Part shown: positions 1-64,000 of the stretch, one piece after another | Layout of the letters: the number at the start of each line of letters is the position of its first letter | How positions within the stretch are numbered: position 1 is the stretch's first letter | Assembly: GCA_011391085.1 (NCBI GenBank) | Contig: JAABRD010000016.1 | Location: forward strand, 20,339 to 84,338 | Direction of reading: 5' to 3' | From: Thiotrichaceae bacterium | Lineage (GTDB): Bacteria; Pseudomonadota; Gammaproteobacteria; Beggiatoales; Beggiatoaceae | DNA length: 64,000 nucleotides | The notes under the pieces: generated by a model | Told to the model about the DNA's origin: nothing | The model's database searches: none | Seen by the model: only the letters and a program-made list of their open reading frames with translations | Made by a program: the position numbers and the translations under genes

Positions 1-2
1 AG

Positions 3-422
3 GGGCGGCCACCTACCAAGTGGGACGTGTATGAGAAGATTTTGCAAATTCCCTCTTACGTGGTCTTTAGTCGCTATACCAATGAAGTCCAATTTTTTGA
101 GTTAATTCAAGGCCGTTATGTGAAGTTACCGCCGACTACCAAGACTCTGTGGATTCCCAAACTGCAATTGGGATTGGGAGTTTGGAACGGTGTGTATGAT
201 AATTTTGAACGTCAATGGTTACGGTGGCAGGATGCACAAGGGCGGTGGATTCTGACGCCGGTGGAACGGGAACGTCAACAAACTTTGTTGGAACGGGAAC
301 GGGCGACACACGCCGAACAACAAGTTTTGTTGGAACGCGAACGGGCGACCCAGGCGGAACATCGAAACCAGCAATTGGTAGCTAAATTGCGGGCGCTGGG
401 AATTAACCCGGAGTCATTGTAA
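3..422 (+). CDS. Uma2-family (DUF820) nuclease-like protein, 5' end outside the window
   Basis: The C-terminal 139 codons of a protein nearly identical to the next gene (530-1345). The reading frame is open to the left edge, so the true start lies upstream; the GTG at 27 is internal. The visible part holds the conserved KWDVYEKIL helix and the YVVFSRY strand of the Uma2 fold, then a C-terminal tail of repeated ERERATxAEQ coiled-coil units. It has one more ERERAT unit than its paralog. Uma2 proteins have a PD-(D/E)XK-like nuclease fold and are abundant in cyanobacteria and Beggiatoaceae; their role is not settled. The pair is a recent tandem duplication. Confidence 0.85.
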   Translation, partial: GRPPTKWDVYEKILQIPSYVVFSRYTNEVQFFELIQGRYVKLPPTTKTLWIPKLQLGLGVWNGVYDNFERQWLRWQDAQGRWILTPVERERQQTLLERERATHAEQQVLLERERATQAEHRNQQLVAKLRALGINPESL

Positions 423-429
423 AACCCAC

Positions 430-467
430 CTAGAAACCGAAAGGGTCTTCTGACCTTCGGTTTCTAG
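430..467. terminator. Palindrome after the first Uma2 gene
   Basis: CTAGAAACCGAA and its complement TTCGGTTTCTAG form a long hairpin followed by a short T-run, 8 bases after the stop codon. Shape and place suit a rho-independent terminator; it also resembles the many GAAAC...GTTTC palindromes elsewhere in the window. Confidence 0.55.
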
Positions 468-529
468 TTTTCGCAACCGCAACCACTTTCAAGAGTTACC
501 AAGATATTGACTCTGACGAGGTAATCCTC

Positions 530-1345
530 ATGATGCTACCCGCAACGGTGCTACTAAAACCTTACTCACGGTCGGTCACCCCCACTCCTACCACGGGGCG
601 GTCTGACAAACCGTGGCCGACTATGTATGACTTACCCAGTGAAAATCCGGAGGACCCCGGCTTGCCTGACATTTATCATGACCAACAACCGCAATTGTTG
701 AAAGACACCTTCCAGCCACCGGCGTATCCTGGTGAAAACGTGTTCGTGGCTTCGGATTTAAATTTATACTATGACCGTTCCCATGACCAATGGTATAAAC
801 GTCCCGATTGGATGGCCGTGGTTGGCGTCTCTCATCTCTACCACGGCGGTGACCAACGTTTAAGTTACGTGGTCTGGGATGAGAAAGTAATACCGACCGT
901 GGTCGTTGAACTCCTCTCCCCTGGCACCGAAAACGAGGACTTGGGACGCACGGCCTCCTCTGCCAAGGGGCGGCCACCTACCAAATGGGACGTGTATGAA
1001 CAGATTTTGCAAATTCCCTATTACGTGGTCTTCAGTCGCTACACCAATAAAGTTCAATTTTTTGAGTTAATTCAAGGCCGTTATGTGAAGTTACCGCCGA
1101 CTACCAAGACTCTGTGGATTCCCAAACTGCAATTGGGATTGGGAGTTTGGGATGGTGTGTATGATAATTTTGAACGTCAATGGTTACGGTGGCAGGATGC
1201 ACAAGGGCGGTGGATTCTGACGCCGGTGGAACGGGAACGCCAACAAACTTTGTTGGAACGGGAACGGGCTACCAAGGCGGAACAACGAAACCAGCAATTG
1301 GTAGCTAAATTGCGGGCTTTGGGGATTGACCCAGAGTCGTTGTAG
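530..1345 (+). CDS. Uma2-family (DUF820) nuclease-like protein
   Basis: Full-length 271-residue paralog of the truncated gene at 3-422. It carries the Uma2 signature: a DLNLYYDRS strand (about residues 80-90), a PTVVVELLSPGTENEDLGR block (about 125-145) with the acidic residue expected in the PD-(D/E)XK-like core, and a downstream KWDVYEQIL helix. The tail is a charged ERERAT/AEQRNQQ coiled coil. A GAGG sequence 8 bases upstream of the ATG supports the start; a second ATG follows immediately. Family membership is clear, but the substrate and biological role are unknown. The two tandem copies may be ordinary paralog expansion. Confidence 0.88.
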   Translation: MMLPATVLLKPYSRSVTPTPTTGRSDKPWPTMYDLPSENPEDPGLPDIYHDQQPQLLKDTFQPPAYPGENVFVASDLNLYYDRSHDQWYKRPDWMAVVGVSHLYHGGDQRLSYVVWDEKVIPTVVVELLSPGTENEDLGRTASSAKGRPPTKWDVYEQILQIPYYVVFSRYTNKVQFFELIQGRYVKLPPTTKTLWIPKLQLGLGVWDGVYDNFERQWLRWQDAQGRWILTPVERERQQTLLERERATKAEQRNQQLVAKLRALGIDPESL

Positions 1346-1363
1346 AATCCAAACTTTGAGTGA

Positions 1364-1396
1364 AGAAACTAAGTTTCTGACAGAAACTTAGTTTCT
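1364..1396. terminator. GAAACTAAGTTTCT palindrome after the Uma2 gene
   Basis: AGAAACTAAGTTTCT and AGAAACTTAGTTTCT arms are separated by three bases, 18 bases after the Uma2 stop. It is one of at least seven near-copies of the same palindrome in the window (about 2240, 39143, 40975, 55650, 57166, 58138), so it is both a plausible terminator and a dispersed repeat. Confidence 0.5.
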
Positions 1397-1496
1397 CTCA
1401 ATGTCTGTCACCCAACCATTGCTTCTTTTATTTGGGTTACGCATCACTTGATGAACCTGAGTATGAAGTATCACACTATAACCATTAAACAACGCT

Positions 1497-1823
1497 ATGG
1501 CAACCATATTATCTTCCTCTACATACGAACAAGAATTGCTTCATATTGTACAACAGTTATCCTCAGAAGGGATACTGCAAATCTTACAGTTTGCCCGTTT
1601 GGTCCAGGCACAAACCTTGGCGAACCGAAGTGCCTCGCAGGAACAAGAACCCATGGAAGAGACGGCGGCTGACATCTTGGCTGATGAAGCACGTTGGGAC
1701 GCGCAATTTGCCGCGACTCAAAACGGCTTGAAACAGATGGCCGCGACGGTTCGGGCCGAGGTCCAAGCAGGACGCACTCTACCCATGATTTTCACGCCAA
1801 CAGGGACCATTGCACCTGCATGA
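1497..1823 (+). CDS. Small antitoxin-like protein
   Basis: A 108-residue protein with the pattern of antitoxin-like partners common in cyanobacteria and Beggiatoaceae: an N-terminal LLHIVQQLSSEGILQILQFARLVQ helix pair, an acidic linker, a DEARWDAQFA helix and a C-terminal GRTLPMIFTPTGTI stretch. Its stop codon overlaps, as ATGA, the start of a short reading frame that resembles the beginning of a RelE-like toxin but breaks after 18 codons. The layout is therefore a type II antitoxin whose toxin is lost. The family call rests on remembered pattern only. Confidence 0.6.
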   Translation: MATILSSSTYEQELLHIVQQLSSEGILQILQFARLVQAQTLANRSASQEQEPMEETAADILADEARWDAQFAATQNGLKQMAATVRAEVQAGRTLPMIFTPTGTIAPA

Positions 1824-1908
1824 ACTCACGTACTGTTCCCAGTTTTTGGAAATTATTTTATCGACTGCCTCGATGAATATGAACGGCAATTGAGTGGTTC
1901 GTAGGATT
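1820..1908 (+). pseudogene. Remnant of a RelE/ParE-like toxin gene
   Basis: The ATG overlaps the antitoxin stop. The first 18 codons (MNSRTVPSFWKLFYRLPR) look like the N terminus of RelE-type toxins that normally follow such antitoxins, then a TGA occurs. In a shifted frame the next codons read DEYERQL, consistent with continuation of the helix, so a frameshift is likely. Homology is lost soon after, where a fragment of a Uma2 gene begins. Degraded toxin; moderate certainty. Confidence 0.45.
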
Positions 1909-1940
1909 GAGATTGGGAGTGAGGTGTATGATAATTTAGG
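1909..1940 (+). pseudogene. Uma2 gene fragment, left piece
   Basis: GATTGGGAGTGAGGTGTATG and the following ATAATTT match the part of the Uma2 genes encoding GLGVW..GVYDNF, with a small deletion. The fragment ends at the edge of the repeat at 1941. Confidence 0.4.
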
Positions 1941-2102
1941 GTAGTGATGCAATGTGGGTGGACTGTCTGAACTCTGATTAGAATGATTTTCAGATGGACT
2001 CTAATTAGTCAAGCCTCTTTTCATAGCCCTCATTTAATCATTTCAATCAGAGTTCCAGACTAAGAGAAACCGCACGATATTTCACCCAGATTGCATCACT
2101 AC
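1941..2102. repeat. MITE-like element, family B (GTAGTGATGCAATG ends)
   Basis: A 160-bp non-coding element. The termini GTAGTGATGCAATGTGGGT and ACCCAGATTGCATCACTAC are inverted repeats; an inner inverted repeat is built on GAACTCTGATT / AATCAGAGTTC. Related copies lie at 24938, 26847 and 31179. No coding capacity, so a MITE mobilised in trans is the simplest reading. Confidence 0.75.
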
Positions 2103-2188
2103 CCAAAAGTCAACACAATTTCATAAATGATTGGGAGGAAAGACAAGAAAATTTCCCCCCATTCTTCCACCTCCTCAAAGGTCAGTAT

Positions 2189-2276
2189 TGCGGGCTTTGG
2201 GGATTGACCCAGGTTCGTTGTAGAATCCAAACCGTGAATGAAGAAACTAAGTTTCTGGCAGAAACTTAGTTTCTCG
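2189..2276 (+). pseudogene. Uma2 gene 3'-end remnant with its palindrome
   Basis: GCGGGCTTTGGGGATTGACC through the TAG and the AGAAACTAAGTTTCT palindrome is a near copy of 1312-1396, the end of the Uma2 gene. With the fragment at 1909 it marks a former third Uma2 copy, now interrupted by the family B repeat. The rest of 2277-2432 shows nothing recognisable. Confidence 0.6.
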
Positions 2277-2432
2277 CTAACTACAACCGTCAAGGTTTGT
2301 GAAGGCGTGAAGATGATGATACGGTTCGGTAGGCCAACAACCCCATGGCGTCAATGTTAGAGTTTGTTGCACGAACTCCAACCTACACGGGCTTGGGTCT
2401 GACACGTACCGTCTGTTCGGTCACTACCTAAC

Positions 2433-5400
2433 TTACTCTGTAATGACATCCTCCAACGGTTGAGGGTTAAGCACTATCGTACCATCTGGAAGGCGATAAC
2501 CGTAGTAAATTTGCACCTCGCCGGTGGCACTTAGTTGACCTTGCCAAAGGTTAAGGCGTTGCGTGGGTCGCAGAATGACCGCTTTCTTCATGGCTACCAA
2601 GTGGTTGAGATCGCCATCCCAAGGTCGTATGACTGGAATAGCTTGTGCCTGTTGTTCAATGGGCACTTCTGGTTCTTCCAGCATGTAAAGTTGTGGTGCC
2701 GACGTGGGCGTTGGTTTGTAGATGCCTATTACTAGCCAATCCACCACTTTTCCTAAATGGGCAAAATCGGCGGTGGTTTCGCCAATGACAGATATTTCGT
2801 CGCTGGTGGTGTGAGTCACATTAGGTAATTCAGGTTCACCATTGACACTGATACCCCCTTTGAAGGAACTTTTGGTCTTCATAAAGGTGCCCAGTGGGTC
2901 AATTGCCGTGGTATTCGCGTCACTTTCACCGGCCTCACTTTCTTCACCCAAAGGGGTTTGGGTTTGTGGTGTGCTTAACAGACTGACGAGACCTTTGTTG
3001 TTAATCACACTGACCGCTACTTCATAGGTTTTGCCATTGGTTAGCCCGTTAATGGCATAACTGGTTTGCAATCCTACCCCAATGTCTTGTTCAAACCGGT
3101 TGTCTCCAGGTGTGTCAGAGACATGAACGCGATAGCTGGCCAGGTTGTCTTCTGGATTAGGTGCCCAACTCACTTCAAGAGTACCTTCGCCAGCTTTGAG
3201 AGTAACCGCCGTCGGTGTAGTCGGTGCTTCGGAATTGGCAACGGCTAGTTTACCAGTGCTGTAAGCATAGACTGGAATGTCTTTACCATCATCCAGTTTG
3301 GCATAGAGGTAGTAATGACCTGATTGCATTTCGGCAGGTGCTTTCCATTCATAGTAGCCATCTGCTGCTGGTATATCTGCCGCTATCAACGAACCATTAT
3401 AGCCAGTGTTGTCGTTATCATAGTATAGACTGACCTTTGCACCTCCATTAGGATCAGTAAATTGCCATGCGACATTAACGGGAGACTGACTATCCCAATT
3501 TTGGTCTTGTGCCAAGGAAACTAACTTAATGGTCGGTTTCTTTGGGGTATACAAGAGATTAAGTTCGTATTCCCCAATATCACCCAAATTATTGACTTCT
3601 ACCGTATAAGTCCCTTGGGGTGGTTTTTTAACCACGTAAGAGGCTTGATGTTTGTTTGCACTGTGTAAATAGGCAACTTCACTGTTGGTTTTCGATACTT
3701 CAAATAAACCAGGGGTGGTCGCTGGTTGAAACACTCGGCCATCAGGAAACTTGAGTGTAAACGAGGGTTCGCCCGTCTTACTGACCATTTGGAAAACGAC
3801 GGTCTCATCAGGTTTATTGACTTCCAAAGTAACCACTGGTTCCGTTCGACGGATCGCTTTTCGCAGTTGCGTATATTCGTCAGAGGAGAGTCTGGTGTAA
3901 AAATGCAAGGTATCTGTGTACTCGACTTTAATACCCAACTCTCCGGCATCAAAGGTAAACCGAATATAGTCCACCCCGGTCTTAGTCTTGGGTTTGCCCG
4001 TGACCTCATCAAGCGTTGGTTGGCCTGTGGCCTCATCAATCTCAGCTTTATCTGAGACACTTACACCAAACGTTACAGCAGTTACATCGACCTTCTTCTC
4101 GGAAGAACAAAGCTCAGTAATGTACACATCCAGACAAATTTCTGGAATAGTGATACTCAGTTCGCCACCACCGTTGGTTTCCAACTTGGAGTCAGTCGCA
4201 CTTACTTTAAGCGGTGGATTGATTTTGAGGGAAAGCAATTCCACTTCTTCCTCATTTTGTCTCACGAATTTCTTCATGGAAACTCCCAATTTGCCATCAA
4301 CGGACAGACCCTCGCCTGGCTTATATTCAATAGACCCTTCGCCAAGTTTCAGTTTATCCAAAAGCATAGCTTTCTTGAGGGCGACTTGAATCTTCCAGGA
4401 GGTATCCGCAGAAAGTTCTCCTTCACCAGATAGGAACTTCAGAGTAGTGTAATCTTCAAATTTCTTCAACAGACCAAAGCCATCCAGCAATTTTACAGTG
4501 GTGCCCAGAGAAAACTTCAAACTGTCTGGATAGGCGAAGTTTTCAATCGCAACTTTAGCCCCGGCAAAATTGATGCCCATTGGTATCCCCTTGGGTGGAA
4601 GAGTGAAGAAATCACCTTCAGCCGATATTTCAAAGCCATCGATTTGAGTTTTCCAAAACTTCAGTTCACCACCAAGGCTTTCAAAGATGCCGAACAATTC
4701 TTCGTCTTCAGGGAGACTCACCTTTCCTCCTATAGTGGATTTGTAACTAAGCAAGTCTAGCGTGACTTTCACATCGGAGAGTCTGAGAATCTTGTTATTT
4801 CGAAATCTCAGCGCATCCTCTGCTATGAGTTCAATTTTGTGTTCAGAATCACCCTCTTGAGATAACCGTATTTTGGGCAAATTGATAAAAAAGTTATCAA
4901 ACAGTTCCGAAAAATTGGCTGCACTGTCCATAATAACCACTTGAGTTGAGTCGATTTCGATGGCTTGAGGCACATTCGCAGTAAACGGGTATAACTCTTG
5001 AGGAAAGAGTCTTTGAAGAGACATTCCTCCTGGCTTTATTTCAAGTTGTGGCAGATTCTTGACGATAGAGGATTTAAGGTCGGAAACCTTTACCGTAAAC
5101 CCGCCACGATAGAGAGGCATGTTTTCACCTGGGTCCTTTTCGTCGGGGGTTCTTTTAATACCCAAAGCGGTGATTTCTCCATCTTCGAGGGTTTCCACTC
5201 GTTTCTGGGCAACATCAAGTTTAAGTTTAGCGTCCACACCGATGATTTGATTGCCTTTTTGTTGTTGACCACTGCTATCAAGGCTAACCATGCCCAGTTT
5301 GACATTCCCACTCGCCACAAACACCGACTTAGAATTACCATCAGGTACAATCGAGTCAGCATAAACTATCAGGTTACCGATAACCATTTCGGTCACTTTC

Positions 5401-8400
5401 GCAACCTCCGGCGTTGGCCCCGTACCCCCCTGAGTTTGTTCTTTAACAGTCACTCGGTCTTGCTTAACGTCCACTTCTAACTTGACGTTTTTCCCCAAAA
5501 CGACGCAAGATAAGGTGCTACCGTTTTTCACGGTCACATCTTCTAGCAACGCGGGAGAATCGCAGTTGCCTTCAATATTGCCCTGGGCATTGCCACCTTG
5601 GAGGTGGGCGTCTTTATCCAGTTTGACATCCTTGATGATGCCGCCAATTTTGCTGTTGTTGACTATCTTGCCAGACAGCATACCACCTTTAAGTTCAGCA
5701 CCGAGAAACTCCACATTGGTAATCGTACCTTCATTGGTAATAAAACCGGATAAAGTTCCGCCCGTGAGTGAACCGTTTGAAGTCACTTTAGAGTTGCTTA
5801 TCCACCCTTGGTTTTCCAACGAGGAGTCAATGATGACATTGGAAATACTGGCGCCGTTCTCAATCTTTGACACGGTGAGAACTTGTTCCTGGCCCACGCA
5901 GGAACTGTCAATGGTTTCCCCCGTATTGTTGGCACAAGTTGGCATGTAAACAGGCGTTTGGGCCACTGTTTGGACCGTGGGACTGACCGTCACTTTGAAA
6001 GTTGATGCCACGGTCATCCCGATGGAGTTTTGGGCTTCTACCGTGATTTCACTTGACCCAAGGTTGCCAAAGGTGAGTAACAAGCTGTTATTCTGAAGCG
6101 TGGTGGTGACCACGTTGGCATTGGAGTTGACACTCACGCGGTAAGTAAGGAGGCTTCCAGAAGTGTCGGTAAAATAAGAAGTCAAGTCAAGCGTCATGGG
6201 TGAACCGCCTTGAGGCACGATCACTTCGGGGATGGGTTGCGTGACGGACAAGGTGCTGGAGAGTAATTGATTGCCCCCCAATGAAACCTTGAGATTGGGC
6301 AACTGGCTAAAATCAGGTACTTTCCCTTCCAATTGGTTGTTAGCCAGGCCCAGGGTCTTTAGGTTGGTCAGTCCGGTTAGGTCCGGCAAAGTGCCATTGA
6401 ACTGGTTACTTGATAGGTTAACGGCTTCCAATTTGTTGGATTGACACAGATTGGGAAGATTACCAGTTAAGCGATTGTTGGATAAATCCAGTTCTCTCAG
6501 TTCGGTCAAGGCACAAATGTCAGGCATCGTGCCAGTAAGATTATTATCGGCCAGTAATAAGTGGGTGACATGACCATTGGCGCAGGTAATGCCGGCCCAA
6601 CCGCACGGGCTAACGTCCACCAACCATTTGTTAGTGCCCGCGTTTTTCCAAGCCCCACCCTGCGTTCCTTGGTAAATATTGTCGAGAGTTTCACACTCTT
6701 TGAGGGGGAGGTCTTTAACCGCTTTGCAGGTGTATAGCACTTTCACATCAAATTGATAGAGTTCAACACCGTTGTGGTCCTTGACTATCCCTTTTCTATC
6801 GCCAGGGAGACCCCATTGTTTGCAGAAAAAGTCGCGGCGGCTACTGGTGCCGTCAGGAAGCAACGTCATGCCTTCACAATTGTCAACGGCCATTTTGGTG
6901 CTGTCAGTTAAGTTATCCCCATAGGCACTGAATACCATGTTCAGACCAATCAGAGAAGGGACCGTTTTATTGGGTTGTACCTCCACATAAGCGCCAATGG
7001 TAAGTTTATCATTTGCGGTGACTGGGTAGAAACGCACTTGGCAAATGGGGTCCGTGGAATCCGCTGGACATTTTTTGGCAGTTTCAAAAACTTGACAGTC
7101 TATGAAGTCCGGATTAAGGGTGCAGAAGTTACTGAGAACTTCGTTCACTTGTTGCCGATTCAAGTCAAATTTTGCGATGCACTTGGTATCAGCAGTCAAA
7201 GCAAACGGGCTACCGCAGGAAGCCGGAGTCCAGCCGACCACTTCTGAATTTTGGTCAGGTTGTGCTGTTAGATTAATTTGGGTGTTTCGAGGATATTGGC
7301 CCGCTTGAGTACCGCCTATCGTGCCTTTTCCTGTGCCTTGCGTTTCGAGAGTTAAGGTATAGATGCAAGGAGGCAATGTCACATTGGTAGTGGCCGGCGC
7401 CGACTCGCCCGTGGCGTTGGTGGCTTTCACCTGGTAAGTGTGAGGGGTGCCACAAGCCAAGCCCGTGTCAATAAACTGGGTGAGGTTAGCGGCTACGGTG
7501 GTTAATTCAACACCGTCTCGAAACACTCTAAAGCCAGTTTCATTGTCACTTTGGTCGGTCCAATGGAGAGTGACTTGTGTTCCTGTGGCCGTGGCTGTTA
7601 GGTCCGTGGGTGCCTTCACAGTCGTGGGAAGCGGCTGAGAATCGCTGACTTCCAAATTAAAATTGTAGAGGACTTCCCCATTGGAATCTTTAACTGTACC
7701 TGCTTTGGGGCCAACAGTGCCCGTAGGAGTGCATTGGAACTGGCGTTGAGTGTCAGTTCCGCCGGGTAATTCCACGGGGGTGGGGCAGTCTGTGAGGGTA
7801 ACGGTTAGGTTGTCTTTTAAGTTGGTGCCGGTGAGGGTGAAAGTCACGGGCGTGTTAAGGGTGGCGGTAGCGGGGGTGACGCCAGCAATTTGCGGCACGA
7901 CGACTGTAGAGTCATTCACTTCGACTGTAAAGTTGTAAAGAATCTCATCATTGGGAACAAATTTGACAATACCGGTTTTGGTACCAGCAGTGCCGGTGGG
8001 TGTGCATTGGAATTGACGTTGAGTGTCACTTCCCCCTGGCAATTCTACGGGGGTGGGGCAGTCAGTCAAGGTCAACTCCATACCGTCTGTTAGGTTGGCA
8101 CCCGTCACCGTGAAAATTACAGAGGTACCAAGGGTACCTGTGGTTGGGGCAACGTTGGTAACTTGCAACAAACCAGGCACGACCTGAATAATAAAACTGT
8201 AAAACTGTTTTCCAGTGTTGCTTGTGTTGAGAAAGCCTTTTGTGGACCCAGCGGTACTAGGAGTGCATTGAAATTGACGTTGAGTGTTGCTTCCACCGGG
8301 CAGTTCTTCTATGGGAGAACAGTTGTCAAGAATAAAGTCTATTGCATGGTCAAGATAAATCCCCGTGACGGTGAAAACAACAGGGACGCCCTGTGCAACA

Positions 8401-8855
8401 GTGAAAGGCTTAAAGTTGTAAACAGTTGGCCCGGTGACGTCAATGGTAAAAGTGTAAAGAACTTCGCCATTGGTCATTGCTTTGAGAAAACCTACTTTAG
8501 CACCTCTAGTACCTGTGGGTGTGCATTGAAATTGACGTTGGATGTTACTTCCACCTGGCAATTCCACAGGGGTGTGGCAGTCAGTCAGGGCCAATTCCAT
8601 ACCATCTGTTAAGTTGGTACCATGAATGGTGAGAATCATGGGACTGTCCAAAATAGCACGGTCCACCGGTAGATGAACAATAGTTTCACCATAGAGGCCA
8701 TCTTTGTCTCCAATGATAAAATAATTGGGATCGCCCATGGCATCAAATTGTGGAGTGATAGGTTTGGTAAATAGGACTTCTACTCTTGCACCTTGACCTT
8801 TTGTACCATCTGGCTGAAGAACAATTTCAACCACGTTGCCTGCGACATCAAGCAC
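2433..8855 (-). CDS. Giant secreted multidomain protein, main open frame (C-terminal 2,140 residues)
   Basis: This is the 3' part of a gene that begins at 9907; the open frame actually extends up to the G8 tract at 9039-9046, where the upstream frame is lost. Domains in order, numbered from 8855: four IPT/Ig-like repeats of about 90 residues (about 60-405), each with a P..LPGGS.TQRQFQCTP signature; a fibronectin type III domain (about 412-500); an InlB-B-type repeat (about 500-570); a fifth IPT-like unit; a LRRNT_2-like segment (PCGWAGITC) with leucine-rich repeats of the NLTGTMP..L.ELDLSNN type (about 720-880); an Ig/cadherin-like region; a glycine-rich solenoid-like stretch (about 985-1130); a long unassigned region; and a C-terminal fibronectin type III domain (about 1925-2010). 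No sortase or autotransporter signal was seen. An adhesin or matrix role is inferred. Confidence 0.85.
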   Translation of the reverse strand: MLDVAGNVVEIVLQPDGTKGQGARVEVLFTKPITPQFDAMGDPNYFIIGDKDGLYGETIVHLPVDRAILDSPMILTIHGTNLTDGMELALTDCHTPVELPGGSNIQRQFQCTPTGTRGAKVGFLKAMTNGEVLYTFTIDVTGPTVYNFKPFTVAQGVPVVFTVTGIYLDHAIDFILDNCSPIEELPGGSNTQRQFQCTPSTAGSTKGFLNTSNTGKQFYSFIIQVVPGLLQVTNVAPTTGTLGTSVIFTVTGANLTDGMELTLTDCPTPVELPGGSDTQRQFQCTPTGTAGTKTGIVKFVPNDEILYNFTVEVNDSTVVVPQIAGVTPATATLNTPVTFTLTGTNLKDNLTVTLTDCPTPVELPGGTDTQRQFQCTPTGTVGPKAGTVKDSNGEVLYNFNLEVSDSQPLPTTVKAPTDLTATATGTQVTLHWTDQSDNETGFRVFRDGVELTTVAANLTQFIDTGLACGTPHTYQVKATNATGESAPATTNVTLPPCIYTLTLETQGTGKGTIGGTQAGQYPRNTQINLTAQPDQNSEVVGWTPASCGSPFALTADTKCIAKFDLNRQQVNEVLSNFCTLNPDFIDCQVFETAKKCPADSTDPICQVRFYPVTANDKLTIGAYVEVQPNKTVPSLIGLNMVFSAYGDNLTDSTKMAVDNCEGMTLLPDGTSSRRDFFCKQWGLPGDRKGIVKDHNGVELYQFDVKVLYTCKAVKDLPLKECETLDNIYQGTQGGAWKNAGTNKWLVDVSPCGWAGITCANGHVTHLLLADNNLTGTMPDICALTELRELDLSNNRLTGNLPNLCQSNKLEAVNLSSNQFNGTLPDLTGLTNLKTLGLANNQLEGKVPDFSQLPNLKVSLGGNQLLSSTLSVTQPIPEVIVPQGGSPMTLDLTSYFTDTSGSLLTYRVSVNSNANVVTTTLQNNSLLLTFGNLGSSEITVEAQNSIGMTVASTFKVTVSPTVQTVAQTPVYMPTCANNTGETIDSSCVGQEQVLTVSKIENGASISNVIIDSSLENQGWISNSKVTSNGSLTGGTLSGFITNEGTITNVEFLGAELKGGMLSGKIVNNSKIGGIIKDVKLDKDAHLQGGNAQGNIEGNCDSPALLEDVTVKNGSTLSCVVLGKNVKLEVDVKQDRVTVKEQTQGGTGPTPEVAKVTEMVIGNLIVYADSIVPDGNSKSVFVASGNVKLGMVSLDSSGQQQKGNQIIGVDAKLKLDVAQKRVETLEDGEITALGIKRTPDEKDPGENMPLYRGGFTVKVSDLKSSIVKNLPQLEIKPGGMSLQRLFPQELYPFTANVPQAIEIDSTQVVIMDSAANFSELFDNFFINLPKIRLSQEGDSEHKIELIAEDALRFRNNKILRLSDVKVTLDLLSYKSTIGGKVSLPEDEELFGIFESLGGELKFWKTQIDGFEISAEGDFFTLPPKGIPMGINFAGAKVAIENFAYPDSLKFSLGTTVKLLDGFGLLKKFEDYTTLKFLSGEGELSADTSWKIQVALKKAMLLDKLKLGEGSIEYKPGEGLSVDGKLGVSMKKFVRQNEEEVELLSLKINPPLKVSATDSKLETNGGGELSITIPEICLDVYITELCSSEKKVDVTAVTFGVSVSDKAEIDEATGQPTLDEVTGKPKTKTGVDYIRFTFDAGELGIKVEYTDTLHFYTRLSSDEYTQLRKAIRRTEPVVTLEVNKPDETVVFQMVSKTGEPSFTLKFPDGRVFQPATTPGLFEVSKTNSEVAYLHSANKHQASYVVKKPPQGTYTVEVNNLGDIGEYELNLLYTPKKPTIKLVSLAQDQNWDSQSPVNVAWQFTDPNGGAKVSLYYDNDNTGYNGSLIAADIPAADGYYEWKAPAEMQSGHYYLYAKLDDGKDIPVYAYSTGKLAVANSEAPTTPTAVTLKAGEGTLEVSWAPNPEDNLASYRVHVSDTPGDNRFEQDIGVGLQTSYAINGLTNGKTYEVAVSVINNKGLVSLLSTPQTQTPLGEESEAGESDANTTAIDPLGTFMKTKSSFKGGISVNGEPELPNVTHTTSDEISVIGETTADFAHLGKVVDWLVIGIYKPTPTSAPQLYMLEEPEVPIEQQAQAIPVIRPWDGDLNHLVAMKKAVILRPTQRLNLWQGQLSATGEVQIYYGYRLPDGTIVLNPQPLEDVITE

Positions 8856-8986
8856 GGGGGGAACAACATTGGCATCAATAGTTTCTCCCGCCGGAGTTTT
8901 TATGGTCAGCGTTACAGGACTATTTTGGGAAACAAAGTCATCGTCACTATTGAACCCATCTGTAAGGTTAGGAAGAATGGCATTGT

Positions 8987-9907
8987 CTACTGGACTCCTG
9001 TAGTCATCAAAAAGGCCATCGGGAATGCCGTTGTGGCGCCCCCCCCATCTACAGCTATGCTAAAGGCCTTGAACAAAGTACCAACTGGAATGTCTTTTAT
9101 GACGTTGGTTGTATTTGGGAAATAACGGTTAGGGCTAGGATAGGGGGCATCGGCAGCGGGGATACCTGCAATTTTATCTCCGTAAGCAACATCTCCTGGT
9201 ACAGCAGAACCAGCGTAAGGACGGGCCACTAGATTCTGGTCAACAACCTTGATTTTCAAAGGGTCCGAAGCCGCAATGGTAGTGTCGCCCTCAATGGTGG
9301 CAATTAAAGAGGCTTCTCCAAGTTTCAATACATCCCCCCCAAAACGGTCGCCCATCCAGTCTACGGCCCATCTTCGTTTTGAATCTTTGGCAAAATCCAG
9401 AACCAAGGAGGCCGTGTCGAGAACACCATTTTCGTCAAACACTTTGACTTTGCTGAGTTGTCCAGCGGGCAGAATTATCTTGTTGCCGGACTCATCTAAA
9501 ACATAGACTTTGATTTGAGTAGCGGCATTCCACGCCGCACCAAGGTTGTACGGCGTATTCTGTGGAGGGTTAGCATCATCACTAATGATGTTCTTAACAC
9601 TCTCCAATTTTAGTTTACGTGGTATCCCAATGCTTTTCACATCTCCCACAGTCGTAACGTTCACGGTGACGTTGACGGTTTTTGGCAAGTTAGAGGAGGT
9701 CGAATCAGCAACCACATTCTTGAGACAGAGAACCATGAACAGCATCATTAGCCAATTCCAAGTGGGCCGCAAGCCGTGAAAGGTATGTTTGAGACCGGTT
9801 ATAAAGAAATAACGTTGGAGTAATGAGGTAAAACGTGATAGCATCACTAATTTGGATGTTGAGGTATTGGTTTCGTCATGCGTGTTGGCAAGTAGATGTT
9901 TGTACAT
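8987..9907 (-). CDS. N-terminal part of the giant secreted protein (frameshifted)
   Basis: A 306-residue frame with a long N-region and hydrophobic core (NWLMMLFMVLCLKNVVA, about residues 51-67) suggesting an atypically long signal peptide, then beta-rich sequence. It runs through DGGGATTAFPM into an early stop just after eight consecutive G (minus strand, 9046-9039). Reading one base further into the tract gives DGGGRHNGIPDGLFDD and continues without a stop into the 2,140-residue frame, so both are one gene of about 2,490 codons. With nine (or six) G the frame would be open. Whether this is a sequencing error, a mutation or phase variation cannot be settled here. Confidence 0.8.
   Translation of the reverse strand: MYKHLLANTHDETNTSTSKLVMLSRFTSLLQRYFFITGLKHTFHGLRPTWNWLMMLFMVLCLKNVVADSTSSNLPKTVNVTVNVTTVGDVKSIGIPRKLKLESVKNIISDDANPPQNTPYNLGAAWNAATQIKVYVLDESGNKIILPAGQLSKVKVFDENGVLDTASLVLDFAKDSKRRWAVDWMGDRFGGDVLKLGEASLIATIEGDTTIAASDPLKIKVVDQNLVARPYAGSAVPGDVAYGDKIAGIPAADAPYPSPNRYFPNTTNVIKDIPVGTLFKAFSIAVDGGGATTAFPMAFLMTTGVQ
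9039..9046 (-). other. G8 homopolymer frameshift site in the giant protein gene
   Basis: Eight C on the plus strand are eight G in the coding strand. Frame analysis on both sides shows that the count is one short of an uninterrupted gene. Poly-G tracts of this length are typical slippage sites. Confidence 0.8.
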
Positions 9908-10041
9908 AGTTTTATCACCAATTTCTTAAATAAAGCCTCTAGCAGAAGGCACGAATTATTACGAATTGTATATGATTGATGCGTGGTTTTGCGGTATTTA
10001 TCCGTCAGGTCAATAGGCTCATATTATAGTGCTCATTGTCA

Positions 10042-10270
10042 AAAATACAAGAGAGGGGTATCAAAAACAGATTAAAGGGTGGTGAAATGTAATAAAATCA
10101 AGTGGTTGTGATGGGGGTGGGAAATTTCAAGCATGATTTTCATGTATTTGGACAGGGTCCAAAACATGATGCCTTGAACAAGGTCAAGTTTCCTAAATTT
10201 TTGAAATTTAGGAAACCTTGGTATCGCCGTGGAGTCTCGTCTTATTAGAAATTCACGGGTGACACACGAT
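10042..10270. repeat. 230-bp direct repeat, left copy (flanks vapBC)
   Basis: Nearly identical to 11123-11363. It contains an inner palindrome (GTTTCCTAAATTT / AAATTTAGGAAAC) and no open frame. The pair brackets the VapBC genes in direct orientation. Apart from this repeat nothing recognisable lies between 9908 and 10328. Confidence 0.85.
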
Positions 10271-10328
10271 TCACTCGTCCAAAACAGGTTTTGGATTCCA
10301 GTGGATCAAGCCATTTTTCATTTCTCAG

Positions 10329-10733
10329 TTAATTTTTGGGTTTCCCTAACAGCGTGACAACTGGCAAAGTTTCACGCGCCCGTTTCGCAAAATTTTTATC
10401 GAACGTGTAAAATCGTTGCACTTGAAAATTAGTCACCAGATGCAACGCGTCCGCAAAATCCATCCCTCGTTGATAATATTCCAGGGCCTCTGCTACCTGT
10501 TCTGCATCTTCAGGCATGACATTAGGCAAACCCAAAATTTGTAACATCGCTTGATGAATTTCAGAGGGGGTTAACTCGTAAACAGAACGTAGTACCCATT
10601 CCAATTCCAATAAGACCGTTTTAGCAATCCAAATGGTTTCTGGCTGACCCAATAATTCCACGGCTAATGCCGTTTGTTCAGGATTATCGTTGGTCACGTA
10701 ACGCACTAAGATATTGGTGTCAATACCAATCAT
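10329..10733 (-). CDS. vapC: PIN-domain toxin, VapC family
   Basis: A 134-residue PIN-domain ribonuclease. The N-terminal MIGIDTNILVRY supplies the first catalytic aspartate, ELEWVLR a conserved glutamate, and GMDFADALHL the acidic DxxDA-type motif; a final FDKNFAKRA segment is typical. VapC toxins cleave RNA (often tRNA or rRNA) in a metal-dependent way and are held inactive by VapB. The start at 10733 is chosen because the ATG overlaps the antitoxin stop as ATGA and begins the conserved motif; an in-frame start 7 codons upstream would lie inside the antitoxin gene. All key acidic residues are present, so it is probably functional. Confidence 0.9.
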   Translation of the reverse strand: MIGIDTNILVRYVTNDNPEQTALAVELLGQPETIWIAKTVLLELEWVLRSVYELTPSEIHQAMLQILGLPNVMPEDAEQVAEALEYYQRGMDFADALHLVTNFQVQRFYTFDKNFAKRARETLPVVTLLGKPKN

Positions 10734-10993
10734 ACTTGATTCTCCTTCAACCATTGCCGCCGTGCTTCTCGAACCATTCCTTGTTCCATTTCCTCTAAAG
10801 ATTTTGCAGGTCCTGTATATCCGACACAGCCTACACCGTCTTCTAGGCGGGTGATAGGAAATGGTTTAGGTCTAGGAAGTGAATAGACTTTCACGGTTAC
10901 TTCTACTTCTTCACTGTGACGGTTTGGTACGGGTAGTTTCAAGAGTAAGAAACCCTCCGCGTTAATTTTGGAACGTAAAGTTATTGTTTGCAT
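10730..10993 (-). CDS. Antitoxin of the VapC toxin
   Basis: An 87-residue protein directly upstream of and overlapping the PIN toxin, hence its antitoxin by position. It begins MQTITLRSKINAEGFLLLKLP, which resembles the beta-strand start of small DNA-binding antitoxins, and ends in a charged helix (SLEEMEQGMVREARRQWLKENQV) of the kind that wraps the toxin. The usual autoregulation of such operons by the antitoxin would place an operator just upstream of 10993; no clear palindrome was found there. Confidence 0.75.
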   Translation of the reverse strand: MQTITLRSKINAEGFLLLKLPVPNRHSEEVEVTVKVYSLPRPKPFPITRLEDGVGCVGYTGPAKSLEEMEQGMVREARRQWLKENQV

Positions 10994-11122
10994 TGAAGTT
11001 TTATCCAGTTAAAGGGGTTTTTGAAGAGGTCTATTGAGGACATAGATTGCATATAATCTGTTAGTCTCCGCTATTTCAAAGGGTCAAGTTGAAATGATTT
11101 TTATGATAATCACTCATTTTTT

Positions 11123-11363
11123 AAAATACCAGAGAGGGGTATCAAAAACAAATTAAAGGGTGGTGGGGTGGGTGGGGGAATGTAATAAAATCAAGTGGTT
11201 GTGATGGGGGTGGGAAATTTCAAGCATGATTTCTATGTATTTGGACAGGGTCCAAAACATGATGCCTTGAACAAGGTCAAGTTTCCTAAATTTTTGAAAT
11301 TTAGGAAACCTTGGTATCGCCGTGGAGTCTCGTCTTATTAGAAATTCACGGGTAGCATACGAT
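11123..11363. repeat. 230-bp direct repeat, right copy (flanks vapBC)
   Basis: Second copy of the 10042-10270 repeat; it differs mainly by a short GGTGGG-rich insertion near the left end. The rest of the gene-free stretch 10994-11832 is AT-rich, with no open frame that I can support. Confidence 0.85.
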
Positions 11364-11769
11364 AATAGTTCGGACGGTTTTTATGGACATCCACCCAGGC
11401 ACTGTAACAGTTTGATTTGACGCCATCCCATTAAATACCATTTAGCTGACACAGCCAGAGTTCAATTTAATTCAGTTTAGTGAAATCAAGAGGCTGTCAT
11501 GTCTCATTTAACCTCATTAAAAATTGTCTGAACTGTTGTATAATTAGTTATCCAATTTGGCTGGTGACATTATCTACATTCTTGTGTTAAAATAAAATTT
11601 ATCGTTATAAACTGACGACGCAATTTTCAATATTTCATTGAAATTACTAAACATTTATGTATTGCCAATGTCAGAAACACTGATTATCAGCGATGCCTTT
11701 AATAGCATCGTGCCATATAATAAAAAATATTAAACAGCCTGTCCACCAACCATCAATAACACTTTACCC

Positions 11770-11826
11770 ACTGATAGTTTGGGTACGTTCCCCCAACCCA
11801 TAGTGATAATTTACCAACTGAGAGTT
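11770..11826 (+). promoter_or_regulatory. Possible operators of the XRE regulator
   Basis: Two copies of TTTACCnACTGAnAGTTT lie 47 bases apart immediately upstream of the XRE start at 11833. Each holds a small inverted repeat (ACT-GAT-AGT and AACT-GAG-AGTT). Autoregulation by the adjacent helix-turn-helix protein is inferred. Confidence 0.35.
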
Positions 11827-11832
11827 TAGATT

Positions 11833-12235
11833 ATGCACATTCACGAAAAAATCCGTTTCCTACGTCAACAAAAAGGTTGGTCACAGGAAAAGATGGCGGA
11901 GAAATTGGACATGACGTCGAATGGATATGCTAAAATCGAACGTGGGGAAACGGAATATATCTATGTCGCGGTTGATGTTTATTGCCAGTGTGCTTGAAAT
12001 GAGTTTTTTGGAATTGTTGATTTTTGGGGAAAAGAACGTTTTTTATTTGGGGGGCGACCATAATTCAATTCAGTTTCAATTTATTAATTGGCAACATACA
12101 AGTAGTTTTTCAAATGGGCACGCGGAATATCAACATCGTTTGGAAAAAGCCCAGCAATTGATTGAACAGCAGGAGAGGGAAATTGCTTACTTGAAGGAGA
12201 TTGTGGGGTTGTTGAAGAAGGGAGGAGGAGAGTGA
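11833..12235 (+). pseudogene. XRE-family regulator with a one-base frameshift
   Basis: The ATG at 11833 starts MHIHEKIRFLRQQKGWSQEKMAEKLDM, a clear Cro/CI helix-turn-helix, followed by SNGYAKIERGET, the second half of the domain. After GET the frame must shift by one base near 11949 to read NISMSRLMFIASVLEMSFLELL, the expected end of the domain, then FGEKNVFYLGG and a C-terminal coiled coil (HRLEKAQQLIEQQEREIAYLKEIVGLL). Unshifted, the protein stops about 55 codons in. The joined product would be about 133 residues. The downstream frame alone would start at 11921. Either recent inactivation or a sequence error. Confidence 0.75.
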
Positions 12236-12324
12236 GACGATGCCTAACTACAGCTAAAGAACCCGCCAATGGAAGATGACATGAATTTTATCAAATTCTG
12301 AACACCCTGAAGAAACATAACATA

Positions 12325-12627
12325 ATGAGAGTTATAGCAAAACGTACTCTTCGTGAATTTTGGGAAAGTGACTCCAGGTATGTAGCTGCGAAAGGTCAAC
12401 TGGAGGCCTGGCATAAAACTGCGTCAAAGGCAATTTGGCAAAATTCGTCAGACATTAAGATGCAATTTCGACACGCCAGTATTTTAAAAAACCACCGAGT
12501 GGTATTCAACATTGCAGGAAATAAATATCGTCTAGTCACTGTTGTGGATTATACCCGTCAAACCATCTTCATAAGATTTGTTGGCACCCACGAACAATAT
12601 GATAAAATTGATGCGGAGACCATCTAA
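12325..12627 (+). CDS. higB: HigB-type toxin (mRNA interferase)
   Basis: A 100-residue RelE-superfamily toxin of the HigB branch: RTLREFWE at the start, then HRVVFNIAGNKYRLVTVVDYTRQTIFIRFVGTHEQYDKID, which carries the beta-sheet core and the conserved FIRFVGTHxxYDKID end. HigB cleaves mRNA on the ribosome. The toxin gene precedes its antitoxin, as is usual for higBA, and the stop TAA shares its last base with the antitoxin ATG, indicating translational coupling. All family hallmarks are present and there is no sign of damage. Confidence 0.92.
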   Translation: MRVIAKRTLREFWESDSRYVAAKGQLEAWHKTASKAIWQNSSDIKMQFRHASILKNHRVVFNIAGNKYRLVTVVDYTRQTIFIRFVGTHEQYDKIDAETI

Positions 12628-12986
12628 TGGACATTCAACCAATCAAAACAGAAACCGATTACGATGCCGCATTGGCAGAGATAGAACAGTTATGGGGCAG
12701 TCCAGTAAACACCCCTGCGGGTGATAAACTGGACCTCTTGCTGATATTGGTGGAAAACTATGAACAACAACATCATCCCATTGATCCCCCGGATCCGATA
12801 GAAGTTATCAAATTTTATATGGACCAGCAAGGACTCACTCTCAAGGAGTTAGAACCCTATTTAGGTAAATCTAAGCGCGTGTTAGAGGTGCTTAACCGGA
12901 AACGCAAGTTAACACTCCAGATGATTCGTAAACTTCATGACGGTTTGCAGATTCCGTTGGATAGTTTGCTGAGTAGAAATGCTTGA
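12627..12986 (+). CDS. higA: HigA-type antitoxin with XRE domain
   Basis: A 119-residue protein. The N-terminal half (MDIQPIKTETDYDAALAEIEQLWG, then GDKLDLLLILVENYEQQHHPIDPPDPIE) is the HigA toxin-binding part. The C-terminal half (IKFYMDQQGLTLKELEPYLGKSKRVLEVLNRKRKLTLQMIRKLHDGL) is a helix-turn-helix that should repress the higBA promoter. One base overlaps the toxin gene. The pair is intact and sits between two copies of the XRE gene tail (12168-12236 and 12992-13064). Confidence 0.92.
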   Translation: MDIQPIKTETDYDAALAEIEQLWGSPVNTPAGDKLDLLLILVENYEQQHHPIDPPDPIEVIKFYMDQQGLTLKELEPYLGKSKRVLEVLNRKRKLTLQMIRKLHDGLQIPLDSLLSRNA

Positions 12987-12991
12987 GAAAT

Positions 12992-13064
12992 ACGGGGGCA
13001 ACAGGAGAGGGAAATTGTTTATTTTGAAAGAGATTGTAGGGTTGTTGAAGAAGGGAGGGGAATG
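12992..13064 (+). pseudogene. Duplicated 3' tail of the XRE gene
   Basis: CAACAGGAGAGGGAAATTG through GTTGAAGAAGGGAGGGGAATGA repeats the last about 70 bases of the XRE gene (12168-12235) with a few changes. It begins six bases after higA and has no start of its own. Confidence 0.7.
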
Positions 13065-13072
13065 AATAAATA

Positions 13073-13211
13073 TTGGAGTGGAGGCTTTAGACGCAATGCT
13101 ATTAAAGAAAACAGCGGTGGAGTGGAGGCTTTAGCCGGCTGGCAGTAGGCATCACCCCCCACCAAAACTGAGGGCCGCCTACCGTCAGCCGGCTAAAGCC
13201 TCCACTCCACC
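13073..13211. repeat. Family A palindromic repeat
   Basis: Built from GGAGTGGAGGCTTTAGCCGG and its complement around a spacer with its own inverted arms. It is one of nine loci of this family in the window (also 17658, 20813, 22851, 24517, 28940, 31393, 41945, 53243). Confidence 0.8.
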
Positions 13212-13288
13212 TTAACTTAATGGCATTGCGGCTTTAGAATTATTCCATTAACCGAATAACAATTGTTTAATTGACAGGAGAAATAATT

Positions 13289-13708
13289 ATGGGTAAAGTA
13301 TTAACCACTGTCACGATGACTAACCGTGCTGACCAAATTTTGGCAAAAAATGGGTATCTTGCCGCTGACAAGGTGCGTTCTGTGACCCTCAACGATGTGT
13401 TAGCGGATACTGGCGCAACGTTACTGAGTTTGCCATCTGAAATCGTTGCTGAATTGGGTTTAGAACTGTTAAAGGAAGTAGAAGTAACGACTGCCGCAGG
13501 ACCCAAAACCATGAAAATCTTTTGTGACGTGTTTCTCTCCTTATATGGACGAGAGGGCACTTTTGATTGTCTGGAACTGCCCGGTGGCACTCCTCCTCTG
13601 CTGGGCGTCACTCCATTGGAGGTATTGGGATTGGAACTGAATTTACAGACTCAACGGGTTAGAGTTTTGCCAATGGGGCCGAATGGGACTTATTTGACCG
13701 TGTTATAA
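13289..13708 (+). CDS. Retropepsin-like aspartic protease domain protein
   Basis: A 139-residue protein with the motif LADTGATLLSLP (about residues 38-49), the D-T/S-G-A active-site pattern of retropepsin-like aspartyl proteases, and a later [14 protein letters not shown] segment matching the second conserved block of the fold. The length suits the single-domain clan AA proteases found in bacteria with toxin-antitoxin-rich genomes. The ATG at 13289 is chosen for the CAGGAGA ribosome-binding site 7 bases upstream; the TTG at 13271 is less likely. Substrate unknown. It lies alone between a repeat and a second toxin-antitoxin pair. Confidence 0.75.
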   Translation: MGKVLTTVTMTNRADQILAKNGYLAADKVRSVTLNDVLADTGATLLSLPSEIVAELGLELLKEVEVTTAAGPKTMKIFCDVFLSLYGREGTFDCLELPGGTPPLLGVTPLEVLGLELNLQTQRVRVLPMGPNGTYLTVL

Positions 13709-13787
13709 GCCTTACTAAACCTTCTCCGTTGGAACTGAAACGCGGGAAATGGGTGGTCTAATCGAGGTTAGTCAGGTAGGAATTTTG

Positions 13788-13879
13788 GTAGAGATGCACA
13801 AGGTAGTGGTTTAAACCTGACAGGTCTCGAAGACCTGTCAGGTTTAGTGACGGTTACCACTACCTTGTGCATCACTACC
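13788..13879. repeat. Inverted-repeat element with AAACCTGACAGGT core
   Basis: The ends GTAGAGATGCACAAGGTAGTGG and the complement CCACTACCTTGTGCATCACTAC (shown broken: GTAGAGATGCACAAGG / CCTTGTGCATCACTAC) enclose an inner palindrome TAAACCTGACAGGT / ACCTGTCAGGTTTA. Its TGATGCA-type end is related to family B. The AAACCTGACAGGT core recurs at 21992-22078. Confidence 0.7.
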
Positions 13880-13931
13880 GGAATTTTGGTGGGCGACTAC
13901 TTAACTAATCTCCAATCCCAGGGAAATATAC

Positions 13932-14141
13932 ATGATGAAAAACATTACGATTGAACTTTCCCCCCAGGAGTTCACAGAACTTTTGCAAGCCTATCAAACT
14001 CTCCAGATGTTTTTAGATAAAGTCATGTCACCCAATGAGTTGTATCGGGAGAACTTTTTAAGTGGCTTGCGTAGTGCCCAACTGGAAGTGGAAATAGGTC
14101 AGTTTGAGGAGGTACACTCGTTTGACGACTTCCTCCGCTAA
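13932..14141 (+). CDS. Antitoxin-like protein of a RelE-type pair
   Basis: A 69-residue protein, MMKNITIELSPQEFTELLQAYQTLQMFLDKVMSP, ending in an acidic HSFDDFLR tail. It lies directly upstream of, and overlaps, a RelE-like toxin gene. It is an antitoxin by position and size; no DNA-binding fold is recognised with confidence. It ends at 14141, about 20 bases beyond the toxin start. Confidence 0.65.
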   Translation: MMKNITIELSPQEFTELLQAYQTLQMFLDKVMSPNELYRENFLSGLRSAQLEVEIGQFEEVHSFDDFLR

Positions 14142-14409
14142 ACGCACTTTGCAACGCACTAAACGTTTTGGACGAGATGTTAAAAAACTGCCGCGGCCCA
14201 TTCAACAAGACGCCTACGAAGTTGCCCAACAATTGACCTTCGATGTCTGTCATCTACAACTGAATATCAAACCCCTGACAGGTTTTAAACAAGTTTATCG
14301 GGTGGTCGTCTCAACTGACTATCGAATGATCTTTTCCTTTGATACTGACCATGTTTATTTGTTGCGAATTGCCCATCGCAAAGATATTTATCGACACTTG
14401 GAGTTGTAA
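14122..14409 (+). CDS. RelE/ParE-family toxin (TTG start)
   Basis: A 95-residue RelE-like protein: KRFGRDVKKLPRPIQQDAYEVAQQL helix pair, then IKPLTGFKQVYRVVVSTDYRMIFSFD and VYLLRIAHRKDIYRHLEL, the standard order for the fold, with the basic residues and the terminal HRKDIYR motif of active members. The TTG at 14122 is preferred because a strong Shine-Dalgarno sequence (GAGGAGGT, 14106-14113) lies 8 bases upstream, inside the antitoxin gene; the TTG at 14104 would precede that site. RelE toxins cut mRNA in the ribosomal A site. Confidence 0.85.
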   Translation: MTTSSAKRTLQRTKRFGRDVKKLPRPIQQDAYEVAQQLTFDVCHLQLNIKPLTGFKQVYRVVVSTDYRMIFSFDTDHVYLLRIAHRKDIYRHLEL

Positions 14410-14461
14410 CCGTCAGGTAGGAGGCAACGTGTTTTGGTTGCACACCCTACTCAGCTTCTTC

Positions 14462-14587
14462 TAAGTACCGAAGCAGAAATTTTACGGTATTTTCAATCGT
14501 CGCCCTCACCCCCGGCCCCTCTCCCAGAGGGAGAGGGGCCGGGGGTGAGGGTGTCGTTATACCAGAAAACTTCTGCTTCACTACTTA
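14462..14587. repeat. Nested inverted repeat with CCCTCACCCCCGGCCCC core
   Basis: The outer arms (AGTACCGAAGCAGAAATTTT versus AAAACTTCTGCTTCACTACT) surround a perfect GC-rich palindrome at about 14502-14552. This is the content of the 14410-14717 gap; the open frames over it are repeat-derived. Confidence 0.7.
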
Positions 14588-14717
14588 CTCGTTCCCAACC
14601 ATTGCGATTTCTGGATGCCTTAGTGTTATGGGAATAATGAGTTATCGATATTTTCTCAAGATACTGAGGCTTTGCTGCTTTTCCATTTTCCACTATAATA
14701 AAAGATACAGATATTTT

Positions 14718-15749
14718 ATGATTAACGTAGGCATTGTCGGCGGCACTGGTTACACTGGCGTCGAATTATTACGTCTCTTACTTCAACATCCACAGGTTCA
14801 CATTCAAGCCGTGACTTCGCGGGGTGAAGCAGGTACTCGAATTGCTGATATGTTTCCTAATTTGCGCGGCCATATAGAGTTGGCGTTTAGTGAACCGGCG
14901 ATAGACAAGTTGGTGCAATGTGATGTGGTCTTCTTTGCCACTCCCAATGGAACCGCCATGCAAAGCGCACCGGAGTTACTCAACGCGGGGGTGAAAGTGA
15001 TTGACTTAGCTGCCGATTTTCGTTTACAAGATGTAACCGAGTGGCGCAAGTGGTATAATATGGAACATACTTGCCCGGAGTTGCTGGCAGAAGCGGTGTA
15101 TGGTTTGCCGGAGTTGCACCGCACAGCGATTGCGAAAGCCCGTTTGATTGCCTGTCCAGGTTGTTATCCCACGGCGGTGTTACTTGGATTGTTACCGTTA
15201 TTGGAAGCAGGACTGGTGGATTGTCAACAACTGATAGCAGATGCAAAATCGGGAGTCAGTGGGGCAGGACGGAAGGCATCTGTACCAATGTTAATGGGTG
15301 AAGCGGGGGAGAGTTTCAAAGCGTATAACGTGTTAGGTCATCGTCACTGGCCCGAAATTTGCGGGCAACTCAGTAACATTTCCAAAACGTCTGTCGGTTT
15401 CACTTTTGTACCGCATTTAGTTCCTATGATTCGCGGTATTCATGCGACGTTATATGCCACTTTGGTGAATACCGAAGTCAATTTACAAGAAGTCTTTGCG
15501 CAACGTTACCAAAACGAACCGTTTGTTGATATACTTCCCCCCGGTTCTCATCCCGAAACGCGCAACGTCCGCGGCGTCAATCGTTGTCAAATCGCAGTGC
15601 ATCGTCCCTTCAATGGCAAACAAGTGGTGGTTCTATCGGTCATTGATAACTTGGTCAAAGGGGCCGCAGGACAGGCGGTGCAAAATCTGAATATCCTGTT
15701 TGGATTACCGGAAACGACGGGGTTACAGGGAATTGGGTTGTTACCTTAA
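14718..15749 (+). CDS. argC: N-acetyl-gamma-glutamyl-phosphate reductase
   Basis: This enzyme makes N-acetylglutamate semialdehyde from N-acetylglutamyl phosphate with NADPH, the third step of arginine synthesis, in the cytoplasm. The 343-residue length is normal. Visible: the nucleotide-binding loop [17 protein letters not shown] at the N terminus; the [18 protein letters not shown] block with the catalytic cysteine (about residue 149); GAGRKAS; and HRHWPEI. The ATG at 14718 starts directly on the Rossmann strand, as in homologs; the GTG/ATG starts upstream lie in repeat-rich sequence. It stands alone, convergent with the gene at 15821. Confidence 0.96.
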
Positions 15750-15820
15750 AATGAATAATGAATACCAGTCCTGCTGAACCTTTTTCATGATTACGCTTTG
15801 GACTCCTGGATTCTCATTTT

Positions 15821-17626
15821 TTACTTTCCTTCCTTTATGATTTCCAACTGAATCCTGTTATCGTTGAAAATAAACGAATTATCTTCCAACAGATAGCCAA
15901 CATAAACTGTCACAGTCCCCGCGAGAAGCAACTTTCCTTGATAAATGGATACTTCCAGAGACTCTGGAAGTTGTGAATAATATTGTTCCGTTCTCAACAA
16001 CTCTCGGTCCAGTGGCACCCACTCTGAATGACGACGTTGTAACCAAATAGTCTCGGTGGCACTGGCGTGTGGCGGTTGATAGGCGGCGAGGATGACTATA
16101 TAGGCCGTTTTGCCAATATGAGGCGAAGCGACTTGAATACGGGTGGTCAGCGTAATCTCTTCCCCAGTGAAGACCGATAGATGCAGACCTTTCGAGGTTT
16201 GCAACGTGGTTTCAAACGGCACTAGGATGGGAGAGGCACGTTGTTGAATAGTTGTCAGAAGAGAAGGAATCACTTGGTTATTGGGGAGGAGAAGTGATTT
16301 ATGAGAAAGTGTCGGCGTGATGACCGTTTGATAGACCCATAAGACGGGAACTATAGCGGCTATCAACGTCAACAATTGTCCCAAACGATCTGGACTGATA
16401 GACCATTGCCAGGTCCCTTTGAATCTCAGGGTATCTTGAACCCGTTGCACCTCTTCCTTGAGTGGCAATTCTCCCCAAAACAATCCGACTAGATAGGCAA
16501 ATAAGTGTCCTTCTGTGCTATCGAGGAGAAACGAGTTAAATAGACAACCGATGGTCATCGTGATTACCAAGCCCTGGGCCATCCAATCATAGGGGGAGGT
16601 TAAGCGAACGGAAGTTCGCATCAGTTGGTAAAGAAGATAGACAAATAAACCGGTACCTAGCAATCCCCATTGAACCGCTATCATCAAATATTCATTGTGT
16701 GGGTTGGCAGTGGTTTTGATACCTTGAGGTCGGGCTAATTGTTCATATTGATGAGAAAAACTCCCGGTGCCCGCGCCTAACAAAGGATGTTGGGTGACCA
16801 ATATCACGCTGTTTTTGATAAAGCTAATACGCATAGGCACTGACGTTTCTTCACCTTTTTCATAATCTTGCAACCCCGTGGAAACCTTTTCGATACGTTC
16901 ATAGACTTTGTCAGACGTCTGATAGGCAAAGAAGCTAAGAAATGTGACCAGAAGGACACCTAACCAGAGTCCACGGGTGTGATACAGTTGATACATCAGG
17001 AGGAGAATCAGACTTGCCAAAATGAGGTAGCCTGTGCGACCTTGAGTTAGATAGACGATATTGTACAAGATGAGGAGGATGCCAACACTGTATAACCAAC
17101 GCCAACGAGTGGGTTGATGAACCCATTGTACCGCGAGAAAATAAGCCGCTAAGGAGAGGAACAGCCCTTGTGTGATATAGTTTTTGAAGACCACGGGATT
17201 TTCTGGCCCCCCTTTACCAAAGGTCCAACCAGTCCACACGATGAGATAGGACAGTAGGAGAGTGACACCCATAGCAGTCAAGAAGGCTAGGCGTCCTAAC
17301 CTTCGGGTGGAAGCATCTTGAAAGAGAAGAATAAAGAGAGGAATATAAAGGAGTTCCCGATATTTGTCTAACATGCGCCCCGCTTCAGCTAAGGAAACCG
17401 GGGTTTGAATCATTCCCAATAGCATCACGCCAAACAATAGCAGGGCCGGAAGGGTGATGGGATGGGTTCGCAACAGGTGCCATTTCTGCTGATAACGTCC
17501 TTCTGCCAGTAATAATAACAAGGCGAGGGGACAGAGGATATTGGTCAAGACCGTGGAGGTGGGGATAGAGAGACCAATTAAGACGATTAAGATTTTTCGA
17601 AAAGTGTCAAAGGTGGTGGTAGTCAT
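15821..17626 (-). CDS. O-antigen ligase / Wzy-type membrane protein
   Basis: A 601-residue polytopic membrane protein with about ten hydrophobic helices in the first 400 residues and the Wzy_C/O-antigen ligase loop: GAGTGSFSHQYEQLARPQG then TANPHNEYLMIAVQWGLLG, where the NPHNEYL histidine region is characteristic. Members join O-antigen or other glycans to lipid A core or to proteins. The soluble C-terminal part of about 170 residues (after VLWVYQ) is not recognised and ends in a beta-rich tail. The start at 17626 (MTTTTFDTF) is chosen; upstream codons to 17683 are translated repeat sequence. The glycosyltransferase next upstream on the same strand supports a cell-surface polysaccharide role. 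Confidence 0.82.
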   Translation of the reverse strand: MTTTTFDTFRKILIVLIGLSIPTSTVLTNILCPLALLLLLAEGRYQQKWHLLRTHPITLPALLLFGVMLLGMIQTPVSLAEAGRMLDKYRELLYIPLFILLFQDASTRRLGRLAFLTAMGVTLLLSYLIVWTGWTFGKGGPENPVVFKNYITQGLFLSLAAYFLAVQWVHQPTRWRWLYSVGILLILYNIVYLTQGRTGYLILASLILLLMYQLYHTRGLWLGVLLVTFLSFFAYQTSDKVYERIEKVSTGLQDYEKGEETSVPMRISFIKNSVILVTQHPLLGAGTGSFSHQYEQLARPQGIKTTANPHNEYLMIAVQWGLLGTGLFVYLLYQLMRTSVRLTSPYDWMAQGLVITMTIGCLFNSFLLDSTEGHLFAYLVGLFWGELPLKEEVQRVQDTLRFKGTWQWSISPDRLGQLLTLIAAIVPVLWVYQTVITPTLSHKSLLLPNNQVIPSLLTTIQQRASPILVPFETTLQTSKGLHLSVFTGEEITLTTRIQVASPHIGKTAYIVILAAYQPPHASATETIWLQRRHSEWVPLDRELLRTEQYYSQLPESLEVSIYQGKLLLAGTVTVYVGYLLEDNSFIFNDNRIQLEIIKEGK

Positions 17627-17657
17627 GGTGATTTTATTTAGTGAACGAATTGACTTC

Positions 17658-17872
17658 GGTGGAGGGGAGGCTTTGGCCGCCATGCCAGGTGAAGAAATGG
17701 AGGTCTCCCAGAAATTAAAACGGAGGTGGACTAGAGGCTTCAGCCGGAGGGGGACAGAACAGAATTGAAATAGCGGTGCCCCGCCCTCCGGCTGAAGCCT
17801 CTAGTCCACCGGCATTTCGGCTAAAGCCTCTAGTCCACCGGGATTTCGGCTAAAGCCTCCACTCCACCGGCG
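17658..17872. repeat. Family A palindromic repeat cluster
   Basis: Several GGACTAGAGGCTTCAGCCGG arms and their complements separate the O-antigen ligase gene from the glycosyltransferase gene. The repeat runs up to the ligase start and supplies spurious N-terminal codons in that frame. Confidence 0.8.
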
Positions 17873-17885
17873 TTTTCTAAAGCTT

Positions 17886-18770
17886 CTACAATGTTGGTTC
17901 TCTACTGCTAACCAGCCGATAATGTTTCTTACTCAGTTCCCACCCCATTAACCGTTCTAAACGCATCATCCAACGATGTCGACGTTCGCGGCGGGTGAGG
18001 AGATAATGAGGGTTGAGAATTAATTCTGATTCTGCTTGTTCTGCGAACCAGGTTTGCATGATGGCGGGATGAGTGCCAGTGAACTTGCCTAACGCTTGCG
18101 GGTCGATGTCACCGTAGTGGTTAAACGTTGGCGGAGAATGTCCCCAATAGCGACTGACTTGTTGAATTTTCGTTTGCATTTGAGTGACCGCCCGCACATG
18201 ACCATAATGGTAAATCGGGACTCCCGCTAAGGCGCCATGGGGATAACGTCCTTTTTTATTCTTATCCATGACCACAAAAAATAATCCATCTGGGGAGTAA
18301 TTGCGAATACTATTACGAATGATTCGCGGGGCACGTCGATACCAACCGGGACTGATAGCCAGCGTGTGAGGGTCTCCATAAAAGTGATAATAATCAAATA
18401 TCAACGCTTCTATTTTAGGATTGTCCAAATGCGTTTGCAAGGTCATTTTTAAACGGGGAATATCCTGTTCATGGAGGACTTCATCAGCTTCCAAATAAAA
18501 CGCCCAATCGCCCGTGCAGTTAAACTGGGCGATCATTTTTTGTTGTGCATACACATATCCTCGATCTTGCATCGTTTCATTCCATTGTGTTTCCAACACT
18601 CGTAATTTGGAGTCTCCCAACCCTTGAATCTGGGTTAAAGTATCATCTGGTCCTGCACCCACCGCGACTACGACTTCGTCACAGATTGACAAGAGGCTGT
18701 GAAGACTTTCCAAGTAGGGATAGCCGAGTAGGGTACCATTTCTAACAAAGGTAAAGCCGCTGATTTTCAT
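17886..18770 (-). CDS. Glycosyltransferase family 2 protein
   Basis: A 294-residue protein with the GT-A start MKISGFTFVRNG, the ICDEVVVAVGAGPDDTL nucleotide-binding strand, and the acidic FYLEADEVLHEQD segment (about residues 92-104) that stands in for the metal-binding DxD motif. The later half (ISPGWYRRAPRIIRNS, GVPIYHYGHVR) matches a GT2 subgroup found in lipopolysaccharide and surface-glycan loci. It acts at the cytoplasmic face and transfers a sugar from a nucleotide donor; the acceptor is unknown. It is transcribed in the same direction as the O-antigen ligase-like gene, separated by repeats. Confidence 0.85.
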   Translation of the reverse strand: MKISGFTFVRNGTLLGYPYLESLHSLLSICDEVVVAVGAGPDDTLTQIQGLGDSKLRVLETQWNETMQDRGYVYAQQKMIAQFNCTGDWAFYLEADEVLHEQDIPRLKMTLQTHLDNPKIEALIFDYYHFYGDPHTLAISPGWYRRAPRIIRNSIRNYSPDGLFFVVMDKNKKGRYPHGALAGVPIYHYGHVRAVTQMQTKIQQVSRYWGHSPPTFNHYGDIDPQALGKFTGTHPAIMQTWFAEQAESELILNPHYLLTRRERRHRWMMRLERLMGWELSKKHYRLVSSREPTL

Positions 18771-18931
18771 GGAGTTAAGTTAACTGGCAATTGGCAAGAG
18801 GGTTGCATAAATAAAAGGTCGTGTTATTATAACCAACATACCATTTTAAATGCAACCTTAAATATCACTGTGATTCTCGTTCTTGTACAAAGCTACGCTT
18901 TGGACTGCCAGACGAGAATTTGTTAATTATT

Positions 18932-20770
18932 ATGCCTGACACTCTTACTACTGACATGATGCTAGTCTTAGGTGTACTAGCGATCACTATTTTTTTATTT
19001 ATCACTGAACTGGTCCGCGTGGACGTGGCCGCTTTGCTGGTTTTGGTGATGATAGGTTTATTTGGATTAGTTCCCATCAATGACCTCTTCAATGGTTTTG
19101 CCAGTAACGCGGTTATTTCGATTATCGGCATTATGATAATTGGGGCAGGACTTGACAAAGCGGGAGTCATGATTCGCATTGCGCAATTTCTCATCAAAAT
19201 CGGCGGACACACCGAGAAAGGTATTTTGCCCGTCGTCCTAGCCACAGGCGCCTTCATTTCCAGTTTCATGCCCAATGTCGGGGCCGCGGCCTTGATGTTA
19301 CCGGTTGTCAGTCGCGTGTCCGCCCGCACCAACGTCCCCCTCTCACGCTTGTTGATGCCCATGGGCTTCAGTGTGTTGATAGGTGGCACTCTCAGTTTAG
19401 TCGGCTGTAGTGCCTTGATTGTCCTCAACGATGTCATTTTGGCGGTCAATAAAACGTTACCAGCAACGATTTCTCCTCTGCCACCATTTGGATTATTTGC
19501 ACCTACCCCAATTGGCCTTGTATTAGTCAGTGTCGGTATTCTCTATTTTTTAGTAGCCGGCCAGAAACTCTTACCAGCCCTAAAAACTCACTCTACCGAA
19601 TCGATTACCCCGGTGGAATATTTTAAGCAACGGTATGGTGTGCAAGGAAACATTTTTGAACTGTTAGTCACCCCCAATTCTCCTCTGATGGGCGCCACCA
19701 TTGCGGAATATGAACAACAATTACATCAAAGGGCTGCTATCGTGGCCCTCTTGAAAGGCAGACATTTACGCATTTCGCCTGCCAAAGATGTCACTTTGGA
19801 AGCGGGTGACAGTTTTGCCATCATGGGCAATCCCACTGACATTGAAACCTTCGCCCAGAAATGTCATCTCCTCCTCCGTCCACAGATTGGGATTTTCATC
19901 GAAATGTTAGCCGCGACCCGTTCTGGTGTTTCTGAAGTCGTGATTCCTGCCGGTTCGCAACTGATTGGCCAAAGTCTCCTGGGAATGCGAATGCGGAAGA
20001 CGTATGGCTTGAGTGTGTTGCAAGTGACTCGTCAACAACAGACCACTCAAGAAGGGTTACGCGACTTTGTGTTACAAAGTGGAGACACCTTATTGGTGCA
20101 TAGCACTTGGGAAGATTTAGCGGCATTGAGAGAAAACAAAAATTTCATCACCGTGTCACCGCGTCACCTAACCGAAGCGTACGTCGCTTCCAAGACTATG
20201 TGGACGGCCACCGGTATTGCCTTGGTGACACTCAGTTTAGTATTGTTCACCGAATTGCGATTGGCATTAGTGCTACTCATGGGCGCACTCGGTATGATTC
20301 TCAGTGGCGTGATCAAAATAGAAGAGAGTTACAAACGAGTCAGTTGGCAAACGGTCTTTTTATTAGCGGGATTGATACCGTTAGGAACGGCCTTTCAAAC
20401 CACTGGCACCGCCGCTTGGATTGCCCATCACACGGTTAACTTGTTAGGAGGAATGCCGATGTGGGTGCTACAAACGGTATTAGTGTTGCTGACGACGTTC
20501 TTTTCGCAATTGATGTCGAATGTAGGCACCACGGTCCTCCTCGTCCCCATTGCAGTCAATATTGCGCTACAAACAGGTGGCAACCCCGCTGCCTTTGCCC
20601 TCATGGTGGCCTTAGCAACCTCCAATTCTTTTCTGTTACCGACTCATCAAGTCAATGCGTTAATGATGGGCCCTGGGGGTTATCGAGTAGCCGACTACCT
20701 GCGGGCGGGCGGCGTGATGACGGTATTGTTTTTAGTGATTTTGGTGGGGATGGTGAATGTGGTTTTTTAG
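18932..20770 (+). CDS. SLC13/DASS-family permease with TrkA-C domains
   Basis: A 612-residue inner membrane transporter. Hydrophobic helices fill residues 8-195 and 400-612, with the conserved GFASNAVISIIGIMIIGAG and MPNVGAAALMLPVV segments; the second half repeats the pattern (SNVGTTVLLVPIAV, then ATSNSFLLPTHQVNALMMGPGGY). Between them sit two cytosolic TrkA-C (RCK_C) domains (about 215-380; VTPNSPLMGATIAE, then VVIPAGSQLIGQSLLGM). This architecture is common for dicarboxylate, sulfate or related anion transporters; the substrate cannot be told. The ATG at 18932 is chosen over the TTG at 18920. Confidence 0.9.
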   Translation: MPDTLTTDMMLVLGVLAITIFLFITELVRVDVAALLVLVMIGLFGLVPINDLFNGFASNAVISIIGIMIIGAGLDKAGVMIRIAQFLIKIGGHTEKGILPVVLATGAFISSFMPNVGAAALMLPVVSRVSARTNVPLSRLLMPMGFSVLIGGTLSLVGCSALIVLNDVILAVNKTLPATISPLPPFGLFAPTPIGLVLVSVGILYFLVAGQKLLPALKTHSTESITPVEYFKQRYGVQGNIFELLVTPNSPLMGATIAEYEQQLHQRAAIVALLKGRHLRISPAKDVTLEAGDSFAIMGNPTDIETFAQKCHLLLRPQIGIFIEMLAATRSGVSEVVIPAGSQLIGQSLLGMRMRKTYGLSVLQVTRQQQTTQEGLRDFVLQSGDTLLVHSTWEDLAALRENKNFITVSPRHLTEAYVASKTMWTATGIALVTLSLVLFTELRLALVLLMGALGMILSGVIKIEESYKRVSWQTVFLLAGLIPLGTAFQTTGTAAWIAHHTVNLLGGMPMWVLQTVLVLLTTFFSQLMSNVGTTVLLVPIAVNIALQTGGNPAAFALMVALATSNSFLLPTHQVNALMMGPGGYRVADYLRAGGVMTVLFLVILVGMVNVVF

Positions 20771-20812
20771 GGAGAGGTTAAGGAGTTAAGGTAGCCAAAA
20801 AATTAAAGTCGT

Positions 20813-20962
20813 GGTGGACTAGAGGCTTTAGCCGGTGGGGGCAGAAGATAATTGAAATCGCAATGCCCCCATCGATAGGTGGACTAGAGGCTTCAGCCGG
20901 AGGGGGATGGAACAGAATTGAAATTGCAGTGCCCACCCACCGGCTAAAGCCTCTAGTCCACC
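20813..20962. repeat. Family A palindromic repeat cluster
   Basis: Three arms of the GGACTAGAGGCTTTAGCCGG type and a final complement; see 13073. Confidence 0.8.
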
Positions 20963-21018
20963 GCTATTTTAATTCTTTGAAATTCCTCGTTTCCACGTGC
21001 CTGTGTGGAAACGAGGAA

Positions 21019-21073
21019 CGTAAGACAATTTTAAGAAAACATTAAGACTATTTTAAGAATCCTTTGTTATTCT
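21019..21073 (+). promoter_or_regulatory. Four tandem PmrA/QseB-like half-sites and promoter
   Basis: CGTAAG, TTTAAG, ATTAAG and TTTAAG at 21019, 21030, 21041 and 21052 are spaced exactly 11 bases apart (N5 between hexamers), the pattern of PmrA/BasR-type OmpR-family response regulator boxes. A possible -10 (TATTCT, 21068-21073) follows. The DUF2202 gene starts at 21161. Between them lies an ATAAAGGTAA / TTACCTTTAT inverted repeat (21081-21122). Confidence 0.6.
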
Positions 21074-21160
21074 AGTCAGTATAAAGGTAACTGTTGATGG
21101 TTAACTGGGTCATTACCTTTATATTTAAACATGACTTCATCTAACTTAGGAGAACGCACT

Positions 21161-21979
21161 ATGAAAATACCCTCTCTAGCCCTTATTTTGGGTTTAACAA
21201 CCACTGTCGTGGGTTATTCTGCTGAACCAGCACCCACGCCTGCACCAGATTCTTCGCAAAGTGCTTGTAGTCCAGACACGATGGTTTTCAATTTTCCCTC
21301 TCAAGAACTCAGTTCAGCGGAAAAAGACAGTCTTCTCCAGCTATTAGGACAGGAAAAATTGTTGCAGGATGTGTATGCGAAACTGTATGAAAAATGGCCG
21401 TTGCCAGCGTTTCAAGAGATTCCCCGTGGGGAAGAACGACATGCCAATGGGGTCAAGGCGTTGTTGAGGAAATATCAACTCACCGACCCCAATGTCGATA
21501 AACTAGCGGGTGTCTTTGAGGATGCCAAATTGACTCAGCAGTACCAAGATTTGGTGGCAAAGGGCAACGGTTCCTTGGAAGAGGCCATGACGGTATTGGC
21601 TTCCTTAGAGGAACAAGATGCGGTGGATTTGGAAAAAGCCGTGACCGCCACTGACAATTTTGACGTGCAATTTGTGTATCGTCAATTGGCCAAAGGTTCC
21701 AGAAACCATCTGCGCGACTTGGTCAGTTTGTTGCGTGACAAAGGGACAACCTATCAACCGGCATTTTACAGCATGGCGGATTTTCAGAAAGTGGTTGATG
21801 CGGGACAGGAGAAGTACTTGTATGATGATCCTTCACAAGTGCCGTGTAAGCCGAAGAAACAAGAGAAGTTGCAGATTGAAGGGAAGCCCAATCTGCGTGG
21901 TCCCCAAGTGGATCCACCCGTGGTTGGCAGAGATCACCCGGCGGCGCCTGAAGAAGAGGAGGGAGATGATAAAGATTGA
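21161..21979 (+). CDS. Secreted DUF2202 (ferritin-like) protein
   Basis: A 272-residue protein with a Sec signal peptide (MKIPSLALILGLTTTVVGYSA). The DUF2202 domain covers about residues 45-215: LLQLLGQEKLLQDVYAKLYEKW, then EERHANGVKALLRKY, and later EEQDAVDLEKAV and KGSRNHLRDL. These helices carry the Glu and His residues of a ferritin-like four-helix bundle and could bind metal. The C-terminal tail is charged and Pro-rich. The ATG at 21161 is chosen for the TTAGGAGA site 7 bases upstream; the ATG at 21131 lacks one. Tandem response-regulator boxes upstream suggest induction by an envelope or metal signal (inference). Confidence 0.85.
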   Translation: MKIPSLALILGLTTTVVGYSAEPAPTPAPDSSQSACSPDTMVFNFPSQELSSAEKDSLLQLLGQEKLLQDVYAKLYEKWPLPAFQEIPRGEERHANGVKALLRKYQLTDPNVDKLAGVFEDAKLTQQYQDLVAKGNGSLEEAMTVLASLEEQDAVDLEKAVTATDNFDVQFVYRQLAKGSRNHLRDLVSLLRDKGTTYQPAFYSMADFQKVVDAGQEKYLYDDPSQVPCKPKKQEKLQIEGKPNLRGPQVDPPVVGRDHPAAPEEEEGDDKD

Positions 21980-22079
21980 TTCGTCACCCACTTAAACCTG
22001 ACAAGTCTTTGAGAACTGTCAGGTTTGTTTCTCAAGTTAAACCTGGCAGGTCGCAGAACACCTGTCAGGTTTGTTTAAG

Positions 22080-22213
22080 TATAGTAATATTCCTTCTCAT
22101 TTGTACCCCCCCTGCCCCCCCGTACACGGGGGGGAGTGACACTAGTATACGGGGGAGTGACCCCCCCGCGTGCGGGGGGCAGGGGGGTACAAATGAGAAG
22201 GAATATCACTATA
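22080..22213. repeat. MITE-like element, family C (TATAGTnATATT ends)
   Basis: The ends TATAGTAATATTCCTTCT and AGAAGGAATATCACTATA enclose GTACACGGGGGG-type GC palindromes. It shares its termini with elements at 29895 and 45729, which have a different core, and part of its core with 32420 and 44667. Confidence 0.75.
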
Positions 22214-22288
22214 TCAGTGCCTAACCTATTGTATAGACATTTCGTTTTGACACTGGTCATTTTTAATTAAAAAATTTCACAACTGCTT

Positions 22289-22846
22289 ATGAATTTACCT
22301 CCTTATCAAAAGACCCGTTTGCTTCACTTAGGGTTACTCATTTTCATCATAGCGGCTTGGCTAACCAGCGAAGGTGCCGACAGCTATGAAGACTTGAACC
22401 ACTTCGATTTCACGGTGCATAAATGGCTAGGAATGGGCGTGGTACTGTTTGTCTGCCTACGTCTGTTTTATGGCTTCATAGGTCCTCAAAACGTTCGCTT
22501 TTCGCAACTTCTCCCGTACAATCGCAGCCGTTTGCAACTGATTGGACAAGATTTTTTAAACCTGATCACGTTCAAACTTCCTCCGGGGCCTACTCATCAG
22601 GGTTTAATCGGTGCCATCAAACTGTTTGGTTTATGCCTCTTCACTTGGATGGCCACCACTGGCACTCTTATGTTTATTTGGTTAGAACCGGGCAAAGAAG
22701 CCACCGGACCAATACATATCGTGATGGAACTTCATGAAATTGGCGAACCGCTGATTCCTCTTTATCTCGTGCTACACATCGGTATCGTGATATTCTATGC
22801 CATTAAGGGACGAGATTTATGGCGGAAGATGTTTTTTTGGCAATGA
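22289..22846 (+). CDS. Cytochrome b561-type di-heme membrane protein
   Basis: A 185-residue protein with four hydrophobic helices and histidines placed for two b-type hemes: His13 in KTRLLHLGLL, His44/His49 around DFTVHKWLGMG, and HIVMELHEIGE plus LVLHIGIV in the last two helices. It matches the cytochrome b/b6 domain (b561, Ni/Fe-hydrogenase cytochrome b-like) proteins that pass electrons between quinones and a periplasmic partner. No hydrogenase or dehydrogenase genes are adjacent. It follows the DUF2202 gene by about 300 bases, with a repeat between, so co-transcription is uncertain. Confidence 0.85.
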   Translation: MNLPPYQKTRLLHLGLLIFIIAAWLTSEGADSYEDLNHFDFTVHKWLGMGVVLFVCLRLFYGFIGPQNVRFSQLLPYNRSRLQLIGQDFLNLITFKLPPGPTHQGLIGAIKLFGLCLFTWMATTGTLMFIWLEPGKEATGPIHIVMELHEIGEPLIPLYLVLHIGIVIFYAIKGRDLWRKMFFWQ

Positions 22847-22850
22847 GGCG

Positions 22851-22948
22851 GTTGGAGTAGAGGCTTTAGCCGGCTACCAGTAGGCACACTCCAGAATTCA
22901 AGAGTGGGAGGGTGCCTACCGCCGGCAGGCTAAAGCCTCCACTCCAAC
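22851..22948. repeat. Family A palindromic repeat
   Basis: GTTGGAGTAGAGGCTTTAGC and its complement flank a spacer with inverted arms; it lies between the cytochrome gene and the convergent mutase gene. Confidence 0.8.
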
Positions 22949-22969
22949 GTCTTCTTCTTTACCAATATC

Positions 22970-24346
22970 TCAAAACGGCAACTTCAAAGACTTATCAATT
23001 CCCAACAACTGCCGCCGAAACTGTTCCTGAATGTTCTCCAACGCTGTTTGAGTATTCGCTTCAAACCGAATCACTAAACAAGGGGTGGTGTTCGATGGAC
23101 GCACCAATCCCCAGCCATCTTTAAAATCTGCACGAATGCCATCTATTGTGCAAATTTCCGCGTCTGGCAATTGGAAAGAAGCACGAATTTTATCCATCAG
23201 TTCATAGTGTTGACCAAAATTTTCCAGTTCCAATTTCAACTCCGGCGTGTTCACTGCATCAGGAAGGGAGGCAAACACTTTGGTGGGACTGCGTGTCTCG
23301 ATGGAGAGTATTTCAAGTAAGCGGGCCGCCGCATAGAGGGCATCATCAAAGCCATACCAGCGTTCTTTAAAGAAAATATGTCCACTCATTTCACCTCCTA
23401 AAGCGGCATCTGTTTCTTTAATTTTGGACTTGATAAATGAGTGTCCGGTCTTCCACATAATCGGTTCGCCACCGTGTTGTTTGATGGCATTGCCTAAATG
23501 TCTGCTACACTTAACATCGAAGATAATTTTAGCCCCCGGCTGACGTTTTAAAATGTCCTTGGCGTACAATATCATTTGACGGTCCGGCCAAATAATTTTG
23601 CCGTTGACATCCACGACGCCTAAACGGTCCGCATCGCCATCAAATGCCAGTCCCAAATCCGCCCCTTTGGCTTTGACGGTTCGAATCAGCGTTTCCAAAT
23701 TCTCCGGCTGACTGGGGTCTGGATGATGATTGGGAAAATGACCATCGACCTCGCAATAAAGTTCAATGACTTCACATCCTAAAGCGCATAACAAATGAGG
23801 CGCAATCACGCCTGCCACGCCGTTTCCGCAATCGACTACGACTTTGAAGGTGCGGGCCAATTGAACATCTTTCGTGATTCGTTTGAGATAAGCATGGTGA
23901 ATGTCAGACGTGTGTAACGTGCCCGTGCCCCCCGTGATAAGGTTGCCGGTATCGATGCGAGTTTTGAGGGCTTGAATGGCGTCCCCAAACAAGGTGTCTC
24001 CTCCTAACATGATTTTAAAGCCGTTGTAATCAGCCGGATTATGACTGCCTGTGATCATCACTCCACTGCCGGTTTTCAAATAGTAAGTGGCAAAATAGAG
24101 AACAGGCGTGGGCACCATCCCAATATCGATTACATCTCGGCCAGCCGCTAAGAGTCCCTGAATCAAGGCATTTTGTAAAGAAGGCCCAGACAGTCGCCCA
24201 TCCCTGGCGACGATGACGGTTGTTTGACCGCGTGCTTGGGCTTCACTGCCGATGGCTTGACCAATTTGAGTGGCGATGGTCGGAGTCAGGGTGGTACCGA
24301 CGATGCCACGAATGTCGTAGGATCGGAAAATGGAGTCGTTTGACAT
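22970..24346 (-). CDS. algC: Phosphomannomutase/phosphoglucomutase (AlgC type)
   Basis: A 458-residue alpha-D-phosphohexomutase. It interconverts mannose or glucose 1- and 6-phosphates, feeding GDP-mannose, alginate and LPS synthesis. Motifs in order: FRSYDIRGI at the N terminus; MITGSHNP with the phosphoserine (about residue 110); the metal loop AFDGDADRLG (about 240); GGEMSGHIFF sugar-binding loop; RPSNTTPCLVIRFE phosphate-binding loop. The ATG at 24346 (MSNDSIFRSYD) fits homologs; the longer frame to 24457 adds unrelated codons. Nearby genes for glycan assembly and a second mutase agree with a polysaccharide role. Confidence 0.93.
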   Translation of the reverse strand: MSNDSIFRSYDIRGIVGTTLTPTIATQIGQAIGSEAQARGQTTVIVARDGRLSGPSLQNALIQGLLAAGRDVIDIGMVPTPVLYFATYYLKTGSGVMITGSHNPADYNGFKIMLGGDTLFGDAIQALKTRIDTGNLITGGTGTLHTSDIHHAYLKRITKDVQLARTFKVVVDCGNGVAGVIAPHLLCALGCEVIELYCEVDGHFPNHHPDPSQPENLETLIRTVKAKGADLGLAFDGDADRLGVVDVNGKIIWPDRQMILYAKDILKRQPGAKIIFDVKCSRHLGNAIKQHGGEPIMWKTGHSFIKSKIKETDAALGGEMSGHIFFKERWYGFDDALYAAARLLEILSIETRSPTKVFASLPDAVNTPELKLELENFGQHYELMDKIRASFQLPDAEICTIDGIRADFKDGWGLVRPSNTTPCLVIRFEANTQTALENIQEQFRRQLLGIDKSLKLPF

Positions 24347-24516
24347 AGTGTTGAGTTTTTCTGAATGGTGAATGAATTGGAGGGGAACAGTGAGAAACGA
24401 GGTTAGAACGAGGTTAGTATGAATAGTGAGTAGTAGATAATTTGGCCATAATGCCATTGGTTAAGGAGTTAATCAAGTGGGTTAAGGAGTTAAGATAACA
24501 AAAAAATCAAGGCAAC

Positions 24517-24922
24517 GGTGGACTAGAGGCTTTAGCCGCCATGCCATTAAGTTAAGGAATGTAAAGTGGCCAAAGAATTAAAATAGCGGTGGACTAGAGG
24601 CTTCAGGTGGCCAAAGAATTAAAATAGCGGTGGACTAGAGGCTTCAGCCGGAGGGGGCACGGTGATTTCAACATCTGTTCGGCACTCTCCGGCTAAAGCC
24701 TCTAGTCCACCTTCGGCACTCTCCGGCTAAAGCCTCTAGTCCACCTGTGGCCAAAGAATTAAAATAGCGGTGGACTAGAGGCTTCAGCCGGTGGGAGGGC
24801 ACGGTGATTTCAACATCTGTTCGGCACTCTCCGGCTAAAGCCTCTAGTCCACCTTCGGCACTCTCCGGCTAAAGCCTCTAGTCCACCTTCGGCACTCTCC
24901 GGCTAAAGCCTCTAGTCCACCG
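24517..24922. repeat. Large cluster of family A palindromes
   Basis: About ten arms, with tandem repetition of whole units: TCGGCACTCTCCGGCTAAAG plus CCTCTAGTCCACC is repeated back to back, and AAAGAATTAAAATAGCGGTG before an arm occurs three times. This shows the family grows by local duplication as well as dispersal. Confidence 0.85.
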
Positions 24923-24937
24923 CTACTTTTAATTTCT

Positions 24938-25081
24938 AATGTCTGAACTTTGATTAGAATGATTTTCAGATGAACTATGATTAGTAAAACCTCCTTATCA
25001 TAGTCGTCATTTAATCATCTCAATCAGAGTTCAAGACTGACGAGAAATTGCACGATATTTCACCCAGATTGCCTCACTACC
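24938..25081. repeat. MITE-like element, family B (left end degenerate)
   Basis: The inner GTCTGAACT...TGATTAG arm and the right end ACCCAGATTGCCTCACTAC are kept; the left terminal GTAGTGATGCAATG is missing. It directly follows the family A cluster. Confidence 0.7.
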
Positions 25082-25088
25082 GATCATT

Positions 25089-26795
<1,707 letters not shown>

Positions 26796-26813
26796 TCAAA
26801 TTTTTGGTCATGT

Positions 26814-26846
26814 TTCAGGAGTCCAAGGCTATGCTTTGGACTCCTG
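26814..26846. repeat. Family G palindrome
   Basis: TTCAGGAGTCCAAGGC and GCTTTGGACTCCTGG form a hairpin directly abutting the next family B element. Similar palindromes lie at 54297 and 59369. Confidence 0.6.
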
Positions 26847-27008
26847 GTAGTGATGCAATGTGGGTTCTCTGTCTGAACTCTGATTAGAATGATTTTCAGA
26901 TGGACTCTGATTAATCAATCTTCCTTTCATAGCCCTCATTTAATCATCTAAATCACAGTTCAAGACGAAGAGAAACCGCACGATCTTTCACCCAGATTGC
27001 CTCACTAC
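26847..27008. repeat. MITE-like element, family B
   Basis: A full-length copy with both GTAGTGATGCAATG and GATTGCCTCACTAC ends; see 1941. With the preceding palindrome it fills the gap between the metalloprotease and pgm genes. Confidence 0.75.
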
Positions 27009-27037
27009 CGGACTCCTGTCATACGATCTAGGCTGGT

Positions 27038-28714
27038 TCATTTCTGATCCGCCATAGATACCGAGGCTTGAAGAGACGCGACTTGTTTCTGGGGTGCCAG
27101 AGGATCGGTTTGCATTTCTGCAAACTGTTCTGAAGAAGCCCGAAACCTGGCTACCATAGTGACTGTTTGATTTAGGGTCAAACTATTGTTCGTCCCTGAA
27201 TTGCCGACAGTTGTTGCCTCATAAACCCGTTGCGGGTTGGAAAAATAGGGAATTCTAGGGCACTCGACGCCCTGATCGATACATTCCTTGTCTGAAGCCA
27301 TGATGGTCCGCCAACTAGGAGAAGAGTCTTCGGTAATGTGAACATAACCATGACTGTATTCATAGGCACCAGTGATGCCACCGCCAACCCCAAAAGAGGT
27401 GGCATACTTATCGTGCGTGGCACCCATGTTATGACCCAATTCATGGGTAAACGAATAAGCAGGGGCAGAAGCACAATATCTTTCCACTACGGTGAATCCA
27501 TATTTCTCCCGGTGCGTGGAATTGGGCAATAATACCCAGCCGACGCCACAAGTGTAATTATTGCCACCTTCCACCCACAAACTAACCAAATCGGCATGAT
27601 GGCTGTCTCGCAAACTGTGGACTTCATCCACTAACCCTTGGGAGTCTTGCGTCTGATCTTTCTGATAAGTCAGTTTTTTCAAGTCCGTGAAATGAGAACC
27701 AGACTCCGTGTAGTCGACCTGTTGAGTATGCACTAACCTTAATTGTTGGTCAATGCCACTGTTCAGATAGGCGGTATTGGTTTCCTCCACGGCCAAGCAA
27801 ATTTCGGATACAATATCAAAAGACACTTTGGCAACCGCGGGGGTATAGACCACCATAACATCAATGGTGACGGGAGGTTTAACAGAATCACCGATGCGTT
27901 GAACAGGAGAATCGGTGGTGCTATTTGGAGAAGAATTACGGGACTGCGGTGGCAGTGAGGGTGACTGGGGCGGCGGTGTGGAAGAAGACTTTGATGAGGA
28001 CTGAGAAGCAGATAGGATGGTAGCGTTCGGGGGGTTACGATACCCTCCTAGAGGAAACGCGGAAGGATTGGTTTTGGCAATCAGATGTAAATCATTTTGC
28101 CAAGGCCGTATCCAATACACGCTTCCTTGTGCATTCACATTCCCAGTCACTTTATCGTCATTCACCACTAAAGTGACATCACTCAATGGTATTCCTTCAA
28201 TTTTTCCCAACCAAGTGAAGTTTTGAGGAGTTCGGTAATGAATCGCCCGATTCACCGCGGTATAAGACACTTGAGGGAATAAGTTGAGAATCATCTTTTC
28301 TGGATAAACCGCCTGAGAACAAGTCTTTTGCGCTTGACTTTGGCCGAAGGCGTGAGGGTTAAGTTTCTCATACCTAAGTCGACTCACAGTCAAGCTGGGA
28401 GGTTTATCTTCTGGAGTTGTCATTGTTTCCAAAAACAATGGGCGATTGCCTAATTCTTTCTGAAAATTGACAGGAGACTTGCCTTTTTCTGGCAAGCATG
28501 ATAGAGTGGCAGGCGGATTTTTATCCAAACGTGCCTCTTTGATTTCATTGGCCTTGATAAAAGACGCAACGGGTGAGGGGAAGGAAAGTAACGCTAACGC
28601 TAACAACATGGTAAAAAGACTGTGTTGGTAAGGATAGTTAAAACTTCCCCACGGGTTTCTAAGGGCGCCATAAGAGGCCCTAATATGAATTTGCGGAATA
28701 TTGGAGTATTTCAT
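27038..28714 (-). CDS. Secreted reprolysin-like zinc metalloprotease
   Basis: A 558-residue protein. A long N-region precedes a hydrophobic segment (LFTMLLALALLSFPSPVASF, about residues 33-53), probably a signal peptide. Residues about 55-245 resemble a propeptide (YSDVTL-like ...GIPLSDVTLVV, VNAQGSVYWIRP) ending in a Ser/Pro-rich linker. The catalytic domain (about 255-510) starts IDVMVVYTPA and carries HELGHNMGATHD at about residue 424, the metzincin zinc site with three His and the glutamate base, plus THELGHN-associated IMAS with the Met-turn. It is related to M12B/ADAM-like bacterial proteases. Secretion and self-activation are inferred. Confidence 0.85.
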   Translation of the reverse strand: MKYSNIPQIHIRASYGALRNPWGSFNYPYQHSLFTMLLALALLSFPSPVASFIKANEIKEARLDKNPPATLSCLPEKGKSPVNFQKELGNRPLFLETMTTPEDKPPSLTVSRLRYEKLNPHAFGQSQAQKTCSQAVYPEKMILNLFPQVSYTAVNRAIHYRTPQNFTWLGKIEGIPLSDVTLVVNDDKVTGNVNAQGSVYWIRPWQNDLHLIAKTNPSAFPLGGYRNPPNATILSASQSSSKSSSTPPPQSPSLPPQSRNSSPNSTTDSPVQRIGDSVKPPVTIDVMVVYTPAVAKVSFDIVSEICLAVEETNTAYLNSGIDQQLRLVHTQQVDYTESGSHFTDLKKLTYQKDQTQDSQGLVDEVHSLRDSHHADLVSLWVEGGNNYTCGVGWVLLPNSTHREKYGFTVVERYCASAPAYSFTHELGHNMGATHDKYATSFGVGGGITGAYEYSHGYVHITEDSSPSWRTIMASDKECIDQGVECPRIPYFSNPQRVYEATTVGNSGTNNSLTLNQTVTMVARFRASSEQFAEMQTDPLAPQKQVASLQASVSMADQK

Positions 28715-28939
28715 AATCTGTTAACCTCTTGAAAATTTTGGTCATGTTCTATGTTTGTAGAGATGGCCAAAATATTTAACGTGATTAATAAATTATTTAT
28801 ACAAGAATTGTTCCCACCCAGGCAAAAATACTCGATTCATTTAAATTGGTATGATTTCCCCTGGTTTAGATGTCATCAAAATGTCAGTTAGTACGCCCTT
28901 CGTGTACAAGGACAATACCATTAAGTTGAGGAAAATCTC

Positions 28940-29080
28940 GGTGGAGTGGAGGCTTTAGCCGGCCGGCCGGCTAAAGCCTCCACTCCACCGTTGGTTTCCG
29001 GCTGAAGCCTCTCCTCCAACGTTGGTTTCCGGCTAAAGCCTCCACTCCAACATCGGTTCCCGGCTAAAGCCTCTAGTCCG
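28940..29080. repeat. Family A palindromic repeat cluster
   Basis: A compact palindrome centred on GCCGGCCGGC, then three further complement arms in tandem. It fills much of the 28715-29130 gap; the remainder is AT-rich with no visible gene. Confidence 0.8.
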
Positions 29081-29130
29081 GAACACATTTTCCATTATTC
29101 ATTATTCACTATTCATTGAAAGAAAAAATT

Positions 29131-29859
29131 ATGCGTCCAAGTGGTCGATTACCTAATGAACTTCGTCACATCAATTTCACTCGTCATTATACCAAGTATG
29201 CCGAAGGGTCAGTGTTGACGGAATTTGGGCAGACGAAAATTCTTTGCACTGCTACAGTGGAAGAACGTTTGCCACGGTTTTTAAAAGAGAAGCAAGGTAG
29301 CAGTGGGTGGGTGACAGCCGAATATGGGATGTTGCCGCGTTCGACGCAAAGTCGAATGCAACGGGAAGCCAGTACCGGTAAACAAGGTGGCAGGACGTTG
29401 GAAATTCAACGGTTGATTGGGCGGGCGTTGCGGGCGGTGATGGATTTGCAAGCGTTGGGCGAACGGACGATTACCCTAGATTGTGATGTCCTTCAAGCCG
29501 ATGGCGGGACCCGTACTGCGGCAATCACAGGCGGTTATATTGCCTTGGTGGACGCCGTTCAGCATTTGTTGAAACGGAAGTTGATTAAAACCAATCCAAT
29601 TCATGGCACGGTGGCCGCGGTGTCGGTAGGAATTTATAAGGGAGTACCGGTGTTAGATTTGGATTATCAAGAAGATTCGGAAGCGGAGACGGATATGAAT
29701 GTCGTGATGAATGAAGCTGGCGCCTTTGTCGAAATTCAAGGCACCGCCGAAGGTCATGCGTTTCGTTCCGAAGAGTTGCAAACGATGTTAGCGTTGGCAA
29801 CGGAAGGAATTGGACAGTTGATTGAGAAGCAGAGGATGGTATTAAATGGGAAGGGGTAG
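29131..29859 (+). CDS. rph: Ribonuclease PH
   Basis: A 242-residue phosphorolytic 3'-5' exoribonuclease that trims tRNA 3' ends. The start MRPSGR, the [20 protein letters not shown] strand, the [14 protein letters not shown] segment, [20 protein letters not shown] (with phosphate-site arginines) and [23 protein letters not shown] are all present and intact. The ATG at 29131 is chosen over the TTG at 29116 because homologs begin MRPSGR. No clear Shine-Dalgarno; the upstream region is a run of ATTATTCATT-type repeats. Single gene between repeats. Confidence 0.97.
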
Positions 29860-29894
29860 TGTGTGGATGTGATTGACTACCCCTGTTAAAGTGA

Positions 29895-30053
29895 TATAGT
29901 GATATTTATATAATATTGTACCTCTTCTCAGGAACGCAATAAGAATGATTGCGCGTTGCTACGCTTCGCACAGCGCAATAATTCTTATTGCGTTCCAGAG
30001 GAAATGGTACGGTTTTCGCCGGGGCGCAATAAGAATGTATGAATATCACTATA
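29895..30053. repeat. MITE-like element, family C
   Basis: The ends TATAGTGATATT and AATATCACTATA enclose a core with GCAATAAGAATG / CAATAATTCTTATTGCG inverted arms. Same family and core as 45729-45881. Confidence 0.75.
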
Positions 30054-30071
30054 ACCCCCCTCCGTCGTCAA

Positions 30072-31112
30072 TCAATTCAGATGCGCTTCCAACTCCGACA
30101 ACGAGTTGACCAAAGCGGCCTCTTCCAATAATTTAGACAATTTGTCTGGGTCCCGGAGGTGGTCAATCTTCTTGAGTAACAACTTGGGCACTCGCTTAAA
30201 ACGAGCTTGCAAGACCTTGACTAGGGCATCTCGAAACGGGGTTAACACTTTCTGGATGCCTTGTTGCATTCCTTGCTGGATTCCTTGCTGGATTCCTTGC
30301 TGGATTCCCTTTTCCATCGCCATTTGTTCAATGCTACTGACATATCGCATTTTCTTTTTCTCCTCATGTTTGAATACAAACTGGTTAAACTGCTGAGTTA
30401 AGGGCTTGGGTAACACGAATACCCAATCCAAAAACCGAAATAACTCCAGAATCTCTTTCCGACTGTACTGGGCTTGATATAACTCCTTGTACAACGCCTT
30501 TTTCCAGGTGAACCGTTGTTGCGAGTCAGTCCGCGTTTCTAACCCCTTTAAATGCACCCGAACTACATACGCAAAGGGATTCTTGGAACGTTCTAACTCG
30601 GCCCATTTCACGGGATCCCAATAGTCTAGCAGTTTCACAATGGGAAACTCAAATGAGACTTTGCAACCAAAGTTTTCATACGAGTAACTCTGAGGCCGCC
30701 ACTCTGGGTTGTCATCTCCTAAAATAGCTAGACTCATCACACAGGCGCCATAGCGGTCATATAACCGATAATGGTAAATAAACATGCGTTCATCAAACGT
30801 GGCCTCGGCCTGACTTTGCAGTTCCAGATGAATATACAACATGGTGCGGTGGCCGTTGCGCAGAGACACTTCGGCGAGTTTATCTACCCGCCGTTGTTTG
30901 GTGACCGCTTCGCGGACGATTTTGGAGAGTTCTTTATTCAAGAATTTCACGCCTTTACTCCAGTCGATTTGGGCATACAGTTCGGGCTGAAACATCTCGA
31001 TAAATTCGGGAAAGTAATGTTCCAGAATGTCTTTCCAGGGACTGTCAAATTCGAGGGTTTGAGGTTTTGGGGTCGTTTTGGGTTTGGGGGTTATCTTAGG
31101 GGGTTGTAGCAT
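30072..31112 (-). CDS. Rpn/PD-(D/E)XK nuclease-like protein
   Basis: A 346-residue protein of the Rpn (transposase_31-like) group. The core lies at about residues 30-140: FDSPWKDILEHYFPEFIEMF, RVDKLAEVSL (first acidic residue) and MLYIHLELQSQ (ExQ of the PD-(D/E)XK site), then FDERMFIYHYRLYDRY. Family members promote recombination or are remnants of selfish elements; function here is unknown. A tract of GIQQ tetrapeptides (about residues 264-284) lies before the C-terminal helices and is encoded by an imperfect 12-base tandem repeat, a site of possible length variation. Upstream proline-rich PKxTPKP linker. Confidence 0.82.
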   Translation of the reverse strand: MLQPPKITPKPKTTPKPQTLEFDSPWKDILEHYFPEFIEMFQPELYAQIDWSKGVKFLNKELSKIVREAVTKQRRVDKLAEVSLRNGHRTMLYIHLELQSQAEATFDERMFIYHYRLYDRYGACVMSLAILGDDNPEWRPQSYSYENFGCKVSFEFPIVKLLDYWDPVKWAELERSKNPFAYVVRVHLKGLETRTDSQQRFTWKKALYKELYQAQYSRKEILELFRFLDWVFVLPKPLTQQFNQFVFKHEEKKKMRYVSSIEQMAMEKGIQQGIQQGIQQGMQQGIQKVLTPFRDALVKVLQARFKRVPKLLLKKIDHLRDPDKLSKLLEEAALVNSLSELEAHLN

Positions 31113-31161
31113 ATATTGTCATATTAGTTAAGCCTGCTGGGTATGGATTAATGAATCGTTG

Positions 31162-31340
31162 TCTGAACCAGAATTTGGGTAGTGATGCAATGTGGGTTCA
31201 CTGTCTGAACTCTGATTAGTCAAGCCTCCTTTCATAGCCCTCATTTAATCATTTCAATCAGAGTTCAAGACCGAAGAGAAACCGCATGATATTTCACCCA
31301 GATTGCATCACTACCAGAATTTGCAGAATTTTAGAATTGG
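31162..31340. repeat. Family B element nested in a family H repeat
   Basis: GTCTGAACCAGAATTT and AGAATTTGCAGAATTTTAG, the two parts of a repeat seen whole at 55698-55791, are separated by a family B element at 31179-31314 whose inner part is shortened. Confidence 0.65.
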
Positions 31341-31392
31341 AAGACATGGAGAAGTCAAGTTATTCTGATGAATTTATTCCAAAAAAAGCCCC

Positions 31393-31588
31393 GTTGGACT
31401 AGAGGCTTCAGCCGGTGGGGGTTGCCCGGGTTTTTGGTAACGTGCCGCAGCCCACCGGCTAAAGCCTCTAGTCCACCGTTGCGTTTAGTCCACCAATGCC
31501 CCGTTGGACTAGAGGCTTCAGCCGGTGGGGGTTGCCCGGGTTTTTGGTGACGTGCCGCGGCCCACCGGCTGAAGCCTCTAGTCCACCG
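31393..31588. repeat. Two tandem family A palindromes
   Basis: Two nearly identical units of about 90 bases (CCCCGTTGGACTAGAGGC to CTCTAGTCCACC) in direct order. Confidence 0.8.
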
Positions 31589-31593
31589 TTGAC

Positions 31594-31636
31594 AAAAAAA
31601 ACTCCGCCAAGTTCTATACAACTCGCGGAGTTTTTT
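31594..31636. terminator. Bidirectional terminator after dsrE2
   Basis: AAAAAACTCCGC and GCGGAGTTTTTT arms around a loop of about 19 bases, with A- and T-runs on both flanks. It lies 13 bases beyond the stop of the minus-strand gene 31650-32114. Confidence 0.7.
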
Positions 31637-31649
31637 AAGTTAAGGAAGG

Positions 31650-32114
31650 TTAAATATACAAACAAATATCCGATTCGCCGGCAAATTCAAAGAACGTTGC
31701 GGCACCGCCAAATTCAATCCCGTCAATGAAATCTTTGGGATCAAATTCAAATAAGTCCACCGTCATTTGACAGGCAACCAATTTGACATCCGCTTCCTTA
31801 CACAGGCTACGGAGTTCTTCAATACTGGCCACGCCTTTTTTCTTCATCTTCGCCTTCATCATGCTGGACATGACGGCTTGCATTCCCGGCAAGGCTTGCA
31901 CCAGAACCGGGACAGGCATCGGCATCGGCATGGCAGGATTGCCTAACGGACTCACTTGTAAGTTGAGGTTCTTACGCAACAACTGGAGTCCATAGAAGGT
32001 AAAAAAGATTTGCGTGTCGTAACCTAACGCAGCGGCTGTGGAAGCCAAAATGAAAGGGGGGTAAGCCCAATCTAGGGTGCCTTTGGTGGCAATAATCGCA
32101 AGTTTTTTTGACAT
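31650..32114 (-). CDS. DsrE2-like sulfur-carrier protein
   Basis: A 154-residue DsrE/F-fold protein: LAIIATKGTLDWAYPPFILASTAAALG at the start, FFTFYGLQLLRK, a Met/Pro-rich loop and KLVACQMTVDLFEFD with the conserved cysteine (about residue 119) that could carry a persulfide. Membrane-anchored or soluble DsrE2 proteins accompany TusA and a rhodanese in sulfur oxidisers and move sulfane sulfur in the cytoplasm. The tusA gene lies 36 bases upstream on the same strand, so they form an operon; no rhodanese gene is present here. A terminator follows. Confidence 0.85.
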   Translation of the reverse strand: MSKKLAIIATKGTLDWAYPPFILASTAAALGYDTQIFFTFYGLQLLRKNLNLQVSPLGNPAMPMPMPVPVLVQALPGMQAVMSSMMKAKMKKKGVASIEELRSLCKEADVKLVACQMTVDLFEFDPKDFIDGIEFGGAATFFEFAGESDICLYI

Positions 32115-32150
32115 AGCGATGGTTTCTCCTCTTGTGATGAATGTCAGTCG

Positions 32151-32381
32151 TTATTTTTTCTTGATCAGGTAGTAAAATTTACCACCTTCTTCTTTGGAAT
32201 CCATCAATTCGTTGCCAGTTTGTTTAGCAAACGCATCAAAGTCCTTCACCGAACCAGGGTCGGTGGCAATGATACGCAACACTTGACCTGGTTGCATATC
32301 ATTGAGTGCTTTTTTCGCCCGCAAAATGGGCAGTGGGCAGTTTAGACCGCTGGCATCGAGTTCTTTATCGTGTTGGGCCAT
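32151..32381 (-). CDS. tusA: TusA-family sulfur-carrier protein
   Basis: A 76-residue protein with the TusA signature LDASGLNCPLPILRAKKAL, where Cys15 carries the persulfide, followed by GQVLRIIATDPGSVKDFDAFAKQTGNEL and a final beta strand. The full family length is present. TusA accepts sulfur from a cysteine desulfurase or rhodanese and hands it to partners such as DsrE2; in sulfur oxidisers the pair feeds reverse dissimilatory or Hdr-type sulfur oxidation. It is first of a two-gene operon with the DsrE2-like gene. Confidence 0.93.
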   Translation of the reverse strand: MAQHDKELDASGLNCPLPILRAKKALNDMQPGQVLRIIATDPGSVKDFDAFAKQTGNELMDSKEEGGKFYYLIKKK

Positions 32382-32419
32382 ATTAGATTCTCCAATTAAG
32401 TGATGATACTAGGGTTAAT

Positions 32420-32557
32420 AGGACTTACGCAACGCCCAATCCTTACCCCTCCCCAACCCTCCCCGTACACGGGGAGGGAGTGACTTCCCCCCGCGTGCGG
32501 GGGGCTGGGGGGTACAAATCAGAAGGAATGCTACTATACATAACTTATTGCGTAGGC
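32420..32557. repeat. Repeat with AGGACTTACGCAA ends and GTACACGGGG core
   Basis: The left end AGGACTTACGCAA pairs imperfectly with TTGCGTAGGCCC; the core has CCTCCCCGTACACGGGGAGG and CCCCCCGCGTGCGGGGGG palindromes. It also contains a family C-like GAAGGAATGCTACTATA stretch. It occupies the gap between tusA and cysG. Confidence 0.65.
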
Positions 32558-32698
32558 CCCGATAAAAAAAGATTGTCTGAGTCAATACAAAATATCAGGC
32601 AATTTTGTGACTTTAGTAATTCAAGTTATTCTTATATACTACTGTGAGTCAAAAAGCAAGTCTCAAAAATTCATTTCATTTCTCACCGCACGATTATT

Positions 32699-34099
32699 AT
32701 GAACTTTCTACCCATCTTTTTAAATATTCAGCAACAACCCTGTCTTGTCGTAGGCGGCGGGGCAACGGCCACTCGTAAAGTGGATTTATTGTTACAGGCC
32801 CATGCCAAAGTTAAAGTTGTCGCACCGACTTTGACGGATTCATTGAGTGATTTGGTGAAACAAGGACGTATTAGCCATCACCCTGCAAAATTTACGGTGA
32901 CTGATTTGCAAGATTGTCGTTTAGTCATTGCTGCCACTAATGATAAAACAGTCAATCAACAGGTGTCTAGTCTGGCCCATCAACAAGGTATTCCCGTCAA
33001 TGTGGTGGACCATCCTGAATTATGCAGTTTTATCATGCCTTCCATCATTGACCGTGACCCCGTTCAAATCGCGGTTTCTACCGGCGGCGCCTCGCCCGTG
33101 TTAGCACGACTGCTACGCGCCCGTTTAGAGACGTTGATACCAGCCACGTATGGACGGTTGGCCGAATTTGTGGCGAGTTTTCGCGAACAAGTCAAACAAC
33201 GCCTACCTTTTAAGGAACGTCGGCATTTTTGGGAAACGGTGTTGCAAGGCCCCATTGCAGAAATGTTATTGTCAGGTCACACCCAAGAAGCCACACAAGC
33301 GTTAGAGGCACTATTGGAGAAAAAGACGACCACTTCCCAGCAACTGGGTGAAGTCTATCTAGTTGGCGCAGGCCCTGGCGACCCGGATTTATTAACTTTT
33401 CGGGCATTGCGACTCATGCAACAAGCTGATGTGGTCTTATATGACCGTTTAGTGGCGCCTGAAGTGTTAAATTTAGCCCGCCGTGATGCAGAACGCATTT
33501 ATGTAGGGAAAGAACCCACCCATCATCCCGTCCCTCAAGAAGAAATCAACCAACTCCTCATTCGGTTAGCCAAAGCTGGCAAACGAGTGTTGCGTTTAAA
33601 AGGTGGCGACCCCTTTATGTTTGGACGCGGTGGGGAAGAAATTGAAACCTTGATGGAGGAGGGTATCCCATTCCAAATTGTCCCCGGCATCACCGCCGCC
33701 ACTGCCGCTTCCGCCTACGCTGGTATTCCTCTTACTCACCGCGACTATGCGCAAGCCTGTGTCTTCGTCACGGCCCATCTGAAAGACAGTCAGATGACGT
33801 TAAATTGGAATTTGCTGACGCAACCACATCAAACTGTCGTGGTATACATGGGTCTCCGGGCGTTACCTTCGCTGACGCAAGAACTGATTCAACATGGAAT
33901 GTCACCCGATAAACCTGCGGCCCTTATTCAGAAAGCCACCACTTCGGACCAACGTGTGTTAGTGGGAACGTTAGCAACGTTACCACGTCTCGTGGAGGAG
34001 GCGAACATCAACATGTATAGTATTATTATCATTGGCGAAGTGGTGACGTTGCATGAAAAACTGGCTTGGTTTACACCGGATAGTGGTTTTAGTGGATAG
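32699..34099 (+). CDS. cysG: Siroheme synthase (multifunctional CysG)
   Basis: A 466-residue fusion that makes siroheme from uroporphyrinogen III for sulfite and nitrite reductases. The N-terminal dehydrogenase/ferrochelatase part has the NAD loop LVVGGGATATRKVDLLL and CSFIMPSIIDRDPVQIAVSTGG; a dimerisation helix follows (about 150-210); the C-terminal methyltransferase (about 217-460) starts VYLVGAGPGDPDLLTFRALR and holds RLKGGDPFMFGRGGEE, PGITAATAASAYAGIPLTHRD and VVVYMGL. All motifs are intact. Divergent from the tusA pair; siroheme supply suits a sulfur-metabolising cell. Confidence 0.96.
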   Translation: MNFLPIFLNIQQQPCLVVGGGATATRKVDLLLQAHAKVKVVAPTLTDSLSDLVKQGRISHHPAKFTVTDLQDCRLVIAATNDKTVNQQVSSLAHQQGIPVNVVDHPELCSFIMPSIIDRDPVQIAVSTGGASPVLARLLRARLETLIPATYGRLAEFVASFREQVKQRLPFKERRHFWETVLQGPIAEMLLSGHTQEATQALEALLEKKTTTSQQLGEVYLVGAGPGDPDLLTFRALRLMQQADVVLYDRLVAPEVLNLARRDAERIYVGKEPTHHPVPQEEINQLLIRLAKAGKRVLRLKGGDPFMFGRGGEEIETLMEEGIPFQIVPGITAATAASAYAGIPLTHRDYAQACVFVTAHLKDSQMTLNWNLLTQPHQTVVVYMGLRALPSLTQELIQHGMSPDKPAALIQKATTSDQRVLVGTLATLPRLVEEANINMYSIIIIGEVVTLHEKLAWFTPDSGFSG

Positions 34100-34123
34100 T
34101 GGATAATGGAGAGTGGAGAGTGG

Positions 34124-34299
34124 GGTAGTGTTGTATAAGTAATGGTATAGCGATTTTGGAGTACGGAATTTATTCCGTTGGAGTACGGAATTTATTCCGT
34201 ACTCCAAAACCCACAACCATTACCTTTGCAACACTACCTATGGAAACGGAATAAATTCCGTACTCCAAAACCCACAACCATTACCTTTGCAACACTACC
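34124..34299. repeat. Family D repeat (GGAATAAATTCCGTACTCC), first copy
   Basis: The ends GGTAGTGTTGTATAAGTAATGG and CCATTACCTTTGCAACACTACC (each a near complement) enclose CGGAATTTATTCCG / CGGAATAAATTCCG arms; the right half occurs twice in tandem. Related to 34447-34604 and 43059-43319. Confidence 0.75.
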
Positions 34300-34446
34300 G
34301 ATAGTGGATAGGTAAGAAACTGAGTTTCTTGGAGTGCCGTTGCGTAAGGTGAATTTAACAATCGAATCAACAGGAAAACACTTATGAATTTTTTTTATTC
34401 CCCATTGACATTCTTGAGAATGTCAGCCACAGTTTTTGCAAGCAAG
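34142..34446. repeat. 305-bp direct duplication, copy 1 (with decoy 5' gene end)
   Basis: Matches 34447-34751. It includes the family D repeat, a leader and the first codons of the giant gene. The copied ATG (34384) lacks one A after it and reads MNFFYSPLTFLRMSATVFASKMV and then stop, so this copy is only a truncated out-of-frame start. Confidence 0.8.
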
Positions 34447-34751
34447 ATGGTATAGCGATTTTGGAGTACGGAATTTATTCCGTTGGAGTACGGAATTTAT
34501 TCCGTACTCCAAAACCCACAACCATTACCTTTGCAACACTACCTATGGAAACGGAATAAATTCCGTACTCCAAAACCCACAACCATTACCTTTGCAACAC
34601 TACCGATAGTGGATAGGTAAGAAACTGAGTTTCTTGGAGTGCCGTTGCGTAAGGTGAATTTAACAATCGAATCAACAGGAAAACACTTATGAAATTTTTT
34701 TTATTCCCCATTGACATTCTTGAGAATGTCAGCCACAGTTTTTGCAAGCAA
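34447..34751. repeat. 305-bp direct duplication, copy 2 (functional 5' gene end)
   Basis: Second copy, differing by one inserted A after the ATG at 34689 and by leading into a longer GCAA run. It holds the family D repeat at 34447-34604. Confidence 0.8.
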
Positions 34752-37700
34752 GCAAGCAAGCAAGCAAGCGACTCTTTTGGCCATTTAAAACTCCACTTCA
34801 CATATCATATTAGGCCACATTTCCTAAGATACCTACTGGTTGCCAGTTTCATTGGTGGACTCACTCTGTCTGAATCATTGTGGGCTGCTGGGACGTGTCT
34901 GCCTTTTGGTGCCGCCTATTATTGTGACATCGACCATGTCAATCATCCTACTCTCACCGCTTGTCAGATTGCTTGTGACCTACCAGTAACAAGCTATACT
35001 TTAACTCTCAATACCGCTGGCACTGGTAATGGGACTGTCACTGGTGGTGGTACTTATACGGGCGGAACCATTGTTGACTTAATAGCAACCCCAGATGCCA
35101 ATTCCACTTTTGCCGGTTGGTCAACAGGATGTAGTAGCGGGATGACGTTAACTGCAGATACGACTTGTACCGCTACGTTTGACCTAATTCCTACTACACC
35201 CGCTGCCACCACGCCCGCTGCCACCACGTCCCCCTTACCTCAAGACATGAGTGTCTTTGTCCAAGTCGACGGTACAGGCAGTGGCCGTGTCACTAGCCCC
35301 GAGTCTGGACTATCCTGCCAAACCAGTGATTGTCAAGAGGACGCCAAGGGTGAACTGGTCTGCGCCACCAATTGTACCACCATCGTTAAAACGGGTAGTA
35401 ATCTTACCCTGATTCCCCAAGCCGACTCTAACTCAATTTTTAGTAGTTGGGGAGGAAACGTGAACTGCGCAGATGGCCAATTGACCACGATAACGGAAGG
35501 CACACTTTGCATTGCTTACTTCCGTCGTCTCTATCAACTTACTATAGAAGTTCAAGGTCCTGGCAATGTGACTGGTAATCGACCTGGTTATGATTCCAAG
35601 AAACCTATTAATTGCGGCGTGGGTCAGACTCAATGCCAAAATACTTATGAATCAGGTACTCAGGACTCTCTACAAGCGCAACCGCTGGGAAATGCTTTAT
35701 TTCAAGGTTGGGGAGGTGATTGTAGCGGGTTGCAAAACCCGTTAATTCTCAATCTCAGTAAAGATATGACTTGTCAAGCTATCTTTCTGGCCCCCACCGC
35801 GGTCAAGTTAGACCAAATAATCATGGACTTTTCACCGGCGACGCCGGCAGAAGTTAACACCAATGCCACTTTAACTGCCACCGGCGGTGCTTCCGGTAAT
35901 CCTGTGACGTTTGCCAGTACCACGCCGACCGTATGTAGTGTGTCAGGTAGCACGGTGAATGTTATCGCAACTGGAACCTGCACAGTCACCGCCGACCAAG
36001 CGGGAAATGACCAATATTACCCGGCGCCTCAAGTGATGGCTAACATGACGGTGAATAATCCTGTCAAGCTAGACCAAACGATTACTCATTTTTCCCCAGC
36101 GACTCCCGTCGTAATCAATAGTGATGCCACTTTAACTGCCACTGGGGGAGGGTCAGGGAATCCCGTCACGTTTGCCAGCACCACGCCAACCGTCTGCACT
36201 GTGTCAGGCAACACCGTCAATTTGGTCAATGTGGGAACCTGCGTGGTGACTGCTGACCAGGTAGGAAATGACCTTTATAACCCAGCACCCCAAGTGATGG
36301 CCAATATTACGGTCACCTCTCCCGCTAAATTAGACCAACTGATAACTATTTTTTCCTCCACTGGAACTGTCGGCGACCAGTTTATCCTAATGGCAACAGG
36401 CGGGGGTTCCGGTAATCCAGTCACGTTTGTCAGTATCACGCCTACCGTTTGCACCGTGTCAAGTAACCTGGTAACATTACTAATAGTCGGCACCTGCACT
36501 CTCACGGCTGACCAGGCAGGAAATGACCTATACAATCCTGCGCCGCAAATGATTGCCAATATCACCGTTCAGAATCCCGCCAAGCAACCGCAACTGATCA
36601 CCGACTTAGTCGCCACCGGCAAGGTCGGTGAACATACCACTTTGAAGGCCACCGGTGGCAATTCGGGTAATCCCGTGACCTTTGCCACGACCACACCTGC
36701 CGTATGTGCAGTCTCTGGCAACGTTGTGACCTTTTTGGCAGTAGGAACTTGCACCATCATTGCCAATCAAGTTGGCAATGACGAATACCAGGACGCTTCG
36801 CCGGAAATCACTCAGATTGAAGTCCATGCCCAGGGCAGTCAAACCAGTCCACCCATAGCCGATTCTACTACCACGCCAGTGTCCACCGTCAACTCACTCA
36901 ATTGCGCGATGACTGACACTGCCGGTATCACAACCATCCGTGGCTTATGTGATGCACGGGGGAAAGTCTTTTCGACGCCCATCGTGATTGACCGGGATGC
37001 GACTCTTAGCAATGCTGTATTCGCCAGTTCCGTGGATAACCATGGATGGATTTCAAACTCCAAAATAACTTCGACTGGCGAGGTCAAAGGAGGCATTTTA
37101 ACAGGTCGTATTGACAATCAAGGCATCGTGCAAGATTTTGAATTTAAAGGCAGTTCCTTCACAGGTGGCACTGTCGGCGGTGTTATTCAAAATACTTCCA
37201 CCGTCGGGGGATGTCTTCAAGATGTCACTTTGTTACCCAATACCACTCTCACAGGAGGATGTCTGGATGGGACCCTCAAAGAGGATCCTAATTTTCCCGC
37301 CGTGTTAGATAATGTCAAAGTCAAGGGCGAAGGGTTGGTTACGGAAATCCCACCTCCAGAAGACACCGGCGTTTTATCTAACGCCCAACTGAATAATTTG
37401 GATGCCGAAACCTTCGGTCACCTCTCGCTAGAAACGATGCGTTTGTTGACAGCCGCGGACCTCTCCCAAATTTCACCAGAAGCGTTCCGTGGCTTGACCG
37501 CAGAACAATTAGCGGCCCTCAGTGAGGAAGCCATCGCCGCGTTGACTCCTGAACAAATGGCCGCGATTTCCCCTGCTACGATGACCGGGTTAACGGCCGA
37601 ACAATTGGCGGTCCTAGATGAGGCAACGGTAGCTGTCATCTCCGGTGAACAACTGGCCCCCATTCCTCCCGACACGTTTAGCACCCTCACCCCAGCACTG

Positions 37701-39083
37701 GTAACCGCTTTGAGTGCTAACGCTTTGGCAAGTCTAACCCCCTCCCAATTTTTATATGTGCCGACTTCGGCGGTCGGTGGTCTGACTGCACAAAACCTGG
37801 GTGGCATATCCACGGACATAATCAGTCGTTTCACACCTGACCATTTGGCGGCTTTGCCTACGGACCAGTTCCAACAATTGCCAAATACCGATATTGGTAA
37901 ATGGTTGAATAACCTTGACCAGACTCGCATTGAGGGGGCCCAAATGGCACCGTTGATTCCTTCCGATTGGCAATGGAACTCAACCACCGGTGCCTTGATT
38001 CCGCCGGTGGGTACCGTGTTGCAACTCAAACCGTTATCGACCACCGAGGCACAAATAGTACCGGTGGTCTTACCTGAACTGCCCAATTTAAAGACCAGTT
38101 TTGGAATCGCTGGCGAAGGTGAACAATCTGTAGAAGAATCGATGCAGTTGACCTTGGACCAGGTCGATTTATCGCAATTTATGCTGTCGCAAGATGAACA
38201 AGGCATTTTACAAGTCCGCGGGACAGGAGAATTTGAAGGCGTCAACTTTGCTTTCATTCCTGATGTTGGTGAAATGATTCAGGTCGACTCCGAAATTCCC
38301 ATTGGTTTGGAAACCATTGAGGGTGGCTTTTTCCAAATGACTACCCCAGATTCACAGCAATTCAAAATTACTCCAGCACCGACGGATCCAAAGGGACTGT
38401 CTCAAGTATTAGGAGGAGGCGCCGTGATAGTAGGAAAACGCGGAGATGTGTTTATGGAAGTTCCCACCAGTTTACGACAGGTTGGTAAGGCTAGAGAAGT
38501 CGTCATGTTTGACCCACTGGTTGAACCGGCCCCAGCCGAATATTGTGAAGACGTTGCGGGAGAGACGGTATGCGATTTTGATAACGCCCCCTTAGAGAAT
38601 CGTCCAGGCATTCGAACCGTTCCAACGACTGGGACACGAGTGAGAGACGTTCCCCATAAAAAAGTTGTCTATCCCAATGGTACAGCCCAACTCATTCGAC
38701 CCACAGTGTTGTCTCCAGATACCTTTATCAATGTTGGTGCAGGCTTTGACAGTGTTGAAAAAGTCCAATTGAATGCCAATGGGACTTTTATCGTGACTCA
38801 TCAAGGGAACAAGTATCTCGTTACTCCCAACTTTGGTCCCAGGAGTCGCCCGGTTGGTGCATCTGAACAGATTGAACCGACCATTGAGTTAGATGCGACG
38901 ACGGGTCATATCACTTACACAATTATGTCAGACAAGGTTCCTCAGACCACTACCGGGACTAAATCGCGACCAGTTCGTGACGGGGAAGCACGCGAGGTAT
39001 TGGAATTTGACTCATTAATTGAACCTGTGCCAGAAGAGAATTGTGAGGAGAACAAGGGGGAGATAATTTGCGAGACTCCGTAG
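34689..39083 (+). CDS. Giant surface protein with (GCAA)6 tract in its 5' end
   Basis: A 1,464-residue secreted protein. Codons 19-27 come from (GCAA)6 (CKQASKQAS). A signal-like segment (LRYLLVASFIGGLTLSESLWAAG, about 52-74) follows. Then: an InlB-B-type repeat (about 95-160, YTLTLNTAGTGNGTVTGGG), two further divergent Gly/Cys-rich units (about 180-365), four Ig-like units of about 85 residues (about 375-715; KLDQ.IT.FSPATP...GNPVTF...PTVC), the same N..WISNSK solenoid-like stretch as in the giant protein at 2433-9907 (about 770-890), a region of LTAEQLAAL-type repeats (about 900-1090), and a C-terminal beta-rich part with a duplicated SRPVRDGEAREV-like motif. No membrane anchor seen. The tract makes it a candidate phase-variable protein. 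Confidence 0.85.
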   Translation: MKFFLFPIDILENVSHSFCKQASKQASDSFGHLKLHFTYHIRPHFLRYLLVASFIGGLTLSESLWAAGTCLPFGAAYYCDIDHVNHPTLTACQIACDLPVTSYTLTLNTAGTGNGTVTGGGTYTGGTIVDLIATPDANSTFAGWSTGCSSGMTLTADTTCTATFDLIPTTPAATTPAATTSPLPQDMSVFVQVDGTGSGRVTSPESGLSCQTSDCQEDAKGELVCATNCTTIVKTGSNLTLIPQADSNSIFSSWGGNVNCADGQLTTITEGTLCIAYFRRLYQLTIEVQGPGNVTGNRPGYDSKKPINCGVGQTQCQNTYESGTQDSLQAQPLGNALFQGWGGDCSGLQNPLILNLSKDMTCQAIFLAPTAVKLDQIIMDFSPATPAEVNTNATLTATGGASGNPVTFASTTPTVCSVSGSTVNVIATGTCTVTADQAGNDQYYPAPQVMANMTVNNPVKLDQTITHFSPATPVVINSDATLTATGGGSGNPVTFASTTPTVCTVSGNTVNLVNVGTCVVTADQVGNDLYNPAPQVMANITVTSPAKLDQLITIFSSTGTVGDQFILMATGGGSGNPVTFVSITPTVCTVSSNLVTLLIVGTCTLTADQAGNDLYNPAPQMIANITVQNPAKQPQLITDLVATGKVGEHTTLKATGGNSGNPVTFATTTPAVCAVSGNVVTFLAVGTCTIIANQVGNDEYQDASPEITQIEVHAQGSQTSPPIADSTTTPVSTVNSLNCAMTDTAGITTIRGLCDARGKVFSTPIVIDRDATLSNAVFASSVDNHGWISNSKITSTGEVKGGILTGRIDNQGIVQDFEFKGSSFTGGTVGGVIQNTSTVGGCLQDVTLLPNTTLTGGCLDGTLKEDPNFPAVLDNVKVKGEGLVTEIPPPEDTGVLSNAQLNNLDAETFGHLSLETMRLLTAADLSQISPEAFRGLTAEQLAALSEEAIAALTPEQMAAISPATMTGLTAEQLAVLDEATVAVISGEQLAPIPPDTFSTLTPALVTALSANALASLTPSQFLYVPTSAVGGLTAQNLGGISTDIISRFTPDHLAALPTDQFQQLPNTDIGKWLNNLDQTRIEGAQMAPLIPSDWQWNSTTGALIPPVGTVLQLKPLSTTEAQIVPVVLPELPNLKTSFGIAGEGEQSVEESMQLTLDQVDLSQFMLSQDEQGILQVRGTGEFEGVNFAFIPDVGEMIQVDSEIPIGLETIEGGFFQMTTPDSQQFKITPAPTDPKGLSQVLGGGAVIVGKRGDVFMEVPTSLRQVGKAREVVMFDPLVEPAPAEYCEDVAGETVCDFDNAPLENRPGIRTVPTTGTRVRDVPHKKVVYPNGTAQLIRPTVLSPDTFINVGAGFDSVEKVQLNANGTFIVTHQGNKYLVTPNFGPRSRPVGASEQIEPTIELDATTGHITYTIMSDKVPQTTTGTKSRPVRDGEAREVLEFDSLIEPVPEENCEENKGEIICETP
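34744..34767 (+). repeat. (GCAA)6 tetranucleotide tract inside the coding region
   Basis: Six perfect GCAA units followed by GCG, 55 bases after the ATG. With six units the 1,464-codon frame is open; gain or loss of one unit would shift it. The same site in the upstream duplicate has only two units. Confidence 0.9.
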
Positions 39084-39141
39084 TCTAGGAGGAAAGGTTA
39101 AGAACCCAGGAGTCACGCGCAAATTATGCCAAAGACCCTAA

Positions 39142-39174
39142 GAAACTCAGTTTCTTTAAGAAACTGAGTTTCTC
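39142..39174. terminator. Shared terminator between convergent genes
   Basis: AGAAACTCAGTTTCT and AGAAACTGAGTTTCT arms with a TTA loop. The stop codon of the minus-strand amidotransferase lies inside it, so the hairpin supplies the last codons (RNSVS) of that protein. Confidence 0.6.
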
Positions 39175-40952
39175 CCACCATCCACGGTCCTTTCCAGCCA
39201 ACTCTCCAATAACGCCAAATGCCATAACTTACTTCCATGCAACGGCGTCATATACTTCTCCGGTGCGGCTAATAACTGGTTCACATAATCCCGTTGAAAT
39301 AACTGACGTTGCCGACAGGCTTCCGAATTTAATACCTCTCGCATAAATTCTAAAAAAGCACCGCGAACATATTTCAAAGCGGGAACTGGAAAATACCCCT
39401 TGGGACGGTCTATCACAGAGGCGGGGAGAAGCGAACGGGCAATGGCTTTTAAAGGATACTTGCCTTGTTCCCTTAACTTCAATTCAGGAGGAATCTGGGC
39501 CGCCAATTCTACTAAAGTATGATCCAAAAACGGCACTCGTGCTTCCAAACCCCAGGCCATCGTCATGTTGTCCACTCGTTTCACTGGGTCGTCGACAATC
39601 AAGGTGGTGACATCTAAACGTAACACTTTATCTAAAAACGTTTCAGCCCCGTCTTTGGCTAACAACTCCTCAACCAGTTGAGACGTGTAATCCTCCCCAT
39701 GATAATCCGCATGAACCGTTTGCAAAAACTCTGCATGATCACGGTCAAAATAATAAGGTCGGAAGCGTTCTAAATCACTCCCTGTTGCCGCTTGCATCAA
39801 TGGATACCAAAAATAACCAGCAAATACTTCATCCGCCCCTTGACCACTTTGAACCACTTTCACAGTTTGAGACACTTGTTCGGCTAACAAATAAAATGCC
39901 ACGGCATCTTGACCTACCATCGGTTCCGACATCGCTGCAATGGCTTCTGGTAAACGTTGTAACACCTGCCCATTGGGAATCGTGTAACGATGGTGACGAG
40001 TGTGATAACGGGCCACGACTTGGTCCGAATATTCAAACTCACTTCCCCGTTCTTCTGGCGCATCTTCAAAACCGACGGAGAAAGTCAATAAGTTCTCCGG
40101 TGGCGTTACTTGTGCTAACAGTCCTACCAATAAACTGGAATCCAATCCCCCCGACAGTAGCACTCCAACTGGGACATCTGCGGCCAAACGGTGACTATTC
40201 ACTGCCGCAGTGAGGGTGGCACGAGTCGCCTCTATCCATTCATCCTCCGTGACCGGTGTATCTGGACGCAGTGCCCGTAATTGCCAATACCGTCGACTTC
40301 TAGTGTGACCTTGTGAAGTGATGGTCAAAGTCGTCCCAGGAATCATTTTGCGCACCCCTTGCAACAAAGTCCGCGGGGCTGGCACGACGGCATGAAGAGT
40401 CAAATGATGATGCAATGCGACCTTATCAATCCGTGTATCGACCTCGCCCGCGGCTAACAAAGCTGGTAAAGTAGAAGCAAAACGAATAAAATGAGAAGTT
40501 TGGTGAATATACAACGGCTTGATACCCAGCCGGTCTCGTGCTAAAAAGAGTTGTTGTAAACGACTATCCCACACCGCAAACACAAACATCCCTTGCAAAT
40601 GACTGACACACTCCTCACCCCATTGATGATAGGCTTTCAAAATCACTTCCGTATCTCCCTCGGAATGAAACACATAGCCACGCATTTGCAAAGTGTGACG
40701 TAAATCACGATAATTATAAATCGTGCCATTAAAAACAATGGTCAATCCTAACTCAGTATCCACCATAGGTTGATGCGCCCGGTTTGACAAATCAATCACT
40801 GCCAAGCGTCGATGTCCTAACCCCACGGGACCTTGCAGAAAATGTCCCGCATCATCAGGTCCACGTCGGGCAAGTTGGGTCATCATTTTCGATAACGTAT
40901 TTAAGTCGGAAGAGTTACTATCAAATCGGTATTCGCCGCAAATGCCACACAT
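39156..40952 (-). CDS. Asparagine synthase-like amidotransferase (NAGGN type)
   Basis: A 598-residue class II glutamine amidotransferase. Cys2 of MCGICGEYRFD is the glutaminase nucleophile; RRGPDDAG, GHRRLAVIDLS and FNGTIYNYRDLR complete the N-terminal domain. The synthetase domain has the PP-loop VLLSGGLDSSLLVGLL, SVGFED, VVQSGQGADEVFAGY and EARVPFLDHTLVE. The sequence resembles N-acetylglutaminylglutamine amidotransferases, which amidate the osmolyte NAGGN, more than ordinary AsnB (for example LALHHHLTLHAVVPAPRTLLQGVRKM). The usual partner synthetase gene is not adjacent. The C-terminal residues come from the terminator palindrome. Substrate call is moderate; family call is firm. Confidence 0.85.
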   Translation of the reverse strand: MCGICGEYRFDSNSSDLNTLSKMMTQLARRGPDDAGHFLQGPVGLGHRRLAVIDLSNRAHQPMVDTELGLTIVFNGTIYNYRDLRHTLQMRGYVFHSEGDTEVILKAYHQWGEECVSHLQGMFVFAVWDSRLQQLFLARDRLGIKPLYIHQTSHFIRFASTLPALLAAGEVDTRIDKVALHHHLTLHAVVPAPRTLLQGVRKMIPGTTLTITSQGHTRSRRYWQLRALRPDTPVTEDEWIEATRATLTAAVNSHRLAADVPVGVLLSGGLDSSLLVGLLAQVTPPENLLTFSVGFEDAPEERGSEFEYSDQVVARYHTRHHRYTIPNGQVLQRLPEAIAAMSEPMVGQDAVAFYLLAEQVSQTVKVVQSGQGADEVFAGYFWYPLMQAATGSDLERFRPYYFDRDHAEFLQTVHADYHGEDYTSQLVEELLAKDGAETFLDKVLRLDVTTLIVDDPVKRVDNMTMAWGLEARVPFLDHTLVELAAQIPPELKLREQGKYPLKAIARSLLPASVIDRPKGYFPVPALKYVRGAFLEFMREVLNSEACRQRQLFQRDYVNQLLAAPEKYMTPLHGSKLWHLALLESWLERTVDGGRNSVS

Positions 40953-40973
40953 AATTTTAGTTTTGTCAAAGAG

Positions 40974-41008
40974 AAGAAACTAAGTTTCTTTAAGAAACTT
41001 AGTTTCTA
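40974..41008. repeat. GAAACTAAGTTTCT palindrome between divergent genes
   Basis: AGAAACTAAGTTTCTT and AAGAAACTTAGTTTCT arms lie between the divergently transcribed amidotransferase and ATPase genes, where a terminator makes little sense; it is better seen as a dispersed repeat. Confidence 0.6.
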
Positions 41009-41044
41009 TGGTAAAGTTGAATAAGGTCAGTTATCATTATCATT

Positions 41045-41902
41045 ATGAAAAAGAAATTACAACATCTGATAGATCGTGCCTATACCTTATTAGCACAAAT
41101 AGAATATCATTTTCCTGCCCTGCCTGCTTTGCCAGATTGGCAACAAGTGACGGCCTGTCGCTGGCAAAAACGCAATCAACGAGGGCAATTTCAAATTGTC
41201 TCACATCCTCACCAAATTCGTTTGCAAGACTTGCAAGGAATAAACCATCAAAAGGCCCAAATTGTGCAAAACACGGTGCAATTTTTACATAAAAAACCGG
41301 CCAACAATGTTCTGTTATGGGGGGCACGAGGTACGGGAAAATCGTCTTTAATCAAAGCGTTACTAAATGAATACGCTACCCTGGGATTGCGTTTGGTAGA
41401 AATTGAAAAACATGACTTGATTGACTTGCCAGATATTATTGATGTATTTTATCCACGTCCAGAACGCTTCATTATTTTCTGTGACGATTTATCGTTTGAA
41501 CAAGATGACGCCAGCTATAAAGCCCTCAAAAGCGTCCTCGACGGTTCCATTAGCGCACCGCCTGACAACGTGTTGATTTATGCGACCTCCAACCGCCGTC
41601 ATTTACTCCCTGAATACCTTGAGGAAAATTTAGAAGCGCAGAATATCAATGGCGAAATTCATAATGGAGAAGCGGTGGAAGAAAAAATCTCCCTATCGGA
41701 CCGCTTTGGACTCTGGCTGTCATTCTACCCGTTCAATCAGGAAGAATATCTTGCCATTGTTCGTTACTGGTTACAACAGTTAGACGTGCCTGACTTCTCC
41801 AAGGAGGCACAAACAGCCGCCCTACAATGGGCACTGTTGCGCGGTTCCCGTAGCGGACGATCAGCTTGGCAATTTGCTAGGGACTGGGCGGGGCGGGTTT
41901 AG
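41045..41902 (+). CDS. DUF815-family AAA-type ATPase
   Basis: A 285-residue P-loop ATPase. Walker A is NVLLWGARGTGKSSLIKALL (about residues 94-113), Walker B RFIIFCDDLSFE (about 140-151), with a sensor-like LIYATSNRRHLLPE and a C-terminal helical lid (SRSGRSAWQFARDW). The gap between the motifs and the short N-terminal helical part match DUF815 proteins, whose role is unknown but which are widespread in gammaproteobacteria. Single gene; a family A repeat follows. Confidence 0.9.
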   Translation: MKKKLQHLIDRAYTLLAQIEYHFPALPALPDWQQVTACRWQKRNQRGQFQIVSHPHQIRLQDLQGINHQKAQIVQNTVQFLHKKPANNVLLWGARGTGKSSLIKALLNEYATLGLRLVEIEKHDLIDLPDIIDVFYPRPERFIIFCDDLSFEQDDASYKALKSVLDGSISAPPDNVLIYATSNRRHLLPEYLEENLEAQNINGEIHNGEAVEEKISLSDRFGLWLSFYPFNQEEYLAIVRYWLQQLDVPDFSKEAQTAALQWALLRGSRSGRSAWQFARDWAGRV

Positions 41903-41944
41903 TGGATAATGGATAGTGGATAGTGGATAGTGAAAAAAATCAAG

Positions 41945-42003
41945 GGTGGACTAGAGGCTTTAGCCGGTGACGTGCCACCTTCACCGGCTAAAGCCTCTAG
42001 TCC
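41945..42003. repeat. Family A palindrome (short)
   Basis: GGTGGACTAGAGGCTTTAGC, an inner GTGACGTGCCACCTTCAC spacer and the complement arm. It is followed by period-7 CATTTTC repeats (42006-42060) leading up to the SPFH gene start. Confidence 0.8.
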
Positions 42004-42067
42004 GGTATCCATTTTCCATTTTCCATTTTTCATTTTCCATTTTCCATTTTCCATTCTCCATTAACTT

Positions 42068-43045
42068 ATGAAAAACCAAAAAACTCTCATTCTCACCGCC
42101 ATCACTGTATTTGGCATCTACTTTATCTTATCCACCCTCTTCAAGGGCATGTACACTATCCAAAGTGGCACCGCGGGCGTGCTAGTCACCTTTGGTAAAT
42201 TCAGCGACGATGTCAAACAAGCCGGACTACATTTTAAGGTCCCCTTCATCCAAGACATCAAAATCGTCGACATCAAACTCCAAACCGCCAACTACGTGGG
42301 CCAAGAAGATGCCCAAGATGACGATGGCATTGTCAACAATCCCCAAATTCAAGTGCTGGACAGCAAGAATTTGCCCATTGGGATAGAAATGACCGTGCAA
42401 TACACCATCATCCCTGATCAAGCCAGGCAGATTTTGGAACAATATGGCGATAACTACTTCTTCAAATACATCAACCCCGTCGTCCGCAACATCGTCCGGG
42501 ATGTCATCGGCAAATATCAAGCCGAAGAGATTGCAGTGAAACGTTCTGAAATCGGCAAAGAAATTGATGTGCAACTGACCAAGGAACTGGAAGGTAAACC
42601 CTTTCGCCTGGAAAATGTCGGCTTGCGTAACCTCAACTTGCCAACCATTGTGTTGAAGAAAATTGAGGAAGTGCAACTGGCAAAACAGGAGGAACAGCGG
42701 TTAGCCATGGTCGAACAACAAGCCAAGAAGAATCAACAAATCCAAACGATTCAGGCGGAAACCAAGTTGATTGAAGTGACCACGCAAGCCAAAGCGGATG
42801 CTGAAAAGAAACGCATTGAAGCCGATGCCAAGTCTTACCAGATTACCGCGGAAGCCAAAGCCAATGCGGAAGCGAACAAACTGATTGCGCAATCCATCAC
42901 CCGTGAGTTGATTGAATACATGGGGATTCAGCAATGGAATGGACAGTACCCGCAAACGTTAATAGGTAGCAACTCGCAGGGTGGAATGTTGTTGTCTTTA
43001 CCCAATACGACGACTAACACGTCGGCACCGCCATCGCCACAATGA
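42068..43045 (+). CDS. SPFH/prohibitin-family membrane protein
   Basis: A 325-residue protein with one N-terminal membrane helix (LILTAITVFGIYFILSTLF, about residues 7-25), an SPFH domain (about 28-215; VLVTFGKFSDDVKQAGLHFKVPF, then GIEMTVQYTI and RNIVRDVIGKYQAEEI), and a long Ala/Glu/Lys coiled coil (about 215-290, ADAEKKRIEADAKSYQITAEAKANAEANK). Such proteins form large oligomers at membrane microdomains or regulate FtsH. It lacks the partner hflK, so it is a stand-alone prohibitin-like protein rather than HflC. No Shine-Dalgarno is visible; the upstream region is period-7 repeat. Confidence 0.9.
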   Translation: MKNQKTLILTAITVFGIYFILSTLFKGMYTIQSGTAGVLVTFGKFSDDVKQAGLHFKVPFIQDIKIVDIKLQTANYVGQEDAQDDDGIVNNPQIQVLDSKNLPIGIEMTVQYTIIPDQARQILEQYGDNYFFKYINPVVRNIVRDVIGKYQAEEIAVKRSEIGKEIDVQLTKELEGKPFRLENVGLRNLNLPTIVLKKIEEVQLAKQEEQRLAMVEQQAKKNQQIQTIQAETKLIEVTTQAKADAEKKRIEADAKSYQITAEAKANAEANKLIAQSITRELIEYMGIQQWNGQYPQTLIGSNSQGGMLLSLPNTTTNTSAPPSPQ

Positions 43046-43058
43046 GATAGGTGATGGG

Positions 43059-43319
43059 TTTTGGAGTACGGAATTTATTCCGTTTCGGGCCGAATAAATT
43101 CCGTACTCCAACGGAATAAATTCCGTACTCCAACGGAATAAATTCCGTACTCCAACGGAATAAGTTCCGTACTCCAACGGAATAAATTCCGTACTCCAAC
43201 GGAATAAATTCCGTACTCCAACGGAATAAGTTCCGTACTCCAACGGAATAAGTTCCGTACTCCAACGGAATCAATTCCGTACTCCAAAACCGCTATACGA
43301 TTACTTGTACAACACTACC
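43059..43319. repeat. Family D element with nine tandem 22-bp units
   Basis: Nine consecutive units of GGAATAAATTCCGTACTCC plus AAC (some with AAGTT or TCAATT) run from about 43084 to 43287, between a left GTACGGAATTTATTCCG arm and a right end ATTACTTGTACAACACTACC. It lies 14 bases after the SPFH gene and just before hisS. Confidence 0.9.
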
Positions 43320-43344
43320 AAAGCGTTTAAATCCACCATCCACT

Positions 43345-44622
43345 ATGTCTATCCAATCTATTCGGGGAATGAATGACATCCTCCCCACCCAAACGCCCGT
43401 TTGGCAATCTGTTGAAAACACCCTCCGTTCCGTTTTAGAATCGTATGGCTATCAAGAAATTCGAATGCCTCTCTTGGAAGCAACGGAACTGTTTAGCCGT
43501 TCCATCGGTGAAGTGACAGACATTGTTGAAAAAGAAATGTTCACCTTTATTGACCGCAATGGTGACAGTCTAACCTTGCGTCCTGAAGGCACTGCCAGTT
43601 GTGTGAGGGCTGGCATTGAACATGGATTACTCTATAATCAAATCCAACGTCTTTGGTATGGCGGTCCGATGTTTCGCCATGAAAAACCGCAACAAGGACG
43701 TTACCGGCAATTTCATCAAATGGGGGCCGAAACTTACGGATTGGCCGGCCCTGACATTGATGTTGAAATGATTGCCATGACCGCCCGGCTGTGGCGACAA
43801 TTGGGATTAACCGATTTACAATTGCAAATAAATTCCTTGGGGTCAACGGCGGCCCGGGCCGCGTATCGGGACCAATTAGTTAATTATTTTTCCAGTCATT
43901 ACAATGAGTTAGATGAAGACAGTCAACGTCGCCTGCAAACGAATCCGTTACGGATCCTTGACAGCAAAAACCCTAATATGCAATCATTGATTGACAACGC
44001 CCCGCTGTTGCTTGACCATCTTGATGACGAATCACAGACTCATTTTGCCACACTCAAAACCTGGTTAGATGAATTGGGCATCCCTTATCAAGTCAATCCG
44101 CGTCTGGTGCGAGGTTTGGATTATTACAACCGCACGGTCTTTGAATGGGTGACGCAACAACTGGGGGCCCAAGGGACCGTCTGTGCGGGGGGACGTTATG
44201 ACAGTTTGGTTGAACAAATCGGCGGGCGACCTACCCCTGCGATGGGTTTTGCAATCGGGTTAGAACGTCTAGTCTTATTGTTATTGCACCATCAATTGCA
44301 AATTCCAGATAAGACGCCTCATGCTTATCTCATCATGGCAGGTCCTGGGACTTTACAACAAGGCTTACGTTTGGCAGAATCATTACGCGATGCCTTGCCT
44401 CATTTGCGTCTCCTGACTCATTGTGGGGGCGGGAATTTTAAAAGCCAGTTCAAACGGGCCGATAAAAGTGGGGCGTTAGTCGCGCTGGTATTAGGCGAAG
44501 AGGAGATGGCACAACATCAAGTCACGCTTAAATATTTGCGTCAAGAACATCCCCAACTGCGTGTGGGACTGGCAGAGGTGGTTGACTATTTGAAACCTCT
44601 TCTACAACTTTCTAATGAATAA
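43345..44622 (+). CDS. hisS: Histidyl-tRNA synthetase
   Basis: A 425-residue class II synthetase of normal length that charges tRNA-His. Present are class II motif 1 ([19 protein letters not shown]), [16 protein letters not shown], motif 2 ([28 protein letters not shown]), the histidine signatures [13 protein letters not shown] and [14 protein letters not shown], and motif 3 ([13 protein letters not shown]), followed by the anticodon-binding domain. It heads the hisS-yfgM-bamB order common in gammaproteobacteria, although a repeat separates it from yfgM. No clear ribosome-binding site. Confidence 0.97.
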
Positions 44623-44666
44623 CGAGTAATGAACTATGAATAATGGTTTCCTTAAATGTTATTCAT

Positions 44667-44805
44667 AGGACTTACGCAACCGTTTTTGTAATTATTTGAT
44701 TTTACACACTATCACCCCCCCCAGCCCCCCGTACACGGGGGGGACTCCCTCCCCGCGTGCGGGGAGGGGTGGGGTGGGATAAATACCGGCGGTTGCGTAA
44801 GTCCT
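44667..44805. repeat. Inverted-repeat element with AGGACTTACGCAACC ends
   Basis: The perfect terminal inverted repeats AGGACTTACGCAACC / GGTTGCGTAAGTCCT enclose GTACACGGGGGGG and CCCCGCGTGCGGGG palindromes. It separates hisS from yfgM. A related, more decayed copy lies at 32420. Confidence 0.75.
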
Positions 44806-44867
44806 GATTCATTGTTCATTATTCGCTTTATTCACTCATTCACTGACATTCACTCATTCACGAAACT

Positions 44868-45680
44868 ATGGCACTTTACGAATCTGAACAAGAACAAATT
44901 GATGCGATAAAAAATTGGTGGCAAGAAAACGGTTCTTCCCTGTTAACAGGAATTATCCTGGGATTGGCCCTCCTCTTTGGTTGGCGTGGTTGGCAAACCT
45001 ATACCCATGCACAAGCCGAAATGGCGTCTGGTTTGTATGACCAAGTCATGATCGATTTGGAACAAGGCAAGGCTAAGGAAGCTTATGATGTAGCAAGTAA
45101 ACTCTTGTCTGAACAAAGTAATAGTCCCTACGCCGTGTTGGCCCAACTCAATTTAGCCGCGCAGGATTTAAAGGATAACAATCTGAGTTCTTCTCATGCC
45201 CGGTTACAATGGGCAATTGACAAGAATACGATTCCGCAAGTGTCTCACATTGCCCGCTTGCGCAAAGCGAAACTCTTCTTGTCAGAGGACAAGGTGGAGG
45301 AGGCGAAACGATTACTTGACAGCGTGATGGATAAGGGACAATATCAAGCCAGTTATGCCCAGTTACGGGGAGATATTGCGATGGCCCAAGGTCGTCTGGA
45401 AGGAGCCCGGCAAGCCTATACCGAAGCCTCGCAAAAGGAGGTGTTGGAAGGTGACAAAGACGGTGGTTTATTCTCCAGAGAAGAAAAGGAGTTGGTGCAA
45501 ATGAAATTGGATAATCTGGGATCGCAAGATGCCCTAATATTGGTCAAGGCACCTCCTCCTGTATCTGTTCCACCGGACGATGCCACGGGGACGCCAAGCA
45601 CTGCCCAACAGGGTATGTTAACCATGCCGGTGGCGCCTGTTACGCCAGTGACTCTTCCTAGCGTCACGCCAAAGCCATAA
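44868..45680 (+). CDS. yfgM: YfgM-like membrane protein with TPR-like domain
   Basis: A 270-residue protein with the family start ESEQEQIDAIKNWWQENGSS, one membrane helix (LLTGIILGLALLFGWRGWQTY, about residues 24-44) and a periplasmic helical TPR-like domain (about 50-205; SPYAVLAQLNLAAQDL, SHIARLRKAKLFL). YfgM assists envelope protein biogenesis with the translocon-associated PpiD. The C-terminal 50 residues form a Pro/Val/Thr-rich tail absent from the E. coli protein. Upstream of the ATG are ATTCACTCATTCACTGAC-type repeats instead of a clear Shine-Dalgarno. Confidence 0.9.
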   Translation: MALYESEQEQIDAIKNWWQENGSSLLTGIILGLALLFGWRGWQTYTHAQAEMASGLYDQVMIDLEQGKAKEAYDVASKLLSEQSNSPYAVLAQLNLAAQDLKDNNLSSSHARLQWAIDKNTIPQVSHIARLRKAKLFLSEDKVEEAKRLLDSVMDKGQYQASYAQLRGDIAMAQGRLEGARQAYTEASQKEVLEGDKDGGLFSREEKELVQMKLDNLGSQDALILVKAPPPVSVPPDDATGTPSTAQQGMLTMPVAPVTPVTLPSVTPKP

Positions 45681-45728
45681 GTTTTGAGAAACCGAGTTTT
45701 TTCAAAAACTCGGTTTCTATTCGGTTTC

Positions 45729-45881
45729 TATAGTGATATTTCTATAAATTTGTACATTATCCGCTGGAGCGCAATAATTCTTATTGCGCCACGTAGCGCC
45801 GCCGCTACGCGGGCGCACGGCGCAATAATTCTTATTGCGCTCCAGAGGGAATCGTACAGGTTTGGAGGAATATTACTGTAA
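45729..45881. repeat. MITE-like element, family C
   Basis: The ends TATAGTGATATT and AATATTACTGTAATA with GCGCAATAATTCTTATTGCG arms; same core as 29895-30053. A GAAACCGAGTTTTT / AAAAACTCGGTTTC palindrome at 45685-45718 precedes it, probably the yfgM terminator. Confidence 0.75.
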
Positions 45882-45918
45882 TAGTCCTCTTCAGATTCTT
45901 CCAGACTTCATTTAGGTA

Positions 45919-47163
45919 ATGTGTATGACAATCTCCTTTTATCTCCCCTTCCAAATTAGCTTTCCTAAACCTGCGAGGTTTAGGAAAGCTGGAGTCCCGA
46001 TTAGCTTTCCTAAACCTTCGAGGTTTTTTAGGAAAGCTGGACTTGCAACACTCTTATTACTTTTCATAACGGGTTGTAGTAGTACCAGTAGTAAAGATGA
46101 TAAGCCAGCACCGCTAGTTAAATTTACTCATACCTTGACAATAAAAACGGCGTGGACGACGGACCTGGGTGGAAGTCTCAAAAAGAACCCTTTCAAGTTA
46201 GCCCCCGTGTTTGAGGCAGGTAAACTTTTTGTGGCCACGCCTAAAGGTCAAGTTGCTGCATTAAATGTGACGGATGGCAAACTCCTCTGGCAACGCAAAC
46301 TGGACGTAACCATTGCCGGGGGACCGGGCGTAGGTGAAAATGTAGTGTTCGTTGGTAGTCAAAAGGGGGAAGTGATTGCCTTGTCAGAAGAGAATGGCAA
46401 TGAACTATGGCGTCAAAAAGTATCCAGTGAAGTATTAGTTGCCCCGCAGGTAAAAGAAGGAATTGTGGTCATTCGTACCGGTGATGGGAAATTGTTTGGA
46501 TTAGACAAAAACACGGGCAACCGGTTATGGGTCTATGAACGCAGTATCCCTCTTCTCACCTTACGCGGTAGCAGTGTTCCCGTCCTCCTCAGTGACCGGA
46601 TTATTGCAGGATTTGACAATGGCAAATTGGCTGCCTTAAACCTTCAGACAGGAGAATTGTTATGGGAAAAAACGGTGGCAGAACCGCATGGGCGCACGGA
46701 ACTCGAACGCATGGTAGATATTGATGCCCCACCGCTAGTCATCGACAATATGGTGTATGTCACCAGTTATCAGGGACGCACCATGGCCCGGGAGATTGAC
46801 CGAGGAGAAGAAGTTTGGAGTCAAGAAGTCTCTTCTTACGCAGGCTTAGGAATCGATTCTGAGAATGTGTATGTCAGTGATTCTCAAAGTCATATTTGGG
46901 CACTGAAACGTGAGTCTGGTGTGTCTTTGTGGAAACAAGAAAAGTTACAAGCCCGTCAGGTCACGGCACCTGTTCCTATAGGCAATTACGTGGTCGTGGG
47001 AGATTTAGAAGGATATTTACATTGGTTACGACGTGACGATGGGCAATTTGTGGCCCGCTATAGCACTGGCAATGACAGTCTTCTCGTCCCTCCGCTGGTG
47101 GTCAATAATCTGTTAGTGACTTATACCAGTGGGGGGGAGATAGTGGCGGTGACGGTGGAATAG
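45919..47163 (+). CDS. bamB: Outer membrane assembly lipoprotein BamB
   Basis: A 414-residue beta-propeller lipoprotein of the BAM complex, which folds outer membrane proteins. The propeller (about residues 60-414) shows repeated PQQ-type blades: VAALNVTDGKLLWQRKL, VIALSEENGNELWRQKV, LFGLDKNTGNRLWVYER, LAALNLQTGELLWEKTV, IWALKRESGVSLWKQEK. The signal peptide core LATLLLLFITGC ends in a lipobox-like cysteine (about residue 51). Its N-region is abnormal: two AGCTTTCCTAAACC palindromes (45958-45990 and 46003-46038) are translated in frame as ISFPKPARFRKAG and ISFPKPSRFFRKAG ahead of the core. The end is 9 bases from the next gene. Confidence 0.94.
   Translation: MCMTISFYLPFQISFPKPARFRKAGVPISFPKPSRFFRKAGLATLLLLFITGCSSTSSKDDKPAPLVKFTHTLTIKTAWTTDLGGSLKKNPFKLAPVFEAGKLFVATPKGQVAALNVTDGKLLWQRKLDVTIAGGPGVGENVVFVGSQKGEVIALSEENGNELWRQKVSSEVLVAPQVKEGIVVIRTGDGKLFGLDKNTGNRLWVYERSIPLLTLRGSSVPVLLSDRIIAGFDNGKLAALNLQTGELLWEKTVAEPHGRTELERMVDIDAPPLVIDNMVYVTSYQGRTMAREIDRGEEVWSQEVSSYAGLGIDSENVYVSDSQSHIWALKRESGVSLWKQEKLQARQVTAPVPIGNYVVVGDLEGYLHWLRRDDGQFVARYSTGNDSLLVPPLVVNNLLVTYTSGGEIVAVTVE
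45958..46038. repeat. Two in-frame palindromes inside the bamB signal peptide
   Basis: AGCTTTCCTAAACCTGCG with AGGTTTAGGAAAGCT, then a second copy with TTCG and three extra T. Both are nearly perfect hairpins inside the coding sequence. Confidence 0.85.
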
Positions 47164-47172
47164 AGAATAAAA

Positions 47173-47511
47173 GTGAAAGTTAATGTTGCCCCTGGCAAAT
47201 TTGACTATATTTTTGGAAAAGTGACCGGCAGCCGTCATAATGTAGCCCGTTCAGAACAGTTATCGATCCAAATGAAAAGGTTGGGTATTTACGACAATCA
47301 AAATGGTAGAGAACTTCTTCTCAAACATTTTGATGAAGTCGTCAACCAGCCGGACAACGTTATAGAAACTTTCACCAACGAATATGGAATCTTTGAGATA
47401 AGAGACTCTCTGCTTGCGGGACCTTCAGGAAAATTCGCCATATTTGAGACGACCTTTCAGGTGATGTCTGATGGTTCTAGGAAGTTTTCGACGGTGATTA
47501 TCAAAGAATAA
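47173..47511 (+). CDS. Possible orphan polymorphic-toxin C-terminal domain
   Basis: A 112-residue protein of unrecognised family (VNVAPGKFDYIFGKVTGSRHNVARSEQL..). From memory, similar sequences occur as the C-terminal domains of large polymorphic toxins, and the RHNxARS motif and terminal GPSGKFAIFETTFQVMSDGSRKFSTVI strands would suit a small enzyme fold; I cannot confirm it. It starts with GTG nine bases after bamB, with no signal peptide or delivery domain. The next gene looks like an immunity protein, which supports the idea. It could also be an ordinary hypothetical protein. Confidence 0.5.
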   Translation: MKVNVAPGKFDYIFGKVTGSRHNVARSEQLSIQMKRLGIYDNQNGRELLLKHFDEVVNQPDNVIETFTNEYGIFEIRDSLLAGPSGKFAIFETTFQVMSDGSRKFSTVIIKE

Positions 47512-47578
47512 CGTAAATCCATTGGATTATCTTGAACAACTGTTGAGTATTACTATTATTTCCTAACGGAGGATTTGA

Positions 47579-47923
47579 ATGTTATCTATTCCTGATGAAC
47601 TTGAATTACTCGATTTTTTTGAAGCCACTCCCCTGGAAAAAACACCAGCAGAAGGCTTTTACTGCTACCAAGTGTCTGATAACAGGGGCATCACTCTAGT
47701 TATCTCCTTCAGTGGCATTGAAGGTTCTTTTCAAATTCGCCTCAAAAACGATGAAGAGGAAGTGGCACTCTTCAGTCAAGAAGGTGCGAAACGACTGATA
47801 CTTAGAAAGGACGCTTCTGGTAAATACTTGTATTGCGAGTTTGAATTGGGCCTGGTTAAGACTAGCGCAGAAGTGCGGGTGTTGCCCAAAATCTCGGTGA
47901 AATGGAATACGCTGTTGAATTAG
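47579..47923 (+). CDS. Possible immunity protein
   Basis: A 114-residue acidic, beta-rich protein: MLSIPDELELLDFFEATPLE, then ITLVISFSGIEGSFQIRLKNDEEEVALF. It has a good ribosome-binding site (GGAGG 6 bases upstream). The start and the alternating strands resemble small immunity proteins paired with toxin domains such as the one 67 bases upstream; this rests on pattern memory and position. No motif gives a mechanism. Confidence 0.5.
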   Translation: MLSIPDELELLDFFEATPLEKTPAEGFYCYQVSDNRGITLVISFSGIEGSFQIRLKNDEEEVALFSQEGAKRLILRKDASGKYLYCEFELGLVKTSAEVRVLPKISVKWNTLLN

Positions 47924-47933
47924 TTAAGGTAGG

Positions 47934-48003
47934 GTGGATTAAGCGAAGCGTATCCACCTAAATTTCTAAAATGGTGGATACGCTTCGCTTAATCCACCCT
48001 ACC
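47934..48003. repeat. Family E palindrome (GGATTAAGCGAAGCGTATCC)
   Basis: GGTAGGGTGGATTAAGCGAA... and its complement form a long hairpin after the putative immunity gene. It recurs at 49616-49726. Confidence 0.8.
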
Positions 48004-48026
48004 TTGTTTATAATCAATCAAACTAT

Positions 48027-49631
48027 ATGATTCCCTCAACTCACTCTCACCCATTGACTCTTCCACTATCCACTATTCCGCTATCCACTATCAAAACGAC
48101 TAGCCTGTTACTCCTCCTCGCCCTCTTTTTCACCGTGGTCCTCCGCACCGCTTTCACCACAGGCGACAGTTATATCACTTTTCGCGTCATTGACAATTTT
48201 GTCAACGGGTACGGATTGCGTTGGAATGTCGTGGAAAGAGTGCAAGCCTATACCAACCCGTTATGGATGTTTCTGTTGTCAGGATTTTATTTTTTTACGA
48301 GAGAAATCTATTTGACCAGTCTCATCGTCTCCATGGTGATTTCCATCATCACGGTCTCTCTGGTGGTGTTTCGGATAGCCACCTCTTATTTTGCCGCGTT
48401 ACTGGTTCTTCTCACTCTCATATTTTCTAAAGCGTTCATAGATTTTTCCACCTCTGGGTTAGAGAATCCATTGACGCATTTATTGGTAGCGTTATTTTTT
48501 CTCATTTACTTAAAACGAGATGCTTACAACCTTAAAACTCTCTTCCCACTATGTTTCATAGCTGCCCTGGCAACCCTGAATCATTTAGACAGTCTCCTCC
48601 TGTTTATTCCGACGTTGATTATTGTGTTCTGGCACCTTTGGAGGTCACCCAACCGTCCATTTTCAACCTCGAAAATCCTTTTAACTATGGTTGCAGGTTT
48701 TTTACCCTTGATAATTTGGGAACTGTTTTCACTGGTCTATTATGGATTTCTTCTCCCTAATACAGCCTATGCAAAACTGCTGGGAACGGGGGTGCCAAGA
48801 GAGGAACTTTGGCAGCAAGGATGGCGTTATCTCATTGACCCCATTGCTTCTCAATCCGTGTCCAAAGACCCCATCACGTTATGTACGATAGCGTTGGCAT
48901 TGTTCCTTCCTTTCCTCACTCGGCAATGGAAACTGTTACCGTTGACTTTGGGAATGTTGTTAGCGTTGTTACACGTCGTCAATGTGGGAGGAGATTTTAT
49001 GGGTGGACGATTTTTGAGTGCCCCATTTTTGGTGGCAACGTTGGTGTTATCTCAACTGCCGTGGTCCTGGTTGCCCGTCAATTTATTTTCATTGTTGACG
49101 TGTATCCTCCTGGAATTTTGGGCAACCACACCAACCTTGTTAAGTGATAGTCATTACCAAAATTTGTATTCTCATCACGGCATTTTGGATATTCGTGGTC
49201 GTATGTACCATAAAACGGGCTTGTTGCGTCCCGACCCACAAATTGATAAAAGAAGCAATGCGCTTTTGGGACAATTCTTAAAAAACAGTCCAGACCCAAA
49301 AAATAAAGTTGTGATCAGCGCAGCGATAGGTTATACTGGTTTTTATGCAGGACCTGAAGTCTATATTATCGATAGAGTGGCCTTATCTGACGCTTTTTTA
49401 GCGAGACTGCCTGCCAAACGGCCGTGGGCGATAGCGCATTTTGAACGTGTCTTGCCCAAGGGATATGTGGAAAGTGTTCAGCAAAATCAGAATCTGATTG
49501 ATGACCAGAAACTCGCTTACCTGTATGACCAGATTTTATTGGTCACTCGTGGTGAACTGTTTGACCCTCGGCGTTGGCGGGCGATTTGGGTTTTAAATTC
49601 TGATGAATTAAGTCAAAGTAGGATGGATTAA
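48027..49631 (+). CDS. Polytopic membrane protein, GT-C glycosyltransferase-like
   Basis: A 534-residue protein with about ten membrane helices. The first periplasmic loop reads TTGDSYITFRVIDNFVNGYGLRWN, then ERVQAYTNPLWMFLL; this Asp-containing loop after helix 1 is typical of GT-C enzymes of the mannosyl-/arabinofuranosyltransferase type, which use polyprenyl-phosphate sugars. The soluble C-terminal part (about 370-534) includes a GYTGFYAGPEVYIIDRVALSDAFLARL segment common to this group. The N-terminal residues (STHSHPLTLPLSTIPLSTI) are encoded by repeat-like CCACTATC sequence, so the true start is uncertain. Confidence 0.7.
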   Translation: MIPSTHSHPLTLPLSTIPLSTIKTTSLLLLLALFFTVVLRTAFTTGDSYITFRVIDNFVNGYGLRWNVVERVQAYTNPLWMFLLSGFYFFTREIYLTSLIVSMVISIITVSLVVFRIATSYFAALLVLLTLIFSKAFIDFSTSGLENPLTHLLVALFFLIYLKRDAYNLKTLFPLCFIAALATLNHLDSLLLFIPTLIIVFWHLWRSPNRPFSTSKILLTMVAGFLPLIIWELFSLVYYGFLLPNTAYAKLLGTGVPREELWQQGWRYLIDPIASQSVSKDPITLCTIALALFLPFLTRQWKLLPLTLGMLLALLHVVNVGGDFMGGRFLSAPFLVATLVLSQLPWSWLPVNLFSLLTCILLEFWATTPTLLSDSHYQNLYSHHGILDIRGRMYHKTGLLRPDPQIDKRSNALLGQFLKNSPDPKNKVVISAAIGYTGFYAGPEVYIIDRVALSDAFLARLPAKRPWAIAHFERVLPKGYVESVQQNQNLIDDQKLAYLYDQILLVTRGELFDPRRWRAIWVLNSDELSQSRMD

Positions 49632-49726
49632 GCGAAGCGTATCCACCACGTAGGGTGGATTAAGCGAAGCGTATCCACCTGCGTTTCTGAGGTGGTGGAT
49701 ACGCTTCGCTTAATCCATCCTACCTT
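49616..49726. repeat. Family E palindrome, extended
   Basis: Two left arms in tandem (GTAGGATGGATTAAGCGAAG and GTAGGGTGGATTAAGCGAAG) and one complement arm. The first overlaps the last codons of the membrane protein gene. Confidence 0.8.
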
Positions 49727-49759
49727 AACAGTTTATCCATTTTCCATTCTCCTTAAAAT

Positions 49760-50623
49760 ATGAGTCATTCTCCTAACGTAGTTATTGTTGATTCCCAAAA
49801 TTTTGTCAAAGAAGTTCTCGAAAAATCCAAAAAAGTGCCCGTGTTGGTGGACTTTTGGGCGGATTGGTGTGCGCCTTGTAAAATGCTGTTGCCGGTGTTG
49901 AACCAATTGGTCGAAGACTACCAAGGTCAGTTTGTGTTGGCCAAAGTCAATACCGATGAACAACGTGAGTTGGCAACACAGTTTAATATTCGGAGTATCC
50001 CAGCCTTGAAATTGTTTCGGCATGGAAAGGTCGTCGAGGAGATAGTAGGTGTGCAACCCGAAGCAAGTCTTCGGGCGTTGATAGACCGGCATCGAGACCG
50101 TCCCGCAGATAAGTTGCGGCATCAAGCCAGGGAAGCGTATCAGCGGGGGGATACTGAGAAGGCACTTAACTTGTTGGAACAGGCACGGGCTGGGGAACCT
50201 ACTTATTATGCTATTCATCAAGAGATAGCCAGCATCCTCATCGAGAGTCAACGTTTTGAGGAGGCGGAACAGTTGTTGAAGAGTTTGCCCGCCAATGTGC
50301 AAATGGAACCGGGAATCAATCAGTTGGTTATCCATTTAAAATTCTCTTCCCTAGCCGCCAGTGCCCCTGCCAAGCAGGAATTGGAACGTATTTTGGAAGC
50401 AGACCCGAATCATTCTTTGGCCCGGTATCAATTGAGTGCCCATTTCGTCTCGTCTGGAGACTATGAATCGGCGTTGCAACACTTGTTAGAGTTGCTACGC
50501 CGTGATCGGCGTTTCAATGAGGAGGCGGCCCGCAAAGGTTTATTGGATATATTTACGTTGCTGGGAAATCAGGGCGAATTGGTGAGTCGTTATCGTGGTA
50601 AGATGTCGTTGTTGTTATATTGA
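49760..50623 (+). CDS. cnoX: Thioredoxin-TPR chaperone (CnoX/YbbN-like)
   Basis: A 287-residue protein: a thioredoxin domain (about residues 5-110) with the active-site WADWCAPCKMLLPVL and the cis-proline loop IRSIPALKLF, followed by TPR-type helices (about 118-285; QAREAYQRGDTEKALNLLEQA). Members are holdases that protect proteins from oxidation and pass them to GroEL/DnaK. Unlike E. coli YbbN (which lacks the second cysteine), both cysteines are present, so redox activity is likely. The next gene is ybbP-like, a neighbourhood similar to the ybb region of other gammaproteobacteria. Confidence 0.9.
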   Translation: MSHSPNVVIVDSQNFVKEVLEKSKKVPVLVDFWADWCAPCKMLLPVLNQLVEDYQGQFVLAKVNTDEQRELATQFNIRSIPALKLFRHGKVVEEIVGVQPEASLRALIDRHRDRPADKLRHQAREAYQRGDTEKALNLLEQARAGEPTYYAIHQEIASILIESQRFEEAEQLLKSLPANVQMEPGINQLVIHLKFSSLAASAPAKQELERILEADPNHSLARYQLSAHFVSSGDYESALQHLLELLRRDRRFNEEAARKGLLDIFTLLGNQGELVSRYRGKMSLLLY

Positions 50624-50723
50624 AACTGAACCCCCAGGATTCATCCAAAATTCATCCAGTGGCCCCCAGCGAAGCTTTGGGGCACCTGGATAAATACTGT
50701 TCCTTTTCCATTTTCCATTAACC

Positions 50724-53237
50724 ATGAACACTTTCTTTTTAGCATTCCGATATTTATGCCGTGATTGGCGACATCCCGAATTACGCATTTTGGTCTGGGC
50801 TGTGGTCATCGCTGTCACTGCTGTCAGTGCGGTCAATTTTTTTACTGACCGTTTGTCTCAAGTGATGGAACAACAGGCGTCAGAATTGTTGGGCGCCGAT
50901 TTGCGCATTTCGTCTTCGGAACCATTGCCTCCAGCGTTTCAAGAGTACGCAGGTCGTTTGCATTTACAAACCGCAACTTGGTTAAGTTTTTATAGTGTCA
51001 TTTTGTATAATGACGACACGTTATTAACCGAGGTAAAAGCCGTCAGTGAGGGTTATCCTTTGCGTGGCCAATTGCGTATAGCAGGCCAATTGTATGGAAC
51101 TGAAGCAGTGACCTCCACCATTCCCGCCTCCGGCAAGATATGGGTGGAAGAACGGGTTTTGACGCAGTTGGGATTGAAGATAGGAGAGAAGGTGGCGTTG
51201 GGGGAAATGAATTTTACCATTGACAAGGTGTTGACGTTGGAACCAGACCGTGGTGGTTTATTTTTTCAGTTGTCACCCAGAGTCTTGATGAATCTAGCGG
51301 ACGCCGAAAAAACCCGGCTGATAAGAGAAGGGAGTCGTGTCAAATATGGGTTATTAGTGGCAGGTTCGGTGGCAGAAGTCGAGACCTATCGGAGATGGTT
51401 AGAAGAACCTTCACGGCTACTCAAGGGACAACGGTTGGAAGGGGTGAAAGATGGCAATCGAGAATTACGGCTGGCGTTGCAACGGGCGGAACAATTTTTA
51501 GGGTTAGCTGCTATATTAGCAGTCCTCTTAGCTGGTGCCGCGGTAGCAGTAGCCGCGCAGTATTTTTCACAGAAAGAGGCGGATGCCAGTGCTATCATGC
51601 GCTGTTTTGGGGCCACCCAAAAGTTGATTGTACAGATTTATTTACTTAGGTTATTCGGCTGGGGAATCCTCGCCAGCGGAGGAGGTTGTGTCATCGGTTG
51701 GTTAGCCCAGCAAGGGTTGGCAATGATACTGGGTAACTATTTTTCTATTTTGATGTTACCCGCCCCGTCTTTCCGCCCCGTTTTCATGGGGCTGGCCACG
51801 GGATTGATAACGTTGTTAGGGTTTGCTTTGTTACCCATTTTGCAAATTCGTCATGTGCCACCTGTACGTGTGTTACGACATGATTTGGAAACCACACGAC
51901 CTGCGCTGGGGGAAATGATAGTAGGTGCCAGTGTGGCAATGACTTTGTTGATATTTTGGCAAGCGGATGATCCGACGTTAGCGATTTGGATGATAGGTGG
52001 CACTTGGGTGACGTTATTGATGTTATTAGGAACGGCGTATGGATTGGTCTATAGTTTGCGACTGTTTCGTGGCCGGGCGAATGTGGCGTGGCGATTTGGT
52101 CTAACCAATGTGGGACGGCGGGCGCATACCAGTAGCGTACAATTGATGGCTTTGGGTTTAGGTATCATGGCATTGCTATTGTTGGCGGTAGTGCGTATTG
52201 ATTTATTGGAAAGTTGGCAAGGTCGTCTTCCAGAGGGGACGCCTAATCATTTTATGGTGAATATTCAACCAGAGGAGGTAGGCGCCGTGCAAGTGAAGTT
52301 AATATCAGAGTTGAAATTGCCTCCTTCTTCCAAATCGATTATCATGTATCCGATGATACGGGCACAGTTGGTGACACTGAATGACCAAGCGGTGTCTGCC
52401 GAAAATTATTCCAATTTACGGGCGAAACAATTGGTAGGACGTACTTTTAATTTGTCTTATGTCACCCAATTACCAGAAAGTAATAAAATTGTGGCAGGAC
52501 GTTTTTGGGAAGCGAATGAAGCGAGACAGTTATCCGTGGAAGAGGGGTTTGCCAAAGAATTGGGTCTCCAGTTGGGGGACGTGTTACAATTTCGAGTGGC
52601 CCATCAAGAAGTCAAGGCCCAGATAACCAGTTTGCGTTCGGTACAGTGGGATTCGTTTCAAGTCAATTTTTTCATATTGGCCTCGCCTGATGTTCTCCAA
52701 GATTTACCGGCGACGTATTTGACCAGTTTTTATTTGCCACATACTGCTAGTGGTGTAATTGCAGAATTGGTGCGAGAATTTCCCAGTGTCACGGTGATGA
52801 ATGTCGACGTTCTGATGGCCCAAGTGCGACGGTTAATGGAACGGGCCAGTTTGGCCATAGAATTTGTGTTTGGGTTTACCTTGTTAGCCAGTTTAATGGT
52901 ATTATATGCCGCAATTTCTGCCAGCCATGAAGAACGTTTATATGAGAGTGCCATTTTGCGCACGTTGGGGGCCACCCGCCGACAAGTGTTATGGGGATTG
53001 ATTGCAGAATTTAGCGTATTGGGATTGTTAGCAGGGATATTAGCCGCAATAGCCGCCAGTGGTTTCGGCTATTTATTGGCGGCCCATGTTTTTGATTTGC
53101 CCTACCATTTTAATCCAGGATTGGGGTTATTAGGCGGAATTGGCGGCACATTTGGCGTAGGTTTAGCAGGGGTGTTAGGGACATATAGGGTGTTACAAAG
53201 TCCGCCGTTGGCGGTATTGCAGTGGCTAAAGAATTAA
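50724..53237 (+). CDS. ybbP: FtsX-like ABC transporter permease, YbbP type
   Basis: An 837-residue inner membrane permease with an N-terminal helix (LVWAVVIAVTAVSAVNFF), a large periplasmic domain (about 45-250), three helices of a first FtsX block (AAILAVLLAGAAVAVAAQYF.., about 260-380), a second periplasmic region and a second FtsX block at the C terminus (FVFGFTLLASLMVLYAAISASHEERLYESAILRTLGATRRQVL, about 710-830). The organisation matches YbbP, which normally partners the ATPase YbbA and the thioesterase TesA; neither is found here. Substrate unknown, possibly lipoprotein or lipid handling. No Shine-Dalgarno; TTTTCCATT repeats precede the ATG. Confidence 0.9.
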   Translation: MNTFFLAFRYLCRDWRHPELRILVWAVVIAVTAVSAVNFFTDRLSQVMEQQASELLGADLRISSSEPLPPAFQEYAGRLHLQTATWLSFYSVILYNDDTLLTEVKAVSEGYPLRGQLRIAGQLYGTEAVTSTIPASGKIWVEERVLTQLGLKIGEKVALGEMNFTIDKVLTLEPDRGGLFFQLSPRVLMNLADAEKTRLIREGSRVKYGLLVAGSVAEVETYRRWLEEPSRLLKGQRLEGVKDGNRELRLALQRAEQFLGLAAILAVLLAGAAVAVAAQYFSQKEADASAIMRCFGATQKLIVQIYLLRLFGWGILASGGGCVIGWLAQQGLAMILGNYFSILMLPAPSFRPVFMGLATGLITLLGFALLPILQIRHVPPVRVLRHDLETTRPALGEMIVGASVAMTLLIFWQADDPTLAIWMIGGTWVTLLMLLGTAYGLVYSLRLFRGRANVAWRFGLTNVGRRAHTSSVQLMALGLGIMALLLLAVVRIDLLESWQGRLPEGTPNHFMVNIQPEEVGAVQVKLISELKLPPSSKSIIMYPMIRAQLVTLNDQAVSAENYSNLRAKQLVGRTFNLSYVTQLPESNKIVAGRFWEANEARQLSVEEGFAKELGLQLGDVLQFRVAHQEVKAQITSLRSVQWDSFQVNFFILASPDVLQDLPATYLTSFYLPHTASGVIAELVREFPSVTVMNVDVLMAQVRRLMERASLAIEFVFGFTLLASLMVLYAAISASHEERLYESAILRTLGATRRQVLWGLIAEFSVLGLLAGILAAIAASGFGYLLAAHVFDLPYHFNPGLGLLGGIGGTFGVGLAGVLGTYRVLQSPPLAVLQWLKN

Positions 53238-53242
53238 AATAG

Positions 53243-53483
53243 CGGTGGACTAGAGGCTTTAGCCGCAATGCCATTAAGTTAAGCTACGCTGGAGTGGAGG
53301 CTTTAGCCGGCGGCGGTGGGCGACCCGCAATTTTAGTGGGGGGTGATGCCTACGGCCGGCCGGCTAAAGCCTCCACTCCAACGAGGTTTCCCTTAACTTA
53401 ATGGCAGTGAGGCTTCAGCCGGTGGGGGGCACGGTGATTTCAATATCTGTTTGGCACTCCCCGGCTAAAGCCTCTAGTCCACC
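53243..53483. repeat. Family A palindromic repeat cluster
   Basis: Three arm pairs of the TGGACTAGAGGCTTTAGCC and TGGAGTGGAGGCTTTAGCC kinds in a 240-base run, beginning seven bases after the ybbP-like stop. The rest of the gap to the tRNA promoter is AT-rich without visible genes. Confidence 0.8.
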
Positions 53484-53712
53484 TGGCGATTAATTTCGGG
53501 GGCTTTTTTCCTTAATTTAGTCCTAAATAATTCTGAAATAATTCTCCTGAATAATTCCTGAATAATTTAAAAAGTTGCATTCTTTGCAAATAAGTGATAA
53601 CATCCAAATGCTAAAACATATTTTTCTGGGAAAATACATTTTAAATGCGTGATATATAAATATTTGTAACTCCACAATTTTTCAGGACACCAAAAAAAAT
53701 TTTAAAAACCTC

Positions 53713-53741
53713 TTGATATTTCACCAAACACACCTTAAAAT
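53713..53741 (+). promoter_or_regulatory. Sigma-70 promoter of the tRNA cluster
   Basis: TTGATA (53713-53718), a 17-base spacer and TAAAAT (53736-53741), with transcription expected near 53748, just before the first tRNA-Tyr. Near-consensus elements and ideal spacing. Confidence 0.75.
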
Positions 53742-53756
53742 ATGAGACTCTAATGT

Positions 53757-53842
53757 GGAGGGGTACCCAAGCGGCCAACGGGGGCAGACTGTAAATCTGC
53801 TGTCTATCGACTTCGGAGGTTCGAATCCCCCCCCCTCCACCA
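53757..53842 (+). tRNA. tRNA-Tyr (GUA), copy 1
   Basis: 86 bases including the encoded CCA. Acceptor GGAGGGG / CCCCTCC, anticodon loop CTGTAAA (GTA), a long variable arm as expected for bacterial tRNA-Tyr, and TTCGAAT T-loop. The T-stem GGAGG / CCCCC has an A-C mismatch; the same is true of copy 2. Confidence 0.95.
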
Positions 53843-54003
53843 GAATTAATTGTTTGTGCTATAATAGTAGGCATGAACTTATAGATTGTATATAATTTGC
53901 ATGATTTAGAGGTGAACAATGAGTGATGTGATTTGTATAATTTTATAGGGTGTAAATCATCCAAATCACATCAATCATACCCATCACAGTTTAAGTATAA
54001 TTT

Positions 54004-54089
54004 GGAGGGGTACCCAAGCGGCCAACGGGGGCAGACTGTAAATCTGCTGTCTATCGACTTCGGAGGTTCGAATCCCCCCCCCTCCACCA
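54004..54089 (+). tRNA. tRNA-Tyr (GUA), copy 2
   Basis: Identical in sequence to copy 1, including the nine-C run and the T-stem mismatch; about 160 bases of different spacer separate them. Encoded CCA end. Confidence 0.95.
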
Positions 54090-54095
54090 ATTTCC

Positions 54096-54171
54096 GCGGG
54101 TGTAGCTCAGTTGGTAGAGTCTTAGCCTTCCAAGTTAAGTGTCGGGGGTTCGAGTCCCCTCGCCCGCTCCA
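54096..54171 (+). tRNA. tRNA-Gly (UCC)
   Basis: 76 bases, acceptor GCGGGTG / CGCCCGC, D-arm AGCTCAGTTGGTAGAGT, anticodon loop CTTCCAA (TCC), T-arm GGGGGTTCGAGTCCCCT, encoded CCA. It lies six bases after tRNA-Tyr copy 2. Confidence 0.95.
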
Positions 54172-54202
54172 AATCATTGATTCTGTTTGTTTTTTGTCAA
54201 AA

Positions 54203-54277
54203 GCCGCAGTAGCTCAGTGGTAGAGTACGTCCTTGGTAAGGACGGGGTCACGGGTTCAATCCCCGTTTGCGGCTCCA
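54203..54277 (+). tRNA. tRNA-Thr (GGU)
   Basis: 75 bases, acceptor GCCGCAG / TTGCGGC, anticodon stem CGTCC / GGACG with loop TTGGTAA (GGT), T-arm CGGGTTCAATCCCCG, encoded CCA. In many gammaproteobacteria a tuf gene follows here; it does not in this window. Confidence 0.95.
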
Positions 54278-54296
54278 AATTTTGTGTTAAGATTCA

Positions 54297-54328
54297 GGGA
54301 GTCCAAAGCGTAGCTTTGGACTCCTGGA
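54297..54328. repeat. Family G palindrome in place of tuf
   Basis: AGGGAGTCCAAAGCG / GCTTTGGACTCCTGG hairpin between tRNA-Thr and tRNA-Trp. It could act as a terminator but lacks a T-run. Confidence 0.6.
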
Positions 54329-54349
54329 TTTTGGACCTGTTTTTTAAGT

Positions 54350-54424
54350 AGGCCAGTAGTTTCAACGGCAAAACGTCGCGCTCCAAACGCGAAATTGGGA
54401 GTTCGAATCTCTCCTGGCCTGCCA
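54350..54424 (+). tRNA. tRNA-Trp (CCA)
   Basis: 75 bases, acceptor AGGCCAG / CTGGCCT, D-stem GTTT / AAAC with loop CAACGGC, anticodon stem TCGCG / CGCGA with loop CTCCAAA (CCA), T-arm GGGAGTTCGAATCTCTC, encoded CCA. It precedes secE, as in other gammaproteobacteria. Confidence 0.93.
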
Positions 54425-54648
54425 TTGTTTCAAAAGTTATGTCTATTTTTGAGGTTTCTTAAACCATTTTTTGTTTAGGAAACCTTATTTTATGGTTGTA
54501 AAGTGAGTCAGGTTTCCTACCACCTTCTGACCAAGGTCTAGGGTTCCCTAGTTATATGATTGAAAGTGTGTCAGGTTTCCTAAACTGTTCTTAAATATTT
54601 AGGAGACCTTATTATGAATGCCATCCTTTTTTTACCTCAATATAAAAG

Positions 54649-55026
54649 ATGAATACCAAAGCCGACGTTTCCTCCGCTACGGACAAGCTAGACCCTCTCA
54701 AGTGGCTATTTGCCATTCTTCTGGTGGGCGGTGGACTATTTAGTTTTTACTATTTTGAAGAAGTTTCACACCTACTACGAATCGTCGCCCTTCTTGCCAG
54801 CGTGGGAATAGCCGTGTTTGTGGCATCCAAAACGGAAACAGGTCGTTCTACTCTTGACTTTATTCACGAATCCCATCTGGAAATTCGTAAGGTCGTCTGG
54901 CCCACACGAGAAGAAACACTGCAAATGACAGGCGTGGTGATTCTCATGGTGGTGATATTGGCTATCCTCATTTGGGTTATTGACAGCATTTTAATATGGT
55001 TAGTTCGATTAATCACCAACCACTAA
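54649..55026 (+). CDS. secE: Preprotein translocase subunit SecE
   Basis: A 125-residue membrane subunit of the SecYEG channel. Three hydrophobic helices (about 18-36, 41-59 and 93-118) give the long, E. coli-like form; the conserved cytoplasmic amphipathic helix and hinge [22 protein letters not shown] lies at about 71-92. The upstream gap from tRNA-Trp holds GTTTCCTAAA / TTTAGGAAAC inverted repeats. The 3' end overlaps the start of nusG by 31 bases, suggesting coupled translation. Confidence 0.96.
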
Positions 55027-55580
55027 CAAGAATAGCCGACGCTGCGATTGCCAAACGTTGGTACGTGGTTCATGCCTATTCTGGGTATGAAAAAGCTGTG
55101 ATGCGTTCCCTCAAAGAACGTATCGAACAAAGCGGCTTACGTGACCAATTTGGCGATGTCATGGTGCCCACGGAAGAAGTGGTCGAAATGCGAGATGGTC
55201 AAAAGCGCAAAAGTGACCGCAAACTCTTCCCCGGTTATGTCCTCGTGCAAATGGAAATGAATGGCGATACCTGGCACTTAGTGAGGAGTACGCCTAAAGT
55301 CATGGGATTTATTGGTGGCACCCAGGAACGCCCTGCACCCATTTCAGAAAAAGAAGCAGAGTTGATTTTGCAACGTGTTCAAGAAGGTGCCGATAAGCCA
55401 CGTCCCAAAGTTTTATTTGAGATTGGTGAAGCCGTTCGGGTCAATGATGGCCCCTTCAATGATTTCAATGGAGTGGTAGAAGAAGTCAATTATGAAAAAA
55501 ACAGGTTGCGCGTAGCTGTCTTGATTTTTGGACGTTCTACACCGGTAGAATTAGACTTTTCACAAGTGGAAAAGGAATAA
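54996..55580 (+). CDS. nusG: Transcription elongation/termination factor NusG
   Basis: A 194-residue factor that binds RNA polymerase and couples it to ribosomes or Rho. The NGN domain (about 20-135) begins [24 protein letters not shown] and contains [19 protein letters not shown]; the KOW domain (about 140-194) has [33 protein letters not shown]. The ATG at 54996 is the only reasonable start and gives a 17-residue N-terminal extension inside the end of secE; bacterial NusG usually starts closer to KRWYVV, so the overlap is unusual but the frame offers no later start codon. Confidence 0.95.
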
Positions 55581-55697
55581 GTTTCAAAAAGGAATAAGTT
55601 TCAAACAAATTTAAGTTTTTTGAAAAACCTGTGTTCCTTGCAAGTGGAAGAAACTCAGTTTTTTCAAAAAACTTAGTTTCTTAATCTTACGCACTCT

Positions 55698-55791
55698 TGA
55701 TTGTCTGAATCAGAATTTTGCAGAATTTTAGAATGAACCGAATAGTTAAGTTAATTCATTCTAAAATTCTGCAAATTCTGATTTAGACGAT
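55698..55791. repeat. Family H inverted repeat between nusG and rplK
   Basis: GTCTGAATCAGAATTTTGCA and the complement TGCAAATTCTGATTTAGAC are arms of a nearly perfect 90-base hairpin with AATTTTAGAATGAA / TTCATTCTAAAATT inside. A GAAACTCAGTTTTTT / AAAAAACTTAGTTTC palindrome precedes it at 55650. Confidence 0.8.
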
Positions 55792-55856
55792 GGAACAAAA
55801 CAAATTGCAATGGCAAAGAGATTGTTTGCTAACACCATTTTTTAAGGATTTTATAA

Positions 55857-56285
55857 ATGGCTAAAAAAGTCGCCGCTTACGTCAAATTACAAATTAAGGC
55901 TGGGCAAGCCAACCCAAGCCCGCCCGTGGGGCCTGCGTTGGGCCAACATGGCGTTAACATTATGCAATTTTGCAAAGATTTTAATGCCCAGACGCAACAG
56001 CTTGAACCGGGAATCCCCACACCCGTGGTCATCACGGTCTATTCGGATAAATCGTTTACCTTCATTCTCAAAACTCCACCCGCTGCTATTCTCCTTAAAA
56101 AAGCGGCGGGTATTGAAAGTGGCAGTAAAACGCCCCACATCCACAAAGTTGGCAAAGTCACCCGTAAACAACTTGAAGAAATTGCCACTATCAAAATGCC
56201 CGACATCACTGCCGCCAGCATGGATGCCGCAGTGCGAACGATTGCAGGAAGTGCCCGTAGTATGGGTATTGAAACCGAAGTTTAG
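55857..56285 (+). CDS. rplK: 50S ribosomal protein L11
   Basis: A 142-residue protein of normal length. The N-terminal domain ([37 protein letters not shown]) binds factors at the GTPase centre; the C-terminal domain ([49 protein letters not shown]) binds 23S rRNA. Start preceded by a TTAAGGA site. In E. coli L1 represses rplKA; the leader region here is filled by the inverted repeat at 55698. Confidence 0.98.
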
Positions 56286-56412
56286 TGCTTGTATAGTATT
56301 GATAAAAGAGCAAAATTTACTTCAAACTTCTATATTCATCATGTTAAGAAACCAAATGGGTGTAAAACACCGGGTTTCTCTATAACCAAAGCAGGGAGAA
56401 GGAGCTGATATT

Positions 56413-57111
56413 ATGGCGAACAAACGCTCGAAACGCATTATTGAAATCAACCAGAAAATTCAAATCGGAAAACTCTATCCGATTGATGAAGCAATTGAAT
56501 TGCTACAATCTTTTCCACTGGCCAAATTCGTAGAGTCTGTGGATGTCAGCGTGAATTTGGGTGTGGACGTTCGCAAATCCGACCAAGTGGTCCGCGGTAG
56601 CACCAACTTACCCAATGGTACCGGGAAAAAGGTTCGCGTGGCCGTATTCACTCAAGGCGCAAACGTCGAAATTGCCAAATCCGCAGGTGCTGACATTGTA
56701 GGATTGGAAGACCTCGCGGAACAAATCAAACAAGGCAATATCAACTTTGATGTCGCCATTGCCACCCCAGACGCCATGCGCGTAGTCGGAACACTGGGCA
56801 AGATCTTAGGTCCCCGTGGCCTCATGCCGAACCCCAAAGTTGGCACCGTCACTCAAGACGTGGCCACCACCGTTCGTGATACCAAAGGTGGTCAAGTGCG
56901 CTATCGCACGGATAAAGCCGGCATCATTCACTGTACCGTAGGCAAAGTGAATTTTGAAGCCAACGCTCTCCGTGAAAACTTACAAGCCTTGTTAACCGAC
57001 TTGAGAAAAGCTAAACCAAGCACTTCCAAAGGTGTGTTCTTCAAGAAAATGACACTCTCCAGAACGATGGGTGGAGGGGTGCCAGTGGACCCCAGTAGTT
57101 TAGAAGTGTAA
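56413..57111 (+). CDS. rplA: 50S ribosomal protein L1
   Basis: A 232-residue protein with [12 protein letters not shown] at the start, [33 protein letters not shown], and the signature [19 protein letters not shown] (about 127-145), all intact. It forms the L1 stalk and is the usual translational repressor of its own operon. An AGGGAGAAGGAG site lies upstream of the ATG. rplK is 127 bases upstream, with an AAACC...GGTTT inverted repeat between. Unusually, rplJ does not follow directly. Confidence 0.98.
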
Positions 57112-57163
57112 TGCGAACAACAAACTAAGTTGTTGGAAAAACTTGATTTTTCAATCGGCTAGA

Positions 57164-57194
57164 AACTAAGTTTCTGAAAGAAACTTAGTTTCTT
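57164..57194. terminator. GAAACTAAGTTTCT palindrome after rplA
   Basis: AGAAACTAAGTTTCT, a GAA loop and AGAAACTTAGTTTCT, then TTTG. If it terminates, rplJL-rpoB would depend on its own promoter. Confidence 0.5.
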
Positions 57195-57215
57195 TGAGAA
57201 CGACAGAGAACTCCA

Positions 57216-57846
57216 ATGGCATATAGTGACTTCACCCTAACCGAAGTGACAGAGAAGTTGTTCTTATCTTTAGCTGAAAACGAGAATTTGTTCTCTCAGA
57301 TAGAAGGCTTAGACCCTAGTGAACATCTTAAAGAGACACGTTAAATATAACGTGCCGTTAGCTACTTCCATTCATACCGAAAAAGCCCGTTCTGAACTCA
57401 TAGTGGCCCCGGTATTAGTAGAGGTGATAAAACGTCTAAACCATCAAGTGAGTCTCTTTTCAGGAATTGAATTGACAGTGAATAAAAGCAAAGGGTTAAA
57501 TGGTGTCTGTGACTATCTGATTAGCCTCTCCCCAGAACAACTCTATGTGGATGTCCCTGTGCTGGCAGTTGTAGAAGCTAAGAACGATAACATCAAATTG
57601 GGTCTGAGTCAATGTATTTCTGAAATGCTGGCAGCCAAATTATTTAACGAGAATAAAGGACACCAACTCAATAGCATCTATGGCGTCGTCACCACGGGTA
57701 GCTTGTGGAACTTTCTAAAACTCAGCAGTAGCACAGTGTGGGTGGACCGAGAAGAATACCATATTTCAAACGTCTCAAAGATACTTGGCATTTTCATTTG
57801 GATGATACATTCGAATCAAAGGCCACTCTCCCCAGATTTTGTCTGA
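57216..57846 (+). pseudogene. Frameshifted PD-(D/E)XK nuclease-like gene inside the ribosomal operon
   Basis: The ATG at 57216 reads MAYSDFTLTEVTEKLFLSLAENENLFSQIEGLDPSEHLKET then stops at a TAA. Skipping one base near 57343 continues as VKYNVPLATSIHTEKARSELIVAPVLVEVIKRL and on to 57846, total about 209 codons. The joined protein belongs to a family of hypothetical proteins common in cyanobacteria and Beggiatoa-like bacteria. GVCDYLIS and VLAVVEAKNDNIKLGLSQC give the D...ExK pattern of a PD-(D/E)XK nuclease fold. The downstream frame alone would start at 57319. Inserted between rplA and rplJ. Confidence 0.75.
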
Positions 57847-58029
57847 CCTAATTTAAATATTCCATTTGATAACCAATCATTCGGTAATGATGCACAAAAG
57901 AATGATAAGCAACAGAACCTGAAAAATTGATTTGGATTCATCTCTAAATAAATATCACCGAATTGTTACAGAAACCGAGTTTCACAAACCCACTCGGTTT
58001 CTTTTCAACCAGCGGCGGATTGCTAGATA

Positions 58030-58116
58030 ACACTACGCAACTCCGTCAAAGACCGTAGGAGTCTTGTCAAACTGAAAAGACTTAATATCCTACGCAGATG
58101 GCAAAACCTGTAGTGT
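58030..58116 (+). promoter_or_regulatory. Ribosomal protein L10 leader RNA
   Basis: ACACTAC (58030) pairs with GTAGTGT (58110) as the closing stem; CCGTC pairs with GATGG, followed by the internal AAAGACC loop and GTAGGA / TCCTAC hairpin stem, with CTTAATATCCTACGCAGATGG matching the consensus of the L10(L12)4-binding leader with its kink-turn. It lies 125 bases upstream of rplJ. Excess L10-L12 complex should repress rplJL translation. A GAAACGAAGTTTCT / AGAAACTTCGTTTC palindrome (58136-58169) sits between leader and gene. Confidence 0.85.
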
Positions 58117-58135
58117 TCTGACATTTTCGCTTAAC

Positions 58136-58169
58136 TAGAAACGAAGTTTCTTCAAGAAACTTCGTTTCT
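58136..58169. repeat. GAAACGAAGTTTCT palindrome between L10 leader and rplJ
   Basis: TAGAAACGAAGTTTCTT and AAGAAACTTCGTTTCTTA arms. It is a variant of the dispersed GAAACTAAGTTTC family and could form an attenuator or insulate the leader from the start codon. Confidence 0.6.
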
Positions 58170-58240
58170 TACCAAGGCTTGACAACAGAAAACCACAGGA
58201 ATTGCTAGGTATGGTATCACTTACCTAGAGGAACCAAGCG

Positions 58241-58771
58241 ATGCCGCTTAAACTAGAAGACAAACGGCGCATTGTAGAAGAAGTCACCCAAGTCGTGGCC
58301 ACCGCCCAGTCGGCTATTGCCGCTGAATACCGGGGCATGACCGTGGCAGAAATGACTCAACTACGTGTCCAAGCTAGAAAGGCTGGTGTTTACCTGCGCG
58401 TCATCAGAAACACCTTAGCACGACGTGCAACGGCTAACACTCCTTTCGAATGTATGAAAGACAGCCTCGTAGGCCCCCTCGTCATGGCCTTTTCCATCAA
58501 TGACCCTGGGGCGGGTGCCCGAGTCTTGAGTGACTACCTGAAAACCAACCAAAAATTGGTAGTCAAAAGCATAGCACTAGGCGGTAAGCTAATACCTGCG
58601 AAAGAACTTGACAAAGTCGCCAAGCTACCTACCCTAGAACAAGCACTTAGCCAACTTCTGGCAGTCATGAAGGCGCCACTAACCCAACTGGTACGTACCT
58701 TGGCAGAACCACCGGCCAAGCTGGCACGCACCCTGGCTGCGGTACGTGATAGCAAACAACCCTCAGAATGA
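58241..58771 (+). CDS. rplJ: 50S ribosomal protein L10
   Basis: A 176-residue protein: KRRIVEEVTQVVATAQSAIAAEYRGMTVAEMTQLRVQARKAGVYLRVIRNTLARRA is the conserved N-terminal domain that holds L11 and rRNA; the C-terminal helix (LEQALSQLLAVMKAPLTQLVRTLAEPPAKLARTLAAV) binds L12 dimers. About ten residues longer than E. coli L10, normal for many gammaproteobacteria. It is the regulator that binds the leader at 58030. AGAGGAACC precedes the ATG. Confidence 0.98.
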   Translation: MPLKLEDKRRIVEEVTQVVATAQSAIAAEYRGMTVAEMTQLRVQARKAGVYLRVIRNTLARRATANTPFECMKDSLVGPLVMAFSINDPGAGARVLSDYLKTNQKLVVKSIALGGKLIPAKELDKVAKLPTLEQALSQLLAVMKAPLTQLVRTLAEPPAKLARTLAAVRDSKQPSE

Positions 58772-58951
58772 CCAGACACCCTCACCCCAAACCTCCTCCA
58801 GAGGGATGGCAGAAACGAACTCTTACTACCATGTCACGTATCGATGGATAGCAAGTAGTGAGGAGAACACTCCTCTCTGGCAACTGAGGGAACAGGAATG
58901 AGGATACTTCATATTCAACATCCCAACTAAAAAACAGGAGAAACTTTAATC

Positions 58952-59332
58952 ATGGCTGTATCCAAAGAAGACATTTTAGAAGCCATAGCCGGTATGACGG
59001 TTATGGAAGTCGTTGACCTCATCAAAGCGATGGAAGACAAATTCGGCGTTTCGGCTGCGGCTGCGGTAGCCGCCGGGGCCGCCCCCGCCGCCGGGGCCGC
59101 TGCCGCACCTGTAGAAGAACAGACCGAATTTAACGTGGTTCTGACAGGCTTTGGCGACAAGAAAGTGCAAGTCATTAAAGTCATTCGCGCCATCACTGGC
59201 TTAGGGCTAAAAGAAGCGAAAGACCTAGTCGAAGGTGTGCCTTCTGTGGTCAAAGAGGCGATTCCTAAAGCCGAAGCTGAGAAAATCAAGAAGGAACTCG
59301 AAGAATCGGGCGGCACCGTCGAAATTAAATAG
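58952..59332 (+). CDS. rplL: 50S ribosomal protein L7/L12
   Basis: A 126-residue stalk protein. The N-terminal dimerisation helices ([29 protein letters not shown]), an Ala/Gly-rich hinge ([19 protein letters not shown]) and the C-terminal factor-binding domain ([39 protein letters not shown]..) are all present. A CAGGAGAAACTTT Shine-Dalgarno region precedes it; it lies 180 bases after rplJ, longer than the usual spacing, with no recognised element between. Multiple copies per ribosome require strong translation, consistent with the good ribosome-binding site. Confidence 0.98.
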
Positions 59333-59368
59333 ACGGGGGCTTCCTCTCTCCCTTTCCTTCCAAAACCC

Positions 59369-59400
59369 AGGAGTCCAAAGCGTAGCTTTGGACTCCTGGA
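59369..59400. repeat. Family G palindrome between rplL and rpoB
   Basis: CAGGAGTCCAAAGCG / GCTTTGGACTCCTGG hairpin, followed by a partial second copy (59424-59452). It is in the place of the E. coli rplL-rpoB attenuator, so it may reduce read-through (inference). Confidence 0.65.
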
Positions 59401-59620
59401 AATGTCCTGTTTGTTAGCCTGGCAAAGCAAAGCTACGCTTTGGACTCATGGAAATGTCTCTGGAAATAATATACCAGATTAACATGTCACCCTCAATCTT
59501 TACAACCCGACCTGAAAAACAATGTTCACCTAGTTAATATCACTTCTTCAACCGCAGAACCTTTATTCATTTCGATTTTCAACATTCCACTTTCTTCCTC
59601 TTCTGCACTTTGCCCGCACA

Positions 59621-62600
59621 ATGACATACTCCTTCACCGAAAAAAAACGCATCCGCAAAGATTTCGGCAAACAACCTAGCATCCTAGAGGTGCCCTACTT
59701 ACTGGCTATTCAAATAGAATCTTTTCGTCATTTTTTACAAAAAGACGTCCCGCCAGACAAGTTGCAAAACGTAGGGTTACAGGCGGCCTTTCAATCGGTT
59801 TTTCCCATCTCCAGTTACTCTGGACATGCCAAACTTAACTATGGTGGCAAAGTTACCGTGAAAGATGTCCATGGCAATGACATTGAAAAAGATGTCTATT
59901 ACCACCTTAGCAAACCTACCTTTGATGTCAAAGAATGCCAACTACGAGGACTGACTTATGCGGCATCGTTACGAGTCACCCTCAGTCTCGAAATTTATGA
60001 CAAAGATTCGAAAAACCGAGAAGTGCCTAGAGAAATTCGCCAACAAGAAGTCTATATGGGGGAAATTCCCTTGATGACCGACAATGGCACTTTTGTCATT
60101 AACGGCACCGAACGAGTCATTGTCTCCCAACTTCACCGTTCGCCGGGCGTCTTCTTTGACCATGATAAGGGCAAAACTCATACCTCCGGCAAAATCCTCT
60201 TTGCGGCCCGGATCATCCCCTATCGAGGCTCCTGGTTAGACTTCGAATTTGACCATAAGGACTGCGTCTATATCCGCATTGACAGACGGCGCAAACTCCC
60301 AGCCACCATCATGTTACGCGCCTTGGGTTACAGCACCGAACAAATTCTGAAGTTATTCTTTGATACTAATCACCTCGTTAGAGTCGGCGACGAATTTCAT
60401 TTAACGTTGGTGCCAGAACATTTACGCGGTGAAATCGCTGCCTTTGACATCCGCGGTCCCGAAGGTCAACTCATTGTCGAAAGTGGACGTCGGATTACTG
60501 CACGGCATATTAAACAACTAGACAAAGCCAACGTCACCACGGTGACCGTACCCAGAGAGTACCTCATTGGTAAAATATTGGCCCACGACATCCCGGTGCC
60601 CAATCAAAGTGAACAATGGTTAGCCCAAGCTAATGATGAATTGACGGAGGAACTCTTAAACGTGTTTTTCGAACACCAAGTTCCTCATTTCAACACCTTA
60701 TATACCAATGAACTGGATCGCGGTCCCTACATTTCTGACACGTTGCGATTAGACTCTACCACTACGCCCGCAGAAGCGCATGTAGAAATTTACCGCATGA
60801 TGCGTCCTGGCGAACCGCCTACGCCAGAAGCAGCGGAAAGTCTGTTCACGGGGTTATTCTTTAGTCCCGAACGTTACGACCTCTCCTCCGTGGGCCGCAT
60901 GAAGTTTAATCGCCGGGTCAATCGCCCCACACCTATCGACGTGTTGAAACAACTCATAGAAATGGGCGAACTAGAACCCCAAGGGATTTTAAAATGTCTC
61001 CAGGTTCTCAAAACCCTGCGCTTGTTAGACACTCTTCAAGAACTCTTGAACACCGGTAAACTCACAAGTCATGAGATTCTCAGAAGTCTTAAAACGATTG
61101 CAGACCTGCGCGAAACCCTGGATTTAGCCGGACAAATCAAACAGTTAAATAGTCTTGTCAAAACCTTTCTGGAATTGGGCAAAGTGACCAAACAGGAAGA
61201 TATTGACAAATTACAACGTTTGACTATTACCGTTCCACCGATCACCTGGCAAGACTGGTTGGAAGGACTCAAAGCATTGCGAGAAGCCGGCAAATTGCCG
61301 CTTCAAGAAACCTGGCAGGCAGTAAGTCGTCTCTTGGAACAACGCGAACAACTTACGCCACCTGAACTGTTAACAGGTTTGCAAGCCCTGGTGCAAGGTC
61401 GTCAAGTCAATGAACAAGACATGTTGGCAGCTTATAAAAAGGCTATTCAACGCCATTCCATGTCGAGTTTTGAAGTGCTAGAACACCTAGAACACTTGTT
61501 GGCCACCCAGTTAGTGGGTCAAGAAGTTATCCCCTTGTTACGCAACCTGGTCAATAGTGCCACCCTGACTGACCAAGATGTTTTATGGGTACTCAAAAGT
61601 CTGCTGGAAGATGACAGCAACGACACTGACGGTGAAGTATTCAAACAAATTCGACTCTTGAAACAACAATTGTTGTCGAAACAAGAGGTCAAAGTATTGA
61701 CCCGAGAGTCGATTGTGACGGCCCTGGAAAAATTAATTCCAGCTTGTGTTTTCCGTTGGAATACACACTGGACTTGGGAAGACTTGACCAAGTTACTTGA
61801 CCCCCATGCTGGCACCCTTACCGAACAAGATATTATAGATGTTCTCAAAACGTTGATTAACATTCGTGACAGCAAAGGAGTCGTGGATGATATTGACCAC
61901 CTGGGCAACCGTCGCATTCGGTCGGTGGGCGAAATGGCCGAAAACCATTTCCGCATTGGTTTAGTACGAGTCGAACGGGCCGTTAAAGAACGTCTCAGTT
62001 TGGCAGACCATGAAACGGCTATGCCCCAAGAACTGATTAATGCGAAACCCATTTCGGCAGCCATTCGAGAGTTCTTCAGTTCCAGCCAATTGTCCCAGTT
62101 TATGGATCAAAACAACCCGCTGTCGGAAGTCACCCATAAACGGCGTATTTCGGCTTTGGGGCCAGGTGGCTTAACCAGAGAACGGGCCGGTTTTGAAGTC
62201 CGCGACGTACATCCCACCCACTACGGTCGGATGTGCCCGATTGAAACCCCTGAAGGTCCTAACATTGGTTTGATTAACTCCTTAGCCGTGTATGCGAGAA
62301 CCAATGAATATGGCTTTCTGGAAACACCTTATCGCGTGGTCAAAAATGGTCGAGTGACTGACCAAGTCGAGTACTTGTCTGCCATCGAAGAAGGCCGCTA
62401 TGTCATCGCCCAAGCCAATGCGAAACTGGATGAAAATGGCTACTTTACAGAAAGCATCGTGGCGGCCCACCATGAAAATGAATTTACGCAGAAACTTCGC
62501 GACGAAGTCACTTACATGGATGTCTCCCCCAGACAAATTGTCTCGGTAGCAGCCTCTCTCATTCCATTTTTGGAACATGACGACGCGAACCGGGCCTTGA

Positions 62601-64000
62601 TGGGTTCTAACATGCAACGCCAGGCGGTGCCCACGTTGCGGCCTGCTACTCCGATTGTTGGCACCGGATTGGAACGCACTGTGGCAGTGGATTCCGGCGT
62701 TACTGTCATTGCCAAACGTGGTGGTATCGTAGATACTGTGGATGCTTCCCGAATTGTGGTACGAGTTCAGAATGAGGAAACGAGTAGCACCAACGATTCA
62801 CCTGCAACCCATTCTGCGGACGATTGGTTTCTGATCACCGAAAGTTCAGGCATTGATGTTTACAATCTGACCAAGTATGTACGATCTAACCAGAACACTT
62901 GCATTAACCAACGTCCTTTGGTGAAACCTGGTGACCGAGTCCGCAAAGGAGACGTGTTGGCCGATGGACCCTCGACAGATTTGGGTGAACTGGCCCTGGG
63001 CCAAAACATGTTTGTGGCGTTCATGCCCTGGAATGGTTATAACTTTGAAGATTCCATTCTGATTTCCGAACGAGTGGTTCAAGAAGACCGTTTCACCTCC
63101 ATTCACATTGTGGAACTCAGTTGCATGGCGCGAGACACTAAATTGGGACCCGAAGACATTACATCTGACATCCCCAATGTCAGTGAAACCGCTTTATCTA
63201 AACTCGATGAAGCGGGGATTGTCTATATTGGGGCGGAAGTCAAACCAGGCGACATTTTAGTTGGCAAAGTTACCCCAAAAGGAGAAACGCAACTGACTCC
63301 TGAAGAAAAACTCTTGCGGGCCATTTTTGGTGAAAAAGCTTCCGATGTCAAAGACTCCTCCTTACGAGTCCCTTCTGGCACCTCTGGTACCGTCATTGAT
63401 GTCCAGGTCTTTCGACGGGATAACATGGATAAGGACGCCCGCGCCCAACAGATTGAACAAACCGAATTGTCGCGCCTGAAAAAAGAGTTGTATGACAAAT
63501 ATCGAATTGTGGAAGACGATATTTACCAGCGTTTAGAACGACTGCTATTGGGTAACATTGCCCTCAGTGGTCCCAAAAATCTGGCCGGTGGTAGCCCTCT
63601 TACCAAAGAATATATGGCCTGCTTGTCACGGGAACAATGGTTTGAAATACATCTCCGAGAAGAATCGGTGCAAACCCAACTGGAACGGGCCGCGGAACAC
63701 TTGAAACGGGAACGTCAACGCGGTGATGAACTGTTTGAGGAAAAACGTCAAAAACTGGCCCAAGGGGATGATTTGGCCCCTGGCGTTCTCAAAATGGTCA
63801 AAGTCTATTTGGCCGTCAAACGTCCAGTTCAACCAGGTGACAAAATGGCTGGACGACATGGCAACAAAGGCGTGGTATCCATAATTGTGCCAGTCGAAGA
63901 CATGCCTTATGCCGCCGACGGCCGCACCGTGGATATGGTTCTCAACCCATTGGGAGTGCCCTCCCGCATGAATGTGGGTCAAGTGTTGGAAACTCACTTG
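59621..64000 (+). CDS. rpoB: RNA polymerase beta subunit with a 290-residue insertion (3' end outside the window)
   Basis: The frame is open from 59621 to the window edge (1,460 codons) and aligns with E. coli RpoB from the start ([22 protein letters not shown]) to the [16 protein letters not shown] region near the C-terminal third. The rifampicin region is of wild type ([29 protein letters not shown]). The active-site [10 protein letters not shown] motif is present. Between VGRMKFNRR (Met at residue 427) and [10 protein letters not shown] (Asp at 756) there are 328 residues where E. coli has about 40. The extra 290 (about 440-732) are predicted helical, with no cysteine or other intein signature at the joints, and resume in [18 protein letters not shown]. 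Essential gene, so the insertion must be tolerated. Confidence 0.97.
60938..61816 (+). other. Helical-repeat insertion inside rpoB
   Basis: About 293 codons of degenerate repeats near 18 residues long. Successive units: [90 protein letters not shown], then [18 protein letters not shown]. They resemble the native helix that follows ([18 protein letters not shown]); [18 protein letters not shown] near the beginning is closest. Reading frame and codon use are like the rest of rpoB. Confidence 0.85.

Follow-up and report, generated by a model that had tools for sequence, protein, structure and literature searches.

A GCAA tetranucleotide tract at the start of a gene for a predicted giant secreted protein is very probably a translational ON/OFF switch of phase variation, operating by slipped-strand mispairing and forming part of a small phasome. 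The tract lies in the window, a stretch of 64,000 nucleotides of Thiotrichaceae DNA from a bacterium that is probably a relative of Beggiatoa, a large sulfur bacterium. What the DNA itself supplies for this reading is the tract, the frames that it connects, the absence of a start codon that would bypass it, similar tracts elsewhere, some ON and others OFF, and a difference in unit number at a homologous leader.

The GCAA tract and its reading frames

The elements of the window gene and its leader are arranged as follows.

34677–34680, + strand: Shine-Dalgarno-like AGGA, 8 nt before the ATG at 34689
34689–34691, + strand: start codon ATG, in frame with the body at six units (ON)
34689–39083, + strand: predicted secreted repeat protein of 1464 aa with PF18998, PF22359 and PF20080 domains
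34712–34731, + strand: imperfect palindrome TGACATTCTTGAGAATGTCA in the leader, predicted to fold into an RNA stem of 8 bp
34726–34728, + strand: second ATG in another frame, in which no Shine-Dalgarno motif was found upstream; in frame with the body at four or seven units
34744–34769, + strand: (GCAA)6.5 tract, encoding KQAS repeats that precede the signal segment
34824–34889, + strand: segment FLRYLLVASFIGGLTLSESLWA resembling a signal peptide, which aligns with homologue N-termini

The tract consists of 6.5 units at 100% match, six perfect copies ending at 34767 and a final GC, and reads cagtttttGCAAGCAAGCAAGCAAGCAAGCAAGCgactc in the window. An earlier note on this DNA had reported six perfect units at 34744–34767, located 55 bases past the ATG and ahead of a signal-like segment, and our analysis agrees on each point: 55 nt separate the ATG at 34689 from the first unit, and the hydrophobic core of the signal-like segment follows at approximately residues 48–60. 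Behind this segment, the 1464-aa protein carries InlB-type B-repeats (PF18998), bacterial Ig-like repeats (PF22359) and ALTTAQ repeats (PF20080). A scan of genome contigs gave a single weak relative, a Thiotrichaceae MAG with 27% identity, and so offered no comparison between strains. A search near the gene revealed no sigma-70-like promoter, and neither a terminator nor a promoter was found inside its leader.

Simulating the number of GCAA units in silico gave proteins of 1460, 1464 and 1468 aa at three, six and nine units, and closed frames of 38, 31, 42 and 35 aa at four, five, seven and eight units, respectively, so the proposal that the frame is ON at six units and closes with one unit fewer or more holds. 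The region from the tract up to the close of the signal segment contains no in-frame ATG, GTG or TTG, so translation of the gene has to pass through the tract. Over the first 110 codons, the sole such codon past the tract is TTG 34878, where the signal segment ends.

During replication, the tract would slip and gain or lose 4-bp units, presumably in a reversible manner in living cells. With six units (or three, or nine), a ribosome starting at ATG 34689 would proceed through the tract and the signal peptide into the 1464-aa putative surface protein, the ON state. With five or eight units, it would stop after 31–35 codons, giving the OFF state, and with four or seven, only the second ATG at 34726, preceded by no Shine-Dalgarno motif, would be in frame, where weak expression is possible. 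The repeat peptide precedes the signal segment and would be cut off on the predicted export to the surface, so that unit number would alter whether the protein is made, not the mature protein.

In the shuffled window, 0.03 matches to (GCAA)4 with at most two mismatches are expected. A genome-wide pattern search identified the window tract as the sole locus with four or more GCAA units in the 5.77-Mb, 140-contig draft genome (G000), where the window occupies C49:20339–84338, and (GCAA)5 is absent from all 42 other family genomes searched (43 including its own). In 1,471,414 bases of G000 taken regardless of the question, there are no tetranucleotide tracts of at least four units, 45 tracts of three units, and no pentanucleotide tracts of four units. 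Within the window, the contingency-tract reading is thus supported by a repeat unexpected by chance, placed between the start and the signal segment, with a frame that one unit closes and no rescue start downstream.

Companion tracts in the genus and the family

Stronger support comes from outside the window, from eight companion tracts and from a leader homologue that is three units shorter. The companions are built of ACAG or ACCA units in 4–10 copies; three are found in the gene's own genome (G000) and five in one genome of the same genus (G001).

G000, contig C85: (ACAG)9
G000, contig C64: (ACAG)5
G000, contig C52: (AGAC)4
G001, contig C36: (ACAG)5
G001, contig C77: (ACCA)5
G001, contig C392: (ACCA)8
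G001, contig C397: (ACCA)10
G001, contig C400: (ACCA)5

Each tract lies 20–23 nt past an ATG, itself preceded at 6–8 nt by an AGGAG-like motif, and stands before another large repeat-protein ORF, mostly of predicted secreted type. These loci have ATGNNTYATCAANANGATATA-tract-GCNAAAATCGTGCCAA as their conserved core, and the complete cassette comprises an M-x-x-Q-x-D-I leader (ATGNNTYATCAANANGATATA), the tract and a post-tract SCQ motif (TCGTGCCAA). The bodies behind it differ, with RCC1, beta-propeller/cadherin-like, InlB-type, Ig-like, G8, leucine-rich repeat and fn3 domains. Seven companions are OFF and one, C397 with ten units, is ON; for the seven with ACAG or ACCA as the counting unit, the frame opens at four, seven and ten, and for C52, counted in AGAC units, at three and six. 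The OFF bodies stay long and open, for example over 2224 and 1262 codons. The three companions in G000 were first met as protein relatives, and the genome-wide ACAG pattern gave the same three and no other; together, the GCAA and ACAG searches yield four loci in G000, all at such gene starts. Pure tracts of the five-unit ACMR pattern occur in only 2 of the 43 family genomes, G000 and G001, and G001:C211 carries a pure (ACAG)6 tract without the companion leader. Membership of the window gene in this leader family was rejected, as it has no match to ATGNNTYATCAANANGATATA or TCGTGCCAA and possesses a leader of its own, shared only with G001:C438.

Shorter or decayed copies of the companion cassette are present at G000:C62 and C56 and at G001:C446 and C74. 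In two of these, G000:C56 (L246) and G001:C74 (L249), the leader and promoter region are kept, the tract is degenerate or reduced to two units, and the body is lost or truncated. The ORF behind the OFF switch leader at G000:C52 (L062, 1279–5016) joins a reverse transcriptase domain, whose best PADLOC match is RT_UG4 (E 4.5e-66), to InlB-type repeats.

A further tract occurs in G007, which belongs to another genus of the same family. At G007:C64:32562–32596 (L290), (CAAT)8 follows straight after ATGAAAT and precedes the signal-like segment of a predicted secreted-type ORF of 222–230 aa; it is OFF and opens at four, seven and ten units. Separately, (CAAT)8 at G056:C90:23818–23848 (L295) ends one base before the ATG of an ORF of ~500 codons, in the place of a Shine-Dalgarno motif, where it could alter initiation.

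Over ten loci in three genomes, which are homologues or paralogues and not strains of one locus, two are ON and eight are OFF. Because the companions share their leader by descent, they are not independent cases, and their sequences suggest about three independent origins: the GCAA leader, the ACAG/ACCA leader and CAAT in G007. This distribution makes it unlikely that the window tract is a neutral microsatellite, tolerated in a little-constrained pre-signal leader and switching nothing. Such a repeat would be at home in a leader that would be cleaved off, six units is short, and the homologues in G001 and a further family genome, G011, do without any tract. However, tetranucleotide tracts are otherwise absent from the 1.47 Mb sampled, yet occupy the equivalent gene position at ten loci in three genomes, and most of these loci are OFF with long open bodies, an outcome not expected if a neutral repeat had been inserted into a gene that the cell needs.

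We assign a very low probability to regulation by an upstream peptide, whereby the leader would act as a small regulatory ORF, with the body translated from another start through translational coupling or ribosomal frameshifting, so that unit number is not decisive. The hairpin-like palindrome in the leader, the leaders of ~20–77 codons that OFF loci retain in overlap with the body, and an in-frame ATG lacking a Shine-Dalgarno motif at one locus, G001:C392, are in line with such control, but in the window gene no start codon occurs from the tract to the end of the signal segment, different repeat units serve the same place, and the leader fold, with a z of −0.89 as a whole, is no better than that of shuffled sequence. 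RNA structure as the main feature was rejected for this last reason.

For the genus as a whole, we lean towards a multi-locus phasome in probably free-living, probably sulfur-oxidising bacteria, comprising a portable leader with an exchangeable ACAG/ACCA switch before unrelated giant surface proteins, a second leader family with GCAA and, in another genus of the family, a tract of CAAT. On the main reading of the GCAA tract as a switch, the window locus belongs to a set of such switches in its genus.

The window leader, its homologue and a 305-bp duplication

Among 43 family genomes, the window leader has a homologue at G001:C438 only, with 76% over 89 positions. CAAG periodicity extends over 13 nt in G001:C438 versus 25 nt in the window, a difference of three units, and the flanks are conserved, including GAYWCYTTTGGC on the far side of the tract. 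The palindrome is partly conserved as well, and the body behind the G001:C438 leader is lost. The earlier note had proposed counting units in related genomes as a check, and this homologue has three units fewer. In none of five relatives (G001, G003, G008, G011 and G012) does the surface gene lie beside cysG, and so the cysG region offers no orthologous position at which units could be counted directly.

According to the same note, homologues with an in-frame start beyond the tract would refute a switch. This applies only in part: the homologues of the window gene in G001 and G011 begin directly before the signal peptide and are tractless, but the window gene has the upstream ATG only. By comparison with these homologues, the window gene has lost their pre-signal start codon and depends on the upstream ATG.

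The region at the start of the window gene is present twice, as a tandem repeat of 305 bp.

34142–34446, + strand: duplication copy 1, with intergenic GGAATTTATTCCGT repeats and the 5' leader; leader ATGAATTTTTTTT (A2T8); ends after about two GCAA units
34447–34751, + strand: duplication copy 2, with ATGAAATTTTTTTT (A3T8); leads on to the tract and the live gene

The repeat covers the promoter-side repeats, the ATG, the leader and the start of the tract, and its copies differ by one A. The leader of copy 1 reads MNFFYSPLTFLRMSATVFASK, in the same frame as the homologous G001 leader, MKFLHPLLTFWRGSTTIFTSK. By parsimony over these three sequences, the live copy would have gained one A, shifting the ON state from four or seven units to six. 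With near-identical copies side by side in a 140-contig draft, an artefact of assembly or recombination, in which the duplication and the tract were misassembled, might be suspected; we regard it as highly improbable, as the 26-nt tract fits within a short read, and other loci and a second genome independently display an equal design.

Other repeats are common around the gene. Repeats of 22 bp of the GAATAAATTCCGTACTCCAACG type form arrays and inverted pairs and are very abundant between genes (43092–43287 and 34156–34200 in the window; ~189 matches in the genome). Heptanucleotide (TAGTGGA)n arrays lie at 34090–34123, 41900–41932 and other positions; among short tandem repeats in the genome sample, this type is the most frequent, accounting for 16 of 20 heptamer arrays.

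Relation to known contingency loci

Tetranucleotide tracts in Haemophilus influenzae lie at the start codon or shortly after it, with two exceptions, and use eight units, including GACA, CCAA, GCAA and CAAT (PMC2651432). They are found in lex2A and the lav autotransporter (CAAG/GCAA), lgtC (GACA), iron-uptake genes (CCAA) and the lic genes (CAAT), and the tracts described here resemble these contingency loci in repeat units and position (PMC2651432). They differ in belonging to another lineage and to unrelated surface proteins, and in having 4–10 units, as opposed to often 10–38. Here, in addition, units and bodies are exchanged behind one shared leader, and the variation is known between loci and genomes rather than within a strain. 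As six units is short compared with many H. influenzae tracts, switching of the window gene may be slow, and loci with 4–10 units probably switch less often than those of H. influenzae. At multi-start loci of the lic type, ATGs in different frames lie ahead of the tract. The window gene likewise has two ATGs in different frames before its tract, which could give three expression levels; unlike in lic-type loci, its second ATG has no visible Shine-Dalgarno motif.

Marine Beggiatoaceae, the family to which this genome probably belongs, contain TAACTGA direct repeats, which are heptanucleotide, intergenic and proposed to be post-transcriptional regulators (PMC4679880). Both are short tandem repeats near genes, but the window tract is coding and frame-switching, and the TAACTGA repeats are neither. 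The mechanism is known, and the lineage is new. In the open-access literature, we found no paper pairing "phase-variable" with Beggiatoaceae or "phase variation" with Thiotrichaceae.

Genomes with multiple switches have so far been described mainly in host-adapted pathogens, and a 2025 review lists among the major open questions why only pathogens seem to have genomes rich in phase-variable loci, or whether this pattern reflects database bias (PMC11868660). With at least four loci in this genome and five in its sister genome, in a lineage without a known host, whose lifestyle we infer, the question raised by that review becomes directly testable from existing reads. If the reading is true, slippage switches could be maintained by pressures besides host immunity, for example phage, predators or attachment in mats.
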